From Pseudomonadota bacterium (GTDB lineage: Bacteria > Pseudomonadota > Gammaproteobacteria > Burkholderiales > UBA9220), in contig JAJZVC010000005.1 of NCBI GenBank assembly GCA_021845865.1, positions 1-64,000 of the forward strand: a stretch of 64,000 nucleotides of DNA, written 5' to 3'. The notes beneath the pieces were generated by a model. The model saw nothing but the letters and a program-made list of their open reading frames with translations. It ran no database searches and had not been told where the DNA came from. Within the stretch, counting starts at the first letter, position 1, and every line of letters starts with the position of its first letter. Shown piece by piece: positions 1-64,000 of this stretch. Position numbers and translations under genes: made by a program.

Positions 1-43
1 GTGTGGCTTAACCTGTGTCGAAAGAACGCATGGTTTTGCGATG

Positions 44-526
44 TCAATCTTCGAGAAGGCTTCGCAGCATCCAAGCGTTCTTTTCATGGATTTGCATGCG
101 TTGGGTCAGGAGATCCAGCGTCGGTTGGTCGTTGGCCTTCTCCGCGATGGGAAACACGGAACGCGCGGTGCGCACGACAGCCTCCTGTCCCTCCACCAAC
201 TGGCGGATCATGTCCTTGGCCTTGGGCACGCCGCTAGCCTCCTTGATGCAGGTCAGCGATGCAAACTCCTTGTACCCGCCGGGGGCGGGAAAGCCCAGGG
301 CCCGAATGCGCTCGGCGATCAGGTCCACGGCCATCCACTGTTCGTTGTACTGGTCCATGAACATGAGGTGCAGGGTCTGGAACATGGGACCCGTGACGTT
401 CCAATGGAAGTTGTGGGTCTTGAGATAAAGGGTATAGGTGTCAGCCAGAAAACGGGACAGGCCTTCCGCGATCTTAGCGCGGTCCTTGTCGTTGATGCCG
501 ATGTCGATGGATGCGGGGGATTTCAT
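44..526 (-). CDS. dps: Dps family ferritin-like DNA-binding protein
   Basis: Stores and oxidises iron in a spherical dodecamer and protects DNA from Fenton chemistry in the cytoplasm. The 160-residue length is normal for Dps. The family signature HWNVTG lies at residues 41-46. H41, H53, D68 and E72 fall at the spacing of the inter-subunit ferroxidase ligands of E. coli Dps; the aspartate expected four residues after H53 appears shifted by one (Met57/Asp58). I chose the ATG at 526 because AAAGGAA lies just upstream; the frame stays open further but without homology. It follows the DUF3501 gene by 28 bp, so it is probably the last gene of the rubrerythrin operon. Family assignment is firm, operon membership is inferred. 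Confidence 0.93.
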
Positions 527-554
527 GGTGTTCCTTTCTTCTTCGGTGGGGTGA

Positions 555-1160
555 TCAATGGAGATCCTTGGCGAGACTGCTCCGAACGCCGATGGGTATT
601 TCGCATTCGGTACGGTAGGCATGGTGGTCGATACCGGCCCGCATGGTCGCACCGCGTTTGACGGCAGCGATCATCCGTGGACTGAGTTCAAAACGCAGGA
701 AATGGACCGAGGCGGTCTTGGCATCGGTTTCCCGTTCCAAGTCCTCGTTGGCGACGGGATGGACCCTGTCGTGGCCATCCACCTGAATCCAAATGGAGCG
801 CTCGATGCCAATGAGTTTAGCAAGGGCTTGGCGGCGCTCCTCCGCATCGGCATATTCCAGCATGAAGGTGGCTTTCCAGTTGCTGCCGTCCGGAATTAGG
901 GGGTTGTAGGCATCCAATTCTCCGGCGATGCCCTCCGGTTCGAAAATCCGCTCGATGCGCAACATTTCCTGGACCTGATACTGCATGGTCAGGCGGTCTT
1001 CAAAATAGAGCGCAGCGTGGTCGCCGAGGGGCAGGCGGCGGTTTTTCTTGTGGGCCATGACCTCCGCCCGGAAAGCATTCCGGATGCGCGCATACTCTTC
1101 GAGGGAGTAAAGGGCTTGAGGCGTCAGTTTTTCCATCATGCTATTCCCAATAGTCGTCAT
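555..1160 (-). CDS. DUF3501 family protein
   Basis: A 201-residue soluble protein of the DUF3501 family, whose biochemical role is not known to me. The sequence has a charged N-terminal helix ([16 protein letters not shown]) and conserved segments with aromatic and charged residues, and no membrane segment or signal peptide. The family is commonly encoded beside a rubrerythrin and a CCG-type iron-sulfur protein, exactly as here, which suggests a shared role in peroxide or redox stress. The start at 1160 gives an ATGA overlap of 4 bp with the upstream gene, implying translational coupling. An alternative ATG at 1139, with a weak GGGA in front, would shorten it by seven residues. Confidence 0.85.
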
Positions 1161-2491
1161 ATTCCGTAAGCCCGGCGCAACAAAGTAATCGGGTGCTCGG
1201 GAGGGCGCCCGTCGGCGAGACCGTTCTCGATGTGGTGCCCGGCCATGGCGCAATCGCTGCCGTAATGGTCGGCCTTGGCCGATTGGACGCGGCTCACCAC
1301 GGGTTTGACGATCTTCATCGAGGCTTCGTGGAATTCCTTTTTCACGGCATAAGTCCCGTCGTGGCCAGAGCAGCGCTCGATGATTTCCACTTCGCTGCCG
1401 GGCACCAGGGACAGGGCCTCGCGGGTTTTCTGGCCGATATTCTGCACCCGCTGGTGACAGGCCGCATGGTAGGCCACCTTGCCTAGGGGGTGCTGAAAAT
1501 CGGTGTTCAGCTTGCCTTCCTTGTGGCGCAGCATAAGGTATTCGAAGGGATCGTAGAAAGCCGCCTTCACCTTCTGCACCAGGGGGTCGCCGGGGAACAG
1601 GAGGGGCAGCTCCTGCTTGAACATCAGCACGCAGGAGGGGATGAGGGCGGTGAGGTCCCAGCCTTCGTCCACCAGGCGGGCCAGCTCGGGGATATTCACC
1701 TCCTTGGCGGCCGCTACCGCCTCCAGGTCTCCCAACTCCAGCTTGGGCATGCCGCAACAGCGTTCCACCTTCGGCGTGGTGACGGGAATGCCATTGTGCT
1801 CGAAGACGGCGACGAAGTCCTCGCCGACACCCGGTTCGTTGCGGTTCATGTAGCAGGTGGTGAAGAGGGCCACCTTGCCACGGGTCTTGCCGGCGGCTTC
1901 CGCCGTCAAGGGGCTGCCGTGGCCTTGGAGGCGTTTGCGCAGGGGCTTGCTGTGGAACTCCGGCAGCTTGGCGTCGGCATGGATGCCGGCTACCGCTTCC
2001 AGCATCTTGCGGGCAGGGCGGATTTTGTTGACGGCGTTCACCACCTGGGCCACCACGGGAATGCCGGCAAAGCGGCCTACCGCCTCGGTGCTGGTCAGGA
2101 TGCGGTCCCGCAGCTTGACCTCGCCCTTGTTGAATTTGACCGCCTTGGCCCGCAGCATCAGGTGGGGAAAATCGATGTTCCACTCGTGGGGCGGCACGTA
2201 GGGGCACTTGGTCATGTAGCAGAGGTCGCAGAGATAGCAATGGTCCACGACCTTCCAGTAGTCTGCCTTCGCGACTCCATCCACCTCCATGGATTCCGAG
2301 TTGTCCACCAGGTCGAACAGGGTCGGGAAGGATTGGCACAGGCTGACGCAGCGGCGGCAGCCGTGGCAGATGTCGAATACCCGTTCCATCTCCTTGAACA
2401 AGGCTTCCTCGGCGTAGAAATCGGCGGATTTCCAGTCGATGGGGTGGCGAGTGGGGGCTTCCAGGTTGCCTTCGCGGATAGAACTGGCCAT
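1157..2491 (-). CDS. Heterodisulfide reductase-related iron-sulfur (CCG domain) protein
   Basis: Predicted cytoplasmic electron-transfer protein of 444 residues. The N-terminal third carries two 4Fe-4S ferredoxin-type motifs (CHGCRRCVSLCQ and CYLCDLCYMTKCP). The C-terminal half has cysteine-rich CCG features (CCGMPKLE and a later CSGHDG), as in HdrB/GlpC-type subunits that bind non-cubane clusters. It resembles GlpC but sits with rubrerythrin and DUF3501 rather than with glpAB, so it may pass electrons to rubrerythrin. That partner is inference. The ATG at 2491 is preceded by GGAG at about 7 bp; an in-frame ATG eleven codons upstream lacks a site. It overlaps the next gene by 4 bp. Confidence 0.88.
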   Translation of the reverse strand: MASSIREGNLEAPTRHPIDWKSADFYAEEALFKEMERVFDICHGCRRCVSLCQSFPTLFDLVDNSESMEVDGVAKADYWKVVDHCYLCDLCYMTKCPYVPPHEWNIDFPHLMLRAKAVKFNKGEVKLRDRILTSTEAVGRFAGIPVVAQVVNAVNKIRPARKMLEAVAGIHADAKLPEFHSKPLRKRLQGHGSPLTAEAAGKTRGKVALFTTCYMNRNEPGVGEDFVAVFEHNGIPVTTPKVERCCGMPKLELGDLEAVAAAKEVNIPELARLVDEGWDLTALIPSCVLMFKQELPLLFPGDPLVQKVKAAFYDPFEYLMLRHKEGKLNTDFQHPLGKVAYHAACHQRVQNIGQKTREALSLVPGSEVEIIERCSGHDGTYAVKKEFHEASMKIVKPVVSRVQSAKADHYGSDCAMAGHHIENGLADGRPPEHPITLLRRAYGI

Positions 2492-2555
2492 GGCGTTTCT
2501 CCAGGTCGCGTTGGTGAAGGCCACCGGCCAGGGAATCGACCGGCGGCGGCGGGGC

Positions 2556-2975
2556 CTAATCGACCAGGTTGTCGAGGGCTTTCTGGAACCGGTTGGCGTG
2601 AGAACGTTCGGCCTTGGCCAGAGTTTCGAACCAGTCGGCGATTTCGTCGAAACCTTCGTCCCGGGCGGTCTTGGACATGCCGGGGTACATATCGGTGTAT
2701 TCGTGGGTCTCCCCGGCGACGGCGGTCTGGAGATTCAGGCGGGTGGAACCGAAGGGCAGCCCCGTTGCCGGGTCGCCGCAGGCTTCCAGATACTCCAGGT
2801 GACCGTGGGCGTGGCCGGTTTCCCCCTCGGCGGTGGAGCGGAATACCGCCGCCACGTCGTTCTGGCCTTCGATGTCGGCCTTGGCGGCGAAATAGAGGTA
2901 CCGGCGGTTGGCCTGGGATTCGCCGGCGAAGGCGTCCTTCAGATTCTGTTCGGTCTTGCTTCCTTTGAGTTGCAT
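2556..2975 (-). CDS. Rubrerythrin (di-iron domain only)
   Basis: Non-haem di-iron peroxidase that reduces hydrogen peroxide in the cytoplasm. The 139-residue sequence is a four-helix ferritin-like bundle with the typical start ([12 protein letters not shown]) and ExxH iron-ligand segments ([25 protein letters not shown]). The C-terminal rubredoxin domain of classical rubrerythrin is absent, so electrons must come from another protein; the adjacent iron-sulfur protein is an obvious candidate. A very strong AAAGGAGG site precedes the ATG. It is the first gene of a four-gene operon ending with dps. A putative OxyR-like element lies about 120 bp upstream. Confidence 0.92.
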
Positions 2976-3093
2976 GGTTTCCTCCTTTGGGCGTGGGGAG
3001 ACGGTTAATTGCCCGAGTTGGGCTGGTGGGTATGCCGTTTCACTATAGTTGCCAAACCCTTGTGGAAGGAAATTGGTTTTTCAAAAGACGCTG

Positions 3094-3108
3094 ATAGTCT
3101 ATGGCTAT
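3094..3108 (-). promoter_or_regulatory. OxyR-like half operator (ATAG-N7-CTAT)
   Basis: ATAGTCTATGGCTAT lies inside a perfect 8-bp inverted repeat (GCTGATAG at 3090-3097, CTATCAGC at 3105-3112). The ATAG-N7-CTAT spacing is that of one OxyR dimer site. The second half of the full OxyR tetramer site is not visible at the expected spacing. It sits about 120 bp upstream of the rubrerythrin start, in front of a peroxide-defence operon, which makes OxyR plausible but unproven. Confidence 0.4.
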
Positions 3109-3127
3109 CAGCTAGACACGAGCATGC

Positions 3128-4534
3128 TCACCATAGAAAAAATAGCCAAATCCAGGGGCTGACCAGGCCAGAGACCGCCATGGCGTAACACCCGAGGGGA
3201 AACAGGCGATTCCCGCCAGGCGTCAGGGCGCGCAGTATCCGCGAGCCGAGGCCGAGGCTCCACAGCGCCGCCACGGCCAACAAAGCGGCTCTGGCGGCAG
3301 GAAGCCATGGCAGCGTGACGCCTTCGGCGTTAAGCAAGGTCGCGGTCAACGCGGAGAGGCCGAGGAAGACGCCGAATCCTCCAATGGGGGTCAGGCCCAG
3401 CGCCAGCCGGTGGCGGACCGCGGCCCCCTCAAGTCCTGCCAGGCGAACGGCCATCTTCAGCCAGAAAGTGGCCCACAACCCGAGCAGTAGCGCGGCAGCG
3501 CCGATGTAGACGACGATGGAAAGGCCGTCCAGCCAGGTGAAGATATCGTTGGCCTGGGGGTAGTGGGTCAGCAGCCACCAGGGGGCGTTGTCCTGGAGGA
3601 GGAAATAGCTGTCCCGGTCCACCAGCCACCCGGCGGCGGCCATTTTTCCTTGAACGAACCAGGGCGACGCCGTCCACTGAAAAGCGCCGGCAGCGGTGCC
3701 GATCAGGCCGAATACCAAAAGCCGGGCATCCCAGGCGAGATTGCGCTCGCCGGGAGAAACGGCCTCGCTGCCCGGCAGGCGGGAGGCGAGGCGGATGGCT
3801 CCCCGGTGGCTGCTGCAACGGCCACACATATGGCATTGGGACGCTCCCTGCATGCGTCGTAAATCCAGGAGCGGCGCGCAGTTCGTGGGCTGGGCGGGAC
3901 GGGGCGAGGCTTGCCACTGTTTCCGGTCAACCCTGAAATGAAACGCCGACAGCCGGGAAAGCAGGGCGAAGACCCCGGAAACCGGGCACAGGTACCGGCA
4001 CCAGACCCGCTTGTCGCGGCCATAGACAAGCCCCACCAGGACGGCGGCCACCGTGGACCCGCCCAGGACGAGCAGGGCCGCTTTGGGATACTCGTAAACG
4101 CTGATCAACTGGCCGTAAACGGTGGTCAGGACGAAGGCGACGAAGGGCCAGCCCCCCCATTTCAGCCAGCGGGGGACGGGTTTGCCCAGGCCGTAGCGGC
4201 TGACCGCTTCCGTAAGCGTGCCCTCCGGACACAACAGGCCGCACCAGACGCGCCCCAGGCCCATGGTGGCGAGGATGACGAAGGGCCACCATATCCCCCA
4301 GAAGACGAATTGGGCGAAGAGGGTGAGATTGTTGTAAAGATGGGCGGATTCTCCCGGCAACGGCAGGAACGCGGGCAACGATACGAGGGCCAGATAGAAC
4401 ACCACCACGGCCCACTGGATACCGATCACCCACCCCCGTTTGCGGCGCAGGAATTCGCCGGCCTGGTAAAGCAGGCCGGCATCCTCCGTCGGCTGGATGG
4501 CATAAGGATGGATGGGAATCTGGGGATATTGCAT
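3128..4534 (-). CDS. ftrD: FtrD-like membrane polyferredoxin (NapH/CcoG-type 4Fe-4S protein)
   Basis: Probable electron-transfer subunit of an FtrABCD-type ferrous iron uptake system in the inner membrane. The 468-residue sequence has an N-terminal soluble stretch, then several membrane helices. The two NapH/CcoG-type CxxxCP motifs (WCGLLCPEG, WCRYLCPVS) are followed by a cysteine cluster (CHMCGRC), and further hydrophobic helices run to the C-terminus. GAGGAGG lies before the ATG at 4534, one base after the upstream stop. In Bordetella and Burkholderia, FtrD is needed for iron uptake together with FtrA, B and C. The gene order here supports that role better than a CcoG role in oxidase assembly. 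Confidence 0.82.
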   Translation of the reverse strand: MQYPQIPIHPYAIQPTEDAGLLYQAGEFLRRKRGWVIGIQWAVVVFYLALVSLPAFLPLPGESAHLYNNLTLFAQFVFWGIWWPFVILATMGLGRVWCGLLCPEGTLTEAVSRYGLGKPVPRWLKWGGWPFVAFVLTTVYGQLISVYEYPKAALLVLGGSTVAAVLVGLVYGRDKRVWCRYLCPVSGVFALLSRLSAFHFRVDRKQWQASPRPAQPTNCAPLLDLRRMQGASQCHMCGRCSSHRGAIRLASRLPGSEAVSPGERNLAWDARLLVFGLIGTAAGAFQWTASPWFVQGKMAAAGWLVDRDSYFLLQDNAPWWLLTHYPQANDIFTWLDGLSIVVYIGAAALLLGLWATFWLKMAVRLAGLEGAAVRHRLALGLTPIGGFGVFLGLSALTATLLNAEGVTLPWLPAARAALLAVAALWSLGLGSRILRALTPGGNRLFPLGCYAMAVSGLVSPWIWLFFLW

Positions 4535-4535
4535 G

Positions 4536-5042
4536 TCATTGGCCTCCTCGGCCAGTTTCGAAACGGAATGGGATTTGGACAATGCTGTCCTTGCTTGCCA
4601 GTTCCACGGTTGCCAACCACTCGCCGTGGCCGGCAATGCAAACGGGCAGGGCGGTTTTCCCGCGATAGAGGCCGGGTTCGATGAGGTCCAGGGTGACGCG
4701 GCTGCTCCCCATGGGAGGATCCGTGGCGGTAATTTCCACGCTGGCAGCCGCCTCCCGGCCATCAGCGGCACGCAGCTCGACGTCAAAAGGCTCGGCTGTC
4801 GAGAGCGGCAACGGGCGGAAGCCCAGTTCAAGCGTCGTCCCATCGGGCAGGACGGCGCTGCACGCCTTCCGGCTCAAATCGCATTCCTCATCGACGGGCA
4901 GCAGAACTGGGGCGGGAGCCGAAAACATCATCACCTTCACCAGCAGCATTACCGCCAGCAAGCCGACAGCCGCTCCGGTCAGCGCGCATTTGGGACAGGC
5001 GCTGTCAAGGAGGGGAAGGCTTGCCGCCGCCGTCATGCTCAT
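4536..5042 (-). CDS. FixH/YtkA-like membrane-anchored protein of the Ftr operon
   Basis: A 168-residue protein with one hydrophobic segment near residues 20-40 and a predicted periplasmic domain. The C-terminal part resembles FixH/YtkA-like beta-sandwich proteins (a PVCxxGHGEW-type turn followed by ATVEL). It contains cysteines near residues 50-60 and in the PVC motif, which could bind metal or form a disulfide. Its ATG overlaps the ftrC stop as ATGA, and ftrD follows after 1 bp, so all three are translationally coupled. The standard Ftr system has four components; this is an extra one. Family assignment is by motif impression only. Confidence 0.6.
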   Translation of the reverse strand: MSMTAAASLPLLDSACPKCALTGAAVGLLAVMLLVKVMMFSAPAPVLLPVDEECDLSRKACSAVLPDGTTLELGFRPLPLSTAEPFDVELRAADGREAAASVEITATDPPMGSSRVTLDLIEPGLYRGKTALPVCIAGHGEWLATVELASKDSIVQIPFRFETGRGGQ

Positions 5043-5857
5043 GGCTTTACCACGGCCATGGCGCGTGGTCGCAGCAGGACGACAACCAGCGCCCAGTAGG
5101 CGGCGTAGGCGAGCACGAGAGTCAGCGAGGGGTGCGCGCGGTAGCCGGTGAATGAGGCGACGAGGCCTCCCGCCGTCGAACTGTCGTCCAGGATGGCTGA
5201 AGAGTCCCACAGGGGGTCCACCAGGGCCGGCAGCAATTCCATGCCGATCAGGCGTTCCACGCCTCCCATGAGGAGGGAAGCGGCAAGCAGCAGCAGCACG
5301 ATCCCGCTGAGGCGGAAAAAGAGCCGGTAACTCAGGAAGCGCAGGCCTCGGCTGACTCCCCAGGCGGTGAGCAGCGCCAACAGGAATCCCGCCGCGGCAC
5401 CCAGGAAAAGGGGCTGCGTGCCCGTTTGTCCCGCCCCCAGGCCGTAGAGGAAAACAGCGGTCTCGCCTCCTTCCCGCGCCACCGCCAGGGCCGCCAGAAC
5501 GGACAGCCCCATCCAGTTGGCCTTTTCGGCGGCCCGAGCGGCGCCCGCCTCAAGTTCCCGCTTCATGCCGCGTCCGTGCTTGCCCATCCACAGAACCATT
5601 TGGGTAATGAGTCCGGCGGCAGCGAACAGAAGGGCCGTCTGAAAATATTCCAGCGCTTCGCCGGCCAATTCGTTCTGCACGAACAGCATTAGGGCGGCCA
5701 GGCCGGCGGCGAGGGCCACGCCCACGGCGACCCCGCCCCACAGCCAGGGGATTCCCTGGCGGCCTGTGTCGCTGCTCTTCAGCCAACCGTAAAGAATGCC
5801 GACGACCAGCAAAGCCTCAACGCTTTCGCGCCAAACAATGAACAGGGCGTTACCCAT
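5039..5857 (-). CDS. ftrC: FTR1 family iron permease
   Basis: Inner-membrane permease that moves iron after its oxidation at the periplasmic face. The 272-residue protein has about seven hydrophobic helices and the two REXXE-type motifs of the family: RESVE at residues 10-14 and REGGE at 128-132, whose glutamates bind iron. AAGGAGA precedes the ATG. The gene lies between the cupredoxin FtrB and the FixH-like protein, with short spacing (9 bp and a 4-bp overlap), which matches the Ftr layout rather than the EfeUOB layout. Confidence 0.9.
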   Translation of the reverse strand: MGNALFIVWRESVEALLVVGILYGWLKSSDTGRQGIPWLWGGVAVGVALAAGLAALMLFVQNELAGEALEYFQTALLFAAAGLITQMVLWMGKHGRGMKRELEAGAARAAEKANWMGLSVLAALAVAREGGETAVFLYGLGAGQTGTQPLFLGAAAGFLLALLTAWGVSRGLRFLSYRLFFRLSGIVLLLLAASLLMGGVERLIGMELLPALVDPLWDSSAILDDSSTAGGLVASFTGYRAHPSLTLVLAYAAYWALVVVLLRPRAMAVVKP

Positions 5858-5866
5858 GGCTTCTCC

Positions 5867-6196
5867 TTATTTGGCGACAATCCGGCCCTGGGCCGTGTCC
5901 GGATGGAATTCGCCGAAAAAGCGGTAGGCGCCAGGTTTGAGGGGCGCGAACACCAGGAAGGACGTAACGCCCGGGGCAAGAACCTTTTCCTTGCGCAGCT
6001 CTGTGCTTTCGAATTCCTCGGCGCCAGGCCCCTTGTTGCTGATAATGATCTTGAATCGCTCGCCTGCCTTGACTTCAAGGGTTTCCGGGTAAAAACGCCC
6101 ATTCTGGATCGTCAGGTGGTAAACAGGCAGCTCCGCCGCGTTGGCAGCCGGCAGCAGGGCCATAAGGAAGGAGAGGGCAAGGAAAAACTTTCTCAT
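5867..6196 (-). CDS. ftrB: Periplasmic cupredoxin-like protein FtrB
   Basis: A 109-residue exported protein with a cleavable signal peptide (MRKFFLALSFLMALLPAANA) and one cupredoxin-like beta domain. The region contains EEFESTELRKEK and GEFHPDTAQG segments similar to the cupredoxin part of EfeO/FtrB proteins. The proposed role is to oxidise ferrous iron, or receive electrons, so that iron can enter the FTR1 permease. I chose the ATG at 6196 because the signal peptide begins there. The neighbours (P19 homologue, porin and FTR1 permease) fix the assignment. Confidence 0.82.
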   Translation of the reverse strand: MRKFFLALSFLMALLPAANAAELPVYHLTIQNGRFYPETLEVKAGERFKIIISNKGPGAEEFESTELRKEKVLAPGVTSFLVFAPLKPGAYRFFGEFHPDTAQGRIVAK

Positions 6197-6215
6197 GACA
6201 ACGACGGCTCCTTGA

Positions 6216-7733
6216 TTAGAAAGTGAGTTGGGCACGCAATCCCAGTATCTTCAGGGCAGAGGATGCGCCGTGGCCGCCTGGATTGCTGATGTACTGGAAA
6301 TCCGGCGACAGCTCGAACTGCTTGTGAATGCGATAGCGGTAGTAGGCTTCCAGTACCTTTTCCGAGCCCGACGCGGTATAGCCGTAGTCGGGTACGCCGT
6401 CGCCATCCGCGTCCACTGTTGCGGAATCGCGGTTGAAGTCAGCGCTGGTACGCTGGAGGCCGAACGCCAGACCGATCGCGTCGCCACCGCGCTCCCAGTA
6501 GGAACCGCCAAGCTCCGCTCCAAAAGACAGTGCGCGGTCGAAGCGCAAGTGCCCCGTGGTTTGCTGGCCAAGGCGGCCGAACAGCGTGGTGTAGTCGCCG
6601 ACGCGCTGGTCGAAGCTCAGGCCCCAGCCGGCATGGGATTCGAACGTGCTGTCATAGGCCGGCCCCTGGCCGTTGCGCCAAGCGTAGATACGGTAGTTGC
6701 CGTCCAATCCGCCCAAGAACTTGCGCTGGGTTTCGAGCTGGGCGATGACGAGGGGGGAACTGAAGAAACGCTCGTAGTTGGCGCCTCTGCCGGAGCCGAA
6801 CACCCCCAGGGATGCGCGCCAGCTTTCCGGCTTCGCTTCCTGGTTCAGGTAGGAGAGACGAAAACCGGGAGAAAAGCCATTCGCATCGACACCGATGTCC
6901 CCCCCCGCATCCAACAAGGCGTTATGGACGAAAACCGTGTTCAGGAACTGGCGTGTTTCATCGTTGGCCACCGTGTTCTGGTCGAAGAACACGAAGGGGT
7001 CCATCTTGCCAAAGTTGATTTCCAGGCTTTCCCGTGAACGGGGCTTGAAGCCGCCAAAAGGCAGGGGGATGGAGGCCTGGTACCAGGCTTGGCCGAGAAT
7101 CGCCACGCTGTTGTCCGGATCGGTGTTGAGGGCGCGGAAGGCGGAAGCGTTGGGCTTGGCATAGACCGGCAGATCGTTGAGCCCTTTCCCTTGCCCGATA
7201 CGGAATTGCGCGAAGATGCGGTTCTCGGTATTGCCGATATCCGGCAGCGGCAGGGTAACGTAAACGTCGCCCCGGTAGTTGAGCTGGCTCGCGCCGTTGG
7301 GGGCGGCCCCGGGAGCGGTGCCGCTAGCTTTTTGCGCAGTGGTGGTAAGGCTCATGCCGGCGGTAATTCCTTCCAGCGCTTCTACCGTGCGGGCCTGCTT
7401 CTGCATCCCCAGGGCCTGGTACTCGACAGCCTTCAGGCGGGAAGTGATTTCAGGTTCGTTCTCGCTGATATTCTCGTTTTCCAGGCCCTTTTCCAGGCTG
7501 GCGCGGCTTTCTTCCAGCGACTTCAGACGCTGCTCGACATTGCCGGCTTGAGCGGGGGATGCAAGGCGTTTTTCCAGCTCGGCATTGCGCTGCTCGATTT
7601 TTTCCAGCCGGGCCGAAAGGCGCTTCAACTCCTTCAGCAGTTCGGCCTGGCTGACGTCGGCCGCGCTTGCCATGGCGGACGATGCCATCAGCGCGGCGGC
7701 CAGGGCAATAGGACGGAGGGGGAAGTAACGCAT
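6216..7733 (-). CDS. Outer-membrane porin (OprB/carbohydrate-porin-like) with coiled-coil N-terminus
   Basis: A 505-residue predicted outer-membrane beta-barrel. It has a signal peptide ending near residue 25 (AMASAAD), then a charged heptad-rich segment of about 35-110 residues, probably a coiled coil that may trimerise or reach the peptidoglycan. The barrel-type remainder is rich in alternating aromatic and polar residues and ends in a terminal phenylalanine, the usual barrel assembly signal. A DADGDGVPDYG loop looks like a calcium-binding turn. It starts 2 bp after the ftrA stop inside the iron operon, so it probably lets a metal or chelate cross the outer membrane. The substrate is unknown. 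Confidence 0.75.
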   Translation of the reverse strand: MRYFPLRPIALAAALMASSAMASAADVSQAELLKELKRLSARLEKIEQRNAELEKRLASPAQAGNVEQRLKSLEESRASLEKGLENENISENEPEITSRLKAVEYQALGMQKQARTVEALEGITAGMSLTTTAQKASGTAPGAAPNGASQLNYRGDVYVTLPLPDIGNTENRIFAQFRIGQGKGLNDLPVYAKPNASAFRALNTDPDNSVAILGQAWYQASIPLPFGGFKPRSRESLEINFGKMDPFVFFDQNTVANDETRQFLNTVFVHNALLDAGGDIGVDANGFSPGFRLSYLNQEAKPESWRASLGVFGSGRGANYERFFSSPLVIAQLETQRKFLGGLDGNYRIYAWRNGQGPAYDSTFESHAGWGLSFDQRVGDYTTLFGRLGQQTTGHLRFDRALSFGAELGGSYWERGGDAIGLAFGLQRTSADFNRDSATVDADGDGVPDYGYTASGSEKVLEAYYRYRIHKQFELSPDFQYISNPGGHGASSALKILGLRAQLTF

Positions 7734-7735
7734 AA

Positions 7736-8293
7736 TTAGTAGCCACCCTTCTTGCCGATACCCACGTAGGTGAATTCATATTCCACCTCGAACGGCTTGA
7801 ACCAGGGACGTACGCCAGTCAGCCGGTCGGTGTGGCGGCCGAAATGGCTTTGGGGATTGGCGCTAGGGGGGAGAATGGTGTATTTCACCCGGTATTTTCC
7901 GGGCCCCATCAGCTTAACGTTGTCGCCGTAGTGGGGACCATCGTTGGCGACCATGGGCATGAAGTCGCCGCTGATCTTCTTGTTGTCGCCCATTTTGGTG
8001 ACTTCGTATTTCACCAGCAGATAGGGAATCCAGGCGCCTTCCTCGAAACCGTTGGGATTGTTGGCCAGGGCATGGATATCGGCCTCCATGTGGACGTCGG
8101 ATTCCTCGGCCTTTCTCATCATGCCGTCCGGTTCCATGGTCACCGGCTGCAGGTAGACAGCGGCGATTTCCATGCCGGCCCGCTGCTGGGGAGTGCCGAT
8201 GGGGTATTCCACCGCCTGGGCGGCAGCACCGAACCCTGCCAGAGTAAGGCCGGTGATGGCGGAGAGAAGGGAAGTGCGCGTTGCGTTGAACAT
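7736..8293 (-). CDS. ftrA: P19/Tp34-type periplasmic iron-binding protein FtrA
   Basis: Periplasmic high-affinity iron/copper binding protein of the P19 family, 185 residues. A signal peptide ends near AAAQA. The family metal-site residues are visible: Met41-Glu42 in RAGMEIAAVYL, the ESDVHMEADIHA segment at 65-75, GPHYGDN at 119-125 and SHFGRHTDRLTGV around 149-161. A good GGAGG site precedes the ATG. In Ftr systems this protein captures ferrous iron and passes it to the FtrB/FtrC pair. It is followed after 2 bp by the porin gene and preceded by hemP with a 79-bp gap, probably in one transcript. Confidence 0.9.
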   Translation of the reverse strand: MFNATRTSLLSAITGLTLAGFGAAAQAVEYPIGTPQQRAGMEIAAVYLQPVTMEPDGMMRKAEESDVHMEADIHALANNPNGFEEGAWIPYLLVKYEVTKMGDNKKISGDFMPMVANDGPHYGDNVKLMGPGKYRVKYTILPPSANPQSHFGRHTDRLTGVRPWFKPFEVEYEFTYVGIGKKGGY

Positions 8294-8372
8294 AAAGCCT
8301 CCTTGGGTAGTCAGTCGGTAAGTCGTTTGGCTGGCTGCCGGGCAAGGAGGCCCGATGGCTGGCTGGATGTCG

Positions 8373-8561
8373 CTACTTGGTCAAAATAAGTTTTCCGTTG
8401 CGGGTAATGGTCAGGCGGTATGCCTCGCCTTCATGAACAATCCACAGCTCCCGTGCTCCAGCGAACAATTCTTTTGTCGTCATGCGCCGTGCCGATGGCA
8501 CGTCGCTGTCCGCCTGTCTCTGCCCGAGTACGGATCGATGCCCGTTGGGAGTGTTTTTCAT
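8373..8561 (-). CDS. hemP: Hemin uptake protein HemP
   Basis: A 62-residue protein of the HemP family, recognised by the C-terminal block ending in WIVHEGEAYRLTITRNGKLILTK-like sequence preceded by a TTKELFAGARE segment. In several proteobacteria HemP (also called HmuP) activates haem and iron uptake genes together with Fur. The ATG at 8561 gives the normal family length. It lies 4 bp after the 74-residue unknown gene and upstream of ftrA. No haem receptor is present in this window, so its target here could be the Ftr operon itself. That is inference. Confidence 0.85.
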   Translation of the reverse strand: MKNTPNGHRSVLGQRQADSDVPSARRMTTKELFAGARELWIVHEGEAYRLTITRNGKLILTK

Positions 8562-8565
8562 CGTG

Positions 8566-8790
8566 CTATATCCGTTGCCAGCCTGTGGAAATGGCAGAGA
8601 GATAGTCGTACAGGGCCCCCAGGCCAGCATCGGTGAGCTGCTGAAGCTCATCAAGATTGAGTTCACCGCGTTCCAGCAGATAGCGGGTCAGCGTGCTCCC
8701 CCATTGCATGATGGTTGTAGCTGTTTCTGCATCCAAAAAGCGGATTTGCGGGTCATTGCGTTCCAGCCAGGCGTCGATCACGATTTTCAT
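8566..8790 (-). CDS. Unknown 74-residue protein, first gene of the Fur-box operon
   Basis: I do not recognise this family. It is a 74-residue, soluble, mainly helical acidic protein with a DAWLERNDPQIRFLD start and a leucine-rich middle (RYLLERGELNLDELQQL). The ATG at 8790 is chosen because GAGGAG lies six bases upstream; an ATG at 8796 would sit directly on that site. The gene is the first after a strong Fur box (8820-8838) and 4 bp before hemP, so it should be made under iron limitation. It has no cysteine and no membrane segment. Confidence 0.75.
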   Translation of the reverse strand: MKIVIDAWLERNDPQIRFLDAETATTIMQWGSTLTRYLLERGELNLDELQQLTDAGLGALYDYLSAISTGWQRI

Positions 8791-8819
8791 GTCCATCTCC
8801 TCGAACTTGGTAACAGCAT

Positions 8820-8838
8820 TGTAATGAGAATTATTATC
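8820..8838 (-). promoter_or_regulatory. Fur box
   Basis: TGTAATGAGAATTATTATC matches the 19-bp Fur consensus GATAATGATAATCATTATC at 15 of 19 positions. It lies 30 bp upstream of the start of the first gene of the minus-strand hemP-ftr operon and should repress it when iron is sufficient. lemA starts 127 bp away on the other strand and could in principle also be affected. Confidence 0.82.
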
Positions 8839-8964
8839 AATTGCAAGCAGGTTGATGATGGGGGAGTGTTTCGGTGACCGCACGAGCAACAATCCCTGAA
8901 CCCCTATTTGCACCGGGTAATTCCGCTAGCTAAACTGAACCGATAATCAGATGGAGGGTAATCA

Positions 8965-9537
8965 ATGACAGTCGGCGGAGTAGTTTTTTTGGCGGTCCTC
9001 GGCGTGGTGGTGTTCTACGGCATCACCCTCTATAACAATCTGGTGACCTTGAAGCACAATGTGGGCAAGGCATGGTCGAATATCGAGGTGTTGCTCAAGC
9101 AACGCCACGATGAACTTCCCAAGCTGGTGGAGGTTTGCCGCCAATATATGAAGTTCGAGCAGGAAACTCTGGAGAAAGTGATCCAAGCCCGCTCCAGGGT
9201 GGCCACGGCCAGCGAGAGCCACGACATGGCGGCCCTTGGCACGGCGGAAGCAGGGCTACGATCGGTTCTCGGGCAACTTTTCGCCTTGGTGGAGGCCTAT
9301 CCGGACCTGAAGGCCAACGAGAATTTCCAACATCTCCAGGGCCGTATCACCGGCTTGGAGAATGCCATCGCCGACCGCCGCGAACTCTATAACGACAGTG
9401 TCAATCTGAACAACGTCAGAATCGAGCAGTTCCCGGATATTATCGTGGCGCGCATGTTCCACTTCGATTCTTTCGAATTACTGGTTTTTGACAGGGCGGA
9501 AACCGCCGACGTGGACATGAAGCGCCTCTTCAGCTAG
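8965..9537 (+). CDS. lemA: LemA family protein
   Basis: A 190-residue protein with one N-terminal membrane helix (residues 4-22) and a long helical LemA domain, with typical blocks YNNLVTLKHNVGKAWSNIEVLLKQRHDELPKLV and the closing NDSVNLNN..FPDIIVARMF region. The biochemical function of LemA proteins is not settled; they are membrane-anchored helical bundles with the C-terminal part outside the membrane. GGAGGG precedes the ATG. The next gene (GIDE domain) starts 4 bp later, a common pairing that suggests a shared envelope-related role. Confidence 0.92.
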   Translation: MTVGGVVFLAVLGVVVFYGITLYNNLVTLKHNVGKAWSNIEVLLKQRHDELPKLVEVCRQYMKFEQETLEKVIQARSRVATASESHDMAALGTAEAGLRSVLGQLFALVEAYPDLKANENFQHLQGRITGLENAIADRRELYNDSVNLNNVRIEQFPDIIVARMFHFDSFELLVFDRAETADVDMKRLFS

Positions 9538-9541
9538 CTCC

Positions 9542-10435
9542 ATGATCGAGGCCATTCGGGAGCACTACGCCAACCTCCTGACTTCTGCCGCCAACGTGGC
9601 ATTGCTCGTGGTGGGTGCGCAGATCGGCACGCCCCAGGGTTGGATGGCCAGCCTGGGTGTGATGGGGCTATTGAGTTTCGTCGCCTGGGGCGGTAACCTG
9701 CGACGCTCGCGGCTGATCAAGGATACGCCTACCTCGCGGGTAGCCTCTGCTGCCCAAGGTTATGTGGAGCTGGCGGGCCTGGGTAAGGCTTTTTCCGGCC
9801 AGCAACTGGTCAGCAAACTCAGCGGCACGCCGTGCCTATGGTTCAAATACCGGGTGGAACGGCGATCCGATGACCGCTGGGAAAAAGTGGAAGAAGGGCG
9901 CAGCGACGATACTTTCCTTCTGGACGACGGCAGCGGCGAGTGCGTCATCGACCCCGATGGGGCCGAAATCATTTCCAGCCACCGCCGCACCTGGATACAA
10001 GGGGATTATCGGCACACAGAATGGCGCCTGCTGCCTGGGGATTACCTTTATGCCATCGGCGAGTTCGCATCCATCGGCGGGGCGAATACCGACCTCGATC
10101 TGCGCAAGGACGTGGGAGATTTGCTTAGCGAGTGGAAACAGGACAGACATCAGCTCCTGGCCCGCTTCGACAAGGACGGCAACGGCGAGATCGATCACCG
10201 CGAATGGGAAGAGGCTCGTCGCCAAGCTGTTCGGCAGGTGGAGGCGGAACATCGGGAGATTCGTTTGCGGGACAGTATTGCCATGTTGCGCAAGCCGCGG
10301 GATGGGCGCCTGTTCCTGGTTTCCAACCTGTCCGAGGAAGTCTTGACGAAGAAATATTTCCTTTGGGGCTGGTTCCACCTCATCGTCTTTTTTGCCGCCG
10401 CCTTGTTTTTTGCGGATTTCTACGTTAATTCATAG
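9542..10435 (+). CDS. GIDE-domain membrane protein with an EF-hand
   Basis: A 297-residue protein with hydrophobic helices near residues 13-50 and at the C-terminus (about 270-292). Between them is a region resembling the GIDE/BAM domain also found in eukaryotic MULAN-type ligases (FSGQQLVSK, the PCLWFKYRVERR strand, LLDDGSGECVIDPDGAEI). A canonical EF-hand loop occupies residues 210-221: D210, D212, N214, E216, D218 and E221 are in the calcium-ligand positions. It follows lemA by 4 bp and is followed closely by a patatin-like lipoprotein gene. The EF-hand suggests calcium binding; the overall function is unknown. Confidence 0.8.
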   Translation: MIEAIREHYANLLTSAANVALLVVGAQIGTPQGWMASLGVMGLLSFVAWGGNLRRSRLIKDTPTSRVASAAQGYVELAGLGKAFSGQQLVSKLSGTPCLWFKYRVERRSDDRWEKVEEGRSDDTFLLDDGSGECVIDPDGAEIISSHRRTWIQGDYRHTEWRLLPGDYLYAIGEFASIGGANTDLDLRKDVGDLLSEWKQDRHQLLARFDKDGNGEIDHREWEEARRQAVRQVEAEHREIRLRDSIAMLRKPRDGRLFLVSNLSEEVLTKKYFLWGWFHLIVFFAAALFFADFYVNS

Positions 10436-10437
10436 CA

Positions 10438-11313
10438 ATGCGAATAATTTTTCTGGTAATTTCTTCAGTCCTTTTGTTGACAGGGTGTGCAACCCAGCCG
10501 GCTGAAACGCCTTCCCGCGAAGCCCAAACCAAACCGCAAAAGGTGGCATTGGTCCTGGGCGGCGGAGCCGCCAAGGGATTCGCGCATGTGGGAGTGATCA
10601 AGGTGCTGGAGGCCAACGGCATTACCCCTGACATCATCGTCGGCACCAGTGCCGGTAGCGTGGTTGGCGCCCTGTATGCCGCCGGGTATGGTGGATTTTC
10701 CCTGCAGAAGATCGCCATGCAACTCGACGAAAACAGCGTGGGGGACCTGACCCTTCCCAACCGTGGGTTCATCAAGGGTGAACTGCTGCAGGATTTCGTC
10801 AACAAGGCCGTCGGGAATCGTCCGATCGAGCGGCTTGGGAGGCCTTTTGCCGCGGTTGCCACGGACTTGGCCAGCGGAGAAATGGTGGTATTTCGGCGAG
10901 GCAACACCGGCATGGCCGTCAGGGCGTCGAGCAGCGTTCCCGGGGTATTTCTCCCGGTTTCGATCAATGGCCGGGAGTACGTGGACGGCGGCCTGGTGAG
11001 CCCGGTGCCGGTAAAAGTGGCGCGCAGCCTTGGCGCCGACGTGGTAATCGCCGTGGATATTTCCGCCAAGCCTCGTTACGCCAAGACGGACAGCATGGTC
11101 GATATCCTGTTGCAAACCTTTGCCATCATGGGCCAAAGCATTGCGGCACAGGAACTGCCCTCAGCCGACGTGGTAATCCGGCCGAAAATCGGCGGCATCG
11201 GCTCAACGGACTTCGAACAGAAACACCTGGCGATTATGGAAGGGGAAAAGGCGGCGACGGAAGCAATGCCGCTTATTCGTTCCCGGCTGCGTCTGGGGCG
11301 CCAAAGGGATTGA
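10438..11313 (+). CDS. Patatin-like phospholipase lipoprotein (RssA-like)
   Basis: A 291-residue probable acyl hydrolase. The signal peptide has a lipobox (LLTGCA), so it should be a lipoprotein. The patatin fold motifs are complete: oxyanion loop GGGAAKG, nucleophile elbow GTSAG and the catalytic aspartate motif DGG. The gene starts 2 bp after the GIDE gene, suggesting a three-gene lemA operon. Its last 41 bp overlap the end of the convergent NlpC/P60 gene. Substrate is unknown; related proteins act on phospholipids. Confidence 0.88.
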   Translation: MRIIFLVISSVLLLTGCATQPAETPSREAQTKPQKVALVLGGGAAKGFAHVGVIKVLEANGITPDIIVGTSAGSVVGALYAAGYGGFSLQKIAMQLDENSVGDLTLPNRGFIKGELLQDFVNKAVGNRPIERLGRPFAAVATDLASGEMVVFRRGNTGMAVRASSSVPGVFLPVSINGREYVDGGLVSPVPVKVARSLGADVVIAVDISAKPRYAKTDSMVDILLQTFAIMGQSIAAQELPSADVVIRPKIGGIGSTDFEQKHLAIMEGEKAATEAMPLIRSRLRLGRQRD

Positions 11314-11806
11314 CCCGGCGGGCGCCGTCGAAGGTCCTGGCCCAATAGCTTTCGCGCAGGTCTGAAATCTCCACCACGCCGGTTCGAGTACTGCTGGCGT
11401 GGATGAACTGATTATTGCCCAGGTAGATGCCTACATGGCTGATGGTCCGGCGCAGGGTGGTGAAAAACACCAAGTCCCCGGGGCGCAGCTCGTTATGGGA
11501 AATTTTTTCCCCTACCTTGCTAATGGCGAGAGCGTTATGGGGCAGGGACATGCCGCCGACCTGTTTGAACACGTAGCGCACGTAGCCGCTACAGTCGAAA
11601 CCGGTTTCCGGAGACTTGCCGCCGAATTTGTAATTGATCCCCGTCAGGCCAACGGCATAGTTCAGCAGCTTTTGAACGCCATTCGGCTCGGCTTGCTGTT
11701 GAACAGACGCCTCGGAGGAGGGGGGAGCGTCGGCGACGTCCGCGGAATGGGACGCTAGCGGGTAAAGGAAAAGTAGAGCGGCGATTGCCGTCGTTTTTAT
11801 TTTCAT
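11273..11806 (-). CDS. NlpC/P60 family peptidoglycan hydrolase
   Basis: A 177-residue exported cysteine peptidase that should cleave D-glutamyl-mDAP bonds in peptidoglycan stems. The signal peptide is MKIKTTAIAALLFLYPLASHS. The catalytic cysteine is in FDCSGYVRYVF, the histidine in ISHVGIYLG, and a HASS segment follows, all typical of the family (Spr/MepS-like). I chose the ATG at 11806 because the signal peptide starts there; the frame is open upstream. The 3' end overlaps the convergent patatin gene by 41 bp. Confidence 0.9.
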   Translation of the reverse strand: MKIKTTAIAALLFLYPLASHSADVADAPPSSEASVQQQAEPNGVQKLLNYAVGLTGINYKFGGKSPETGFDCSGYVRYVFKQVGGMSLPHNALAISKVGEKISHNELRPGDLVFFTTLRRTISHVGIYLGNNQFIHASSTRTGVVEISDLRESYWARTFDGARRVNPFGAPDAAGNE

Positions 11807-11933
11807 GGGTGCCAAGTGTAAAAAAATATATTTATCCTTGTAAAGCATTTTCTTAAGGTTTTTTCTTAACAATGTAGTCATCAACCGGTTACCATTGCGT
11901 CCAGACGCCATGACAATTTCCAAGGAGCGCGAG

Positions 11934-12572
11934 ATGGAAGACAAAACCCCCGCATCGTTTCAAGAAGAACTCCGCAACGCATTGAAAGAGGACAGTGATA
12001 TCCGGGCGAAGGTACGGGATCTGACTCTTGATTCTCTCCAAAACCGCCGCTTGGATGTGACGCAGATCAAAGAAGTCGTGCGCATGATTACCGAAGGCGT
12101 AAGCCTGGGCGTGGAGCATCGGGGCCCGGAAATGAAGCATGCCCTGCGCGAGGCGGCGTCAGGGATGGACGATGCGCTGAAAAAGGCCGCGGAGGCCACC
12201 CACTTGGCTTTGCAGCAGCTCACCTCTCAGGCGAAGGATTTTTCCGAACAGGAGCTGAAGCAATCCCTGGAGTCCTTGAAGAGCCTCGAATCCGAATTCC
12301 TGTCCACCATGGGCAAGGCCGCCGAGACGGCTGGCGGCAAGGCCAAGGAAGAGCTGGCCGCGATTGTCAGCCATATGCGCCACACGGGGACGGATACCGG
12401 TGTCCAGGTGCGCTCCACGCTCGAGTCCTTCGCCAACCGGGTGGCGGCCTCCGCCCACGAAGGCCAGGCCTCTGCCAGCCAGGCCGCCCATGAGCTCAGC
12501 CTGAGGCTGACCGCCCTGGCCGGGGGAATTCTTGCGGGAATGCGAGAAGGGCTGCGCGGCAAAAAGGACTAA
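11934..12572 (+). CDS. Helical protein of unknown function upstream of the UbiB-family kinase
   Basis: A 212-residue, almost fully alpha-helical protein rich in Ala, Glu, Lys, Ser and Gln. It has heptad-like patterns through residues 60-200 and a short hydrophobic glycine-containing stretch near the C-terminus (LTALAGGILAGMREG). I do not recognise a characterised family; apolipoprotein- or LEA-like helices are one possible reading. AAGGAG sits six bases before the ATG at 11934. It lies 9 bp upstream of the UbiB/AarF-family gene, so the two are probably co-expressed. Confidence 0.8.
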   Translation: MEDKTPASFQEELRNALKEDSDIRAKVRDLTLDSLQNRRLDVTQIKEVVRMITEGVSLGVEHRGPEMKHALREAASGMDDALKKAAEATHLALQQLTSQAKDFSEQELKQSLESLKSLESEFLSTMGKAAETAGGKAKEELAAIVSHMRHTGTDTGVQVRSTLESFANRVAASAHEGQASASQAAHELSLRLTALAGGILAGMREGLRGKKD

Positions 12573-12581
12573 GCCCCCTCC

Positions 12582-14261
12582 ATGCTCTGGGAAACCATCA
12601 ATGTAGTGCGGGATTTGCCCCGCCTCCATGAGATCACGTCCGTTCTGATCCGTTTTGGCCTGGGCGACTTGGTGCGGGCCGTCGGGATCGGCAATATCCT
12701 CGAACGGGCCGGGCGGATGCTCCATTGGAAAGAGACGGGAGAAACCGCCCACGAGGAAACGCCGGTCCGGGTTCGCCGTGCCTTGGAGGAACTGGGGCCC
12801 ACGTTCGTCAAGCTGGGGCAGGTGCTGGCCACACGGGTGGACGTTTTCCCCCCCAATTGGATCGCGGAATTCGAAAAACTGCAAAGCGAAGTGCCCCCGG
12901 TTCCCTTCGAATCCCTGTTGCCGGAACTGGAAGAGGCGCTGGGCGGCTCGCCTTTCGAGATTTTCGTCGATCTTTGGCCCGAGGCCGTGGCGGCTGCATC
13001 CATCGCCCAGGTGCACTACGCCAAGCTGCCCAGCGGCGAGCCGGTGGTGCTCAAGATTCGCCGTCCCGGAATTCGGGCCAAAATCGAAGCCGATTTGCGC
13101 ATCCTGTACCACATCGCCACCCTGGTGGAACTGGAAATTCCCGACAGCCGCCGTTATCGGCCGCGCCAGATTGTTGAGCAGTTCGCCAAATCCCTTAAAC
13201 GGGAACTGGACCTGGCCATGGAGGCGCGCAACCTGGAGCGCTTCGCCACCCATTTCGCTGGTGATGAAAACATCGTGATTCCCAAGGTCTATTGGGAATG
13301 GACCAGCGAAGTGATGAACGTCCAGGAACGCATTGACGGCATCCACGGCAACAGCCTGGCGGAAATCGAGGTGGCCGGCCTGGATCGTAAGGTTCTTGCA
13401 TCGCGCGGCGCGGATGCCGTTCTCAAGATGATACTGGTCCACGGCTTTTTCCATGCCGATCCCCACCCGGGCAACGTGTTCTACTTGCCGGGAAACCGTC
13501 TGGCGATGCTGGATTTCGGCATGGTCGGGCGCCTGCCGGAAATTCGCCGCGACCAGATCGTGGATTTGCTCGCCGCTCTTTCGCGCAAGGATGACGATGC
13601 CTTGCTCGACGTCCTTCTCGAATGGGTAGGCGACGCCACCGTCGACGAGGTTAAGCTGGCCAGCGACGTCAACGAGCTGGTGTCCAATTACGAGGACATG
13701 CAGCTCAAGGATATGCGCTTCGGCGTCTTGTTGGGGGAACTGACGGCCATCATCCGGGAGCACTCCCTGGTGCTGCCCTCGGACCTCACCTTGCTGTTCA
13801 AGGCTCTCGTGACCCTGGAAGGGCTGGGGCGCCAACTGGATCCGGAATTCCACATGGTGGACCACCTTGGCCCCTTCGTACGGCAGGTGATTACGGACCG
13901 CTATTCGCCCCATGCTCTGCAGAAGCGCGCCAAGCGCCACCTGAAGGACCTTTTTTCCCTCGCCACGGGGTTGCCCCGTGACGTGGCGCGTTTACTCAAG
14001 GAAGCGCGGCGGGGCCGATTCAAGATCGATCTCGATCTCAAACGCCTCGACCACTTCGGGCATCAGCTGGACCGGAGCACCAACCGGCTGACCATGGGCA
14101 TTCTGACGGCATCCCTGGTAATCGGCTCATCCATCGTCATGACCGTGAAGGGCGGGCCCACCTTGTTCGGTCTGCCTTTGTTCGGCTTCATCGGTTTCAT
14201 GCTGGCCTTCGTCAACAGCATGTGGATTTTGTTTTCCATCTGGCGCTCGGGCAAGGACTGA
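12582..14261 (+). CDS. ABC1/UbiB (AarF) family atypical kinase
   Basis: A 559-residue protein of the ABC1/UbiB/ADCK group, linked in several organisms to ubiquinone handling. It shows the KxGQ motif (FVKLGQ, residues 76-80), the alanine-rich loop AAASIAQVHYAKL in place of a normal P-loop, the VVLKIRRPGI lysine strand, catalytic HADPHPGNVF and the DFGMVGRLP motif. Two membrane helices lie near the C-terminus (about 505-555). It is not next to ubiE/ubiJ, so it may be a paralogue rather than UbiB proper. I leave the symbol blank for that reason. Confidence 0.87.
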   Translation: MLWETINVVRDLPRLHEITSVLIRFGLGDLVRAVGIGNILERAGRMLHWKETGETAHEETPVRVRRALEELGPTFVKLGQVLATRVDVFPPNWIAEFEKLQSEVPPVPFESLLPELEEALGGSPFEIFVDLWPEAVAAASIAQVHYAKLPSGEPVVLKIRRPGIRAKIEADLRILYHIATLVELEIPDSRRYRPRQIVEQFAKSLKRELDLAMEARNLERFATHFAGDENIVIPKVYWEWTSEVMNVQERIDGIHGNSLAEIEVAGLDRKVLASRGADAVLKMILVHGFFHADPHPGNVFYLPGNRLAMLDFGMVGRLPEIRRDQIVDLLAALSRKDDDALLDVLLEWVGDATVDEVKLASDVNELVSNYEDMQLKDMRFGVLLGELTAIIREHSLVLPSDLTLLFKALVTLEGLGRQLDPEFHMVDHLGPFVRQVITDRYSPHALQKRAKRHLKDLFSLATGLPRDVARLLKEARRGRFKIDLDLKRLDHFGHQLDRSTNRLTMGILTASLVIGSSIVMTVKGGPTLFGLPLFGFIGFMLAFVNSMWILFSIWRSGKD

Positions 14262-14263
14262 AC

Positions 14264-15385
14264 TCACAGATCCCGGTTGGCGATGTCTCGCCGCAATTTC
14301 ACGGCATGGATATGGCGGGCGCGCAAACGCATGTCGGTCATGGCGCCGCCAATGGTCTGGCCGAATACCATGACGATTCCCGCCAGCGGCAGCACCAGCA
14401 TCAAACCGGTAATTCCGGCGATGGCGCCACCGATGAAAATCAGCAGGACTGTGGTTAGCGGGTGCATTTTCAGCTTGCGTCCCACGGTCATCGGCATGTA
14501 GAGGAAATCGTCCAGCATCCGGGCGACGATGAATAGCCCGATGGCCCCGTAGGCCATTCCCGGCTGGGTTGGAAAATCCGTCGCCGCCACCAGCACCACC
14601 AGGATGCACCCCACCACCGAACCGACGAAAGGCACCCAGGCCAGGACTGCCGTGATGATCCCCAGTGCAAGGGGCGAGGTCATGCCGAGCAGCCACAGGC
14701 CGATGCCCAGCGTCAGCGCATCGAGAACGGTAAGCACCATCATGCCATGGAAATAGGCTTTTGCCGTCTGATTGACCTCATGAACCAGATGCAGGGTGCG
14801 CTCGAAAAAGGCATTGGGCACGGCCTGAAGCAGGAAACGCTTGAACTTCTGCCCATCCCGCAGCATGAAAAAAGACAGCAGGGGCGCCAGCAGCAGGGAT
14901 GGCAGCCAGCTCGCGGCGGTCATCAGGAAGGGGAACAAATAGGCCTGGGCGAAATTGTCGGTAAAGCTGGTCAGGCTCGCATGGACCTTGTCGCTGAGGT
15001 GGGCATTGCTAAAGAATGGCATGGTGCTCTCGATGTTGGACAGGGTCCTTTCCAGGAATTCCTGCCCCCCGTCCAGATAATGGTCCACCAATTCTTGCAG
15101 CATGACCCCCTTGGTGGTGAGCCAGGGCGAAAAAAGCACCAGCAATCCTGCCAGAACGAGGGTGAAACTACCCGCCACCCAGGCCGCCGCCTGTTCCTGC
15201 GACACGCCGGCCAGCATCAGCCTTTGCGCCAAGGGGTAGAGCGCGTAGTAAATCACGCAGGCCAGCAGGAAAGGAACCACCAGCCAGAGGATTTTCTGGA
15301 AGGCAAAGAGCAGCAGGCAGGTGGCGGCAAAAATGCTTGCCCACACCAGGGGGCCGGAGGAGGAGGGGCGGGAGACGAACTGCAT
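14264..15385 (-). CDS. AI-2E family transporter (PerM/TqsA-like permease)
   Basis: A 373-residue inner-membrane protein with about seven or eight helices in the AI-2E transporter arrangement: two N-terminal pairs, a central soluble segment (about 95-150) and a C-terminal helix bundle containing the AVLAWVPFVGSVVG signature and FIGGAIAGITGLMLVLPLAG. Members export small molecules or ions; the substrate here is unknown. It starts 3 bp after the upstream cNMP-binding protein gene, so both are probably one transcript. It converges with the UbiB-family gene with only 2 bp between the stops. Confidence 0.88.
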   Translation of the reverse strand: MQFVSRPSSSGPLVWASIFAATCLLLFAFQKILWLVVPFLLACVIYYALYPLAQRLMLAGVSQEQAAAWVAGSFTLVLAGLLVLFSPWLTTKGVMLQELVDHYLDGGQEFLERTLSNIESTMPFFSNAHLSDKVHASLTSFTDNFAQAYLFPFLMTAASWLPSLLLAPLLSFFMLRDGQKFKRFLLQAVPNAFFERTLHLVHEVNQTAKAYFHGMMVLTVLDALTLGIGLWLLGMTSPLALGIITAVLAWVPFVGSVVGCILVVLVAATDFPTQPGMAYGAIGLFIVARMLDDFLYMPMTVGRKLKMHPLTTVLLIFIGGAIAGITGLMLVLPLAGIVMVFGQTIGGAMTDMRLRARHIHAVKLRRDIANRDL

Positions 15386-15388
15386 GCT

Positions 15389-15856
15389 CTACTCGAAGGG
15401 TCTTGCCTGCAGCGCCTCCCGCAGGCGGTTCCCCAGGTGGCGGGCAAGTTGCAGGGAGAGCTTGGAGGCGATGGCCGCATGGGTCTCCAGCAGGCCGATG
15501 AAATCCTCCCGGAAGAACGCCGCCAGGACGCAGTTTTCCGCTGCCCGAGCCTGGGCGGAACGGGGGGAATTGTCCAACAAGGCCATGTCGCCAAAAAACT
15601 GCCCGGGCCCCAGTTCCGCGATGCGCTGCAGGCCGGAGGACGTCTGCTTGCTGATTAAAACCCGCCCGGAAAGAACGATGTACAGGGCCTGCGCCTCTTC
15701 GCCCTCGTCGAAGACCACCTCGCCGGCCACGTATTCCCGCTCATGCAACAGTCCTTCGACGACAATCAAGCCGGCGTGGCTGAGGGTGGAAAACAGCGGA
15801 ATCTGGGCAAGCTGCTGAAGATGGGGAGTCAGTTTTTTTCTTGGAAAGAGAGACAT
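15389..15856 (-). CDS. Cyclic nucleotide-binding domain protein
   Basis: A 155-residue stand-alone cNMP-binding domain with no DNA-binding helix-turn-helix. It shows the beta-roll pattern (AGEVVFDEGEEAQALYIVLSGRV) and the phosphate-binding cassette FFGDMALLDNSPRSAQARA, including the conserved glutamine/arginine-type phosphate contacts. Because an effector domain is missing, it probably works through a partner; the transporter gene 3 bp downstream is the obvious candidate. The ligand (cAMP, cGMP or none) cannot be read from sequence. Confidence 0.85.
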   Translation of the reverse strand: MSLFPRKKLTPHLQQLAQIPLFSTLSHAGLIVVEGLLHEREYVAGEVVFDEGEEAQALYIVLSGRVLISKQTSSGLQRIAELGPGQFFGDMALLDNSPRSAQARAAENCVLAAFFREDFIGLLETHAAIASKLSLQLARHLGNRLREALQARPFE

Positions 15857-15950
15857 GGCAAGGTTTCTTTAATTTGTTCGTTTATCCCAGGCATGCACGA
15901 CACCACTATGAGGATTGTAAGTAAGCCTGACGGGAAAGCGTATAAATTTT

Positions 15951-17534
15951 TTATTGCTTGAACAACTCCTTGCGCCTCAAGGCAGAGAACATGCCTCTGC
16001 TGGCATCGGCCAATTCGCTGTCGACGGGGATGACATAGGGCTGCTCCGGTGCCGAAAGAGGCTCCCGGTTGGCAAGTTGTTTCTCCAGGACAACCATATC
16101 CGCCTCGGAGGCGTCGTTGTTCGCGGCTTGACGGCGGCGAATGCGCTCTCGCAAGGTTTCTTCCCTCGCCTGGAAATCAAGGATGGCGAAAGGAACGTTC
16201 AACCGGCTCGCCAAATCGTGGAAGGCGTCCCGCTGAGAGCGGCGCAAGAAGGTGGCGTCCACGATTACCGGATAGCCCGCCCCGATGACCTGGCAAGCCA
16301 GTTCCAATAGCCGTTCATAGGTTCGTTGAGAAGCATCGGTGGTATAAATGCCGCCATTCACCGCCGAACCGCTTTTTTCCAGGGCCTGCAAGCCGAAAAG
16401 GCGCTTGCGCTCTATATCGGAGCGCAGGCGGATGGCGCCGGCCTGTTCGACCAATGGCTGGGTGAGTGTGGTTTTTCCGGAACCGGATAATCCGCAAGTA
16501 ATCAGCAGGAGGGGAGTACCGGGCCGCGAAAGCTGTTCTGCCAAACTTATGTAGCCACGGTATTCCGTCCACATGGCCTCCAGGGACACGGCATCGTGTC
16601 CCGCCTGGGCGGCGCGCAGGGCGGCGACTTTGGCGCGGACCATGGCCCGGTAAACCTGGTACAGGCGCAGCAGGCGCAACCCCTGGTAATCGCCGGTATG
16701 CTCCAGCCAGCCGTTCAGCAGCCGTTGGGCGAAATCCGGCCGCTTGCGGTCAAGCAGGTCCATTACGGTGAAGGCCAGGTCGCTTACGCTGTCTATCCAG
16801 CGAAGATTGTCGTTGAATTCGATGCAGTCGAAGGGTACGGGCACGCCATCCAGCAGAACGATATTGCCCAGGTGCAAGTCGCCATGGCATTCGCGAATAA
16901 AGCCCTGCTGCTTGCGTTCGGCCAGTTCGCCGCGAAGCCGGATTGCCTCCTCCGCGCTCCAAAACCGTAGCCTCTCCATGCGTGCCTTGTCTTCGTTCTC
17001 ACGCAGCAGGGGGCGAATCTGGGCGAAGTTCTCCTCCATCGGATGCAATACCCGTTCGGGGGAACCGTAGGGCGAATCCACCGTTGCGGCGGGCAAAGCG
17101 ACATGGAAATGGGCAAGACTCTTCGCCAGGAGGTCGATATGGGACGCGCCGAGCTCGCCCCTATTCAGTAAATGGTCGAGACGGATTTCCTGGGGGAAGC
17201 GCCGCATCTTCAAGGCATACTCGAAGGGCAATCCCTCGCCGCCGAGGAAAGGGCGTTGGGGAGTGCCGGTAATGGGCAGCACTTCCAGATAGATGCTCGG
17301 CGCCCAACGCCGGTTGAGGCGTAGCTCCTCTTCGCAGTAGTAATGCCGTTTGTCGAGGGTGGAAAAATCGAGAAAACCGAAATCCACGGGTTTCTTGATC
17401 TTGTAGGCAAATTCCCCCGCCAGCAGCACCCAGGAGATATGCGTTTCGATCAGTTCCACCTCCCCCACGGGATGGGAATACACCGAGGGGTCGAAGAATG
17501 CGCGGATGAAGGCGGGAGAGGCTTCAGGGCTCAT
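15951..17534 (-). CDS. Aminoglycoside phosphotransferase-like / P-loop kinase fusion protein
   Basis: A 527-residue two-domain protein of a family often annotated as bifunctional APH/ATP-binding protein. Residues about 1-330 are an APH-like kinase fold, with an FAYKIKKPV lysine strand, the catalytic loop CHGDLHLGNI and a metal-binding IEFND aspartate. Residues about 340-527 form a P-loop kinase with Walker A GLSGSGKT and a DATFLRR segment like zeta-toxin and polynucleotide-kinase types. The substrate is unknown and antibiotic resistance should not be assumed. The ATG at 17534 begins the homology; its ribosome site is weak. It is divergent from the 119-residue gene. Confidence 0.85.
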   Translation of the reverse strand: MSPEASPAFIRAFFDPSVYSHPVGEVELIETHISWVLLAGEFAYKIKKPVDFGFLDFSTLDKRHYYCEEELRLNRRWAPSIYLEVLPITGTPQRPFLGGEGLPFEYALKMRRFPQEIRLDHLLNRGELGASHIDLLAKSLAHFHVALPAATVDSPYGSPERVLHPMEENFAQIRPLLRENEDKARMERLRFWSAEEAIRLRGELAERKQQGFIRECHGDLHLGNIVLLDGVPVPFDCIEFNDNLRWIDSVSDLAFTVMDLLDRKRPDFAQRLLNGWLEHTGDYQGLRLLRLYQVYRAMVRAKVAALRAAQAGHDAVSLEAMWTEYRGYISLAEQLSRPGTPLLLITCGLSGSGKTTLTQPLVEQAGAIRLRSDIERKRLFGLQALEKSGSAVNGGIYTTDASQRTYERLLELACQVIGAGYPVIVDATFLRRSQRDAFHDLASRLNVPFAILDFQAREETLRERIRRRQAANNDASEADMVVLEKQLANREPLSAPEQPYVIPVDSELADASRGMFSALRRKELFKQ

Positions 17535-17598
17535 GGTAAGATGCGGGGCCGTTCGAATGCTTGAGTGTAGCAAACCCGCGCGACAGAGGAATGACGCC

Positions 17599-17958
17599 AT
17601 GAAACCGGTCGAGAAAAAACTGCTAGAACTGTTCCGCGCCCTACCGGAAGGCCAGCGGCAAAGCCTGTTGGATTTTGCCGAATTCCTGGCCGCCCGTGCC
17701 GCCCCGGAGGAAAAAGCCGCCGTGCCGAGGGAACCCGTCCCGCTCCCGCGACCGGAGGAGGAAAGCGTCATCGCCGCCATCAAGCGTCTGCGGGCCACCT
17801 ATCCGATGATCGACCCCGGCAAACTGCTTAACGAAACCGCCGGGTTCATGACCAAGCACGTGGTCCACGGCAAACCGGCCAAGGAAGTGATCGACGAGAT
17901 GGAAGCGGTTTTCGCCCGGCGGTACGAAGAACACAAGGGCGAAACGACTCCTGAATAG
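17599..17958 (+). CDS. Unknown 119-residue protein with DUF2281-like N-terminus
   Basis: I do not recognise a named family for the whole protein. The first 30 residues (LLELFRALPEGQRQSLLDFAEFLAAR) resemble the short helical DUF2281 motif seen in antitoxin-like proteins, followed by a proline-rich linker (residues 40-55) and a helical C-terminal half ending in EAVFARRYEEHKG. No membrane segment or cysteine. GAGG precedes the ATG at 17599. It is transcribed divergently from the kinase fusion gene and converges on the small cysteine-quartet gene. No toxin-like partner is adjacent. Confidence 0.72.
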   Translation: MKPVEKKLLELFRALPEGQRQSLLDFAEFLAARAAPEEKAAVPREPVPLPRPEEESVIAAIKRLRATYPMIDPGKLLNETAGFMTKHVVHGKPAKEVIDEMEAVFARRYEEHKGETTPE

Positions 17959-17968
17959 CCGAGGCAAG

Positions 17969-18166
17969 CTATTCTTCCGGCTCCTCTTCGTTCCCGTAGA
18001 GGCCGGGATTCTGCTCCTCGGCCAAGGCAAGCCAGTAAGGCTCGGCTTCGCAGCAACAGCAGTCGGCCCACACGGGAATATCTTCATGCATGCTTATGGG
18101 TTTCTTGGGCGTGGCTTGCGGTTCCGTGTCCATTTTCGAATCAGGATGCTCAATAACATTCGCCAT
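17969..18166 (-). CDS. Small acidic protein with a Cys-Cys-Cys-Cys motif
   Basis: A 65-residue acidic hydrophilic protein that I do not recognise. It carries four consecutive cysteines (C36-C39 in VWADCCCCEAEPYW), followed by a glutamate-rich tail (NEEEPEE). The cysteines could bind a metal or a cluster. GGAGGG lies seven bases before the ATG at 18166, which supports a real gene despite its small size. It has its own promoter space, because a strong terminator at 18242-18273 ends the upstream phoH transcript. Function unknown. Confidence 0.65.
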   Translation of the reverse strand: MANVIEHPDSKMDTEPQATPKKPISMHEDIPVWADCCCCEAEPYWLALAEEQNPGLYGNEEEPEE

Positions 18167-18241
18167 GGTTTTCCCTCCGGTGGTGGACTGACTAGCAGGT
18201 ATGTCCATTTACTGTGGACCATGGAAAATAATCCGGGTTGC

Positions 18242-18273
18242 AAAAAAAACGCCGCGGATAACCGCGGCGTTTT
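18242..18273 (-). terminator. Rho-independent terminator of phoH (bidirectional)
   Basis: CGCCGCGG (18250-18257), a four-base loop and CCGCGGCG (18262-18269) form a perfect GC stem. It is flanked by an A run on the left and TTTT on the right, so on the minus strand the stem is followed by a long U tract. It lies about 20 bp after the phoH stop. Confidence 0.9.
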
Positions 18274-18291
18274 GCATGGCTGCGCCAGGAG

Positions 18292-19689
18292 TTATAAAAC
18301 ATCCGACGCGTAATCCGCCAGGCGGGAGCGCTCCCCGCGCTGGAGGGTCACGTGGCCGCTGTGAGCCCAGCCCTTGAAGCGGTCCACCACATAGGTCAAA
18401 CCCGAGCTGCCCTCGGTCAGGTAGGGGGTATCGATCTGGGAGATATTGCCCAGGCACACCACCTTGGTGCCGGGGCCGGCTCGGGTGATGAGGGTTTTCA
18501 TCTGCTTCGGCGTCAGGTTCTGGGCCTCGTCGATGATGACGAATTTTTTGAGGAAGGTCCTGCCCCGCATGAAGTTGAGGGACTTCACCTTGATGCGGGA
18601 GCGGATCAGGTCCTGAGTGACGGCGCGGCCCCATTCGCCGGCTTCTTCGTCGGTCTTGTTGAGCACGTCCAGGTTGTCTTCCAGGGCTCCCATCCAAGGA
18701 GTCATCTTCTCTTCCTCCGTGCCGGGAAGGAAGCCGATGTCCTCGCCCACGGGAACGGTGACCCGGGTCATGATGATCTCGGAAAAGTTTTTCTGCTCGA
18801 TGGTCTGGGTGAGGGCGGCAGCCAGGGTGAGCAGGGTTTTGCCGGTACCGGCCTGGCCGAGAAGGGAGATGAAGTCGATCTCCGGATTCATCAGCAAATT
18901 GAGGGCGAAATTCTGTTCCCGGTTGCGGGCGGTGATGCCCCATACGGCGTTTTTCTGGTGGGTGTAGTCCTTGAGCAGTTCCAGAACGGCGGTCTTGCCC
19001 TCGGTCTTGGTCACGATGGCGTAGAACGGGTTGCTGCCTTCCAGATACAGGAACTCATTCACCATCATGGATTCGCACAGGGGGCCTTTTACCTTGTAGA
19101 AGGTGCGGCCGCCCTCCTGCCAGGACTCCATGTCCTTGCCGTGCTTCTCCCAGAAGTCGGCGGGCAGTTCACGGGTGCCGGAATAGAGGATGTCGGTGTC
19201 TTCCAGCACCTTGTCGTTAAAGTAGTCCTCGGCCGGTATGCCCAGGGCTCGGGCCTTGATGCGCATATTGATGTCTTTCGACACCAGGATGACCTGCCGG
19301 GTAGGGTGTTGGTGCTTAAGGTGCAGGGCGACGCCGAGAATCTGGTTGTCGCCCTTGGTGCTGGGCAGGGCGATGGGAATGTCGGTGGAGATGGCCTGGG
19401 TTTGCAGGAACAGGTTTCCGGAGACCGTCTGGCCATGGGAATCAAGGGGAAACCCCTTTTCCATGTCGCTGCGTGTGTCGACGACGATTTCGTCCAGGAA
19501 GCGGCTGGCCTGACGGGCGTTGCGGGCGACTTCCGACACGCCTTTCTTGTTGTTGTCCAGTTCCTCGAGGGTGGTCATCGGCAGATAGATGTCGTGTTCC
19601 TCGAAACGGAACAGGCTGGTGGGATCGTGCATCAGCACGTTGGTGTCGAGCACGAACAGCTTGGTTTGTACGCGGGATTTTCGCGCCAT
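18292..19689 (-). CDS. PhoH family protein with PIN domain (PhoH2/YlaK type)
   Basis: A 465-residue cytoplasmic protein that joins an N-terminal PIN nuclease domain to a PhoH ATPase domain, as in RNA helicase/RNase PhoH2 proteins. The PIN acidic residues are in FVLDTNVLMHDP and in the VILVSKDINMRIKA region. The ATPase has Walker A GQAGTGKT and Walker B FVIIDEAQN, with the typical VPVGEDIGFLPG segment between. It starts 26 bp after the bcp stop; both genes may share a transcript. The likely role is RNA unwinding coupled to cleavage. Confidence 0.93.
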   Translation of the reverse strand: MARKSRVQTKLFVLDTNVLMHDPTSLFRFEEHDIYLPMTTLEELDNNKKGVSEVARNARQASRFLDEIVVDTRSDMEKGFPLDSHGQTVSGNLFLQTQAISTDIPIALPSTKGDNQILGVALHLKHQHPTRQVILVSKDINMRIKARALGIPAEDYFNDKVLEDTDILYSGTRELPADFWEKHGKDMESWQEGGRTFYKVKGPLCESMMVNEFLYLEGSNPFYAIVTKTEGKTAVLELLKDYTHQKNAVWGITARNREQNFALNLLMNPEIDFISLLGQAGTGKTLLTLAAALTQTIEQKNFSEIIMTRVTVPVGEDIGFLPGTEEEKMTPWMGALEDNLDVLNKTDEEAGEWGRAVTQDLIRSRIKVKSLNFMRGRTFLKKFVIIDEAQNLTPKQMKTLITRAGPGTKVVCLGNISQIDTPYLTEGSSGLTYVVDRFKGWAHSGHVTLQRGERSRLADYASDVL

Positions 19690-19715
19690 GCTTCCTTTTC
19701 CTTATCGCGGTGGGT

Positions 19716-20171
19716 TTAAAGGGATTCGACGAACTCCAGCACTTCCTGGGCATGACCGGGTACTTTCACTCCTCGCCATTCACGGCGCAGAACGCCCTGG
19801 CTGTCGATGACGAAGGTACTGCGCTCGATGCCTCGAACCTGTTTGCCGTACATGTTTTTCATCTTGATGACACCGAACAGGCCACAGGCCTTTTCTTCCG
19901 CATCGGACAGCAAATCAAAGGGGAGCGCCTGCTTGGCCTTGAAGTTCTCATGGGATTTCAGGCTATCCCGGGAAATGCCGTGCACCTCGCAACCCGCAGC
20001 CTGGAAGCGGGGATAAAGATCGCGAAACTGCTGGGCTTCGGTGGTACAGCCGGGAGTCGAGTCCTTGGGATAAAAGTAGAGAACCAGGAATTTGTTATTC
20101 AGGGCAGAAAGCTGAAAAGTCTTGCCACCGGTGGCGGGCAGTTCAAAATCGGCTACGGACTGATTCGGCAT
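19716..20171 (-). CDS. bcp: Peroxiredoxin of the BCP/PrxQ family
   Basis: A 151-residue thiol peroxidase that reduces hydrogen and organic peroxides using thioredoxin or glutaredoxin. The peroxidatic cysteine is C42 in the TPGCTTEA motif. The resolving cysteine found five residues later in E. coli BCP is glutamine here, so it is either a one-cysteine type or uses another cysteine (C61 in QAAGCEVHG). FVLYFYPKD and the catalytic arginine region (GIERSTFVID) are conserved. It is divergent from the yhcC operon across a 278-bp intergenic region. Confidence 0.93.
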   Translation of the reverse strand: MPNQSVADFELPATGGKTFQLSALNNKFLVLYFYPKDSTPGCTTEAQQFRDLYPRFQAAGCEVHGISRDSLKSHENFKAKQALPFDLLSDAEEKACGLFGVIKMKNMYGKQVRGIERSTFVIDSQGVLRREWRGVKVPGHAQEVLEFVESL

Positions 20172-20277
20172 TTATTGATCTTGAGAGTGAAACGGGGAGG
20201 CTGTTCCCATTGTTCACCAAAAGCGCCCGAAAGCGCAAGGCTAAACCTTTGCGCCGGGAAGCAGGGCGGCTGGAGAA

Positions 20278-20306
20278 TTGACGGGCCGGACTCCCGGGCG
20301 TACATT
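20278..20306 (+). promoter_or_regulatory. Candidate sigma-70 promoter upstream of yhcC
   Basis: TTGACG (20278-20283), a 17-bp spacer and TACATT (20301-20306) form a reasonable sigma-70 promoter. It lies about 145 bp upstream of the yhcC start, and the FNR box is downstream of it, so it may provide a basal FNR-independent transcript. Evidence is motif only. Confidence 0.4.
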
Positions 20307-20349
20307 GCCCCCTTTCCGTCGTCAACGATGGAAGACAAATATAAGCGCC

Positions 20350-20363
20350 TTGATTCACATCAA
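20350..20363 (+). promoter_or_regulatory. Perfect FNR/ANR box
   Basis: TTGATTCACATCAA matches the FNR consensus TTGAT-N4-ATCAA at every defined position and extends to a perfect 7-bp inverted repeat (CCTTGAT / ATCAAGG). It lies 86 bp upstream of yhcC. A -10-like AATACT at 20389-20394 would place the box about 44 bp before a start site, near the class II activation position. It fits oxygen-limited induction of the yhcC-ubiUVT operon. Confidence 0.85.
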
Positions 20364-20449
20364 GGCCAGCCCCGCGCCGACGGCACAACAATACTACCCG
20401 CGGTGGGGGGAAGATGCGGGGGAGTCCCCGCGACATCTGAGGGGATGTG

Positions 20450-21397
20450 ATGCATCTTTCGGACCGGGTACATACCTACGGCCAGGACCTGTTGCGCCGC
20501 CACGGCGAGCGGGTGCACAAAATCGCGCTCGATGCCGGGTTCACCTGCCCCAACCGGGACGGAACCAAAGGCATCGGTGGTTGTTCCTTCTGCAACAACG
20601 TTTCCTTCAGCCCCGCCGCCGACACCCGCCAGGCCCTCGCCAGCCAGATTGCCACCGCCAAACGCGCCATTTCCAGGCGCACCCGCGCCACCAAGTTCAT
20701 CGCTTATTTCCAGGCCTACACGAATACCTACGCCAAGACCGAGCAATTGGAAGCCCTCTATCGCCAGGCGCTGTTGGAACCGGGCATGGTAGGGCTAGCC
20801 GTCGGCACCCGGCCGGATTGCGTATCGGAGGACGTGCTCGACCTGCTCGAACGTTTCCGCCAAGAAGGCTACGACGTCAGCCTGGAACTCGGCCTGCAAT
20901 CGGCCTTTGACGAAACCCTGGAGCGGGTGAACCGGGGCCATACCCTGGAAGAATACCGGCAAACCGCCCTGGCCGCCCGCCGCCGTGGCATTCCGCTCTG
21001 CGCCCATCTGATTGTGGGCCTGCCAGGGGAGGGGGAGCGGCATTACCACGCCACCTTGGATACCGTGCTCGATATCGGCGTGGACGGCCTCAAACTGCAT
21101 CCCCTGCACGTCGTCAAGCATACCCTCCTGGCCAACCAGTGGCGGCGGGGAGAATACCAGCCCCTGAGCAAGGAGGCGTACATTCGCATTGCCGCCGACC
21201 TCATCGAGCGTACGCCGCCGCAGGTCGCTTTTCATCGGGTGACGGCCACGGCATCGAAGGACATCCTCCTCGCGCCAGCCTGGTGTTCGGAAAAATGGAA
21301 TGTGCTGAATGGCATAGAACAGGAACTGCGTCGCCGGGGCCACCGCCAGGGACAGTTCGCCACCGTGGAAAGAGAGAAGCTGAAACATGTCGCCTAA
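20450..21397 (+). CDS. yhcC: TIGR01212 family radical SAM protein YhcC
   Basis: A 315-residue radical SAM protein. The cluster motif is the long type CPNRDGTKGIGGCSFCNN, with the cysteines spread as in YhcC/TIGR01212. The substrate of this family was not established to my knowledge. I chose the ATG at 20450, with GAGGGG five bases upstream, over the in-frame GTG at 20447. It overlaps ubiU by 11 bp and is the first gene after a perfect FNR box, so it should be made under low oxygen and may support anaerobic ubiquinone synthesis or a related modification. Confidence 0.9.
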   Translation: MHLSDRVHTYGQDLLRRHGERVHKIALDAGFTCPNRDGTKGIGGCSFCNNVSFSPAADTRQALASQIATAKRAISRRTRATKFIAYFQAYTNTYAKTEQLEALYRQALLEPGMVGLAVGTRPDCVSEDVLDLLERFRQEGYDVSLELGLQSAFDETLERVNRGHTLEEYRQTALAARRRGIPLCAHLIVGLPGEGERHYHATLDTVLDIGVDGLKLHPLHVVKHTLLANQWRRGEYQPLSKEAYIRIAADLIERTPPQVAFHRVTATASKDILLAPAWCSEKWNVLNGIEQELRRRGHRQGQFATVEREKLKHVA

Positions 21398-22400
21398 GCC
21401 TGCCTTGGAACTGGTCTGCCCGGCGGGCAGCATGCCCGCCCTGAAGGCCGCCGTGGACAACGGCGCGGACTGTGTGTATCTCGGTTTCCGGGACAACACC
21501 AACGCCCGCGCCTTCGCCGGCCTGAATTTCGACCTCGCCGGCGTCAAGGAGGCCGTGCGCTACGCCCATAGCAAGGGCAGGAAGGTGCTGCTGGCCCTGA
21601 ACACCTTCCCCCAGGCCGCAACCTTCGCCCAGTGGCAAAAGGCGGTGGACAATGCCGCGGAAGCGGGGGTGGATGCGGTGATTCTGGCCGACGCCGGCCT
21701 CATGCGCCATGCCTCCCGCACTCATCCCAAGCTGCGGCTGCACTTGTCGGTGCAGGGGTCCGCCACCAACTACGAGGCGATCAATTTCTACCACGAGCAC
21801 TTCGGCATCCAGCGGGCGGTGCTGCCGCGAGTGCTGTCCCTGGCCCAGGTGGAGAACGTAGTACAGAACACGCCGGTGGAAATCGAGCTGTTTGGCTTCG
21901 GCGGGTTGTGTGTGATGGTGGAAGGGCGCTGCGTCCTTTCGTCCTACGCCACGGGGGAGTCCCCCAACACGGCGGGCGTATGCTCCCCGGCCAAGGCGGT
22001 GCGCTGGCAGCAGACCGAGAAAGGCCTGGAATCCCGTCTCAACGGCATCCTGCTCGACCGCTACGGCGCCAACGAGAATGCCGGTTATCCGACCTTGTGC
22101 AAGGGGCGCTTCGAGGTCAACGACGAAACCTACTATGCCATCGAGGAACCAGCGAGCCTGAATACCCTGGAACTCCTGCCGGAGATGCTGCGCATGGGCA
22201 TCGCCGCCATCAAGATCGAAGGCCGCCAGCGTAGTCCGGTCTACGTGGAGCAGGTCACCAAGGTCTGGCGCCAGGCCATCGACACCGCAAAACGGGCCGC
22301 CGAGCGCTATGCGGTGAATCCCTCCTGGATGGCCCAGCTCAACAAACTGGCCGAGGGGCAGCAACATACCCTCGGCGCCTACAACCGCCCCTGGAAATAG
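21387..22400 (+). CDS. ubiU: U32 family protein UbiU (O2-independent ubiquinone hydroxylation)
   Basis: A 337-residue peptidase-U32-family protein that with UbiV and UbiT carries out the ring hydroxylations of ubiquinone synthesis without oxygen. Four cysteines (C175, C182, C199, C238) have exactly the spacing of the 4Fe-4S ligands of E. coli UbiU (169, 176, 193, 232). The start LELVCPAGSMPALKAAVDNGAD is typical. The ATG lies inside the end of yhcC and ubiV follows after 2 bp, so the operon is tightly coupled. Confidence 0.95.
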   Translation: MSPKPALELVCPAGSMPALKAAVDNGADCVYLGFRDNTNARAFAGLNFDLAGVKEAVRYAHSKGRKVLLALNTFPQAATFAQWQKAVDNAAEAGVDAVILADAGLMRHASRTHPKLRLHLSVQGSATNYEAINFYHEHFGIQRAVLPRVLSLAQVENVVQNTPVEIELFGFGGLCVMVEGRCVLSSYATGESPNTAGVCSPAKAVRWQQTEKGLESRLNGILLDRYGANENAGYPTLCKGRFEVNDETYYAIEEPASLNTLELLPEMLRMGIAAIKIEGRQRSPVYVEQVTKVWRQAIDTAKRAAERYAVNPSWMAQLNKLAEGQQHTLGAYNRPWK

Positions 22401-22402
22401 CC

Positions 22403-23302
22403 ATGAAACTCTCCCTCGGCCCTGTCCTTTACTACTGGCAGCGGGAAACCCTGCAGGAGTTTTATGCCCAGGCCGCCGCTTGGCCGGTGGATATCGTCTA
22501 CCTTGGCGAAGCGGTCTGTTCCCGTCGGCACACTTTCCGCACCGAGGACTGGCTGGAAACCGCCGAGGCGCTGGCGGCAGCGGGAAAAGAAGTGGTGCTT
22601 TCCACCCAGGCGCTGATCGAATCGGAATCCGATCTCAAAACCCTGCGGCGCCTCGCCTCCAACGGCCGTTTTGCCATCGAGGCCAACGACATGGGAGCGG
22701 TGCGCCTAGCAGGCGGCGGATTCGTCGCCGGCCCGCATCTCAATACCTATAACGCCGCCACCCTGGAATTGCTGGCCGAAGCGGGGGCCAAGCGCTGGGT
22801 CATGCCGGTGGAGTTTTCCCGCCAAATGCTGGCCGATATGCTGGCGCGCAAACCCGCCGCGATGGAAACGGAAGTCTTCGCCTACGGCCGCCTCCCGCTG
22901 GCTTTTTCCGCCCGCTGTTTCACCGCCCGTCATTACAACTTGCCCAAGGATGACTGCCAGTTCCGCTGCCTGGACCATCCCGCCGGCCTCACCCTAAAAA
23001 CCCGCGAGGGGCAGCCTTTCCTGGCCCTGAACGGTATCCAGACCCAGTCAGCCAGCACCTATAATTTGCTGGCGGAGCTTGGAGAGATGGCCCGCATGGG
23101 CGTGGACGTGGTTCGTATCAGCCCGCAGCCTTTCCACACAGGAAAAATAGCGGCCCTCTTCAGGAATGCCATGGACGGCGGCCTGAACATTGAAAGGGAA
23201 AGGAAAGTCAGCAGTTCATTCTTGGCCAGCGATGCCTGCGACGGCTACTGGCACGGCAAAGCGGGAATAGAGCGCTCCCCCCATCTGGAAACCGCCCTTT
23301 GA
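22403..23302 (+). CDS. ubiV: U32 family protein UbiV (O2-independent ubiquinone hydroxylation)
   Basis: Partner of UbiU, 299 residues, forming the UbiUV complex in the cytoplasm. C39, C172, C185 and C189 show the C-x12-C-x3-C pattern of the E. coli UbiV cluster ligands (39, 180, 193, 197). The N-terminus LSLGPVLYYWQRETLQEFY and the VDIVYLGEAVCSRR block are typical. It starts 2 bp after ubiU and is followed by ubiT after 12 bp. Confidence 0.95.
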   Translation: MKLSLGPVLYYWQRETLQEFYAQAAAWPVDIVYLGEAVCSRRHTFRTEDWLETAEALAAAGKEVVLSTQALIESESDLKTLRRLASNGRFAIEANDMGAVRLAGGGFVAGPHLNTYNAATLELLAEAGAKRWVMPVEFSRQMLADMLARKPAAMETEVFAYGRLPLAFSARCFTARHYNLPKDDCQFRCLDHPAGLTLKTREGQPFLALNGIQTQSASTYNLLAELGEMARMGVDVVRISPQPFHTGKIAALFRNAMDGGLNIERERKVSSSFLASDACDGYWHGKAGIERSPHLETAL

Positions 23303-23314
23303 CAAGGAGAAGCC

Positions 23315-23785
23315 ATGAATAAGGACCTTTTCGCCCTTCCCGCCATTCTGGGACAGGTGGCGGCCAAGCTGCCTTCCTACCCGCCGTCCCGGGCCTTCGC
23401 CAAGGTGTTGAATCTCGCCCTGGGGCGGATTATCCGGCGCGAACATCTAGAACCGCTGCATGGCAAGCTGATCATCATCAAGGTGACGGATATGGGCCTG
23501 CGCTTCCACTTCACCATCGACGACAAGGGATTCGCCTCCACCCGCTCCGACGCCATGCCCGACCTGGCGATCAGCGCCATGGCCCGGGATTTCTATCTCC
23601 TGGCCAGCCGCAAGGAGGACCCCGACACGCTGTTCTTCAGCCGCCGTCTCCTGGTGGAGGGAAATACCGAACTGGGGTTGGTGGCCAAGAACGCGCTCGA
23701 CGCGCTGGAACTCCCCCGCCTCAACCCGGAAAAGCTTCTTCCCCGCCATTTTCTGGGCAAGCTGAAGGCCCGTATTTTCCACTAG
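23315..23785 (+). CDS. ubiT: SCP2 domain protein UbiT
   Basis: A 156-residue lipid-binding accessory factor of anaerobic ubiquinone synthesis, the counterpart of aerobic UbiJ. An SCP2 sterol-carrier fold is suggested by LHGKLIIIKVTDMGLRFHFTIDDKGF, followed by the ISAMARDFYLLASRKEDPDTLFFSRRLLVEGNTELG-type block. AAGGAG precedes the ATG. It closes the yhcC-ubiU-ubiV-ubiT operon. Confidence 0.93.
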   Translation: MNKDLFALPAILGQVAAKLPSYPPSRAFAKVLNLALGRIIRREHLEPLHGKLIIIKVTDMGLRFHFTIDDKGFASTRSDAMPDLAISAMARDFYLLASRKEDPDTLFFSRRLLVEGNTELGLVAKNALDALELPRLNPEKLLPRHFLGKLKARIFH

Positions 23786-23800
23786 CCGATGAATCGCCGC

Positions 23801-24220
23801 TTAGGCGTCATCCCCCCGCGTGGCTAAGCCCTCCAGGCGAACGCAGGCGTCTTCACTAGGGTGCTTCGGGTCTTTTAGCGCGCTGATCTGGCACAGGTAT
23901 TCATTGCCGAGCGTGTCACGCAAATTGACCAGAGGCGTGGGGCCAAGGGTTTCAAAATCGCTCGAATCGGCGAAAATGAAATCAAACTCGCCATTCACGC
24001 TGATTTCCAATTTACCGCCGTGGCTTTCGCCGTAATCGTGCCACCGGGTATGGATATCCGCCCCCTCTATGACCGGCGACATTCTTGCCGCCGTCTTGTC
24101 ATGCCAGGCGACCACCACCGGTTCGTGGCCGTTCAATTCATTGGCGAGGGTATTGGCGATGACTCGAGCCGTTCTGTAGTCCACGTCCATGCCGGACAGG
24201 CTGATGTTGATGTCTTTCAT
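23801..24220 (-). CDS. Unknown 139-residue soluble protein
   Basis: I do not recognise a characterised family with certainty. It is a soluble acidic protein of 139 residues with an opening INISLSGMDVDYRTARVIANTLANEL block, a beta-rich centre (GGKLEISVNGEFDFIFADSSDFETLG) and one cysteine region (YLCQISALKD). GAGGAGGG lies before the ATG at 24220. It stands between the ubiUVT and nrdDG operons and is divergent from nrdD, so the FNR box at 24342 could also act on it. Function unknown. Confidence 0.75.
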   Translation of the reverse strand: MKDINISLSGMDVDYRTARVIANTLANELNGHEPVVVAWHDKTAARMSPVIEGADIHTRWHDYGESHGGKLEISVNGEFDFIFADSSDFETLGPTPLVNLRDTLGNEYLCQISALKDPKHPSEDACVRLEGLATRGDDA

Positions 24221-24341
24221 GATGCCCTCCTCAAGCAATGGCGCGCTTAGCGCAAGCTTGCAGTTATTGGGTCTTAATTGGCCCAGATGCCTGAATTAAT
24301 ATAAACGTTGACCATTTTTATCGGCCTTTGTTCGGGCAATC

Positions 24342-24355
24342 TTGATTTGGGTCAA
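24342..24355 (+). promoter_or_regulatory. FNR/ANR box upstream of nrdD
   Basis: TTGATTTGGGTCAA matches TTGAT-N4-ATCAA with one mismatch. It lies in the 305-bp region between the divergent unknown gene and nrdD, 170 bp upstream of the nrdD start. A TAGACA -10-like hexamer at 24384-24389 would put it near position -47 of an nrdD transcript. It is consistent with anaerobic activation of class III reductase. Confidence 0.75.
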
Positions 24356-24379
24356 AAAATTTTACCTCAATCCAAAAAA

Positions 24380-24395
24380 CCACTAGACAATGTGT
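24380..24395 (+). promoter_or_regulatory. NrdR-like box 1
   Basis: CCACTAGACAATGTGT agrees with the NrdR box form ACACTATATATTGTGT at 12 of 16 positions. It overlaps the likely -10 region of nrdD. Paired with box 2 it has the expected tandem arrangement of the ribonucleotide-reductase repressor NrdR. Confidence 0.6.
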
Positions 24396-24411
24396 CCGAT
24401 AAGCGTACCAT

Positions 24412-24427
24412 TCCCAACATGTTGTGT
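24412..24427 (+). promoter_or_regulatory. NrdR-like box 2
   Basis: TCCCAACATGTTGTGT agrees with the same consensus at 11 of 16 positions. Its centre is 32 bp from box 1, about three helical turns, which is the usual spacing of paired NrdR boxes. Weak on its own; the spacing is what makes it credible. Confidence 0.55.
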
Positions 24428-24525
24428 CCGGTGACGACCTGAACCGAGGAAAAAGGCAGCAGGCGGGTCGTCTATAGCCTTAACCCAATCCCGGCCCCAT
24501 GGCCAGGATGACAACGGGAGGAGAT

Positions 24526-26559
24526 ATGACGGCAGCCCCAAGCACCGACAACACCTTAACGACTTTGCCCAAGGGGGTCATCAAGCGGGATGGCTCCCTG
24601 GCCCCCTTCGACGCGGACAATATCCGCTCCGCCATTCAGCGGGCGGGAGCGGCCACGGGCGAGTTCGACGCCAACGAGGCCTTCCTGCTCACCGCCCAGG
24701 TGGTGAAAGTGCTGATCCATAAATTCCGCACCGAGCCGCCTCACATCGAGAAAATCCAGGACGCGGTGGAGCAGGCGCTGATTTCCGCCAACCACGCCAA
24801 GACTGCCCGGGCTTATATCGTCTATCGGGAACAGCACGCCAAGCTGCGCCAGGACAAGAAAACCGTGGTGGATGTGGAGTCCTCCATCAACGAGTACCTC
24901 AACCAGATGGACTGGCGGGTCAACGCCAACGCCAACCAGGGCTATTCCCTCGGCGGGCTGATCCTCAACGTTTCCGGCAAGGTGGTGGCGAACTACTGGC
25001 TGAGCCATGTCTATCCGCCGGAAGTGGGCGTGGCCCACCGGGAAGGGTACATCCACGTCCACGACCTGGACATGCTGGCGGGCTACTGCGCCGGCTGGTC
25101 CCTGCGCACCCTATTGCACGAAGGCCTCAACGGCGTGCCGGGCAAGGTGGAGGCGGGGCCGCCCAAGCACATGTCCAGCGCCGTGGGGCAGATCGTCAAC
25201 TTCCTCGGCACCCTGCAGAACGAGTGGGCCGGCGCCCAGGCCTTCAGCTCCTTCGACACCTACATGGCGGCTTTCATCCGCAAGGACAACCTGAGCTACG
25301 CCCAAGTGCGGCAATACATCCAGGAGCTGATCTACAACCTCAACGTGCCGTCCCGCTGGGGCACCCAGACGCCCTTCACCAACCTGACCTTCGACTGGAC
25401 CTGCCCGGAGGATTTGCGCGAGCAGGTGCCAATCATCGGCGGCGAGGAAATGCCCTTCACCTACGGCGAGCTTCAGGCCGAGATGGACATGATCAACCGG
25501 GCCTACATCGAGGTGATGACCACCGGCGACGCCAAGGGACGGGTGTTCACCTTCCCCATCCCCACCTACAACATGACCCCGGATTTTCCCTGGGAGAGCG
25601 AGAACGCCGCGCTGCTGTTCGAGATGACCGCCAAGTACGGCCTGCCGTACTTCCAGAACTTCATCAATTCCGAACTCAAGCCCAACATGATCCGCTCCAT
25701 GTGCTGCCGCCTCCAGCTGGACCTGCGGGAGCTGCTGAAGCGCGGCAACGGCCTCTTCGGCAGCGCCGAGCAGACCGGCAGCGTGGGGGTGGTGACGGTG
25801 AACTGCGCCCGCCTGGGCTATCTCTACAAGGGCAACGAGGAGGCGCTGTTCGAACGCCTGGACGAGCTGCTGGAGATCGGCAAGAACAGCCTGGAGATCA
25901 AGCGCAAGGTGATCCAGCGCCACATGGACGCGGGCCTGTTCCCCTACACCAAGCGCTACCTGGGGACCCTGCGCAACCACTTCTCCACCCTGGGGGTGAA
26001 CGGCATCAACGAGATGATCCGCAACTTCACCGGCGACGAGCACGACATCACCACCGCCTGGGGCTATGGCTTCGCCGTGCGCTTCCTCGACCACGTAAGG
26101 GAGCGCATCGTCGCCTTCCAGGAGGAAACCGGCCACATGTACAACCTGGAGGCCACGCCGGCGGAAGGCACCACCTACCGCTTCGCCAAGGAGGACAAGA
26201 AGCGCTTCGCCGACATCCTCCAGGCGGGCACGCCGGACATGCCGTACTACACCAACTCCTCCCAGCTTCCCGTGGGCTTCACCGACGACCCCTTCGAAGC
26301 CCTGGAACGGCAGGAGGAACTGCAGCGCAAATACACCGGCGGCACCGTGCTGCACCTCTACATGACCGAGCGCATTTCCAGCGCCGACGCCTGCAAGCAA
26401 TTGGTGAAGCGCTCCCTGGAACGCTTCCGCTTGCCCTACATCACCGTGACGCCGACGTTCTCGATTTGCCCCAAGCACGGTTACCTGCAAGGGGAGCATC
26501 CCTTCTGCCCGAAGTGCGACGAAGAGCTGCTCGCCCGCAAACGGCGCCAAGCCGCCTGA
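24526..26559 (+). CDS. nrdD: Class III anaerobic ribonucleotide reductase, large part without glycyl-radical segment
   Basis: Reduces ribonucleoside triphosphates to deoxy forms without oxygen. The 677-residue chain has an N-terminal ATP-cone (about residues 8-100), the ten-stranded barrel, and the finger-loop cysteines C393-C394 (SMCCRLQLDL), one of which should be the thiyl-radical site. It ends with the zinc motif CPKH...CPKC (C648, H651, C661, C664) and a short basic tail. The family normally continues into a RVxGY glycyl-radical segment; here the frame stops and that segment is a separate downstream gene. GGAGGAG precedes the ATG at 24526. FNR and NrdR-like boxes lie upstream. Confidence 0.93.
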   Translation: MTAAPSTDNTLTTLPKGVIKRDGSLAPFDADNIRSAIQRAGAATGEFDANEAFLLTAQVVKVLIHKFRTEPPHIEKIQDAVEQALISANHAKTARAYIVYREQHAKLRQDKKTVVDVESSINEYLNQMDWRVNANANQGYSLGGLILNVSGKVVANYWLSHVYPPEVGVAHREGYIHVHDLDMLAGYCAGWSLRTLLHEGLNGVPGKVEAGPPKHMSSAVGQIVNFLGTLQNEWAGAQAFSSFDTYMAAFIRKDNLSYAQVRQYIQELIYNLNVPSRWGTQTPFTNLTFDWTCPEDLREQVPIIGGEEMPFTYGELQAEMDMINRAYIEVMTTGDAKGRVFTFPIPTYNMTPDFPWESENAALLFEMTAKYGLPYFQNFINSELKPNMIRSMCCRLQLDLRELLKRGNGLFGSAEQTGSVGVVTVNCARLGYLYKGNEEALFERLDELLEIGKNSLEIKRKVIQRHMDAGLFPYTKRYLGTLRNHFSTLGVNGINEMIRNFTGDEHDITTAWGYGFAVRFLDHVRERIVAFQEETGHMYNLEATPAEGTTYRFAKEDKKRFADILQAGTPDMPYYTNSSQLPVGFTDDPFEALERQEELQRKYTGGTVLHLYMTERISSADACKQLVKRSLERFRLPYITVTPTFSICPKHGYLQGEHPFCPKCDEELLARKRRQAA

Positions 26560-26580
26560 ACCAGCCCTAAGGAGACGACC

Positions 26581-26775
26581 ATGAACGACTTTTCCAAACA
26601 GGAAACACAAGCCCTCGAAATTCCCACGCTCAAAGACGAGGAACGTCAGCCCTGCGAAATCTGGACCCGGGTGATGGGCTACCACCGCCCCGTGTCCTCC
26701 TTCAATACCGGCAAGAAAGGGGAGTACTACCAGCGCTGCTACTTCGTCGAAGCCCGGGCCAAGCTTTCCGCCTGA
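26581..26775 (+). CDS. Detached glycyl-radical subunit of class III ribonucleotide reductase
   Basis: A 64-residue protein whose residues about 27-52 match the extreme C-terminus of NrdD: TRVMGYHRPVSSFNTGKK, with G33 as the expected glycyl-radical residue, and then GEYYQRCYF. Residues 1-25 are a polar extension. AAGGAG lies eight bases before its ATG, and 21 bp separate it from the nrdD stop, so it is a real translation unit rather than a frameshift remnant. It should dock on NrdD and be activated by NrdG, encoded 4 bp downstream. A spare-part role like GrcA/YfiD for pyruvate formate-lyase is less likely because NrdD here has no glycyl segment of its own. Confidence 0.85.
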   Translation: MNDFSKQETQALEIPTLKDEERQPCEIWTRVMGYHRPVSSFNTGKKGEYYQRCYFVEARAKLSA

Positions 26776-26779
26776 GGCC

Positions 26780-27469
26780 ATGGCACAGCTTCTTGCCGGA
26801 GGCCTGGTTCCCCTCACCACCACCGACTATCCAGGCTGTCTGGCGGCGGTGGTGTTTTGCCAGGGGTGCCCGTGGCAGTGCCGCTATTGCCACAATCCGC
26901 ACTTGATTCCGCGGGAGAACCCGGAGGCCTTTACCTGGTCGCAGGCAATGGCTTTCCTGGCGAGACGCCAAGGGCTGCTGGACGCCGTGGTATTCAGCGG
27001 TGGCGAGCCCACCCTGCAAAGCGGCCTGGCAGAAGCCATGGCCGACGCCAAGGCCATGGGATTCCGCGTGGGACTGCATACCGCGGGCGTCTACCCCGAC
27101 CGACTGGAAAAGGTCATTCCCTGGCTGGATTGGGTTGGCCTGGATGTCAAAGCACCCTTCGCGGATTACGGCAAGATCACGGGAGCGGGGGGAGGGGAGG
27201 CGGTGCGGCAAAGCATTCGTTTGCTGCTGAAGTCCGGTATTCCCGTCGAGTTCCGGACCACTTGCCACTCGCGCCTGTTGCCGGAAAGCGATCTGCTGAA
27301 TTTGGCCGCTGAACTGGCGGAATTGGGGGCGACCAACTGGATATTACAGGCTTTCCGTCCTCAGGGATGTAAGGATGCCCTGGCAGAAGAGAAATCCGAG
27401 CCGCCCTCGCAAGAGCTCATGGCACAACTCTCGGGCCGGATTGGAACGGTCGAGTATCGAGCCGCCTGA
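26780..27469 (+). CDS. nrdG: Anaerobic ribonucleotide reductase activating protein (radical SAM)
   Basis: A 229-residue radical SAM activase that generates the glycyl radical on the reductase using S-adenosylmethionine and a 4Fe-4S cluster. The cluster motif is C30-PWQ-C34-RY-C37, followed by VVFSGGEPTLQ, the SAM-binding GGE motif. The ATG sits 4 bp after the stop of the glycyl-subunit gene, and a GAGG overlaps that stop, so translation is probably coupled. It is longer than E. coli NrdG (about 154 residues) and belongs to the longer subfamily. Last gene of the nrdD operon. Confidence 0.95.
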   Translation: MAQLLAGGLVPLTTTDYPGCLAAVVFCQGCPWQCRYCHNPHLIPRENPEAFTWSQAMAFLARRQGLLDAVVFSGGEPTLQSGLAEAMADAKAMGFRVGLHTAGVYPDRLEKVIPWLDWVGLDVKAPFADYGKITGAGGGEAVRQSIRLLLKSGIPVEFRTTCHSRLLPESDLLNLAAELAELGATNWILQAFRPQGCKDALAEEKSEPPSQELMAQLSGRIGTVEYRAA

Positions 27470-27472
27470 ATA

Positions 27473-27490
27473 CCGCCCCCGAAGGGGCGG
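27473..27490 (+). terminator. GC hairpin after nrdG
   Basis: CCGCCCC (27473-27479), a four-base loop and GGGGCGG (27484-27490) form a perfect stem 4 bp after the nrdG stop. No U tract follows on either strand, so it may be a weak terminator or a 3'-end stabilising hairpin. Confidence 0.45.
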
Positions 27491-27498
27491 CAGGGCAC

Positions 27499-27678
27499 TC
27501 ACTTGACGCCGAGGATATGCTCGACTGTTGCCGCATCCGGCTCGGGCTTTCCCATCAGTTCGTAAATCAACTGAATTAACTGGGCGTGCCCTTGTAGCGG
27601 GTCGCGGGCCATCTTCACGGCATTGCTCGCCACGTCTTCCACACTGTTGAAATTGATATAGCCGATCGTTTCGTCCAT
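27499..27678 (-). CDS. Unknown 59-residue protein
   Basis: I do not recognise this family. It is a small acidic helical protein (MDETIGYINFNSVEDVASNAVKMARDP start, then LIQLIYELMGKPEPDAATVEHILG). AGGGGAA lies seven bases before the ATG at 27678, which favours a real gene. It converges on nrdG, with the GC hairpin between. No cysteine, no membrane segment. Confidence 0.6.
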   Translation of the reverse strand: MDETIGYINFNSVEDVASNAVKMARDPLQGHAQLIQLIYELMGKPEPDAATVEHILGVK

Positions 27679-27874
27679 GGTTTTTCCCCTGTGTTTCGTT
27701 AATGATTGTGGCGACTGCATCCGTGCGCCGAGGGGGGAACCAGCAAAAGTCGTGCTAATAGATAAAATTCATGTATTACATATTGTTATCGACTAATTTC
27801 CCATGTCGACGCAATGCCTATGTAAGACAAGACCGCAAAGGCTGTCGGAAAAACGACCAGCAAGAAACCCTACG

Positions 27875-27890
27875 GAAATTACGTAGTTTC
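27875..27890. repeat. 16-bp near-perfect palindrome upstream of the FliL-like gene
   Basis: GAAATTACGTAGTTTC is a palindrome with one mismatched pair, 58 bp upstream of the FliL-like start in the 269-bp divergent region 27679-27947. It could be a repressor operator. No regulator of this specificity is known to me, and the rest of the region holds only AT-rich sequence with no clear promoter. Confidence 0.3.
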
Positions 27891-27947
27891 ATGGCCACCG
27901 ATTTGTAGCACAATGCCATAATGTTAGAGACATGAAGGAAGCCTGCA

Positions 27948-28343
27948 ATGCCATATCTGTTTCGCGCCTTGGCGGTCGCTTTACTTTTTCTTAGCCTTGC
28001 CGCCTGTAAAAAAGACGATACGCCTAAGGAAGATTTGCCGGTATTTGTTCCCCTGGATATGTTCACCGTAAACTTAAGTAGCGTCGACAACTACCTCCAA
28101 GCGACATTCGAGTTGAAGGTGCCCAATCAGCAAACGGCCGAAGAGGTCCGTCAATATCTTCCACTCATCCGCAATGGAGTAATCATGCTTCTGACTTCCA
28201 AAAACGGTGAACAACTTGCTTCAGCCGACGGGAAGCGAAAACTGGGTGAGGAACTGGTCTCGAACCTGAATGAAATATTGGGCAAGGAAGGCCTCAAGGA
28301 TACGGTTCAATCGGTCAACTTCACTTCCTTCCTGGTGCAATAG
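27948..28343 (+). CDS. FliL-like lipoprotein
   Basis: A 131-residue exported protein whose C-terminal region (about 35-131) resembles the FliL periplasmic domain: FVPLDMFTVNLSS, YLQATFELKVPN, LPLIRNGVIMLLTSK, and NFTSFLVQ at the end. Instead of the FliL membrane anchor it has a signal peptide with a lipobox (LSLAACKK), so it should be lipid-anchored. No other flagellar gene is present in the window. It may act on flagellar stators from the envelope, or have left the flagellar role altogether. Confidence 0.82.
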   Translation: MPYLFRALAVALLFLSLAACKKDDTPKEDLPVFVPLDMFTVNLSSVDNYLQATFELKVPNQQTAEEVRQYLPLIRNGVIMLLTSKNGEQLASADGKRKLGEELVSNLNEILGKEGLKDTVQSVNFTSFLVQ

Positions 28344-28373
28344 CATTATTTATCAATATGTTACATTAAAAAT

Positions 28374-28404
28374 AAAAGCACACTCGGACAGAGTGCGCTT
28401 TTTT
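28374..28404 (+). terminator. Rho-independent terminator of the FliL-like gene
   Basis: AAGCACACTC (28376-28385), loop GGACA and GAGTGCGCTT (28391-28400) form a 10-bp stem with one mismatch, followed by a T run. It lies 32 bp after the stop codon. Confidence 0.85.
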
Positions 28405-28418
28405 ATTAGTAGAAATAC

Positions 28419-28447
28419 TTGCAATGAAAATAACAATATTAGATAAT
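28419..28447 (+). promoter_or_regulatory. Sigma-70 promoter of the candidate small RNA
   Basis: TTGCAA (28419-28424), a 17-bp spacer and GATAAT (28442-28447, 5 of 6 to TATAAT). Transcription would start at about 28454, which is exactly where the first hairpin begins. It lies between the FliL-like gene terminator and the RNA. Confidence 0.6.
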
Positions 28448-28453
28448 ACTAAT

Positions 28454-28558
28454 CAACACGAAGTGCTCATCCCCCTTTTGGGTATTTCGTGTTGTCTCCT
28501 CCATCCTCCTTTGGTGGATATTTAGCGCGGCCTCCCCCCTTTGGCCGCGCTTTTTTTT
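28454..28558 (+). ncRNA. Candidate small RNA with anti-Shine-Dalgarno loops
   Basis: About 105 nt with three successive hairpins. Hairpin 1 has a perfect 9-bp stem (28454-28462 with 28486-28494) and a CCCCCUUUU-rich top. Hairpin 2 pairs 28500-28505 with 28513-28518 and exposes CUCCUUU, the exact complement of the ribosome-binding sequence AAAGGAG. Hairpin 3 is a 9-bp GC stem with a UCCCCCCUUU loop and an eight-U tail, a typical terminator. A promoter ends just before hairpin 1. C-rich loop RNAs of alphaproteobacteria and Neisseria use similar loops to block translation, but I recognise no homologue. Hfq, which such RNAs often need, is encoded in this window. Confidence 0.6.
28524..28558 (+). 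terminator. Terminator hairpin of the candidate small RNA
   Basis: AGCGCGGCC (28524-28532) pairs with GGCCGCGCT (28543-28551) around a pyrimidine loop, and the T run extends to 28558. The strand is clear because an equally good U tract is missing on the other strand. Confidence 0.88.
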
Positions 28559-28565
28559 GCCAAAA

Positions 28566-28590
28566 ATCAAGGGCCGGTTTCCCGGCCCCT
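28566..28590 (-). terminator. Terminator of porG-porA
   Basis: GGGCCGG (28571-28577), loop and CCGGCCC (28582-28588). On the minus strand the stem is followed by TTGATTTTT just after the porA stop at 28595. On the plus strand it is followed by CTTTTC, so it may back up the small RNA terminator. Confidence 0.78.
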
Positions 28591-28594
28591 TTTC

Positions 28595-29767
28595 TTAACG
28601 CTCTTCCGGCGGCAATCTTTCCGGTCGAAGATCGAAAATAGAGAAACGCCCCGGTGCCCCTTTCCGCACAGTCTCTATCAGGCTGCGGTAAGTGGAAAGG
28701 GGGACGTCCCGCCCGCCCAAGCCCAGAGCGAAGTTGAACAAGCGCGGCGGTGAGTCCATCTCAGCCAAGACATTGCGGACTTCCGCGCCTACGATGCCGC
28801 CTGACCCCATCGACAAGGCCCGCTCCAGGACAATAACGTCCGTTAAACCCTCAAAGGCTTGTTTCAGCGCATCGATAGGGAAGGGGCGGAAACTGCGCAA
28901 ACGGATGATTTTCGCCCGGGGAAGGTCTAGGCATTCGTCCATGGCATCACGCAATGTTCCCTGAATCGACCCCAGCGTAACAATCCCGATTTTGGCATCC
29001 TCGGGGCCGTCCACGGCCACCAAGCCGCCCGTGCTGCGACCGGTGATCGCCTGCCACTCGCGATCGGCATCGACGATAACCTGCTGGGCTTTCAACAGGG
29101 CGGTATGATGGGAATGGCGCGCCTCGCTGTAATGGTCCGGCGACACCAGGGTACCGACGCTGATGGGATTGAACGGATCAAGGGTGCGGGAAAACTTGAA
29201 TGGGGGCAGGAATTTGTCGACCTCATCCTGAGAAGGAATGTCGATGGGTTCCAGGGTGTGGGTCAGAATGAATCCGTCCACGCATACCATCACCGGCAAC
29301 TCGGTGGCTTCCGCGATACGGTAGGCCTGGATGGTGGTGTCCACCGCCTCCTGGTTATCAGCGCAGTACAACTGGATCCATCCGGCATCCCGCACCGCCA
29401 TGGAATCCTGCTGGTCATTCCAGATCGAAAGGGGCGAGGAAATGGCACGGTTTGCACAGGTCAGCACCAGCGGCACCCGTACACCGGCGATGTTATACAG
29501 GACCTCGCTCATCAAAAGGATGCCTTGGGAAGCGCTGGCGGTATAGGCTCGCGAACCGGCCGCCGCCGCCCCCAGCACCACCGATGCCGCAGAAAACTCG
29601 CTTTCCACGCTGACGAACTCGCACTTCAATTTACCGTCCGCCACCAGTTTGGAAATGTTTTCCACGATATGGGTCTGGGGGGTGATGGGATAGGCAGCCA
29701 CCACTTGGGGGCGGCACATGGCGACTGCCTGGGCGATAGCCTGGGAGCCTTCAAGCACCTGCAGCAT
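28595..29767 (-). CDS. porA: 2-oxoacid:ferredoxin oxidoreductase, alpha subunit (PorA-like)
   Basis: A 390-residue alpha subunit of a pyruvate/2-oxoacid:ferredoxin oxidoreductase, which converts an oxoacid and CoA to acyl-CoA, CO2 and reduced ferredoxin. The typical YPITPQTHIVE segment, the ESEFSAASVVLGAAAAGSRAYTATS-like block and the late FRPFPIDALKQAFEGLTDVIVLERALSMG region are present. It overlaps porG by 17 bp. The TPP-binding beta and ferredoxin delta subunits are not in the window: a terminator follows directly. The actual substrate cannot be read from this subunit. Confidence 0.88.
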   Translation of the reverse strand: MLQVLEGSQAIAQAVAMCRPQVVAAYPITPQTHIVENISKLVADGKLKCEFVSVESEFSAASVVLGAAAAGSRAYTASASQGILLMSEVLYNIAGVRVPLVLTCANRAISSPLSIWNDQQDSMAVRDAGWIQLYCADNQEAVDTTIQAYRIAEATELPVMVCVDGFILTHTLEPIDIPSQDEVDKFLPPFKFSRTLDPFNPISVGTLVSPDHYSEARHSHHTALLKAQQVIVDADREWQAITGRSTGGLVAVDGPEDAKIGIVTLGSIQGTLRDAMDECLDLPRAKIIRLRSFRPFPIDALKQAFEGLTDVIVLERALSMGSGGIVGAEVRNVLAEMDSPPRLFNFALGLGGRDVPLSTYRSLIETVRKGAPGRFSIFDLRPERLPPEER

Positions 29768-30326
29768 GGGTATTCTCCTTCCACAAACTGGCTGGCACCA
29801 TCGAAGCTGCCTCGCGAATCAACTGGGTATTCTTGTCCGCCACGTCCCCCTTGAAGCGGCGGTTCACCGCCTTTTCCAACGCATCGACCGGCATCATGTC
29901 GGTCAAGGTCAAAAATGCGGAGAGAAGCGCAGTATTCGGCACCGGCCGGCCGAGGATGCGCTTGGCCAGGCTCGAGGCAGGAAGGGCGATGACCGGGACC
30001 TTCATCTGTTCGGTAAGTTGTTCCGACGTGTGGCCGGAATTTACCAGAATACTCCCCCCCTCCAGCAAACCGTCTGTTACGCCAGGCACATGGAGCAGGG
30101 CCTCGTCCTGGATAATCAGAAAGGCCGGATTCTGCACTTGGTTACGGCGCCGGAAAGCCTGTTCGGCAATACGGACGAATGCCGTGACGGGGGCACCGCG
30201 GCGCTCCGCGCCGAAATTGGGAAATGCCTGGCAGTAACGGCCGATTTCGAAGGCGGCGGTGGCGAGCATGTAGGCGGCGGCCACATTGCCTTGTCCACCC
30301 CGGCCGTGGATTCGAATTTCGATCAT
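29751..30326 (-). CDS. porG: 2-oxoacid:ferredoxin oxidoreductase, gamma subunit (PorG-like)
   Basis: A 191-residue gamma subunit that contributes to coenzyme A binding and assembly. It begins with the family motif IRIHGRGGQGNVAAAYMLA and contains FGAERRGAPVTAFVRI. The ATG at 30326 starts the homology; codons further upstream are not conserved. It is the first gene of a two-gene operon with porA. The upstream 115 bp separates it from the divergent secretin-like gene; I saw no FNR box there. Confidence 0.88.
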   Translation of the reverse strand: MIEIRIHGRGGQGNVAAAYMLATAAFEIGRYCQAFPNFGAERRGAPVTAFVRIAEQAFRRRNQVQNPAFLIIQDEALLHVPGVTDGLLEGGSILVNSGHTSEQLTEQMKVPVIALPASSLAKRILGRPVPNTALLSAFLTLTDMMPVDALEKAVNRRFKGDVADKNTQLIREAASMVPASLWKENTHAAGA

Positions 30327-30441
30327 GGGAAGCGTCGCCCTTCTTGGGTTGTTATGTTGCGCGTGAGAGTGGGGGAGACCATACTGCAATGAAATTTAGC
30401 ACCTAAAACCACGCTAGGCAAAATCGTTTGCAGGTGATGAT

Positions 30442-31305
30442 ATGCAGGGAATATTGCTCCGATATTTCTTCCTCCTTCTTCTCGGCCTTCCTTTTTCCGC
30501 CGTTGCAGACCAGACCGTTCTCGAGGTGCTGCCCCTGAACTACCGCAGCGCCGAAGATGTGCTGCCGCTTATCCGCCCCTTCGTGGATAGCCAAGGGACG
30601 GTTAGCGGCCTCAACAACCGTTTGATTGTGCGGTCCACCCCGAAAAATCTCGCCGAGCTGCGCAAACTGCTGGCGGAGCTCGACCGGCCGCCGCGCCGGT
30701 TGCTGATTACCGTTCGCCAAGGTGGGGGCAGCGCGCAGGAGAATAGCGGCATAAGGCTCAGCGGTGAGGTGGGGGGCAGCCGCGGCAGGCTAAGCCTGCC
30801 CGATGACAGGTCAAGGGAAGGCGCCGCCGTCGAATACCGCGGTGGGGGCGATGCCGTCAAAGCCAGAATCTACGGGACCCGCGCCATGGGGGAGGAGGGA
30901 ATCATCCAGCAGCTTCAAGTGGTCGAAGGCCGGCCGGCATTTATCCAAGCGGGAAAAGTCATACCGGTTCCCCAGCAACAAACGATCATTGCTGGCTCCC
31001 GGGTCATTGTCCAAGACACGACATCCTACCAGGACGCCACCAGCGGATTCTACGTGCTACCCAGGGTCAGCGGTAACCAAGTGACGCTGGAAATCAACCC
31101 GCAGCGCAATACGGTCGGGGACCACCCGGGGGAAATCAATATCCGCCGAATGAATACTGTAGTGTCAGGAAGGCTGGGAGAATGGCTGGAGATCGGCGGT
31201 GTTTCCGAAGAGAGAAGCGATGAGCGAAGCGGCACGGTTTATTCGACCCGCAGCCTGCACACTGAACAGCAACGGGTACTGCTCAAGGTCGAGGAGCTGC
31301 CTTAG
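30442..31305 (+). CDS. Periplasmic secretin-N-domain protein
   Basis: A 287-residue exported protein with a signal peptide (about residues 1-22) and one secretin N-domain-like module (residues 25-90: VLPLNYRSAEDVLPLIRPF, LNNRLIVRSTPKNLAELRKLLAELDRPPR). The rest has glycine-rich and beta-strand-rich stretches like the start of the secretin core, but there is no membrane-spanning gate region of normal length. GspD- and PilQ-type secretins are more than twice this size. It may be a stand-alone relic or assist a pilus or secretion complex. Function unknown. Confidence 0.78.
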   Translation: MQGILLRYFFLLLLGLPFSAVADQTVLEVLPLNYRSAEDVLPLIRPFVDSQGTVSGLNNRLIVRSTPKNLAELRKLLAELDRPPRRLLITVRQGGGSAQENSGIRLSGEVGGSRGRLSLPDDRSREGAAVEYRGGGDAVKARIYGTRAMGEEGIIQQLQVVEGRPAFIQAGKVIPVPQQQTIIAGSRVIVQDTTSYQDATSGFYVLPRVSGNQVTLEINPQRNTVGDHPGEINIRRMNTVVSGRLGEWLEIGGVSEERSDERSGTVYSTRSLHTEQQRVLLKVEELP

Positions 31306-31309
31306 ATCC

Positions 31310-31924
31310 ATGCCCCAATCCCGGTCCCTTCATGTTTCGCTGTTAATTTCGCTCCTGATCATTCTGTGGTGGTCCGGCTATCACCCCAAGGACCGTTTCG
31401 TCTGGCTGTTGGAAACCTTGCCGGCATTTGTTGCGGTGGTTGCGCTGATCGGGGTTTATCCGCGTTTCCGCTTCACGTCCCTCGCGTACGTGCTGATTTG
31501 GCTCCATGCCATCGTCCTGGCGGTCGGCGGCCATTACACCTATGCCGAAATGCCCTTGTTCAACTGGTTGAGGGATACCCTGGACCTCAGCCGCAACCAC
31601 TATGATCGTGTCGGCCATGTCTTCCAGGGCTTCGTCCCCGCCATGGTGGCCCGGGAGATTCTTTTGCGACGCTCGCCGTTGCAGCCGGGGAAATGGCTTT
31701 TTTTCCTGGTAACCAGCGTCTGCTTGGCGATCAGCGCCTTCTATGAACTCATCGAATGGTGGGTGGCCGTGGCGTCGGGGAGTGCTGCAACAGCCTTCCT
31801 CGCCACCCAAGGGGATGTTTGGGACACCCAGTGGGATATGTTTCTTGCCTTGTGTGGCGCGGTGACTGCCCAATTGATTCTTGCGTCCTGGCATGACCGG
31901 CAATTGGCAATGGGGGTTCGATGA
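31310..31924 (+). CDS. DUF2238 (YjdF-type) inner-membrane protein
   Basis: A 204-residue protein with about five or six hydrophobic helices and the YjdF/DUF2238 pattern: YAEMPLFNWLRD, a RNHYDRVGHVFQGFVPAMVAREILLR segment, FYELIEWWVA and GDVWDTQWDMFLALCGA. The conserved acidic and histidine residues in the membrane suggest a transport or enzymatic role, but the family function is unknown to me. It starts 4 bp after the secretin-like gene and overlaps the DUF72 gene by 4 bp (ATGA). Confidence 0.88.
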   Translation: MPQSRSLHVSLLISLLIILWWSGYHPKDRFVWLLETLPAFVAVVALIGVYPRFRFTSLAYVLIWLHAIVLAVGGHYTYAEMPLFNWLRDTLDLSRNHYDRVGHVFQGFVPAMVAREILLRRSPLQPGKWLFFLVTSVCLAISAFYELIEWWVAVASGSAATAFLATQGDVWDTQWDMFLALCGAVTAQLILASWHDRQLAMGVR

Positions 31925-32658
31925 CAGCGTGCTGGCGTATCGGCACTTCCGGCTGGCATTATCCCCATTGGCGCAGCGTGTTTTATCCCGGCAAGCTGCC
32001 GCCGGGAAAGTGGCTTGAATACTATGCGCGCCATTTTGATAGCGTGGAAATCAACAGCAGCTTTTATCGCCTTCCCACCGAACGGACAGTCGCTCGATGG
32101 TGTGATGCCACGCCAGATAATTTCCGCTTCGCCGTCAAAGCCAGCCGCCTCATCAGTCACATGAAAAAGTTTTCTGATGTAACTGATTATTTAAGCATAC
32201 TCATTGAGCGAAGCCGGGGCCTTGGCAGCAAACTCGGGCCGGTATTGTTCCAGTCTCCCCCTCGTTGGCAGAAAGATAGCGCCCGTCTGGAAAATTTTCT
32301 GTCCCTGCTGCCGCGCGGCATGAAGTGGGCATTCGAGCTTCGCCACCCGTCCTGGCATTGCGAGGAGATATATCGCCTGCTAAATGCCCGTGGCGCCGCG
32401 TTCTGTATTTACGATCTGGCCGGGTTCACGTCTCCCGCCGTCGTTACCGCTGATTATGCCTACCTGCGCCTCCATGGCCCGGAAGAAGCCTACCGTGGCC
32501 GTTACGGTGAGGAAAAGCTAGTGCCGTGGGTTGAGTGGCTGTCGCAGCAATCTGGCCTGCGGCAGGCCTATGTTTATTTCGACAATGACCAGGCCGGCTA
32601 TGCGGTGGAGGATGCGCTCTTGCTGCGGCAACTGGTGGGGCAGCCCGTGCTACCATAG
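31921..32658 (+). CDS. DUF72 family protein (YecE-like)
   Basis: A 245-residue TIM-barrel-like protein of the DUF72 family. It begins with the signature IGTSGWHYPHWRSVFYP and shows HFDSVEINSSFYRLP, FRFAVKASRLISH, FELRHPSWH and YLRLHGPEEAYRG..YV/YFDNDQAG blocks. The biochemical role is unknown. Its ATG overlaps the upstream stop as ATGA, and the helicase gene follows 18 bp later. Confidence 0.92.
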   Translation: MTACWRIGTSGWHYPHWRSVFYPGKLPPGKWLEYYARHFDSVEINSSFYRLPTERTVARWCDATPDNFRFAVKASRLISHMKKFSDVTDYLSILIERSRGLGSKLGPVLFQSPPRWQKDSARLENFLSLLPRGMKWAFELRHPSWHCEEIYRLLNARGAAFCIYDLAGFTSPAVVTADYAYLRLHGPEEAYRGRYGEEKLVPWVEWLSQQSGLRQAYVYFDNDQAGYAVEDALLLRQLVGQPVLP

Positions 32659-32676
32659 GTCCTTTTCGCCTTTCTC

Positions 32677-34611
32677 ATGCCCGATCTCGACGCCATATTC
32701 CACGACGGCGGCTTGTTGTCCCAAGTTACGCCGGGTTACCGGTTGCGCCCCCAGCAACTGGAAATGGCTCGCCAAGTAAAAGAAGCCATCGAGCACCATG
32801 GCGTCCTGGTGGCCGAAGCCGGCACGGGTACTGGCAAAACCTTCGCTTATCTGATTCCCGCTTTGCTCTCCGGTGGCAAGGTTATCGTGTCCACCGGCAC
32901 CAAAACCCTCCAGGATCAATTGTTCCAAAAAGATATCCCCGCGGTCCGAAATGCGCTCAAAGTTCCGGTGACGGTGGCCATCCTCAAGGGGCGCGCCAAC
33001 TATGTCTGCCACTACCACCTGGACCGGTCAGCCCATGAAGGCCGTTTCATGAGCAGGGACGACGTGCGCTATCTGCCTCTGATCCAGGCCTATGCCGGCA
33101 ACACGGATAACGGCGACAAAAGCGGGCTCGTCTCGGTGCCGGAGAATGCGGGCATCTGGTCCCACGTCACGTCTACCCGTGACAACTGCCTGGGCCAGGA
33201 CTGCGGTTGGTACAAGGACTGTTTCGTGATGGAGGCGCGCAAGCGGGCCCAAGCCGCGGACGTGGTGGTGGTGAACCATCATCTGTTTTTCGCCGATGTC
33301 TGGCTGCGTGACGAGGGCGTGGCCGAACTGCTGCCCGCCTGCAACACGGTGATTTTCGACGAGGCCCACCAGCTCCCGGAAACGGCCAGCCTGTTCTTCG
33401 GCGAAAACATCTCCAGCGGCCAATTGCTGGAATTGTCCCGGGATACCACCGGCGAAGCCCTGGTGTCGGCCAAGGACTTCCCGGCCCTGACCGAAGCCGC
33501 GGCGGCGCTGGAGAAGGCCACTCGCGACCTTCGCCTGGCCCTGGCGGAGGAAGGCGGGAAGCTGCCGTGGCAGCGTGCCAGCCAAATCCGGGCATTCCAG
33601 GGGGCCTTGGAAGGGGTGGCGAATCGCCTGAAAGAGCTTTCCTCCCTGCTCGAAAGCCAAGCCCAGCGTTCGGAGGGACTGGAAAACTGCTGGCAGCGCA
33701 GCGCCGTGCTCGCCCAGAGCTTGGAGCGCTGGCGGGGGGATGGCGTGGAGGGTTATGTCCGCTGGCTGGACATTGCGGGGCCGGGCTTGCAGCTTAATGC
33801 CACTCCGCTGTCGGTGGCTGAAATCTTCCGCAAGCAGTTGCAGGGCAGCCCACGGGCATGGATTTTCACCTCGGCCACCCTGGCGGTGAAAGGGGATTTC
33901 ACCCACTACCGGGGAGAAATGGGATTGGACGACGCCACCACGGCTTGCTGGGAAAGTCCCTTTGATTACCCCCATCAGGCGCTGCTCTATGTGCCGGCCG
34001 GGCTTCCCGAACCCAACAGCAAGGGATATACCGAGGCGGTGGTGGACGTTGCGCTGCCTGTCCTGAAGGCCAGCCGGGGAAGGGCATTCTTGCTGTTCAC
34101 TTCCCTGCGGGCCATGCGGCTGGCTCACGAGCGCTTGAAAGAAGCGTTCGAACGGGAAGGGCTGGAGTTCCCCGTTTTGCTGCAAGGGGACGGCCCCCGC
34201 AACGAATTGCTGGAGCGTTTTCGCCGCCTGGAAAACGCCGTCCTGCTTGGCAGCCAAAGTTTCTGGGAAGGCGTGGACGTAAGGGGCGAGGCCCTGTCCC
34301 TAGTGGTGATCGATAAACTGCCCTTCGCCCCCCCTGACGATCCGGTACTGGCTGCCCGCATCGAACATCTCAATAAGGAGGGGCGCAACGCCTTCATGGA
34401 ATATCAGCTTCCCCATGCCGCGATTACCCTCAAGCAGGGGGCAGGGCGGTTGATCCGTTCGGAGACGGACCGGGGGGTATTGATGATCTGCGATCCCCGT
34501 CTGGTGGACAAACCCTACGGGCGGCGAATCTGGCAAAGTCTGCCGCCGATGAAGCGGACGCGGGACCCGGCTGAAGTCATCGGGTTTTTCTCTCGCGAAT
34601 CGGGAGCTTGA
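32677..34611 (+). CDS. yoaA: DinG-family ATP-dependent DNA helicase YoaA
   Basis: A 644-residue superfamily 2 iron-sulfur helicase (XPD/DinG type) linked to replication fork repair. Motifs in order: Q-motif region RLRPQQLEMA, Walker A AEAGTGTGKT, the four cysteines of the 4Fe-4S domain (NYVC, then DNCLGQDCGWYKDC), DEAH box FDEAH, and the C-terminal motif VI LKQGAGRLIRSETDRG. The VVVNHHLFFAD block is typical. The DUF72 gene lies upstream and the HIRAN gene begins at its very end. Confidence 0.92.
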   Translation: MPDLDAIFHDGGLLSQVTPGYRLRPQQLEMARQVKEAIEHHGVLVAEAGTGTGKTFAYLIPALLSGGKVIVSTGTKTLQDQLFQKDIPAVRNALKVPVTVAILKGRANYVCHYHLDRSAHEGRFMSRDDVRYLPLIQAYAGNTDNGDKSGLVSVPENAGIWSHVTSTRDNCLGQDCGWYKDCFVMEARKRAQAADVVVVNHHLFFADVWLRDEGVAELLPACNTVIFDEAHQLPETASLFFGENISSGQLLELSRDTTGEALVSAKDFPALTEAAAALEKATRDLRLALAEEGGKLPWQRASQIRAFQGALEGVANRLKELSSLLESQAQRSEGLENCWQRSAVLAQSLERWRGDGVEGYVRWLDIAGPGLQLNATPLSVAEIFRKQLQGSPRAWIFTSATLAVKGDFTHYRGEMGLDDATTACWESPFDYPHQALLYVPAGLPEPNSKGYTEAVVDVALPVLKASRGRAFLLFTSLRAMRLAHERLKEAFEREGLEFPVLLQGDGPRNELLERFRRLENAVLLGSQSFWEGVDVRGEALSLVVIDKLPFAPPDDPVLAARIEHLNKEGRNAFMEYQLPHAAITLKQGAGRLIRSETDRGVLMICDPRLVDKPYGRRIWQSLPPMKRTRDPAEVIGFFSRESGA

Positions 34612-34613
34612 CC

Positions 34614-35015
34614 GTGTTCTGCCGCATCCTGGCCTTGACGCTGATGGCGGTAGTGTTTCCCTGGACCGGTCCCGTCCGGGCGACCGATGTTCGGAGCCGC
34701 TTTCTGCTCCAGCAATCCCCCGTGGCGGGATTCCGCTATCACGAGGGCAAAGCGGTCTGGGAGGAAATGAAGGTCGGCGATAGACTGACCCTGGTCCGGG
34801 AGCCCGACAATCCCTACGATGGCCATGCGGTGCGGGTGGACTGGCAGGGGCACCCCATCGGGTACGTGCCCCGTACCGACAACGAGGCCCTGGCCCGTTT
34901 TCTCGACCAGGGCATGAAAGCCGAAGCGAGAATCGTGCGCCTGAAAAAATCCCGCAATCCCAGGCAGCGGGTGCTGTTCGAAGTACTCCTGCCCATGCAG
35001 GGAATGCCCCATTAA
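34614..35015 (+). CDS. Exported HIRAN domain protein
   Basis: A 133-residue protein with a signal peptide (about residues 1-23, ending GPVRATD) followed by a HIRAN domain (residues 30-125). The recognisable HIRAN strands are LTLVREPDNPYDGHAVRVDWQGHPIGYVPRTDNEALARFLDQG. HIRAN domains in nuclear proteins bind DNA ends; a secreted version must do something else. I chose the GTG at 34614, preceded by GGGAG seven bases upstream; a TTG at 34608 would overlap the helicase stop. Function unknown. Confidence 0.8.
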   Translation: MFCRILALTLMAVVFPWTGPVRATDVRSRFLLQQSPVAGFRYHEGKAVWEEMKVGDRLTLVREPDNPYDGHAVRVDWQGHPIGYVPRTDNEALARFLDQGMKAEARIVRLKKSRNPRQRVLFEVLLPMQGMPH

Positions 35016-35071
35016 AGTGCAGTGCCTGCGCCTTTCGCGTATCATTGCGCCTTCTTGATAGAACTGCCCCC

Positions 35072-35848
35072 ATGTCCATTCTGCTGTGGATCATTTTGGC
35101 TAGCCTTTTCGGCGGCGCATTGAGCGTGCTGACAGCGGCCTTTTTTGCCTTCTCGGCCCGGGCTTCCTGGGTGCCGTTGCTGGTGAGTTATGCCATCGGC
35201 GCGCTGCTGGGGGCGGTTTTCCTCGAAATCCTGCCCCATGCCTTCGAGGAAGCCCCCAACGTGCAGGCCATGACGGCCACCATCCTGTTCGGTATTCTGG
35301 GGTTCTTCGTATTGGAAAAGCTGGTGCTCTGGCGCCATTGCCACACGGAAGTTTGCGAGGCCCACGGCATGGAGCCCCACGGCCACGACCATGGCCGCAG
35401 TGGCCTGATGATCATGATCGGCGACACTTTCCACAATTTCGTGGACGGCGTCATCGTTGCCGGCGCCTTTCTGGTGGACACGCAGCTGGGCCTGGTGACG
35501 GCGGTGGCCATCATCGCCCACGAAATCCCACAGGAAGTCGGGGACTTCCTGATCCTGCTCCACTCGGGCTATAGCCGCCGGCAGGCTTTTTTGTTTAATC
35601 TGGTATCGAGCTTGGCAATGACCCTCGGTGGCATCCTGGCCTATTTCGCCCTTCAGGCTTTGCACGGCTGGATCGCCTACCTGTTGGGGATTGCAGCGGC
35701 AAGCATGATCTATGTGGCGGTGGCCGATTTGATTCCCGGCCTGCACAAGCGGGCGGAGTTGAAGGCCACGCTAGAGCAGGTGTCGTTAATCGGGTTGGGG
35801 GTCGCCTCGATCTGGCTCACCGGCATCCTCTTTGGCGGCCACGCCTGA
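35072..35848 (+). CDS. ZIP family metal transporter
   Basis: A 258-residue inner-membrane transporter for divalent metals, probably zinc or iron. It has eight predicted helices. The metal-site helices carry DTFHNFVDGVIVAGAF and AHEIPQEVGDF, the two ZIP signatures. A histidine-rich loop (CHTEVCEAHGMEPHGHDHGRSG) lies between helices three and four. The ATG at 35072 gives the normal N-terminal helix. It overlaps the convergent small membrane-protein gene by 63 bp. Confidence 0.9.
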   Translation: MSILLWIILASLFGGALSVLTAAFFAFSARASWVPLLVSYAIGALLGAVFLEILPHAFEEAPNVQAMTATILFGILGFFVLEKLVLWRHCHTEVCEAHGMEPHGHDHGRSGLMIMIGDTFHNFVDGVIVAGAFLVDTQLGLVTAVAIIAHEIPQEVGDFLILLHSGYSRRQAFLFNLVSSLAMTLGGILAYFALQALHGWIAYLLGIAAASMIYVAVADLIPGLHKRAELKATLEQVSLIGLGVASIWLTGILFGGHA

Positions 35849-36001
35849 CCGCTTGCGGCGTGGCGTTCCGATCAGCCATAGCAGCAGGGCCAGGGGAGCG
35901 AGGCCGTACCAGAAGAAAGTCATAACACCGGCGACGACGCTGTTCTCTGAGAGAGCCATCATCAGCACAACGTACAGCCAGCCAATTGCAACGATATACA
36001 T
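35786..36001 (-). CDS. Small inner-membrane protein
   Basis: A 71-residue protein with two hydrophobic helices (residues 2-16 and 24-42) and a basic then acidic tail (GTPRRKRSG...). The sequence looks like a conserved betaproteobacterial family of unknown function. It overlaps the end of the ZIP gene by 63 bp on the opposite strand, and its start is only 13 bp from the rimO start. No good ribosome site was seen, so the call is moderate. Confidence 0.6.
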   Translation of the reverse strand: MYIVAIGWLYVVLMMALSENSVVAGVMTFFWYGLAPLALLLWLIGTPRRKRSGVAAKEDAGEPDRGDPQPD

Positions 36002-36014
36002 GGCGCTATTGTAA

Positions 36015-37343
36015 ATGAAGAAATCCGCCCAAACACCTGCCAAAGTCGGCTTCGTCTCCCTGGGCTGCCCCAAGGCCCTAGTCGATTCGGAACAAATTCT
36101 CACCCGCCTGCGGGCGGAGGGCTATCTCATTTCCCCGTCCTACGAGGATGCCGACTTGGTGGTGGTCAATACCTGCGGTTTTATTGATGCCGCCGTGGCG
36201 GAATCCCTCGAAGCCATCGGCGAGGCCCTGGACGAAAACGGCAAGGTCATCGTCACCGGCTGTTTGGGCGTCAAGAAGGATGTCGTGCTGGAAGCCCATC
36301 CCCAAGTTCTAGCGGTCACCGGTCCCCACGCCACGGAAGAGGTGATGCAGGCGGTGCATCAGCACCTGCCCCAACCCCACGACCCCTACACCAGCCTGGT
36401 GCCGCCCCAGGGCATCAAGCTCACGCCGAGGCATTACGCCTATTTAAAAATATCAGAGGGTTGCAACCACCACTGCACCTTTTGCATCATCCCGTCCCTG
36501 CGCGGCCCCCTGGTGAGCCGACCGGTACATGAAGTGATGCAGGAGGCGGAAAACCTGGTCAAGGCCGGGGTCAAGGAACTGGTGGTGGTGGCCCAGGATA
36601 CCGCCGCCTATGGCCTGGACATGCATTACCGCACCGGTTTCTGGAACGGCAAGCCCATCCGTAGCCGGATTACCGACCTCGCTCGCGCCCTGGGTGAACT
36701 GGGCGTTTGGGTGCGCCTGATGTACGTCTATCCCTATCCAGCCGTCACCGATGTCGTGCCCTTGATGGCCGAGGGAAAAATCCTGCCTTATCTGGATGTG
36801 CCTTTGCAGCACGCCAGCCCGCGGATACTCAAGGCCATGAAACGCCCGGCAGGCGGGGAGAATGCCCTCAACCACATCCGCCGCTGGCGGGAAATCTGTC
36901 CGGATATCACCCTGCGCAGCACCTTCATCGTCGGCTTTCCGGGAGAAACCGAAAAAGACTTCGATAAGCTGCTGGGCTTCTTGGAAGAAGCTCAATTGGA
37001 CCGAGTAGGCTGCTTTACCTATTCGCCGGTGGAAGGGGCGGCTGCCAACGATTTGCCGGGTGCCGTACCGGAAGAAGTCAAGCTTGAGCGTCAGGCCCGG
37101 CTCATGGAATTGCAGGAAGCCATCAGCGCCGATAAGCTGGCCGCCAAAGTGGGAAGAAGAATGACCGTCTTGGTGGACGAATGCGACGAGGAAGGGGCGG
37201 TTTGCCGTACCTCAGGCGATGCGCCCGAGGTGGATGGGGTGGTTTACCTGGATACCGGAGGTGCCAATCTCCAACCCGGCGAGTGGGCGGAAGTGGAGAT
37301 CACCGATGCGGATGCCCATGACCTGCATGCCCGACTCGCCTAG
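36015..37343 (+). CDS. rimO: Ribosomal protein uS12 methylthiotransferase RimO
   Basis: A 442-residue radical SAM methylthiotransferase that modifies Asp89 of ribosomal protein S12. The N-terminal UPF0004 domain carries [14 protein letters not shown] and NTCGF, and VTGC supplies the third cysteine of the first cluster. The radical SAM motif is CNHHCTFC. The C-terminal TRAM domain (about 375-442) binds [22 protein letters not shown] is the usual N-terminus. It overlaps a small convergent gene by 4 bp at its end. Confidence 0.96.
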
Positions 37344-37531
37344 TTTTCGAATATCTGGCCGGGGGCGTAGCACAGGCCGACATCGATCAGCCCCAAGGCG
37401 GCATTGACGTAACGCTCTTGCAGGCTCCAAATCTGACCGTTGTTCAAGAGGCGCTGAAAACCCTCGGCCAATTCGCGTTCGCTGGAAATCGCACCGGCGT
37501 CGAAGCGGGAAAGGAAGCTTGAGGTGTTCAT
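37340..37531 (-). CDS. Unknown 63-residue protein
   Basis: A 63-residue protein I do not recognise. It is soluble and mostly helical ([51 protein letters not shown]-type pattern), with one cysteine. GGAG lies seven bases before the ATG at 37531. It overlaps the rimO stop by 4 bp. Upstream, 37532-37739 is a 208-bp divergent region toward accA with no clear motif beyond a TATGAT -10-like hexamer at 37706-37711. Confidence 0.62.
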
Positions 37532-37739
37532 GATGTTTCTCCATCTATTTCGGTTCTGCTCACTTGTTCTTAAGCAACCGCCATACCAAGTGAAAGAAAG
37601 TGCGCCGGTTAGGTAGTTTATCGGATTTCGAGGGGGAATCTTTAGCGGAGTCTCCGCCAAGGACGGCAAGGTTTGCCGGTTCGTGCAGGACAAGCGGCAA
37701 TACGGTATGATTAGCTCCTTTCATGTTTAAGCTCAACGT

Positions 37740-38705
37740 ATGAAAATCACATTCCTGGATTTCGAGCAGCCCATTGCCGAACTGGAAGCCAAGATCGAAG
37801 AATTGCGCTTCGTGCAGGAGGATTCCGCGGTCGATATTTCCGAAGAAATCTCCCGCCTGCAAAGAAAAAGCACCTCCCTGACCAAGGACATCTATGCCAA
37901 GCTGAGCGCTTGGCAAGTCTCTCAAGTGGCGCGCCACCCCCAGCGTCCCTACACCCTGGACTACCTGCAGGGGATTTTCACCGATTTCGAAGAACTGCAC
38001 GGCGACCGTGCCTATGCCGATGACCCGGCCATCGTGGGGGGCTTCGCCCGCTTCGAAGGCAAGCCCGTCATGGTGATCGGCCATCAGAAAGGCCGCGATA
38101 CCAAGGAAAAGATTTACCGCAACTTCGGCATGCCGCGACCCGAGGGCTACCGCAAGGCCCTGCGGCTGATGCGCCTAGCGGAAAAATTCGGTACGCCGGT
38201 GATAACTTTCATCGACACCCCCGGCGCCTATCCTGGCATCGGCGCCGAGGAGCGCGGCCAGTCTGAAGCCATTGCCCGCAACCTGTATGAAATGTCCAAG
38301 CTGCGGGTGCCCGTGATTTGCACCGTGGTGGGGGAGGGCGGGTCCGGCGGCGCGCTGGCGATCGGCGTCGGCGACATCGTGCAGATGCTGCAGTATTCCA
38401 CCTATTCTGTCATTTCCCCCGAGGGTTGCGCCTCCATCCTGTGGAAAAGCGCCGAAAAGGCCTCCGAGGCGGCGGAAACTCTGGGCATCACCGCGTCGCG
38501 ACTGAAAACCCTGGGCCTGATCGACAAGATCATCAGCGAACCCCTGGGGGGCGCTCACCGGGATTACGATGCCGCCATGCAAAACATGAAAAAAGCCTTG
38601 CAGGAAGGCCTGAAACAGATTGACGGGAAGTCCGCCGACGAGTTGCTCAAGACCCGCTACCAGCGCCTGATGGATTATGGCAAGTTCAAAGAGGCCGCAG
38701 CCTGA
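37740..38705 (+). CDS. accA: Acetyl-CoA carboxylase carboxyltransferase subunit alpha
   Basis: A 321-residue subunit that with AccD transfers the carboxyl group from biotin to acetyl-CoA, the first step of fatty acid synthesis. It begins with the helical [20 protein letters not shown] and carries the [38 protein letters not shown] and [17 protein letters not shown] motifs of the crotonase-like fold. The length matches E. coli AccA (319). tilS overlaps its end by 29 bp. Confidence 0.97.
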
Positions 38706-40023
38706 TGGGCTGGCTGATCATCTAGCCGCTTTCATCCGGCGCCATTCGCCTCCCCGACGGAGCGTGGCGCTAGCCTTGAGCGGCGGCCTTGATTCCGTCG
38801 TCCTCTTCGACCTGCTACTCTCCCTGCGCCAATCCCAGGGATTCGATTTCTCCGCCATCCACGTCCACCATGGCCTGAGCCCCAATGCGGACCAATGGGA
38901 GGTTTTCTGCAGCCAGCTTTGCCAGAGGCATGCCGTTCCCTTCCAGGCCAAGCGGGTCGAAATCGCCCGGCGCCCACGCCAAAGCCTGGAAGCGCTGGCG
39001 CGGGAAGCCCGCTATCAAGCCCTTGCCCATAGCGGCCATGAGGTAATTTTCCTTGCGCAGCATGCTGACGACCAGGCGGAAACCCTTTTCCTGCAGCTTT
39101 TGCGCGGCGCAGGCCCCAAGGGGCTGGGGGCCATGCCCGAGGAACGGACCATGCCGGAAACCGGGGTGCGTCTCCTGCGGCCCCTGCTCGATATTCCGCG
39201 CCCGCTGTTGGAAGCCTATGCAGCGCAGCATCAGCTGGAATGGGTGGACGACGAAAGCAACAGGAATCCCGCTTATGACCGGAATTTCCTGCGCCACGAA
39301 ATTTTTCCCCGTCTGGAGCAGCGTTTTCCTGGCTACCGCCAAACCTTGGGCCGCGCCTGCCGACACCTCGCCGAAGCGGGTGAACTGCTGGAGGAGCTTG
39401 CCTCCCTGGACGCCGAATCCGCCGTAAAGGGCGAACTCCTGGATGTCCGGGTCCTGCAGGCCCTCAGTCCAGCCCGGGCGGCCAATCTGTTGCGCCACTA
39501 CCTCACCTTGCAGCGCCTGCCCTTACCCGATACGGAGCGCCTCCACGAGGCGCTGCGGCAATTGCGGGAAGCCAAGGACGACGCCCAGGTGCGCGTCCGC
39601 TTCGGCGAATTTGAAATCCGTCGCTATCACTGGCAAGCCGTCGCTCAGAAAGCAAAGCCCGAATTGCCCCCTGATTGGTCTCAAGCCTGGCGGGGAGAAG
39701 AACAACTCGAGCTGCCTGGCGTCCAGCTCAATTTCGAGCGCCGCAAAGGGGAAGGAATCAGCCTGGCAATGCTGGAAAACCGGGAGGTGACGTTGCGCTT
39801 CCGCAGAGGAGGAGAGCGCTTTCAGCCTTCTTGCGCCCGCCCAAACAGAAGCTTGAAAAATCTGCTGCAGGAAAGCGGCACCCCCCCTTGGCGCAGGGCT
39901 AGCCTGCCGCTGCTGTTTTGCGGGGAGCAACTGGTCTGGGTACCCGGCATCGGCGTGGATTGCGCTTATCAGGCGGGCGCCTCGGAAATTGGCCTGGTCC
40001 CCAGCACTCGATCCCGGCACTAG
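38677..40023 (+). CDS. tilS: tRNA(Ile)-lysidine synthetase
   Basis: A 448-residue enzyme that turns C34 of tRNA-Ile(CAU) into lysidine using ATP and lysine. The PP-loop ATP pyrophosphatase motif is [10 protein letters not shown] (about residues 34-43). The [27 protein letters not shown] and [25 protein letters not shown] blocks are typical, and the C-terminal TilS domain has [13 protein letters not shown]. The ATG at 38677 lies inside accA, a 29-bp overlap; the order accA-tilS is common in the class. Confidence 0.94.
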
Positions 40024-40043
40024 AACCCAGGCCGGTGTTCCGC

Positions 40044-40793
40044 TTAGTGATTCGGCACCACCACGGCACTGATCCCCATGCTGCGCAGCTTGGCATAGGC
40101 CTGGTCGGCTTCTGCCTTGTTTTGGAAGGGGCCTATGTTGAGGCGCGTCTCGGTATAGGACTTAATGCCATTTCGAGCCAAACGCTCCTGCAATTGCTGG
40201 GCATTGGCGTAGTCCGAGAAAACCCCGAGCTGAACCACATACCCCCTTGTAACAGGGGGCGGCGCCTGGCGCACAGGCTGAGCCGCTGGGGCGGGGCTTG
40301 CGGCCTCACGGGCAGGCACGGGCTTTTGCGCCGCCTGAACCGGGGGCGGCGCCACCGGCTTGGCGGGTACCGCTTCCGCGCGTTCTTTTGCGGGAGCCCC
40401 CGGTTTCTCCTGGGGCGCTGCCGCGCGGGAAGGCGCCGCCTTGCCCAAGGTCTTGGCGGGTTCGGCCGGCACCTGGGGAGGGGGGGGCGGTTCAGGCGTG
40501 GCGGGGGCCTCTGTCGTCTGCTCTGCCGGCTGTTCAGGTGCGGCTTGCTGCTCGGGCGGAGCTTCCTGGGGAGACTCAACCGTCGGAACGGGCTTTTCCG
40601 GCACAGCCGCCACCTTGGCGGGTAGCGGGGGCGCGGCAGGCTTCTCGCTGGGGAGATTGCTGAGCAAGGCCAGGGCGGCCACCGCTGCGGCAATCAGCAC
40701 GATCGCCGCTATCAATCGCCGGGTGGCGCGTTTACGAAGGTCGCTTTGGGGATCGTGGAGAATCGGGTCTGGAGAAGGGCCTTGCTCCGCCAT
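40044..40793 (-). CDS. SPOR domain membrane protein
   Basis: A 249-residue protein with a short cytoplasmic N-terminus, one membrane helix (about residues 27-44), a long Pro/Ala/Glu-rich periplasmic linker (about 50-170) and a C-terminal SPOR domain (about 180-249: [39 protein letters not shown]). SPOR domains bind denuded glycan strands at the division septum, so this is a likely divisome accessory of the FtsN/DedD type. AAGGAA precedes the ATG. It converges on tilS. Confidence 0.9.
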
Positions 40794-40985
40794 TGGATAA
40801 TTCCTTCGTTTTTTTCGGTTTCGGGGGAACCCGGCTATTTAACGTCGGTTTTCCCTCGACGGTCAAGAAGACCGTCGGCAAATGGCCGCAAAAGCCCGAA
40901 AACGGTTTATTTTGTTCGCCCAACGTGGTATTTTACCGAGCTATTTTTTACCCGAAATATTTCATTTGATTTGGAGAGAACCATT

Positions 40986-41411
40986 ATGGCCGTTGAGCGT
41001 ACCTTGTCGATCATCAAACCCGATGCCGTGGCTAAAAACGTAATCGGCAAGATTTACTCTCGTTTTGAAAGCAATGGTCTGAAGATCGTTGCCGCCCGCA
41101 TGATGCACCTGTCCCGCCAGGAAGCGGAAGGCTTCTACGCCGTGCACAAGGAGCGCCCCTTCTTCAAGGACTTGGTGGACTTCATGGTTTCCGGCCCGGT
41201 GATGGTGCAAGTGCTGGAAGGGGAGAACGCCATCCAGAAAAACCGCGAGCTGATGGGCGCCACCGACCCCAAGAAGGCCGAACCCGGCACCATCCGCGCC
41301 GACTTCGCCGAGAGCATCGATGCCAACGCGGTGCACGGCTCCGACGGCCCCGATACCGCCAAGGTCGAGATCGCCTACTTCTTCCCGGCCCTGAACATTT
41401 ACTCCCGTTAA
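40986..41411 (+). CDS. ndk: Nucleoside diphosphate kinase
   Basis: A 141-residue kinase that equilibrates nucleoside triphosphates by a phosphohistidine intermediate. The catalytic histidine is H117 in NAVHGSDG; the start [17 protein letters not shown] is invariant. The ATG at 40986 gives the standard length, and the open frame upstream is not conserved. The upstream 192 bp is the divergent region toward the SPOR gene. Its stop TAA overlaps the rlmN ATG by 1 bp. Confidence 0.98.
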
Positions 41412-42493
41412 TGACGGTAAACCTGCTCGACTTCAATCTTCAGCAACTCTCCGCCTTTCTTGAGGAGGCGGGGGAAAAGCCGTTCCGCGCCAAGCAATTG
41501 CTGCGCTGGATACACCAATACGGTGAAAACGACTTTTCCGCCATGAGCGACCTTTCCAAGTCGCTGCGGGAGAAGTTGGCAGGAATCGCCAAGATCGAAC
41601 CGCCGCGGCTGCTGCGGGAGCAGCAGTCCGCCGACGGCACCCGCAAGTGGCTGCTGGGCACTGACGTCGGCAACGCGGTGGAAGCGGTTTTCATCCCTGA
41701 AGACGACCGCGGCACCCTGTGCGTTTCCACCCAGGTGGGGTGCGCCCTGGAGTGCGCCTTCTGCTCCACCGGCAAGCAAGGCTTCAACCGCAACCTCGAA
41801 GTCTCCGAAATCATCGGCCAGTTGTGGTGGGCCAACAAGGCCCTGGGGCGCGACCCGAAAGGGGAGCGCCTCATCAGCAACGTGGTGCTGATGGGCATGG
41901 GCGAACCCCTGCTCAATTTCGACAATCTCGTCACCGCCCTCGACCTGATGCTGGACGATTTCGGCTACGGCCTTTCCCGGCGCCGCGTGACGGTCAGCAC
42001 TTCCGGCATCATCCCGGCCATGGACCGCCTGCGGGACCGCTGCCCGGTGGCTCTGGCGGTATCCCTCCACGCGCCGAACGACGAATTGCGCAACCGCCTG
42101 GTGCCCATCAATCAGAAATACCCTCTCAAGGAGCTGATGGCGGCATGCCGCCGTTACGTGGAAAAAGCTCCCCGTGATTTCATCACCTTCGAATACGTGC
42201 TCCTGGACGGCGTGAACGATACCGATGCCCATGCCCGGGAGCTAATCGCCTTGACCCGGGACGTCCCTAGCAAGTTCAACCTGATCCCCTTCAATCCCTT
42301 CGCGGGGTCGGGGTTCAACCGCTCCAAGCCCGAGAGCGTCAAACGCTTCCAGAACCTTCTGATGGAGGCTGGCATTATCACCACTACCCGAAAAACCCGC
42401 GGAGACGATATCGATGCCGCCTGCGGCCAACTCGCCGGCCAGGTCCAGGATAAATCCCGCCGGCGGGCCGCCGCCAAGGAGGCGACCCGATGA
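41411..42493 (+). CDS. rlmN: Dual-specificity 23S rRNA / tRNA adenine-C2 methyltransferase RlmN
   Basis: A 360-residue radical SAM methyltransferase acting on A2503 of 23S rRNA and A37 of some tRNAs. The cluster motif is C-ALE-C-AF-C in [13 protein letters not shown], with [11 protein letters not shown] and the C-terminal catalytic cysteine in [12 protein letters not shown]. It starts in the TAATG overlap with ndk, and pilW starts inside its last codons (4-bp overlap). Confidence 0.97.
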
Positions 42494-43314
42494 AGCGCTG
42501 GCTGATTATCGCTTTCTGGCTGGTGGGGAGCCCTCTGTCTGCCCATGCCGGTCTGACTGACACCTTGATCCTGTCCACCTTCACCAATCATCTGGCCGCC
42601 GCGGATACGGACAGCACGCCCACCGAAGGCGTCCCGTCCTCTCCGACCTATCGGGCGCAGGTCCACACCGAATTGGGCGTGGCGTATTTTTCCCGTGGCC
42701 AGCTGAGCATTGCCCTTCAGGAACTCAACGAGGCCATTAGCGCCGATTCGAGCTACGCGCCGGCTTACAATGTTCTCGGCCTTCTCTACATGCAGCTGCA
42801 GGAGAGCGATAAGGCCCGGCGCAGTTTCGAGCGCGCCATCAGCTTGGCGCGCAACGACTCGGAAGTGCAAAACAACTACGGCTGGTTCTTGTGTCAGGCG
42901 GGGCAACCCAAGGAAGCGATCGAGCATTTCAAGCAGGCGCTGAAGAATCCGCTCTACGCCACCCCGGAAAAACCCAATTTCAATGCCGGCATCTGCTCCA
43001 TGAAACTGGGTGACGAGGCCGCCGCGGAGGAATACTTCAACAAAGCCATCAAATTGCAGCCCCGCATGGCGCCGGCGCTTTACTACCTGGGGGAGATTTC
43101 CTTTAAACGCTCCGATTACGCCCAGGCCAAGGCCTACATCGACCGCTACATGCAGCTGATGCTCGAACCCTCGGCGGAAGCCCTGTGGCTGGCCGTTCGC
43201 ATTGCTCATCTGTCTGGGGACCGCCAGGCTGACGCGCAGTACAACTTCATGCTGCGCAAACGTTACCCGGATTCCAAGGAAGTCCAATTGCTGCGGGAAG
43301 GACGTTACGAATGA
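42490..43314 (+). CDS. pilW: Type IV pilus biogenesis TPR protein PilW/PilF
   Basis: A 274-residue TPR protein that helps the secretin PilQ assemble in the outer membrane. About five to six TPR repeats run from residue 50 to 250 ([56 protein letters not shown] and others). The N-terminal export signal ([20 protein letters not shown]) has no lipobox cysteine, unlike the lipoprotein PilF of Pseudomonas, so it may be soluble in the periplasm. It overlaps rlmN and rodZ by 4 bp each. Confidence 0.9.
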
Positions 43315-44165
43315 CCGAAGAGGCACTGGAACAGGATCAGGCGCAAGCTGCCGTCTCAGGGGAGGCTGGTGACACGGCGGCGTCCCCCCAGAACAGCGCA
43401 GGCGCCCTGCTGCGGCAGGCGCGCGAGGAATCCGGCTTCAGCGTTGCCGATATCGCCCGCCAGCTCAAGTTGGGCGCGCGCCAAATCGAAGCCCTGGAAG
43501 AGAACGATTTCGACAAGCTGCCGGGGCCGACCTTTGTCCGCGGTTTCATCCGCAATTACGCCAAGCTGCTGCAAATCGACCCCAGTCCCGTCCTGGACGC
43601 TTATCTTCGCACCGATCCGCAGTTGCCGGCCCAAGTCATTACCGCGCCCGAGGATCAGGTCAGCTTTAGCGAGCATCCCAAAGGTTTTCAAATTCGTTAT
43701 GGCATCGCCTTGGCCGTCGCCGTGGCGGTGGCTGGAGCCGCCCTTTACCACTGGTCGCCCGTGAAGGGGGCCGCGCCCATTTCCGACAGCGTCAGCAAGC
43801 ACGCCGAGATAACGCTCCCTCCCCCGGAAGAGAACAAACCCGAGCCGGTCGCCCCCGTGGCCGCCGAGCCGGTCGCCGCGACGCCTCAGCAGCAAGCGGC
43901 CCCCTCGGCCGCCGCTCCCAGCGAAGCATTGCCGGCTATTACATTGACTTTCAGCGGCAATTCCTGGGTCGAAATCCATGACCGTCAGGGAAAAATCGTT
44001 TTTTCCCAGCTTAATCCTGCCGGGACGCAGCAAACGATACAGGGCGCCCCCCCGCTTGAGCTGGTGATCGGCAACGCCCCCGCCGTCAAATTGAGCTACA
44101 AGGGCAAGCCCGTTGATTTGACGGCCTTCACCCGTTCCGACGTGGCCCGCATCACCCTGGACTGA
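43311..44165 (+). CDS. rodZ: Cytoskeleton protein RodZ
   Basis: A 284-residue membrane protein that links MreB to the cell wall machinery. It has a cytoplasmic helix-turn-helix of the Xre type (about residues 28-90: LLRQAREESGFSVADIARQL, RQIEALEENDFDKLPGPTFVRGFIRNYAKLL), one membrane helix (about 125-143), a Pro/Ala-rich linker and a C-terminal DUF4115 beta domain (about 205-284, with ITLTFSGNSWVEIHDRQG). It is coupled to pilW by a 4-bp overlap and precedes ispG by 3 bp. Confidence 0.95.
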   Translation: MTEEALEQDQAQAAVSGEAGDTAASPQNSAGALLRQAREESGFSVADIARQLKLGARQIEALEENDFDKLPGPTFVRGFIRNYAKLLQIDPSPVLDAYLRTDPQLPAQVITAPEDQVSFSEHPKGFQIRYGIALAVAVAVAGAALYHWSPVKGAAPISDSVSKHAEITLPPPEENKPEPVAPVAAEPVAATPQQQAAPSAAAPSEALPAITLTFSGNSWVEIHDRQGKIVFSQLNPAGTQQTIQGAPPLELVIGNAPAVKLSYKGKPVDLTAFTRSDVARITLD

Positions 44166-44168
44166 ACC

Positions 44169-45266
44169 ATGCACCACCACCAGATTCCCCGCCGGAAAAG
44201 CCGGCAAATTCGCGTTGGTAACGTCCTGGTGGGAGGCGATGCTCCCATCAGCGTTCAGACCATGACCAATACCGACACCTGCGACGTGGCCGCCACGGTG
44301 GAGCAGATACGCCGCTCGGCCAAAGCCGGCGCCGACATCGTGCGCGTTTCGGTCCCCACCATGGAAGCCGCGGAGGCTTTCGGCGAAATCAAGAAACAGT
44401 CGCCGGTGCCGCTGGTGACGGATATTCACTTCGACTACAAAATCGCCCTGCGAGTCGCCGAACTAGGAGCGGATTGCCTTCGCATCAATCCCGGCAACAT
44501 CGGCCGCGAGGACAGGGTGAGGGCCGTGGTGGAATCCGCCCGCGACCACGGGATTCCCATCCGCATCGGCGTCAATGCCGGTTCCCTGGAAAAGGACTTG
44601 CAGCAGAAGTATGGCGAACCCACCCCAGAGGCCATGGTGGAGTCAGCCATGCGCCACATCGAAATCCTCGAAAAACTGAATTTCCCCGATTTCAAGGTCA
44701 GCCTCAAGGCTTCCGACGTTTTCACCACGGTGGAAGCCTATAAACTGCTCGCCAACCAAATCGAGCAGCCTCTCCACCTCGGCATTACCGAGGCTGGCGG
44801 CCTGCGCTCCGGCAGCGTGAAATCCGCTATCGGACTGGGATTGCTGCTCGCCCAGGGCATCGGCGACACCCTCCGGGTTTCCCTGGCGGCGGATGTGGTG
44901 GAAGAAGTGAAAGTCGGCTTCGACATCCTGAAAAGCCTGCATCTGCGCCAGAAGGGAATCAACCTCATCGCCTGTCCCACTTGTTCCCGCCAGGAATTCG
45001 ATGTCATCAAGACCGTCAATGCCCTGGAGGAGCGGCTGGAAGACATCACCGAACATCTGGACGTGGCGGTTATCGGCTGCGTGGTAAACGGCCCCGGCGA
45101 GGCGCGGGAGGCTCACCTCGGCGTCACCGGCGGTTCGCCCAATCTGCTGCTGTACGTGGACGGCAAGCCGGAAGAAAAAATCAAGGAAGAGGGCCTGGTC
45201 GACCTACTGGAACAGCGCATCCGCGCCAAGATCGCCACCATGAAGACCGACAAACCCCAGGACTGA
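44169..45266 (+). CDS. ispG: 4-hydroxy-3-methylbut-2-en-1-yl diphosphate synthase IspG
   Basis: A 365-residue 4Fe-4S enzyme of the non-mevalonate isoprenoid pathway, converting MEcPP to HMBPP. It has the N-terminal TIM barrel ([36 protein letters not shown]) and the C-terminal cluster domain with CPTCSR and [10 protein letters not shown] cysteines and the catalytic glutamate region. The length is that of the short bacterial form. Confidence 0.97.
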
Positions 45267-45302
45267 GTCCTCCATCCATTTACTCATTCATTTCAGAGCA
45301 CT

Positions 45303-46565
45303 ATGAGCAACACCATCCAAGCCGTGCGCGGCATGAACGACGTTCTTCCCGATCACGCCCATATCTGGGCGTTTTTCGAAGAGACCGTCCGCGACTGGCT
45401 CCATGCCTACGGCTATCGCAACATCCGCATGCCCATCGTCGAGCAGACCGGCCTTTTCAAGCGCGCCATCGGCGAAGTCACCGACATCGTCGAAAAGGAG
45501 ATGTACACCTTCGTCGACAGCCTGAACGGCGAGAGCCTGACCCTGCGCCCGGAGGGAACCGCCGGCTGCGTGCGCGCCGTTCTGCAACACAACCTCCTGT
45601 ACAATGCCCCCCAGCGTCTCTGGTACATGGGCCCCATGTTCCGCCACGAGCGCCCCCAGAAGGGGCGTTACCGCCAGTTCCACCAAGTGGGCGTGGAATC
45701 CTTGGGCTTCGCCGGACCGGACATGGACGCGGAACAGATCATCATGGGCGCGCGCCTGTGGAAGAAGCTCGGCCTGAGCGATATCGCCCTCCAGATCAAC
45801 ACCTTGGGCAGCAGCGAAGACCGGGCCCGCTACCGTTCCCGCCTGGTGAAATACCTGGAGGGGCACCTCGATCAACTGGACGAGGATTCCCGCCGCCGCC
45901 TCCACAGCAATCCGCTGCGGGTGCTGGACAGCAAGAATCCCGCGATGCAGGGCATCATCGAAGGAGCGCCGCGGCTGCTGGACGACCTGGGCGAAGACGC
46001 CCTGAAGCATTTCGAGGACCTGCAAAGCATGCTGCGCAGCGCCGGGGTGGAGTTCGAAATCAATACCCGTCTGGTGCGGGGGCTGGATTATTACAACTAC
46101 AGCGTGTTCGAATGGGTGACCGATCGTCTTGGCGCCCAGGGCACGGTATGCGCCGGCGGCCGCTATGACGGACTGGTCGAACAACTGGGCGGCAAGCCGG
46201 CCTCCGCCTGCGGCTTCGCCATGGGCGTGGAGCGCCTGCTGGCACTGATGGAAGAACAGAAGGTGGATATCCCGCAGGCGGCCCCCGACGCTTACGTCGT
46301 CCATGTGGGCGAAGCAGCGGACCGCTTCGCCTTGAATGCCGTGGAACAATTACGTGATGCCGGCGTCCGCGCCGTGCTGCACTGCGGTGGAGGGAGCTTC
46401 AAATCCCAAATGAAAAAGGCCGACCAAAGCGGCGCCCGCTATGCCTTGATCATCGGCGATAATGAAGCTGCCGCGGGCCAGATTGCCGTCAAACCCCTGC
46501 GTGTTCCCGGGGAACAATCCATGCTCGGCGTGGCCGAAACCGCCGACATTCTCAAACAACGTTAA
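45303..46565 (+). CDS. hisS: Histidyl-tRNA synthetase
   Basis: A 420-residue class II synthetase charging tRNA-His. Motifs: [12 protein letters not shown] at the N-terminus, motif 2 with [19 protein letters not shown], the histidine-specific LVRGLDYY and the motif 3 region [13 protein letters not shown]...GFAMGVERL. The C-terminal anticodon domain runs from about residue 325. It sits between ispG (36 bp) and the YfgM gene (17 bp). Confidence 0.98.
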
Positions 46566-46582
46566 ACCATATCGGGAAAACC

Positions 46583-47209
46583 ATGTACGACCTCGAAGAA
46601 CAGGAACAGCTTGACGCCCTCAAGGCGTGGTGGAAACAGCATGGCAAGACGGTGATCGTTGCCGCGGCGGTGGGCATTGCCGTTGCCGCCGGCATCCAGG
46701 GCTGGCGCCATTACCAGAAAACGCAAACCGCCAATGCCGCGACGCTTTACCAGGGCCTGCAGGATGCCCTGCAAATGCGTGACCTGAAGAAAGTGCGCGA
46801 TGCCGCCGGGCAATTGATAGACAAATATCCCTCTACCCCTTACGCTGCCCGGGCCGCCATGATCGCTTCCGCCGCCAACTCCGGCAACGGCGACGACAAG
46901 AGCGCCAAAGCCCAGTTGCAGTGGGTAGTGGAGCACGCCAAGGAATCCCAGCTTCAGGATACCGCCCGCTTGAGGCTGGCCGGCCTTCTGCTGCAAGAAA
47001 AGGACTACGGCGCCGCAGCCAAGCTCCTGGACGCCCAACATGACCCGGCCTTCGACGGCCTTTACGCGGACCTCAAGGGCGACCTCCTGTCCCTGCAGGG
47101 CAAAACCGACGAAGCGAAGAAGGCCTATCGTACCGCGTTGGAGAAACTGGACCAGAAGGGTGAGTACCGCAACCTGGTGCAAATGAAACTGGACGCCCTG
47201 GGAGGCTGA
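46583..47209 (+). CDS. yfgM: YfgM family TPR membrane protein (SecYEG accessory)
   Basis: A 208-residue protein with a short cytoplasmic N-terminus (YDLEEQEQLDALKAWWKQHGK), one membrane helix (about residues 24-42) and a periplasmic TPR domain. In E. coli, YfgM associates with SecYEG and PpiD and helps exported outer-membrane proteins. Position between hisS and bamB is the normal one. It ends 2 bp before bamB. Confidence 0.93.
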   Translation: MYDLEEQEQLDALKAWWKQHGKTVIVAAAVGIAVAAGIQGWRHYQKTQTANAATLYQGLQDALQMRDLKKVRDAAGQLIDKYPSTPYAARAAMIASAANSGNGDDKSAKAQLQWVVEHAKESQLQDTARLRLAGLLLQEKDYGAAAKLLDAQHDPAFDGLYADLKGDLLSLQGKTDEAKKAYRTALEKLDQKGEYRNLVQMKLDALGG

Positions 47210-47211
47210 CC

Positions 47212-48399
47212 ATGCGCAACTTCCGCTCCACCACCGTCCGCATTCTGTTGGCCATGGGCTTGGCCGCCCAGCTTGCCGCTTGCTCCAGCCTGAAGGAGAA
47301 CGTCTCCACCGGTTTCGGACTCTTCGGTAGCAAGGATAACAGCGTCAAGCCTGCCGCCCTCGTCGACTTCAAGCCCTCACTCGTCCTGGGCACGGCATGG
47401 CGCGCCTCGGTGGGAGAGGCGGGCGACTATGTCTTCTTCCCCGCGCTTTACGGCAACAGCGTCTTCGCCGCTGGGCACGACGGCAAGATTGCCCGTTTCG
47501 AGGCCGACACCGGCCGGACTGTGTGGACGGTGGATGCCGGCAAGAAACTCACCGGGGGCGTTGGCGCCGGGGAGGGGATTGTTGTCGTGGGAACCCCCGA
47601 GGCACAACTCCTGGCCTTCGACGAAGGCGACGGCCACCCCTTGTGGCAGGCGCGGCTGAGCGGCGAAATCCTGAGCGCGCCCGCCATCCTCAACGACGTG
47701 GTCGTCGTGCGGACCGGCGATGGCCGCCTTTACGGCCTCGATGCCCGTGACGGCAAGCGCAAATGGACATATCTGCGCCCCAACCCGGCCTTGACCCTGC
47801 GCAGCTACGCCGGCGCCCTGGTGGAGCGTGGAGCTGTGTTTTCCGGCTTCGCCGGGGGCAAACTGGCCGCCCTCGATCTCGGCACCGGCGCCGTCGGCTG
47901 GGAAGCCAACGTGGCTCTGCCCCACGGCGTCACCGAACTGGAGCGCATCGCCGACATCACCAGCACGCCGGTGGCCGACAGCGGCCAAATCTACGCCGTG
48001 GCCTACCAGGGCCGCGTGGTGAGCATCGACATTCCCAGCGGCAACATTGTCTGGGCCCGGGACATGTCCAGTTTTTCCGGCTTGGCCGTCGATGGCTACA
48101 ACGTTTACGTCAGCGACGCCAAGGGGGCCGTCGTGGCTCTCGACCGCGCCAGCGGCGCCAGCATGTGGAAGCAGGACAAGCTGACCGCACGCCAGCTTTC
48201 CGCTCCGGCCGTGCTGGGACGCTACGTGGTGGTGGGCGATCTGGAAGGCTATGTCCATTTCCTCTCCCGGGATGACGGTTCCTTTGCCGGACGCATCGCC
48301 ACCGACGGCAGCCCGATCCGCGCCCGTCCCCTCGATATCGGTGGCGGGGTGCTGGTACAGACCAGCAAAGGCGGCCTCTATGTCATTCGCCCCCAATAA
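47212..48399 (+). CDS. bamB: Outer-membrane protein assembly factor BamB
   Basis: A 395-residue lipoprotein of the BAM complex that folds beta-barrel proteins. The lipobox is LAACSS in the signal peptide. The rest is an eight-bladed PQQ-like beta-propeller with repeated WTVDAGKKLTGGV, LYGLDARDGKRKW and VVALDRASGASMWKQ-type blades. The C-terminus LVQTSKGGLYVIRPQ closes the propeller. der follows 18 bp later. Confidence 0.96.
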   Translation: MRNFRSTTVRILLAMGLAAQLAACSSLKENVSTGFGLFGSKDNSVKPAALVDFKPSLVLGTAWRASVGEAGDYVFFPALYGNSVFAAGHDGKIARFEADTGRTVWTVDAGKKLTGGVGAGEGIVVVGTPEAQLLAFDEGDGHPLWQARLSGEILSAPAILNDVVVVRTGDGRLYGLDARDGKRKWTYLRPNPALTLRSYAGALVERGAVFSGFAGGKLAALDLGTGAVGWEANVALPHGVTELERIADITSTPVADSGQIYAVAYQGRVVSIDIPSGNIVWARDMSSFSGLAVDGYNVYVSDAKGAVVALDRASGASMWKQDKLTARQLSAPAVLGRYVVVGDLEGYVHFLSRDDGSFAGRIATDGSPIRARPLDIGGGVLVQTSKGGLYVIRPQ

Positions 48400-48417
48400 C
48401 GGAATCGGCTCGTAAAG

Positions 48418-49815
48418 ATGAAACCCACCCTCGCCTTGGTCGGTCGGCCCAACGTCGGCAAATCGACTCTCTTCAACCGCCTGACCAAGAGCCGTGATGC
48501 CATCGTGGCGGACATGCCCGGCTTGACCCGGGACCGTCATTACGGCCACGGCGTCATCGGCGAGAAACCCTTTCTGGTGGTGGACACCGGGGGATTCGAG
48601 CCGGTGGCGAGCGAGGGAATCTTCCATGAAATGGCCAAGCAGACCCTGTTGGCGGTAGACGAGGCCGACGTGGTGGTGTTCGTGGTGGATGCCCGCCAGG
48701 GCTTGACCCCCCAGGACAAAATCATCGCCGACCGGCTGCGCAAATCCAGCTGCAAGGTGCTGGTGGCCGTCAACAAGGCAGAGGGATTGCCGCGCCAGGT
48801 GGTGGCGGCGGAATTCTACGAGCTCGGTCTCGGCGACCCCTATCCCATTTCCGCGACCCACGGCGACAACGTGCATCATCTCGTGGAACTGGCCCTGGAG
48901 GATTTTCCCCTTGAACAGGAAGGGGAGGGCGATGACGATCACCCGAAGATCGCCGTGGTCGGCCGTCCCAACGTGGGCAAATCCACCCTCATCAACAGCC
49001 TGGTCGGCGAGGAACGGGTTATCGCCTTCGACCTGCCGGGCACCACCCGTGACAGCATTTACGTGGACTTCGACCGGGATGGCCAGCGCTACACCTTGAT
49101 CGACACCGCTGGCATACGAAAAAAAGGCAAGGTTTTCGAGTCCATCGAAAAATTCTCGGTGGTCAAAACCCTGCAGGCCATCGAAGACGCCAACGTCGTG
49201 GTTCTGGTGCTGGATGCCCGGCAGGACATCTCCGAGCAGGATGCCCATATCGCCGGTTTCATCCTGGAAAGCGGCCGTGCCTTGGTGGTGGCCCTCAACA
49301 AATGGGATGGCCTTGCCCGGGATGCCCGGGAGCGCATCAAGGCGGACATGGAGCGCAAGCTGAGTTTTCTTTCCTTCGCGCGCCTGCATTACATCTCCGC
49401 CCTCAAGGGCAGCGGGCTGGGCGGTCTGCTGGCGTCGATCAACGAAGCCTATGCAGCGGCCATGGCCAAGCTTTCCACTCCCAAACTCACCCGCACCCTC
49501 CACGATGCCGTGGCGAAACATCAGCCGCCCATCGTCGGCCTGCACCGTCCCAAGCTGCGCTATGCCCACCAGGGGGGGAGCAATCCACCGGTGATCGTGA
49601 TTCACGGCAATGCCCTGGAAAGCGTGCCGGAACACTATCGCCGCTATCTGGAAAAAACCTTCCGCGATGCCTTTAAGCTCCAAGGCACGCCCTTGCGCGT
49701 CCAATTCAAGCAGGGCCACAACCCCTATGCGGACAAGAAAGCGCCCCCCCTGACGAAGCGGCAGGAAAACAAGGCCCGGCGAGAAAAGCGCTTCCGCAAT
49801 AAGACCTACGGATAG
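48418..49815 (+). CDS. der: Double-GTPase ribosome assembly factor Der (EngA)
   Basis: A 465-residue essential GTPase for 50S assembly. Two tandem G domains: P-loops GRPNVGKST at about residues 8-16 and again at about 181-189, each with DTAG/DTGG and NKx(D/E) motifs (VNKAE, LNKWDG). A KH-like domain fills the C-terminal 110 residues. The basic tail ([18 protein letters not shown]) is typical. Confidence 0.98.
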
Positions 49816-49992
49816 ACCCTCTTCTGAGTTCCCTCATTGAGATGCCTGCATCCGACATGAAAAATGGACTGGCAGATTCCGTAAAGTGGGGTAATATAAG
49901 AACCCGAGTTCCGAGCTTGCCTATATTTTTTCGGCAATCTCTTTCACGAAGAGTGTTACCCAGTTGAATCGAATTAACTTTTGGAGTTTCAA

Positions 49993-50238
49993 ATGAGTGC
50001 AAAAGGGCAAATGTTACAAGACCCCTTCCTGAATATCCTGCGCAAGGAACACGTCCCCGTGTCCATTTACTTGGTCAATGGAATCAAGCTGCAAGGACAC
50101 ATTGACTCCTTCGACCAGTATGTCGTGCTGCTGAAGAACTCCGTCACCCAGATGGTTTACAAGCACGCCATTTCTACCGTTGTTCCGGCCCGTCCGGTCA
50201 ATATCCCCTTTGAGCACCACCCCCAACAAGAATCCTGA
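49993..50238 (+). CDS. hfq: RNA chaperone Hfq
   Basis: An 81-residue Sm-like protein that forms hexamers and pairs small RNAs with mRNAs. Sm1 is [32 protein letters not shown] and Sm2 is [14 protein letters not shown]. The ATG at 49993 gives the standard [10 protein letters not shown]-terminus. It overlaps the hflX ATG by 1 bp (TGATG). The upstream 177-bp region 49816-49992 has AT-rich stretches that should hold the hfq promoter, but no single motif stood out. Confidence 0.98.
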
Positions 50239-51389
50239 TGTTTGACCGTCCCGAAGGCGGGGACAAGGCGGTCCTGGTCAGCCTGGATTTCGGCCAGCCT
50301 GACTACGAGGAAGACGTTGAGGAATTGTGCCGGCTGGTGGAAAGCGCCGGCCTGGATATCGCCGAGGTGATCAGAGGGCGGCGCTCTCGTCCTGATCCGG
50401 CGCTTTTCGCGGGTAGCGGTAAAGTGGAAGAGATTTCCCTGTCTCTCGCTGAAAGCGGAGCAGCCCTCGCCGTCTTCAATCACGAGCTGTCCGCAGCCCA
50501 GGAACGTAATCTGGAAAAGGCCCTCAATTGCCGTGTCATCGACCGGACGACCCTGATTCTTGATATTTTCGCCCAACGCGCCCGCAGCCACGAAGGCAAA
50601 CTGCAGGTTGAACTGGCGCAGCTGGAGCATCTCTCGACCCGGCTGGTACGCGGCTGGACCCACTTGGAGCGGCAACGGGGCGGTATCGGCTTGCGCGGCC
50701 CAGGCGAAACGCAGTTGGAGACGGACCGCCGCCTCCTGGGGAAACGCGTCAAATTGCTCAAGGAAAAGCTGACCACCATCCAGCGCCAGCGCAAGGTCCA
50801 GCGGCGCGCCCGCCAGCGCGCAGACGTCCTCTCGGTTTCCCTGGTCGGCTACACCAACGCCGGCAAGTCGACGTTGTTCAATGCCCTGACCCATGCCAAG
50901 GCTTACGCCGCGGACCAGCTTTTCGCCACCCTGGACACCACCTCTCGGCGTCTCTTCCTGCCGGAAGGCGGGACGGTGGTTCTGTCGGATACCGTCGGCT
51001 TCATCAAGCACCTCCCCCACAGCCTGGTGGCAGCGTTCCGCGCCACCCTGGAGGAGGCCATTCAAGCCGATTTGCTGCTGCACGTGGTGGACGCCAGCAG
51101 CAGCAACTTTGCGCAACAAATCGAAGAAGTGAACAAAGTGCTGCAAGAGATCGGCGCCGATACCATCCCGCAAGTAAAAATCATGAACAAAATCGACCTC
51201 AAGGGACTCTCTTCGGGAGTGGAGCGGGATGAGTATGGTAGAATCGTGGCCGTACGCGTTAGCGCTAGAACCGGCGACGGCCTGGACTTTGTGCGCCAAG
51301 CTCTTGCCGAGACGGTAGCGGCAACCCGCCGTCAAAACCGGCCGGAAGAAACCACATTGGGAATTCCTATTCCCGGCCCCCATTGCTGA
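50238..51389 (+). CDS. hflX: Ribosome-rescue GTPase HflX
   Basis: A 383-residue GTPase that splits stalled ribosomes under stress. The N-terminal HflX domain has the RRSRPDPALFAGSGKVEEI region. A coiled-coil linker contains GGIGLRGPGETQLETDRR, and the G domain has P-loop GYTNAGKSTLFN, switch DTVGFI and NKID. It is translationally coupled to hfq and followed 25 bp later by hflK. Confidence 0.97.
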   Translation: MFDRPEGGDKAVLVSLDFGQPDYEEDVEELCRLVESAGLDIAEVIRGRRSRPDPALFAGSGKVEEISLSLAESGAALAVFNHELSAAQERNLEKALNCRVIDRTTLILDIFAQRARSHEGKLQVELAQLEHLSTRLVRGWTHLERQRGGIGLRGPGETQLETDRRLLGKRVKLLKEKLTTIQRQRKVQRRARQRADVLSVSLVGYTNAGKSTLFNALTHAKAYAADQLFATLDTTSRRLFLPEGGTVVLSDTVGFIKHLPHSLVAAFRATLEEAIQADLLLHVVDASSSNFAQQIEEVNKVLQEIGADTIPQVKIMNKIDLKGLSSGVERDEYGRIVAVRVSARTGDGLDFVRQALAETVAATRRQNRPEETTLGIPIPGPHC

Positions 51390-51414
51390 ACCGGATAATA
51401 CTCAGGAATACGCT

Positions 51415-52617
51415 ATGGCATGGAACGATCCCCAGTGGGGAGGAAAAAAGAATAATGACGGCCCACCCGATTTGGATGAGTTGTGGCGTAAGTTCAACCA
51501 GAAGCTGAACGAACTGTTCGGCCGCAAGGGAGGCGGGCGCCCCTCCGGAGACGGCGAAGGGCCGAGTGGCAGTCCTGTCAAGCTGCCCGGCGTGGGCGTG
51601 CTCGCCGCCGCCGCCGTGGCGGTGTGGCTGGGCAGCGGTTTTTATATCGTCGATGCCGCCAAGCGGGGGATCGTGCTGCGCTTTGGCAAATACGTCGAAA
51701 CCACCCAACCCGGTCCCCACTGGCATCTTCCCTATCCCATAGAAAGCGTTGAGGTCGTCAACCTCGACCAAATGCGGACGGTGGAAATAGGCTACCGCAA
51801 CAACTTCAAGAACAAGGTACAGAAAGAAGCCTTGATGCTTACGGACGATGAGAACATCATCGATATCCAGTTCGCCGTGCAGTACATTCTGAAAAACCCC
51901 GAAGACTACCTGTTCAGCAACCGCAACCCGGACGAGGCCGTGCGGCAAGCCGCCGAAACCTCCATTCGCGAAGTGGTGGGCAAGAGCAAAATGGACTTCG
52001 TCCTCTACGAAGGCCGTGAAGCCGTGGCCTCCAACGCGGCCAAGCTGATGCAGGAGATTCTCGACCGCTACAAGACAGGCATTGCCATCAGCAAAGTGAC
52101 GATGCAAAACGCCCAGCCCCCGGAAGAGGTTCAAGCCGCTTTCGACGATGCGGTCAAGGCAGGCCAGGACCGGGATCGTCAAAAGAACGAGGGGCAAGCC
52201 TACGCCAACGACGTCATTCCCAAGGCCCGCGGCACCGCCGCTCGCCTGCTGGAGGAGGCGGAGGGCTACAAGCAGCGCGTCATCGCCAACGCCGAGGGTG
52301 ACGCGAGCCGCTTCAAGCAGGTGGTGGTCGAATACAATAAGGCTCCTGGCGTCACCCGTGACCGTCTCTACCTCGATGCCATGCAGCAGATCTACGCCAA
52401 TACCAGCAAGGTGCTGGTGGACCAAAAGAACGGCAACAGCCTGCTTTACCTGCCCTTGGACAAACTGATTCAGCAAAGCGCAAGCGAGGCGCCCGCCACG
52501 AAACCTGCTGCCCCGGCCGTGCCGCCGCCCCAAGAGACGTCGCCGGCATCCGGTGGTGACAGCACATTCCGCTCCCGCGACGCCTTTCGCAGCCGTGACA
52601 GGGAGGTAAGGCCGTGA
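51415..52617 (+). CDS. hflK: FtsH protease regulator HflK
   Basis: A 400-residue SPFH/band-7 membrane protein. It has an N-terminal glycine-rich cytoplasmic part (MAWNDPQWGG), one membrane helix (about residues 60-80), a periplasmic SPFH domain (RGIVLRFGKYVETTQPGPHWHLPYPIESVEVV) and a helical then proline-rich C-terminus. With HflC it forms a cage around FtsH. Its stop overlaps the hflC GTG start. Confidence 0.97.
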   Translation: MAWNDPQWGGKKNNDGPPDLDELWRKFNQKLNELFGRKGGGRPSGDGEGPSGSPVKLPGVGVLAAAAVAVWLGSGFYIVDAAKRGIVLRFGKYVETTQPGPHWHLPYPIESVEVVNLDQMRTVEIGYRNNFKNKVQKEALMLTDDENIIDIQFAVQYILKNPEDYLFSNRNPDEAVRQAAETSIREVVGKSKMDFVLYEGREAVASNAAKLMQEILDRYKTGIAISKVTMQNAQPPEEVQAAFDDAVKAGQDRDRQKNEGQAYANDVIPKARGTAARLLEEAEGYKQRVIANAEGDASRFKQVVVEYNKAPGVTRDRLYLDAMQQIYANTSKVLVDQKNGNSLLYLPLDKLIQQSASEAPATKPAAPAVPPPQETSPASGGDSTFRSRDAFRSRDREVRP

Positions 52618-53489
52618 AGAAAAATCTCTCCACCCTCATTGCCGCCGCGGTCGTCGCGTTCGCCGTGCTGAGTTTTTCCGTCTTCACCGTTGACCAGCGC
52701 CAGGCTGCGGTCGTCTTCCAGTTGGGGGAGATCGTTTCGGTCAAAACCAAACCGGGCCTGTATTTCAAACTGCCCTTGGTGCAGAACGTGCGTTTCTTCG
52801 ACAAACGCATCCTCACCATCGACACGCCGGAACCGGAACGTTTCATCACCTCCGAGAAAAAGAACGTGCTGGTCGACTATTACGCCAAATGGCGCATCGT
52901 TGACGTCAAGCGGTACTATGTCAGCGTGGGCGGCGACGAAAGCCGCGCGGAAACCCGCCTGATGCAGACCATCAACGACAGCCTCCGGGCCGAGTTCGGC
53001 AAACGCACGGTTCACGACGTGGTCTCCGGCGAGCGGGACAAAATCATGGAAATCCTGCGAGCCAAGGCCGACCAGGATGCCCGAAAAATCGGCGCCCAGG
53101 TTCTGGACGTTCGCCTGAAGCGGGTGGATCTCCCCCAGGAAGTCAGCGAGTCCGTCTATCGCCGCATGGAAGCCGAGAGGAAGCGGGTTGCCAACGAGCT
53201 GCGCTCCCAAGGCGCGGCGGAAGCGGAAAAAATCCGTGCCGATGCGGACCGTCAGCGTGAGGTGATCCTGGCCGAAGCCTACCGCGATGCCCAGCGCACC
53301 AAAGGGGAGGGCGATGGCAAGGCCTCGGCCATCTATGCCGCCGCCTATGGCCAGAACCCGGAGTTCTATGCGTTCTACCGCAGCCTCCAGGCTTACCGCG
53401 AGAGTTTCAAGAACAAGAACGACGTCCTGGTGCTGGACCCCAGTTCGGACTTCTTCAAATACATGAAACACCCCAAGGCTGGCAAATGA
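52614..53489 (+). CDS. hflC: FtsH protease regulator HflC
   Basis: A 291-residue SPFH/band-7 partner of HflK. It has a membrane helix at about residues 6-24 and the SPFH domain with VDQRQAAVVFQLGEIVSVKTKPGLYFKLP, then a long helical arm (AEAEKIRADADRQREVILAEAYRDAQRTKGEGDGKA). The start codon is GTG at 52614 in a 4-bp overlap with hflK. The next small gene overlaps its end by 4 bp. Confidence 0.97.
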   Translation: MKKNLSTLIAAAVVAFAVLSFSVFTVDQRQAAVVFQLGEIVSVKTKPGLYFKLPLVQNVRFFDKRILTIDTPEPERFITSEKKNVLVDYYAKWRIVDVKRYYVSVGGDESRAETRLMQTINDSLRAEFGKRTVHDVVSGERDKIMEILRAKADQDARKIGAQVLDVRLKRVDLPQEVSESVYRRMEAERKRVANELRSQGAAEAEKIRADADRQREVILAEAYRDAQRTKGEGDGKASAIYAAAYGQNPEFYAFYRSLQAYRESFKNKNDVLVLDPSSDFFKYMKHPKAGK

Positions 53490-53677
53490 GTGGAAACTTG
53501 CTGAACGCTCTGGCACTGATGCTGGTGATTGAAGGCGTACTGCCCTTTCTCGCCCCAGCCGCATGGCGCCAGACTTTCCGCAAGATGGTCGAGTTTTCCG
53601 ACGGGCAACTGCGTTTTGTCGGCATGACCTCCATGCTGGGCGGCCTGTTGCTGCTCTATCTGGCCAACCCTTCTTGA
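53486..53677 (+). CDS. DUF2065 family small membrane protein (YjeT-like)
   Basis: A 63-residue inner-membrane protein with two hydrophobic helices (residues 4-24 and 43-60). The pattern ALALMLVIEGVLPFLAPAAWRQTFRKM...LRFVGMTSMLGGLLLLYL is DUF2065/YjeT. It sits between hflC and hisZ, its usual place in betaproteobacteria, overlapping hflC by 4 bp. Function unknown. Confidence 0.92.
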   Translation: MSGNLLNALALMLVIEGVLPFLAPAAWRQTFRKMVEFSDGQLRFVGMTSMLGGLLLLYLANPS

Positions 53678-53702
53678 GCAAAAGCTTTCTCTGAATTTCA
53701 AA

Positions 53703-54851
53703 ATGCACGCTTGGCTTTTACCCGAATACATTGAAGACGTTCTTCCTCCTGAGGCGTGGAAAATAGAACAAATACGCCGGCGCTTGCTGGATTTGTTCCA
53801 CAGTAACGGCTATGAGTTCGTCATTCCTCCCCTCCTGGAATACCTGCCGTCGCTATTGACCGGAACCGGCAGCGACATGGATCTGAAAACCTTCAAGCTC
53901 GTTGACCAGCTCACCGGGCAGATGATGGGGCTGCGGGCCGACATCACTCCCCAAGCCGCCCGCATCGATGCCCACCTGCTCAACCGGCCTGGCGTGGTCC
54001 GCCTCAGTTATACCGGCAGCGTCGTTCATTCCTTGCCCAATGGCGTTACCCAGAACCGGGAACCGCTACAAATCGGCGCCGAGCTGTTCGGCCACAGCGG
54101 TATCGAGAGCGATGGCGAAATTCAGCGCCTGATGCTGAAATCCCTCCAATCGCTTGGCATCGAACATATTCAACTCGATCTGGGCCATGTGGGGATTATC
54201 GGCAGCCTGATGAACGCGGCAGGGCTGCGCAACGAACAGGAAACGGAGCTGTTTGGCGCCCTGCAAAGCAAGGATGCGGCAGGCATCAAGGCCTTGACCC
54301 GCGACTGCCCGTCGGAAGTCTGCCAAGCCTTGCGCGCTTTGCCGGAACTATATGGTGGCGTGGAAATTCTCGAAAAAGCCCGGGGCGTCTTGCCGAATCT
54401 AGGCGGTATCGGCGCCGCCCTCGACCAGTTGGCGACCCTCGGCAAACTCGCCGAAGGGCTGGTCAGCGATGTCTGTTACGACCTGGCCGAGCTGCGTGGC
54501 TATCATTATCACAGCGGCGTGGTTTTCAGCGCCTACAGCCGCGAACGTTCCCACGCCGTGGCCCTTGGCGGCCGCTACGACGAAGTCGGCAAGGTGTTCG
54601 GCCGTTCCCGGCCCGCCACCGGCTTCAGCATGGATTTGCGTGTCTTGGCCGCGCTCGCTAAGCTAGAGCCGGGAAAGGGCGCCATTCTGGCGCCGGCTGC
54701 TGTAGACGCCAAACTGGAAGAGAAAATCGAATTTTTGAGAACGGCCGGGGAAGTGGTAGTCGTCCAACTGCCGGGGTCTTCCATGGAAGAAGGGGGCTTT
54801 CGCCGCCGCCTGGAACAACGCAACGGCGAATGGCAAGTAATTGATTTGTGA
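53703..54851 (+). CDS. hisZ: ATP phosphoribosyltransferase regulatory subunit HisZ
   Basis: A 382-residue HisRS-like protein without aminoacylation function. It forms the octameric ATP phosphoribosyltransferase with short-form HisG, encoded elsewhere, in the first step of histidine synthesis. It begins WLLPEYIEDVLPPEAWKIEQIRRRLLDLF and keeps the class II core (LRADITPQAARIDAH, ALGGRYDEVGKVFGRSRPATGFS), but lacks the anticodon-binding domain of HisS. Confidence 0.95.
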   Translation: MHAWLLPEYIEDVLPPEAWKIEQIRRRLLDLFHSNGYEFVIPPLLEYLPSLLTGTGSDMDLKTFKLVDQLTGQMMGLRADITPQAARIDAHLLNRPGVVRLSYTGSVVHSLPNGVTQNREPLQIGAELFGHSGIESDGEIQRLMLKSLQSLGIEHIQLDLGHVGIIGSLMNAAGLRNEQETELFGALQSKDAAGIKALTRDCPSEVCQALRALPELYGGVEILEKARGVLPNLGGIGAALDQLATLGKLAEGLVSDVCYDLAELRGYHYHSGVVFSAYSRERSHAVALGGRYDEVGKVFGRSRPATGFSMDLRVLAALAKLEPGKGAILAPAAVDAKLEEKIEFLRTAGEVVVVQLPGSSMEEGGFRRRLEQRNGEWQVIDL

Positions 54852-56189
<1,338 letters not shown>

Positions 56190-56202
56190 GCGCAGGAAAT
56201 AA

Positions 56203-56233
56203 AAAAGGCGCTGCATTCGCAGCGCCTTTTAAA
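56203..56233. terminator. Bidirectional terminator between purA and tRNA-Leu
   Basis: GGCGCTGC (56207-56214), loop ATTC and GCAGCGCC (56219-56226) form a perfect stem. It is flanked by AAAAAA on the left and TTTT on the right, so it ends purA on the plus strand and the tRNA-Leu transcript on the minus strand. Confidence 0.92.
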
Positions 56234-56236
56234 TTT

Positions 56237-56323
56237 TGGTGCCCAGAAGAGGACTCGAACCTCCACAGTGTTGCCACCACTAGGACCTGAACCTAGCGCG
56301 TCTACCAATTCCGCCATCTGGGC
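56237..56323 (-). tRNA. tRNA-Leu (anticodon CAG, decodes CUG)
   Basis: The reverse strand begins GCCCAGA and ends TCTGGGC-A-CCA, an exact 7-bp acceptor stem with encoded CCA. The D-arm sequence GGCGGAATTGGTAGACGC, the anticodon arm with CTAGG-TTCAGGT-CCTAG (anticodon CAG), a long class II variable arm and the T arm GGTTCGAGTCC are all visible. Total 87 nt, normal for tRNA-Leu. It lies between purA and rnr on the opposite strand. Confidence 0.95.
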
Positions 56324-56337
56324 GTCGGAAGCCGCGT

Positions 56338-56365
56338 ATTTTACGGAAATTAAGACGGTTGTCAA
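56338..56365 (-). promoter_or_regulatory. Promoter of tRNA-Leu(CAG)
   Basis: On the minus strand TTGACA (56365-56360) is perfect, followed by a 16-bp spacer and TAAAAT (56343-56338). Transcription would start about 8 nt before the mature tRNA 5' end. The -35 hexamer directly abuts the rnr start codon at 56366. Confidence 0.8.
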
Positions 56366-58663
56366 ATGACTAAAAGCATAAGATTGCAGGACCCCTATCT
56401 CGAAAGGGAAAAAACGAAGTACGATCATCCACTTCCGAGCAGAGAATTTATTTTGCAGATTCTCGCCGAACAGGGTGTTCCGGTGCCCCAAGAGAAGCTA
56501 GCCAAGCTTCTTGATATTCACGATGAGGAAATCGACCTGTTCGCCCGCCGCATGCGCGCCATGGAGCGGGACGGCCAGATCATGCGCAATCGCAAGAACG
56601 CGATCTGCATCGCTTCCAAGCTGGACCTCATCAAGGGCCGTATCGAAGGCCATGCGGACGGTTTCGGCTTCCTGGTTCCCGACGACGGCAGCCCCGACAT
56701 CTTTCTGAGTCCCAAGGAAATGCACAAGGTGCTCCACGGGGACATCGTCATGGGCCGAGTCACCGGCACCGACCGCCGCGGACGCCCCGAGGGCGCCATC
56801 GTCGAAGTCCTGGAACACGTCAACCACCGCATGGTTGGACGCCTGTACTCTGACCATGGCATCTACTACGTCGTGGCGGAAAACAAGCGCATCAACCAGG
56901 ACATCCTTATCCCCGGCGGCGCCGAAAACGGCGCTCAGCCAGGCCAAGTGGTGATGGTTGAACTGATGCAGCAGCCCAACAAATACGCCCAGCCCATCGG
57001 CCGGGTCGTGGAGGTATTGGGCAACTATGCCGATCCCGGCATGGAAATCGAGATTGCCTTGCGCAAGCACGATCTGCCCCATGTCTTCCCGCCGGAAGTG
57101 GAGAAACTGTGCGCCAAATTCACGCCTACCGTCCAGAAAAAGGACATGAAGGACAGGGAGGACATTCGCCACTTGCCCTTGGTGACCATCGACGGCGAAA
57201 CCGCCCGGGATTTCGACGATGCGGTGTACTGCGAACGGCAGGGCAAGGGCTACCGCCTAGTTGTGGCCATCGCCGATGTCAGCCACTACGTTCGCCCTGG
57301 CGATGCCTTGGACAAGGAGGGGCTGAACCGCGGCAACTCGGTCTACTTCCCGCGCCGGGTGATTCCCATGCTGCCGGAGGTCCTCTCTAACGGGCTGTGC
57401 TCCCTCAACCCCGAAGTGGACCGCCTCTGCATGGTGTGCGACATGGTCGTGGACAGCAAAGGGGAAATCAAGCAATACCGCTTCTACCCGGCGGTGATGT
57501 TCTCCCATGCCCGCCTCACCTACACCAAGGTGGCGGATATGCTGGAGAATCCGGATGGGGAAAATGCCAGACAATACAAGGTGCTGTTGCCCCATATCCA
57601 GAACCTGCACGAACTCTTCCTAGTACTGCTGAAGGAACGGGAAAAGCGTGGCGCCATCGATTTCGAGACCACGGAAACCCAGATGATTTTCAACGACCAG
57701 GGCAAGATCGAGCGCATCGTGCCGGTGAAGCGCAACGACGCCCACCGCCTGATCGAGGAATGCATGCTGGCGGCCAACGTCTGCGCCTCGGATTTCCTGC
57801 ACCAGCACGAGCACCCGACCCTGTACCGAATCCACGAAGGCCCGACGCCGGAGAAACTGGAGAACCTGCACGAATTCTTGCGGGAATTCGGCCTGGCCTT
57901 GGGCGGTGGCGACGACCCCCACGCCAAGGATTACGCCAAGCTATTGGCAAAGGTCAAGGACCGCCCCGACGCCCAGCTCCTCCAGACCGTAATGCTGCGT
58001 TCCCTGCAGCAAGCCGTGTACAGCCCGGACAACGTAGGCCACTTTGGTCTTGCCTACGAATCCTATACCCACTTTACTTCCCCTATCCGCCGTTATCCCG
58101 ACCTGCTCGTGCACCGCGCCATCAAGGCGGTGCTGAACGGGGAGCGTTACAAGCCCGGCAGCTGGTCGGAGCTCGGCCTGCACTGCTCCATGACCGAGCG
58201 CCGCGCCGACGACGCCACCCGGGAAGTGGAGGCCTGGCTCAAGTGCTACTACATGCAGGACAGGGTAGGGGAGAGCTTTGCCGGCACCATCAGCGCCGCC
58301 ACCGGCTTCGGCATTTTCGTCGCCCTGGACGATGTTTACGTGGAAGGCCTGGTTCATATCACCGACCTGGGCAACGACTACTACCATTTCGACCCGGCCA
58401 AGCATCAATTGGTGGGAGAGCGTACCGGCCGACGCTTCCGGCTCGGCGACCGGGTACAGGTGAAAGTGGCCCGCGTGGACCTGGAAACCAGCAAGATCGA
58501 TTTCGTGCTCGAAATCTCCCCGGAAGAAGAAGCTCGCCAAGCAGAGAGCGGGGAAGGCTCGCCATGGAAAGGCGGCAAGAAGGGCGATCACGGCCCCCGT
58601 GACGCCAAGAAAACGTCCCCCAAAGACCATGGCAAGCACCACCACAAGAAAAAATCCCGATGA
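56366..58663 (+). CDS. rnr: Ribonuclease R
   Basis: A 765-residue 3'-5' exoribonuclease that degrades structured RNA. Domains in order: N-terminal helix-turn-helix (about residues 20-80), two cold-shock domains, the RNB catalytic core with [16 protein letters not shown] (catalytic aspartates) and [35 protein letters not shown]-type block, the S1 domain (about 645-725) and a Lys/Gly-rich basic tail. rlmB starts in a 4-bp overlap. Its own promoter must lie in or antisense to the tRNA-Leu region. Confidence 0.96.
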
Positions 58664-59412
58664 GCGCAAAGAAACTGATTTTCGGCTTCCACGCCGTAGC
58701 AAGCCGCATCCGTCAATCGCCCCAGGGAGTGGGCTGCATTTACTTTGACCAGGACCGCCGCGACCAACGTGCCCGGGACCTGCTGCGCCAGGCCGAAAGC
58801 CTGGGACTGCGCATCATCCAGGTCGAGCGCAAGCGCCTCGACGGCATGGCGGGAAACAACCGCCACCAGGGCGTCATCGCCGAGGTGACGGCGGAAGCGC
58901 GGGCCCCGCTTCATGACGTCGGTGCAGTTCTCGACTCCCTGAGCGAGCCGCCCCTGCTGCTGGTGCTCGATGGCGTCCAGGACCCTCACAATTTGGGAGC
59001 CTGCCTCCGTGTGGCGGACGCCATGGGGGCCCATGCGGTCATTGCCCCCAAGGACCGGGCTGCCGGCCTCACGCCCACCGTCCGCAAAGTGGCGAGCGGC
59101 GCGGCGGAAACAATGCCCTTCATTACTGTCACCAACCTCGCGCGCACCCTCAAGGAATTGAAGGACGACTGGGGAATCTGGATAGTCGGCACCGCCGATG
59201 AAGCGGAAGAAAGCCTCTCTTCCGCCCGTCTTAATGGCCCCATCGCCTTGGTGATGGGCGCAGAAGGGGAGGGGATGCGCCGCCTGACTCGGGAACACTG
59301 CGACCTCCTGGTACGGATTCCCATGTTCGGCACTGTAGAAAGCCTGAACGTTTCCGTAGCCAGCGGCATTTGCCTCTACGAAGCCCGTCGGCAACGTCTC
59401 GCCGCCGTCTAG
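58660..59412 (+). CDS. rlmB: 23S rRNA (guanosine-2'-O)-methyltransferase RlmB
   Basis: A 250-residue SPOUT methyltransferase for Gm2251 of 23S rRNA. It has an N-terminal substrate-binding domain ([15 protein letters not shown] start) and a knotted SPOUT core with [36 protein letters not shown] and the C-terminal [22 protein letters not shown] motif. It is coupled to rnr, the common arrangement. Confidence 0.96.
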
Positions 59413-59423
59413 CGCACAGGCCA

Positions 59424-59452
59424 TTGCGCCTCCTTCAAAAAACGAGTAAAAT
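59424..59452 (+). promoter_or_regulatory. Candidate promoter of the rpsF operon
   Basis: TTGCGC (59424-59429), a 17-bp spacer and TAAAAT (59447-59452). It gives a leader of about 95 nt before rpsF. The -35 is weak (3 of 6); the -10 is good. The leader could hold the S6:S18 autoregulatory fold, but I could not show its conserved bulge. Confidence 0.5.
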
Positions 59453-59555
59453 CCGCCCCTTTCGTTTTCCGTCTATCGGCGGCTGACGAAAAAGAAGCTT
59501 AACCACCTTGCTCCACCGTAGGCATGACGGGGGGCTTAATCCAAAAGGAGTTTTC

Positions 59556-59942
59556 ATGCGCCATTACGAAATTATTTTCATTGTTCACCCTGACCAGAGC
59601 GAGCAGGTGCCCGGCATGATCGAGCGCTATCGCGGCATGGTCACCGGTCGCAGCGGCCAGATCCATCGTCTGGAAGACTGGGGCCGTCGCCAACTGGCCT
59701 ATCCGATCCAGAAAATTCACAAGGCGCACTATGTTCTGATGAACATCGAGTGCGACCAGGAAACCCTGGAAGAACTCGAACACGCTTTCCGCTTCAACGA
59801 CGCCGTACTGCGCCACCTGACGGTGAGCAAGAAGGAAGCCGTGACCCAGCCGTCCCCCATGATGCGGGAAGAAAAGGCCAAGTCCGTGCTCCAGCCTTCT
59901 GAAGGCGGTTCCGAAGCCAAAGCGGAAGAAGCCGCCGCCTAA
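59556..59942 (+). CDS. rpsF: 30S ribosomal protein bS6
   Basis: A 128-residue small-subunit protein that pairs with S18 on 16S r[28 protein letters not shown] is the family start, and [23 protein letters not shown] the central block. An AAAAGGAG site lies before the ATG at 59556. The tail (residues 100-128) is acidic and alanine-rich, as often in this class. First gene of rpsF-priB-rpsR-rplI. Confidence 0.98.
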
Positions 59943-59945
59943 GCG

Positions 59946-60251
59946 GTGGGAGACAACCACGTTGCCCTGAGGGGCAGGGTCAGCGACATCGCTCCCTTGC
60001 GTTACACCCCAGGCGGATTACCGATACTTAGCCTTACCCTCAGCCACGAGTCGGAGCAGATCGAAGCGGGACAACGGCGCAAAGTACAGTGCGAAGTTCC
60101 CGTGATGGCAGTGGCGGAAGCGGCGGAAGCCGCGGGGAAAAGCAAAATCGGCGATCTGGTGGAAGTCACCGGCTTCATGGCCCAAAAAAGCCGCACCAGC
60201 AACAGACTGGTGCTCCATGTGAAAAGTATTAGATTGATCGAAAGAGGTTAA
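59946..60251 (+). CDS. priB: Primosomal replication protein PriB
   Basis: A 101-residue single-stranded DNA-binding OB-fold protein that works with PriA in restarting replication forks. [29 protein letters not shown] opens the OB fold, and [19 protein letters not shown] closes it. The start codon is GTG at 59946, 3 bp after rpsF. Its place between rpsF and rpsR is typical. Confidence 0.93.
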
Positions 60252-60253
60252 TT

Positions 60254-60523
60254 ATGGCTCGCAAAGAAACCAAAAAGCCTGGCCGCCCCAAGCGCGGCGG
60301 TTCCGGCTTCAGCAAGCGTCGTAAATACTGCCGTTTCACCGCGGAAGGCATCAAGGAAATCGACTTCAAAGACCTGGACCTGCTGAAGGATTTCATCGCC
60401 GAAAACGGCAAGATCATCCCGTCCCGCATTACCGGCACCAAGGCCAAGTATCAGCGTCAGTTGGGCATCGCCATCAAGCGCGCCCGTTTCCTGGCCCTGT
60501 TGCCTTACACCGACCTGCACTAA
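60254..60523 (+). CDS. rpsR: 30S ribosomal protein bS18
   Basis: An 89-residue protein with a basic N-terminus ([10 protein letters not shown]) and the S18 signature [46 protein letters not shown] single cysteine (Y-C-R-F), so a zinc-free form. It starts 2 bp after priB. Confidence 0.97.
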
Positions 60524-60535
60524 GGAGGCACACTC

Positions 60536-60985
60536 ATGGAAATCATCCTGATCGAAAAAGTGGCCAACCTGGGGCAACTGGGCGATATCGTTCGCGTCAA
60601 GGACGGCTATGCACGCAACTTCCTGATTCCTCAGGGCAAGGCCAAGCGCGCCACCGCCGCCAACATGGCTGAGTTCGAGGCGCGCCGCGCCGAACTGGAA
60701 AAAATCCAGGCCGAAAAACTGGCCGAGGCCCAGGCCCGCGCCGAAAAGCTGGAAGGCTTCATGCTCCAGATCACCCGCAAGGCTGGCGTCGACGGCAAAC
60801 TGTTCGGCTCCGTTACTAATGCCGATATCGCCGAAGCCCTGACCGAGCAAGGCTCTGCCGTCAGCAAAGCCGAGGTTCGCCTGCCCGAAGGCCCCCTGAA
60901 GGCCATTGGCGACTACCCGGTCACCTTGTCCCTGCACACCGACGTTACCATCAACATCACGGTCTCCGTGCTCGGTGCCAGCTAA
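60536..60985 (+). CDS. rplI: 50S ribosomal protein bL9
   Basis: A 149-residue protein with the N-terminal domain [36 protein letters not shown], a long connecting helix (about 45-75) and the C-terminal RNA-binding domain ([23 protein letters not shown]). AAGGAGG precedes the ATG. In relatives dnaB often follows; here a terminator and a Tn3-family element do. Confidence 0.98.
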
Positions 60986-61006
60986 TCGTTAAGCATTAAC
61001 GATGTG

Positions 61007-61038
61007 AAGCCCCGTCACCGAAAGGTACGGGGCTTTTT
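61007..61038 (+). terminator. Rho-independent terminator of the rpsF-rplI operon
   Basis: AAGCCCCGT (61007-61015) pairs with ACGGGGCTT (61027-61035), followed by TTT. The loop contains ACCGAAAGGT. It lies 22 bp after the rplI stop. Confidence 0.9.
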
Positions 61039-61083
61039 AGTTTGCTGCCGTAAGTTTTTTGGAATTGCCATGCGAACCAACAA

Positions 61084-61121
61084 CGGGTACAGCCGACATA
61101 CGTGTAAAAATAGGACATAAG
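61084..61121. repeat. Candidate terminal inverted repeat of the Tn3-family element
   Basis: A 38-base stretch beginning CGGGTACAGCCGACATACG and ending ATAGGACATAAG has the length and the general form of Tn3-family ends, which start with several G residues and end in a TAAG tetranucleotide. It lies 33 bp beyond the transposase stop, a normal distance. The matching right end is outside the window, so it cannot be confirmed. Confidence 0.4.
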
Positions 61122-61153
61122 CTTGGCGCAGCCCGCTTCCAGCCCCACTCTGT

Positions 61154-64000
61154 TCAAATGGGCAGTGACGGATCAATCGGCTCTGGCACCGCTTCGGCAT
61201 CGATGATGTAATCGCCAAAACGCTTGATGTGGCTGGTGACGTACGGACTCAATGTGGCCACGTCCTCCCGTGCGACCGAGAACCCCTCCTCCTTGAGCTC
61301 GCGCAGGATACGGGTCTGATCCACCACGTTGTGGAAAATGATGGCGTTGGCCACCAGGTCGTTGTACTTGATGGTCTTCTCCTGTTCCTCGGGGTCGTTA
61401 TCCGCGATGACGCCTTCCCCGCCGAAGAATAGCCACTTGGAAAATCCGTTGTAGGCTTCTACCTTGTTGGTGGTCGCCGTGATCTGGTCGCGTAGTTCCA
61501 GGTCCGAGATGTAGGTCAGCAGGAATGCGGTCCGCACCACCCGCCCCAGTTCCCGGAAAGCTTGGTAGAGCCGGTTCTTGCGGCTGTAGTTACCCAGCTT
61601 GCGCAGCAGCGTCGATGACGAAATCTTGCCGGCCTTGATCGACAGCACCACGCGTAGCAGGTCTTTCCAGTGAGTCTCGATCAAGTCCCAGTCAATGGCA
61701 TCCTTGAACAGCCCGTCGATGTGCTGGTAGGTGGTTTCCTTGCTGGGTCGGAAAAACACCAGGTCGTGCCAATTGCGGATGCGCGGCATCAGCTTGATGC
61801 CCAGTAGATAGGCGAGCGCAAAGACCGGCGCCGACTGCCCCTGGGTGTCGGCGTGGATGGTGTCCGGCTGGATGTCCGATTTGTTCTGCAGCAGCCCTTC
61901 GATGATGTAGACCGCTTCCCACACCCCGCAGGGAATAAAGTGGCTGAACAACGCCACGTAGTTGTCGGCCACATGATGGTAGGCAATGCCGCCATAGCCC
62001 CCATAGCGGATGTGGTACTCCGCCAGGAGATTCTGGTCAAACATGTCGAACTTGGTGCCGTCGGCCGCCGCCGACTTGCCTTCGCCCCACACCTTCGGTA
62101 ACTGAAAGGCATGGTAACGGTTAATGATGTCTCGGAGCGCTGCATTCAGCTTGTTGGCGTTGATGTGTCGCCGGTTGATGAACGACAGCATGTGGGGCGT
62201 GACTGCCCCGCGCAGATGGCGCGACGCCTGCATCGGCCCGAGATTGCAGCCATAGGTGAAAGTGGTCAGGATGTAGCGCTCGCCGGGGTTCTCGATCTTG
62301 GGGTCGGAACCGGACAGCGGCCCGAAATGCCGGTTCCAATTGGTCCAGTGCGCCACGTTGCAGAGCACGTCGATCACGTTGCGTTCCGGCAGGCGCTGCA
62401 GCAGCGCCGCTTCCAGAGCCCGGGCCGACGCTTTCGGCTCTCGCGGCGTGCTGCGCTTGAGCACGGGCAAGCCCGATTCGTCGATACCCAGCGACTTATT
62501 TTCGGGAAATCCGGCATCCACGGTCGCGGCAATCTCCGTCAGGCCCTCGCGCAGGCCGCAGGCGAATCCTGCCGGATCGTCGGCGAAGCCCAACTGCTGG
62601 CAATACTCTACGACCAAGGGTTCGCATTCCTCCCAGGACAGCAGCTGCTCGCGGTAATCGGCATAGGCTTCCGAGCCTTGGATGGAGACATCGCCTGATT
62701 TGATTTCTGCCGCCAGCGCAGAGAACACGCAGACTTCGAAATGCTGCCGGCTGATACGCTCCCCGTCGTCGGCCTTCACCAGCACCGTCCGCCTCCAGCG
62801 CTCGTTGGTGAAGGAAAAGTCCACGGCCTCGTCGATCCAGGCGCCCTTGCGGTTTTCATGGTCCAGCAAGATATCCAATGCTTGCATCAGCGACTTATCT
62901 TCGCTGGTCGAGGTCATGGTCAACAGATGCACCATGCGGAACAAGGTCGGTCGATGGCTGCGATAGAAGCGCCACAGTAGCGGGAAATAGTTGTCGCCGC
63001 TGAAGGCGTTGATAGCGGCGCAGTCGTCCTGGAGGGTTTGGGCGCCGCCCCGGGTCGACAAGATGGAACGGATGGAACGACCGGCCTCGGCATCCACCGG
63101 CTGGGTTTCGAGCACCTGGATGACATCGGCCAGAGTCGCCACCAGATGCTCGGTCTTCTGGCGGTAGCGCATGCGTAGTCGTTCCAGTTCATCCTTGCCC
63201 CGGCGGTGGATGTGGTTCATGCGCTTGATGAACATGTCGGCCAGGTCGTCACGGGCCTGAACGCGGGCACGGTGGATCAGGCTCAAGACCAGCACGTAGC
63301 GCTTGGGCGGCGTGAATTTCTTGAGTTCTGCGGCATCCAGCGCCTTAGCCTCGGCCGCGAAATGCTTGATCTTGACATTGGGGATACCCGCCAAATGATG
63401 GTCGGCGCCGACGGTGGCGGACAACTTGACGATGTGGTCGAGCAAATCCTGCAAGTGCTCCAAGGAAGAACGCTTGGGGAGTTGCTTGAGGGCGAAGAAC
63501 AGGCTCTTCTTCTGGGGGCTGTCGCCGACTTCGAGCAAGGCGTCGAGCTGCCCGCGCTCGGCCTTGGAAAGTCGCGCCATCACGGCATCAAAGAACCTCC
63601 CATTGGCCAGGGTGCGGATGCGCCTTGAGAGCCGGTCGAGGGTGCTGAAAGCCGGTAACTCGATGCGCTGGTGCACCAGTTCCTCGATGGCCACGTTGAT
63701 GAGGTCTGCCGGGTTGTCCATGACCTCGGCGGCGGTCGCCATCGCTTCACTCGCCACCCGCAGTCCTTCTTCGCCCCAGGCCGAAACACCCAGGCGCTCA
63801 CGGATCGCTTGGTGATGCCGATACAGGGTTCGTGGTTCCTTGTAGTCGGGTGTGGTTTCGGCTTGGATACCCGCTGCGGCACGAATATGGTGAACAATGG
63901 GCGACGGAATATCGTCCACCGCTGGAAAACAACCCAGTCGCTGGAATGCCTTGAGCAGCAACAGTAGCCCGAATCGCGGTTGGGTCTTGCGTGCGATGAC
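61154..64000 (-). CDS. tnpA: Tn3 family transposase (partial, 5' end outside window)
   Basis: At least 948 residues of a DDE transposase; the reading frame stays open to the window edge (ARKTQPRFGLLLLLKAFQ upstream of 63961), so the true start is to the right. The N-terminal DUF4158-like part and the C-terminal DDE_Tnp_Tn3 domain are both present. Catalytic residues are visible: D in SAAADGTKFDMF, D in TIHADTQGQS and E in NKVEAYNGFSKWLFFGGEGV. No stop or frameshift breaks the visible frame, so it may be active. Codon use does not differ sharply from its neighbours. Confidence 0.95.
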   Translation of the reverse strand, partial: VIARKTQPRFGLLLLLKAFQRLGCFPAVDDIPSPIVHHIRAAAGIQAETTPDYKEPRTLYRHHQAIRERLGVSAWGEEGLRVASEAMATAAEVMDNPADLINVAIEELVHQRIELPAFSTLDRLSRRIRTLANGRFFDAVMARLSKAERGQLDALLEVGDSPQKKSLFFALKQLPKRSSLEHLQDLLDHIVKLSATVGADHHLAGIPNVKIKHFAAEAKALDAAELKKFTPPKRYVLVLSLIHRARVQARDDLADMFIKRMNHIHRRGKDELERLRMRYRQKTEHLVATLADVIQVLETQPVDAEAGRSIRSILSTRGGAQTLQDDCAAINAFSGDNYFPLLWRFYRSHRPTLFRMVHLLTMTSTSEDKSLMQALDILLDHENRKGAWIDEAVDFSFTNERWRRTVLVKADDGERISRQHFEVCVFSALAAEIKSGDVSIQGSEAYADYREQLLSWEECEPLVVEYCQQLGFADDPAGFACGLREGLTEIAATVDAGFPENKSLGIDESGLPVLKRSTPREPKASARALEAALLQRLPERNVIDVLCNVAHWTNWNRHFGPLSGSDPKIENPGERYILTTFTYGCNLGPMQASRHLRGAVTPHMLSFINRRHINANKLNAALRDIINRYHAFQLPKVWGEGKSAAADGTKFDMFDQNLLAEYHIRYGGYGGIAYHHVADNYVALFSHFIPCGVWEAVYIIEGLLQNKSDIQPDTIHADTQGQSAPVFALAYLLGIKLMPRIRNWHDLVFFRPSKETTYQHIDGLFKDAIDWDLIETHWKDLLRVVLSIKAGKISSSTLLRKLGNYSRKNRLYQAFRELGRVVRTAFLLTYISDLELRDQITATTNKVEAYNGFSKWLFFGGEGVIADNDPEEQEKTIKYNDLVANAIIFHNVVDQTRILRELKEEGFSVAREDVATLSPYVTSHIKRFGDYIIDAEAVPEPIDPSLPI

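Follow-up and report, generated by a model that had tools for sequence, protein, structure and literature searches.

An RNA of the already known family RF02278, in a variant with three hairpins, is encoded in the window (the whole stretch of DNA that was analysed, 64,000 nt), and we consider it likely that this RNA acts in trans to repress translation, with a dyad in its promoter placing it under a persulfide- or redox-sensing repressor of the ArsR family. The new part lies in that promoter, which in sulfur and iron oxidisers bears an apparent operator for a sulfur- or redox-responsive repressor instead of the site for PhaR, the regulator linked to the storage polymer PHB, that most relatives have. 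The RNA element, its family and its conservation, along with the dyad and the recurrent neighbourhood of that dyad, were established by computation; an earlier note, made from the sequence of the window, had described the small RNA, but had named neither the family nor the seed nor the dyad. The features are listed in Table 1.

Table 1. Features of the small-RNA locus and of the promoters compared with it.
Feature	Position	Strand	Remarks
Upstream terminator hairpin	28374-28402	.	3' of the FliL-domain lipoprotein gene 27948-28343
-35 box TTGCAA	28419-28424	+	Most of the 67 named relatives have TTGACA or TTGCNN at this distance
Candidate operator, dyad TATTAG-N6-CTAATC	28437-28454	+	Covers the -10 box and reaches the start site
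-10 box GATAAT	28442-28447	+	17-nt spacer to TTGCAA
Predicted primary sRNA, 104 nt	28455-28558	+	Ends deduced from the promoter (5') and the U tract (3')
Hairpin 1	28455-28493	+	Begins at +1; loop UCCCCCUUU at 28470-28478
RF02278 match and predicted processed 66-nt form (S17S equivalent)	28493-28558	+	Processing inferred (PMC11722255, PMC5688073)
Seed GUCUCCUCCA ("site 1")	28494-28503	+	Single-stranded, 5' of hairpin 2
Hairpin 2	28497-28518	+	Anti-Shine-Dalgarno loop UCCUCCUU at 28504-28511
Hairpin 3, intrinsic terminator	28524-28558	+	Stem 28524-28551, loop UCCCCCCUUU, U tract to 28558
Downstream two-way terminator hairpin	28569-28590	.	Common to the sRNA and the convergent porA-like gene
porA-like gene	28595-29767	minus	Convergent to the sRNA
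PhaR-like box TGCRNYGCA			In L011-L080, some 20-150 nt 5' of the RF02278 core

The sigma-70-type promoter TTGCAA-17-GATAAT places the predicted start close to 28455, where hairpin 1 begins; this arrangement, already proposed in the earlier note, was confirmed, the promoter being kept with the same spacing in 67 named genomes. The promoter scan taken alone was not significant (1 promoter-like site versus 1.6 expected). Folding of the 104-nt RNA gives -45.8 kcal/mol (z = -8.8, a value that none of 200 shuffles equals), which bears out the previous reading of three hairpins with a terminator as the last; the first stem, given there as 9 bp, in fact comprises 15 bp, and the CUCCUUU singled out there occupies 28506-28512. 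The role of hairpin 1 is most likely the protection of the 5' end.

Since the RNA lies on the strand of a lipoprotein gene, 112 nt downstream from it, and since that FliL-domain gene adjoins it in the congener as well as in its own genome, the RNA might be taken for the end or an attenuator of the lipoprotein mRNA. We regard that reading as very improbable: a terminator stands between the gene and the sRNA, the promoter is kept in the 67 genomes, and the family is present in many other genomes, all of which upholds the former description of an independent unit, flanked—as had also been noted—by terminator-like hairpins on both sides.

Regarding the family, positions 28493-28558 match Rfam RF02278 (Betaproteobacteria toxic sRNA) with 50.5 bits over the full model (1-64), the gathering score being 50. 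Narrow as this margin is, we accept the membership because the fit is full-length and the 5' core UGUCUCCUCCA is identical at 28493-28503; the layout of the family also recurs here, with a second hairpin that has a CUCCUCC-type loop and then a terminator hairpin with its U tract, and the RNA of the congener scores 51.8 bits. All other families fell far short of their gathering scores, among them ar14 (29.0 versus 58.8 bits), ErsA (Pseudomon-1; 30.0 versus 50 bits) and anti-hemB (30.5 versus 49.5 bits). The genome holds one RF02278 copy; a supposed second one (L002, 28.8 bits) is devoid of the core and corresponds to the end of a CDS with an ordinary terminator. Within the order, the family was found in 163 of the 300 sampled genomes, and a search for plasmid relatives returned none.

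The members described in the literature include the double-hairpin RNAs NcS03, NcS05, NcS27 and NcS62 of B. cenocepacia, whose designation as toxic comes from what they do in E. coli (PMC5688073, PMC4603805), with 3-5 copies of the family per Burkholderia genome (PMC5688073), and the S17 of B. pertussis, whose long form is trimmed by RNase E to a short form of about 67 nt, and which binds Hfq and represses mRNAs through its conserved 5' end and its loop (PMC11722255). Both S17 and NcS27 act as repressors of multiple mRNAs, in the vicinity of the ribosome binding site (PMC11722255, PMC5688073, PMC10987360); this work, together with the homology to RF02278, backs the earlier proposal of a multi-target anti-Shine-Dalgarno repressor of translation.

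In the congener, Gallionellaceae bacterium UBA2239, the locus is conserved at 92% over 142 nt, the changes in the stems mostly preserve pairing, and the loops UCCCCCUUU and UCCUCCUU are identical. The C-rich loop of the terminator is nearly unique, a C/U run of at least 6 appearing there in only 2 of 129 distinct relatives. Within the seed region, TGTCTCCTCCA is present in 120 of those 129, and CTCC follows within 26 nt, in the next loop, in 114. Hairpin 1 was closed in 53 of 64 distinct sequences versus 278 of 3200 shuffles (9%), with a mean z of -4.1, upon folding each sequence separately; which procedure was used because simple column covariation was set aside for this hairpin, in that the paired cells (582 versus 551) and the double changes (74 versus 51) lay above all 500 shuffles, the pair types did not exceed them, and the 12-pair register failed at bulges beyond about 8 pairs. 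The loop of hairpin 1 contains CCC in only 30 of the 64 sequences: the Thiobacillus type has GCAA-like loops in place of the C-rich one, and the members of one subgroup (L044, L099, L128, L133) keep an invariant UCCCC loop on a variable stem. With such counts for the terminator and for hairpin 1, the former idea of three equivalent C/U loops forming a repeated functional motif is not supported. The working parts of the sRNA are probably the seed and the second, anti-Shine-Dalgarno loop, because these are conserved in relatives, the C-rich loop of hairpin 1 not being universal and that of the terminator not being conserved.

The loop UCCUCCUU resembles the anti-Shine-Dalgarno end of the 16S rRNA, which resemblance would suit an unselective toxic RNA, a mimic of the 16S rRNA 3' end that would titrate ribosomes and lack specific targets. 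The members of RF02278 were, moreover, named for growth inhibition in E. coli (PMC5688073). Such an activity nonetheless seems improbable here, given that S17S was non-toxic in exponential E. coli BL21 and that specific genes, e.g., BP2158, are repressed by it (PMC11722255), and given that the conserved sequence reaches beyond the anti-Shine-Dalgarno core.

The 67 genomes came from a search with a promoter-plus-seed pattern across 84,980 species, and their titles include Thiobacillus, Sulfuricella, Sulfuriferula, Sulfurimicrobium, Parasulfuritortus, Gallionellaceae, Hydrogenophilus and Tepidiphilus. In all of them the -10 box lies within a dyad, TATTAG-N6-CTAATA; the site at the sRNA studied here has one mismatch to that consensus and is the best copy within the window, with 0.02 expected by chance. 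The genome contains six dyads with at most one mismatch versus none for the reversed control pattern, which sites precede the sRNA, a 1-Cys peroxiredoxin, a Tll0287-like protein, an OmpP1/FadL protein and an RND adaptor that stands just 3' of an ArsR gene, the sixth being without an assigned gene. Five genomes of one family (f43) gave 26 dyads versus none for the control. In three AT-richer genomes (G002, G031 and G017), with one mismatch allowed, the control matched as often as the dyad, so that we trust there only exact or context-supported sites; with no mismatch, the counts were 2, 2 and 1 versus 0. One dyad, AATTAGCGAAGGCTAATA (L160, G000:C74:17643, and G002:C48:31283), is exactly conserved in both congeners and has no obvious gene beside it. 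The genes directly 3' of the dyads encode rhodanese, AhpC-type peroxiredoxin, OsmC, a YgaP-like transmembrane protein, Sulf_transp, globin and RND/TolC. Rhodanese, peroxiredoxin, YgaP-like proteins, sulfur transport and the like are functions of the sulfane-sulfur and redox-stress regulons of the BigR group.

The -10 box falls inside the dyad, and the responses described for members of RF02278 are to starvation, to biofilm growth or to the Bvg state (PMC11722255, PMC10987360); the RNA could accordingly be regarded as an ordinary sRNA of the family under growth or nutrient control, as in Burkholderia, with the dyad as a conserved variant of the core promoter or as the site of an unrelated regulator. 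We deem this unlikely, though less so than ribosome titration, because the half-sites of the dyad, with other central bases, also occur at promoters that are not of the sRNA and repeatedly beside one and the same ArsR gene, and because the outer bases (TA...A) are conserved even though the search pattern did not force them.

Its gene neighbourhood suggests that the dyad most likely serves as operator for a repressor of the ArsR family bearing the dithiol of BigR, SqrR and YgaV. In 20 genomes a dyad lies 23-184 bp past the end of the gene for an orthologue of one and the same ArsR, no dyad being found beside the ArsR gene in three others (G045, G260 and G290). This ArsR protein (P0001) aligns best, and across the whole domain, with BigR (3pqj) and YgaV (3cuo), and both of their sensor cysteines are kept in 16 of 16 dyad-linked orthologues; its score of 76.5 bits is below the 155-bit cut-off of the NCBIfam BigR equivalog NF040642. 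The protein apparently belongs to a BigR-like branch that is uncharacterised and has a regulon of several genes. In L158 (G000:C61:71213) and 19 other genomes, the dyad stands between the dithiol ArsR gene and an RND/TolC efflux operon. A literature search found no operator consensus of BigR, SqrR or YgaV equal to the dyad, and the HlyU operator in PMC10509353 differs from it. As an operator control, a simple scan of the E. coli ygaV promoter (L312, 224-255) found two tandem TTTAG-N6-CTTAA-like repeats, not above chance.

Among 68 RF02278 promoters, the dyad was present in 11 and TGCRNYGCA in 46, none having both and 11 having neither, versus 0.07 and 2.2, respectively, expected from dinucleotide shuffles. 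In Ralstonia eutropha, the PhaR palindrome YTKNTGCRNYGCANMAR has TGCRNYGCA at its core (PMC12849132), and the PhbF site of H. seropedicae is similar to this core (PMC3206438), which suggests a PHB-linked control of the RF02278 sRNA in most Betaproteobacteria. The ArsR orthologue was found in all 11 genomes with the dyad (81-96% identity) versus 20 of the 46 of the PhaR type (Fisher p = 5e-4, ancestry not corrected); eroded dyads occur in some of the ArsR-bearing genomes that lack both elements (L054, L056).

Candidate targets were taken from the genes of the genome and of its congener that have a strong Shine-Dalgarno site, GGAGGAGA, ahead of ATG. The best candidate is soxX (TIGR04485), whose leader AATGGAGGAGACCATAATG is identical in the two species though the signal peptides differ, and which is predicted to pair with the sRNA, with an 11-nt match and at -27.4 kcal/mol versus a window mean of -12.2 (sd 4.9), this match having been chosen post hoc. 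As a conserved target, soxX was rejected, the 11-nt match being confined to the two congeners and other families having ordinary Shine-Dalgarno sites. The AAAGGAG that had been reported before a rubrerythrin gene in the window is indeed there (start 2975, minus strand), and CCAAAGGAGGA at that place matches the region of the second loop perfectly over 11 nt; AAAGGAG is not enriched within the window (5 versus 8.3 expected). This rubrerythrin gene is a second one, besides another that lies 3' of a CBS-domain gene. The CBS-domain gene (L261/L279, L260/L278) has, in two species, both a Shine-Dalgarno site of the GGAGGAGA type and a weak dyad, so that the pair which it forms with rubrerythrin might possibly build an incoherent feed-forward loop with the sRNA. 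The leaders of soxX, of the CBS-domain gene and of rubrerythrin are proposed as leads only.

The mechanism that we infer, from the transcript ends and the processing to the ArsR binding, the inducing signal and the targets, would run as follows. The 104-nt RNA would start with its protective hairpin at +1 and, by analogy with S17L/S17S and NcS27, be cut near 28493 into the 66-nt form, whose single-stranded seed and CCUCC loop of hairpin 2 would pair—as homologues suggest—with purine-rich Shine-Dalgarno regions and so block the translation of several mRNAs. A dithiol repressor of the ArsR family would sit on the dyad over the promoter until persulfides or oxidants freed it, whereupon the sRNA would be induced alongside the detoxification genes for rhodanese, peroxiredoxin, YgaP-like protein, sulfur transport and RND/TolC efflux, and would lower other translation, possibly that of soxX.

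We lean towards regarding the RNA as the sRNA of a reactive-sulfur regulon, in which a BigR/SqrR-like repressor would directly govern an anti-Shine-Dalgarno sRNA, with the PHB sensor PhaR in its place in most other Betaproteobacteria, i.e., a swap of regulators on one conserved RNA; if true, sulfane-sulfur stress would be tied to a translational shut-down of chosen genes, possibly those of sulfur oxidation. For the widespread RF02278 RNAs, the two mutually exclusive promoter elements provide testable candidate regulators in most of the sampled members: PhaR in most lineages, and a persulfide- or redox-sensing ArsR in the sulfur and iron oxidisers. Because a literature search found no report of an sRNA under a persulfide sensor, confirmation would add an RNA arm to the persulfide response; the dyad, for its part, outlines a putative regulon for an ArsR branch that had not been placed before.

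With the persulfide-sensing repressors BigR, SqrR and YgaV, the system shares the two cysteines and the rhodanese and YgaP-like genes next to the dyad; the ArsR protein here differs in its recognition helix and in its linkage to an RND/TolC operon. The RNA, like NcS03, NcS05, NcS27, NcS62 and bdhR1, has the UGUCUCCUCCA core, a CU-rich second loop, a terminator hairpin and a stand-alone intergenic gene, and the longer, processed primary form of NcS27 is also predicted here; in contrast to the family in Burkholderia, it is present in a single copy and begins at +1 with a 15-bp hairpin. Compared with its relatives, the loop of hairpin 2 is 3 nt shorter than in most, and the promoter carries the dyad where most of them have the PhaR-like box. 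S17 likewise has a sigma-70-type promoter for its long form, and its short form contains both of the conserved sites (1 and 2), S17S being of 67 nt versus the 66 nt predicted here, whereas S17L, at 190 nt and with Bvg-linked control, has a 5' part and a promoter unrelated to those of the present RNA (PMC11722255).
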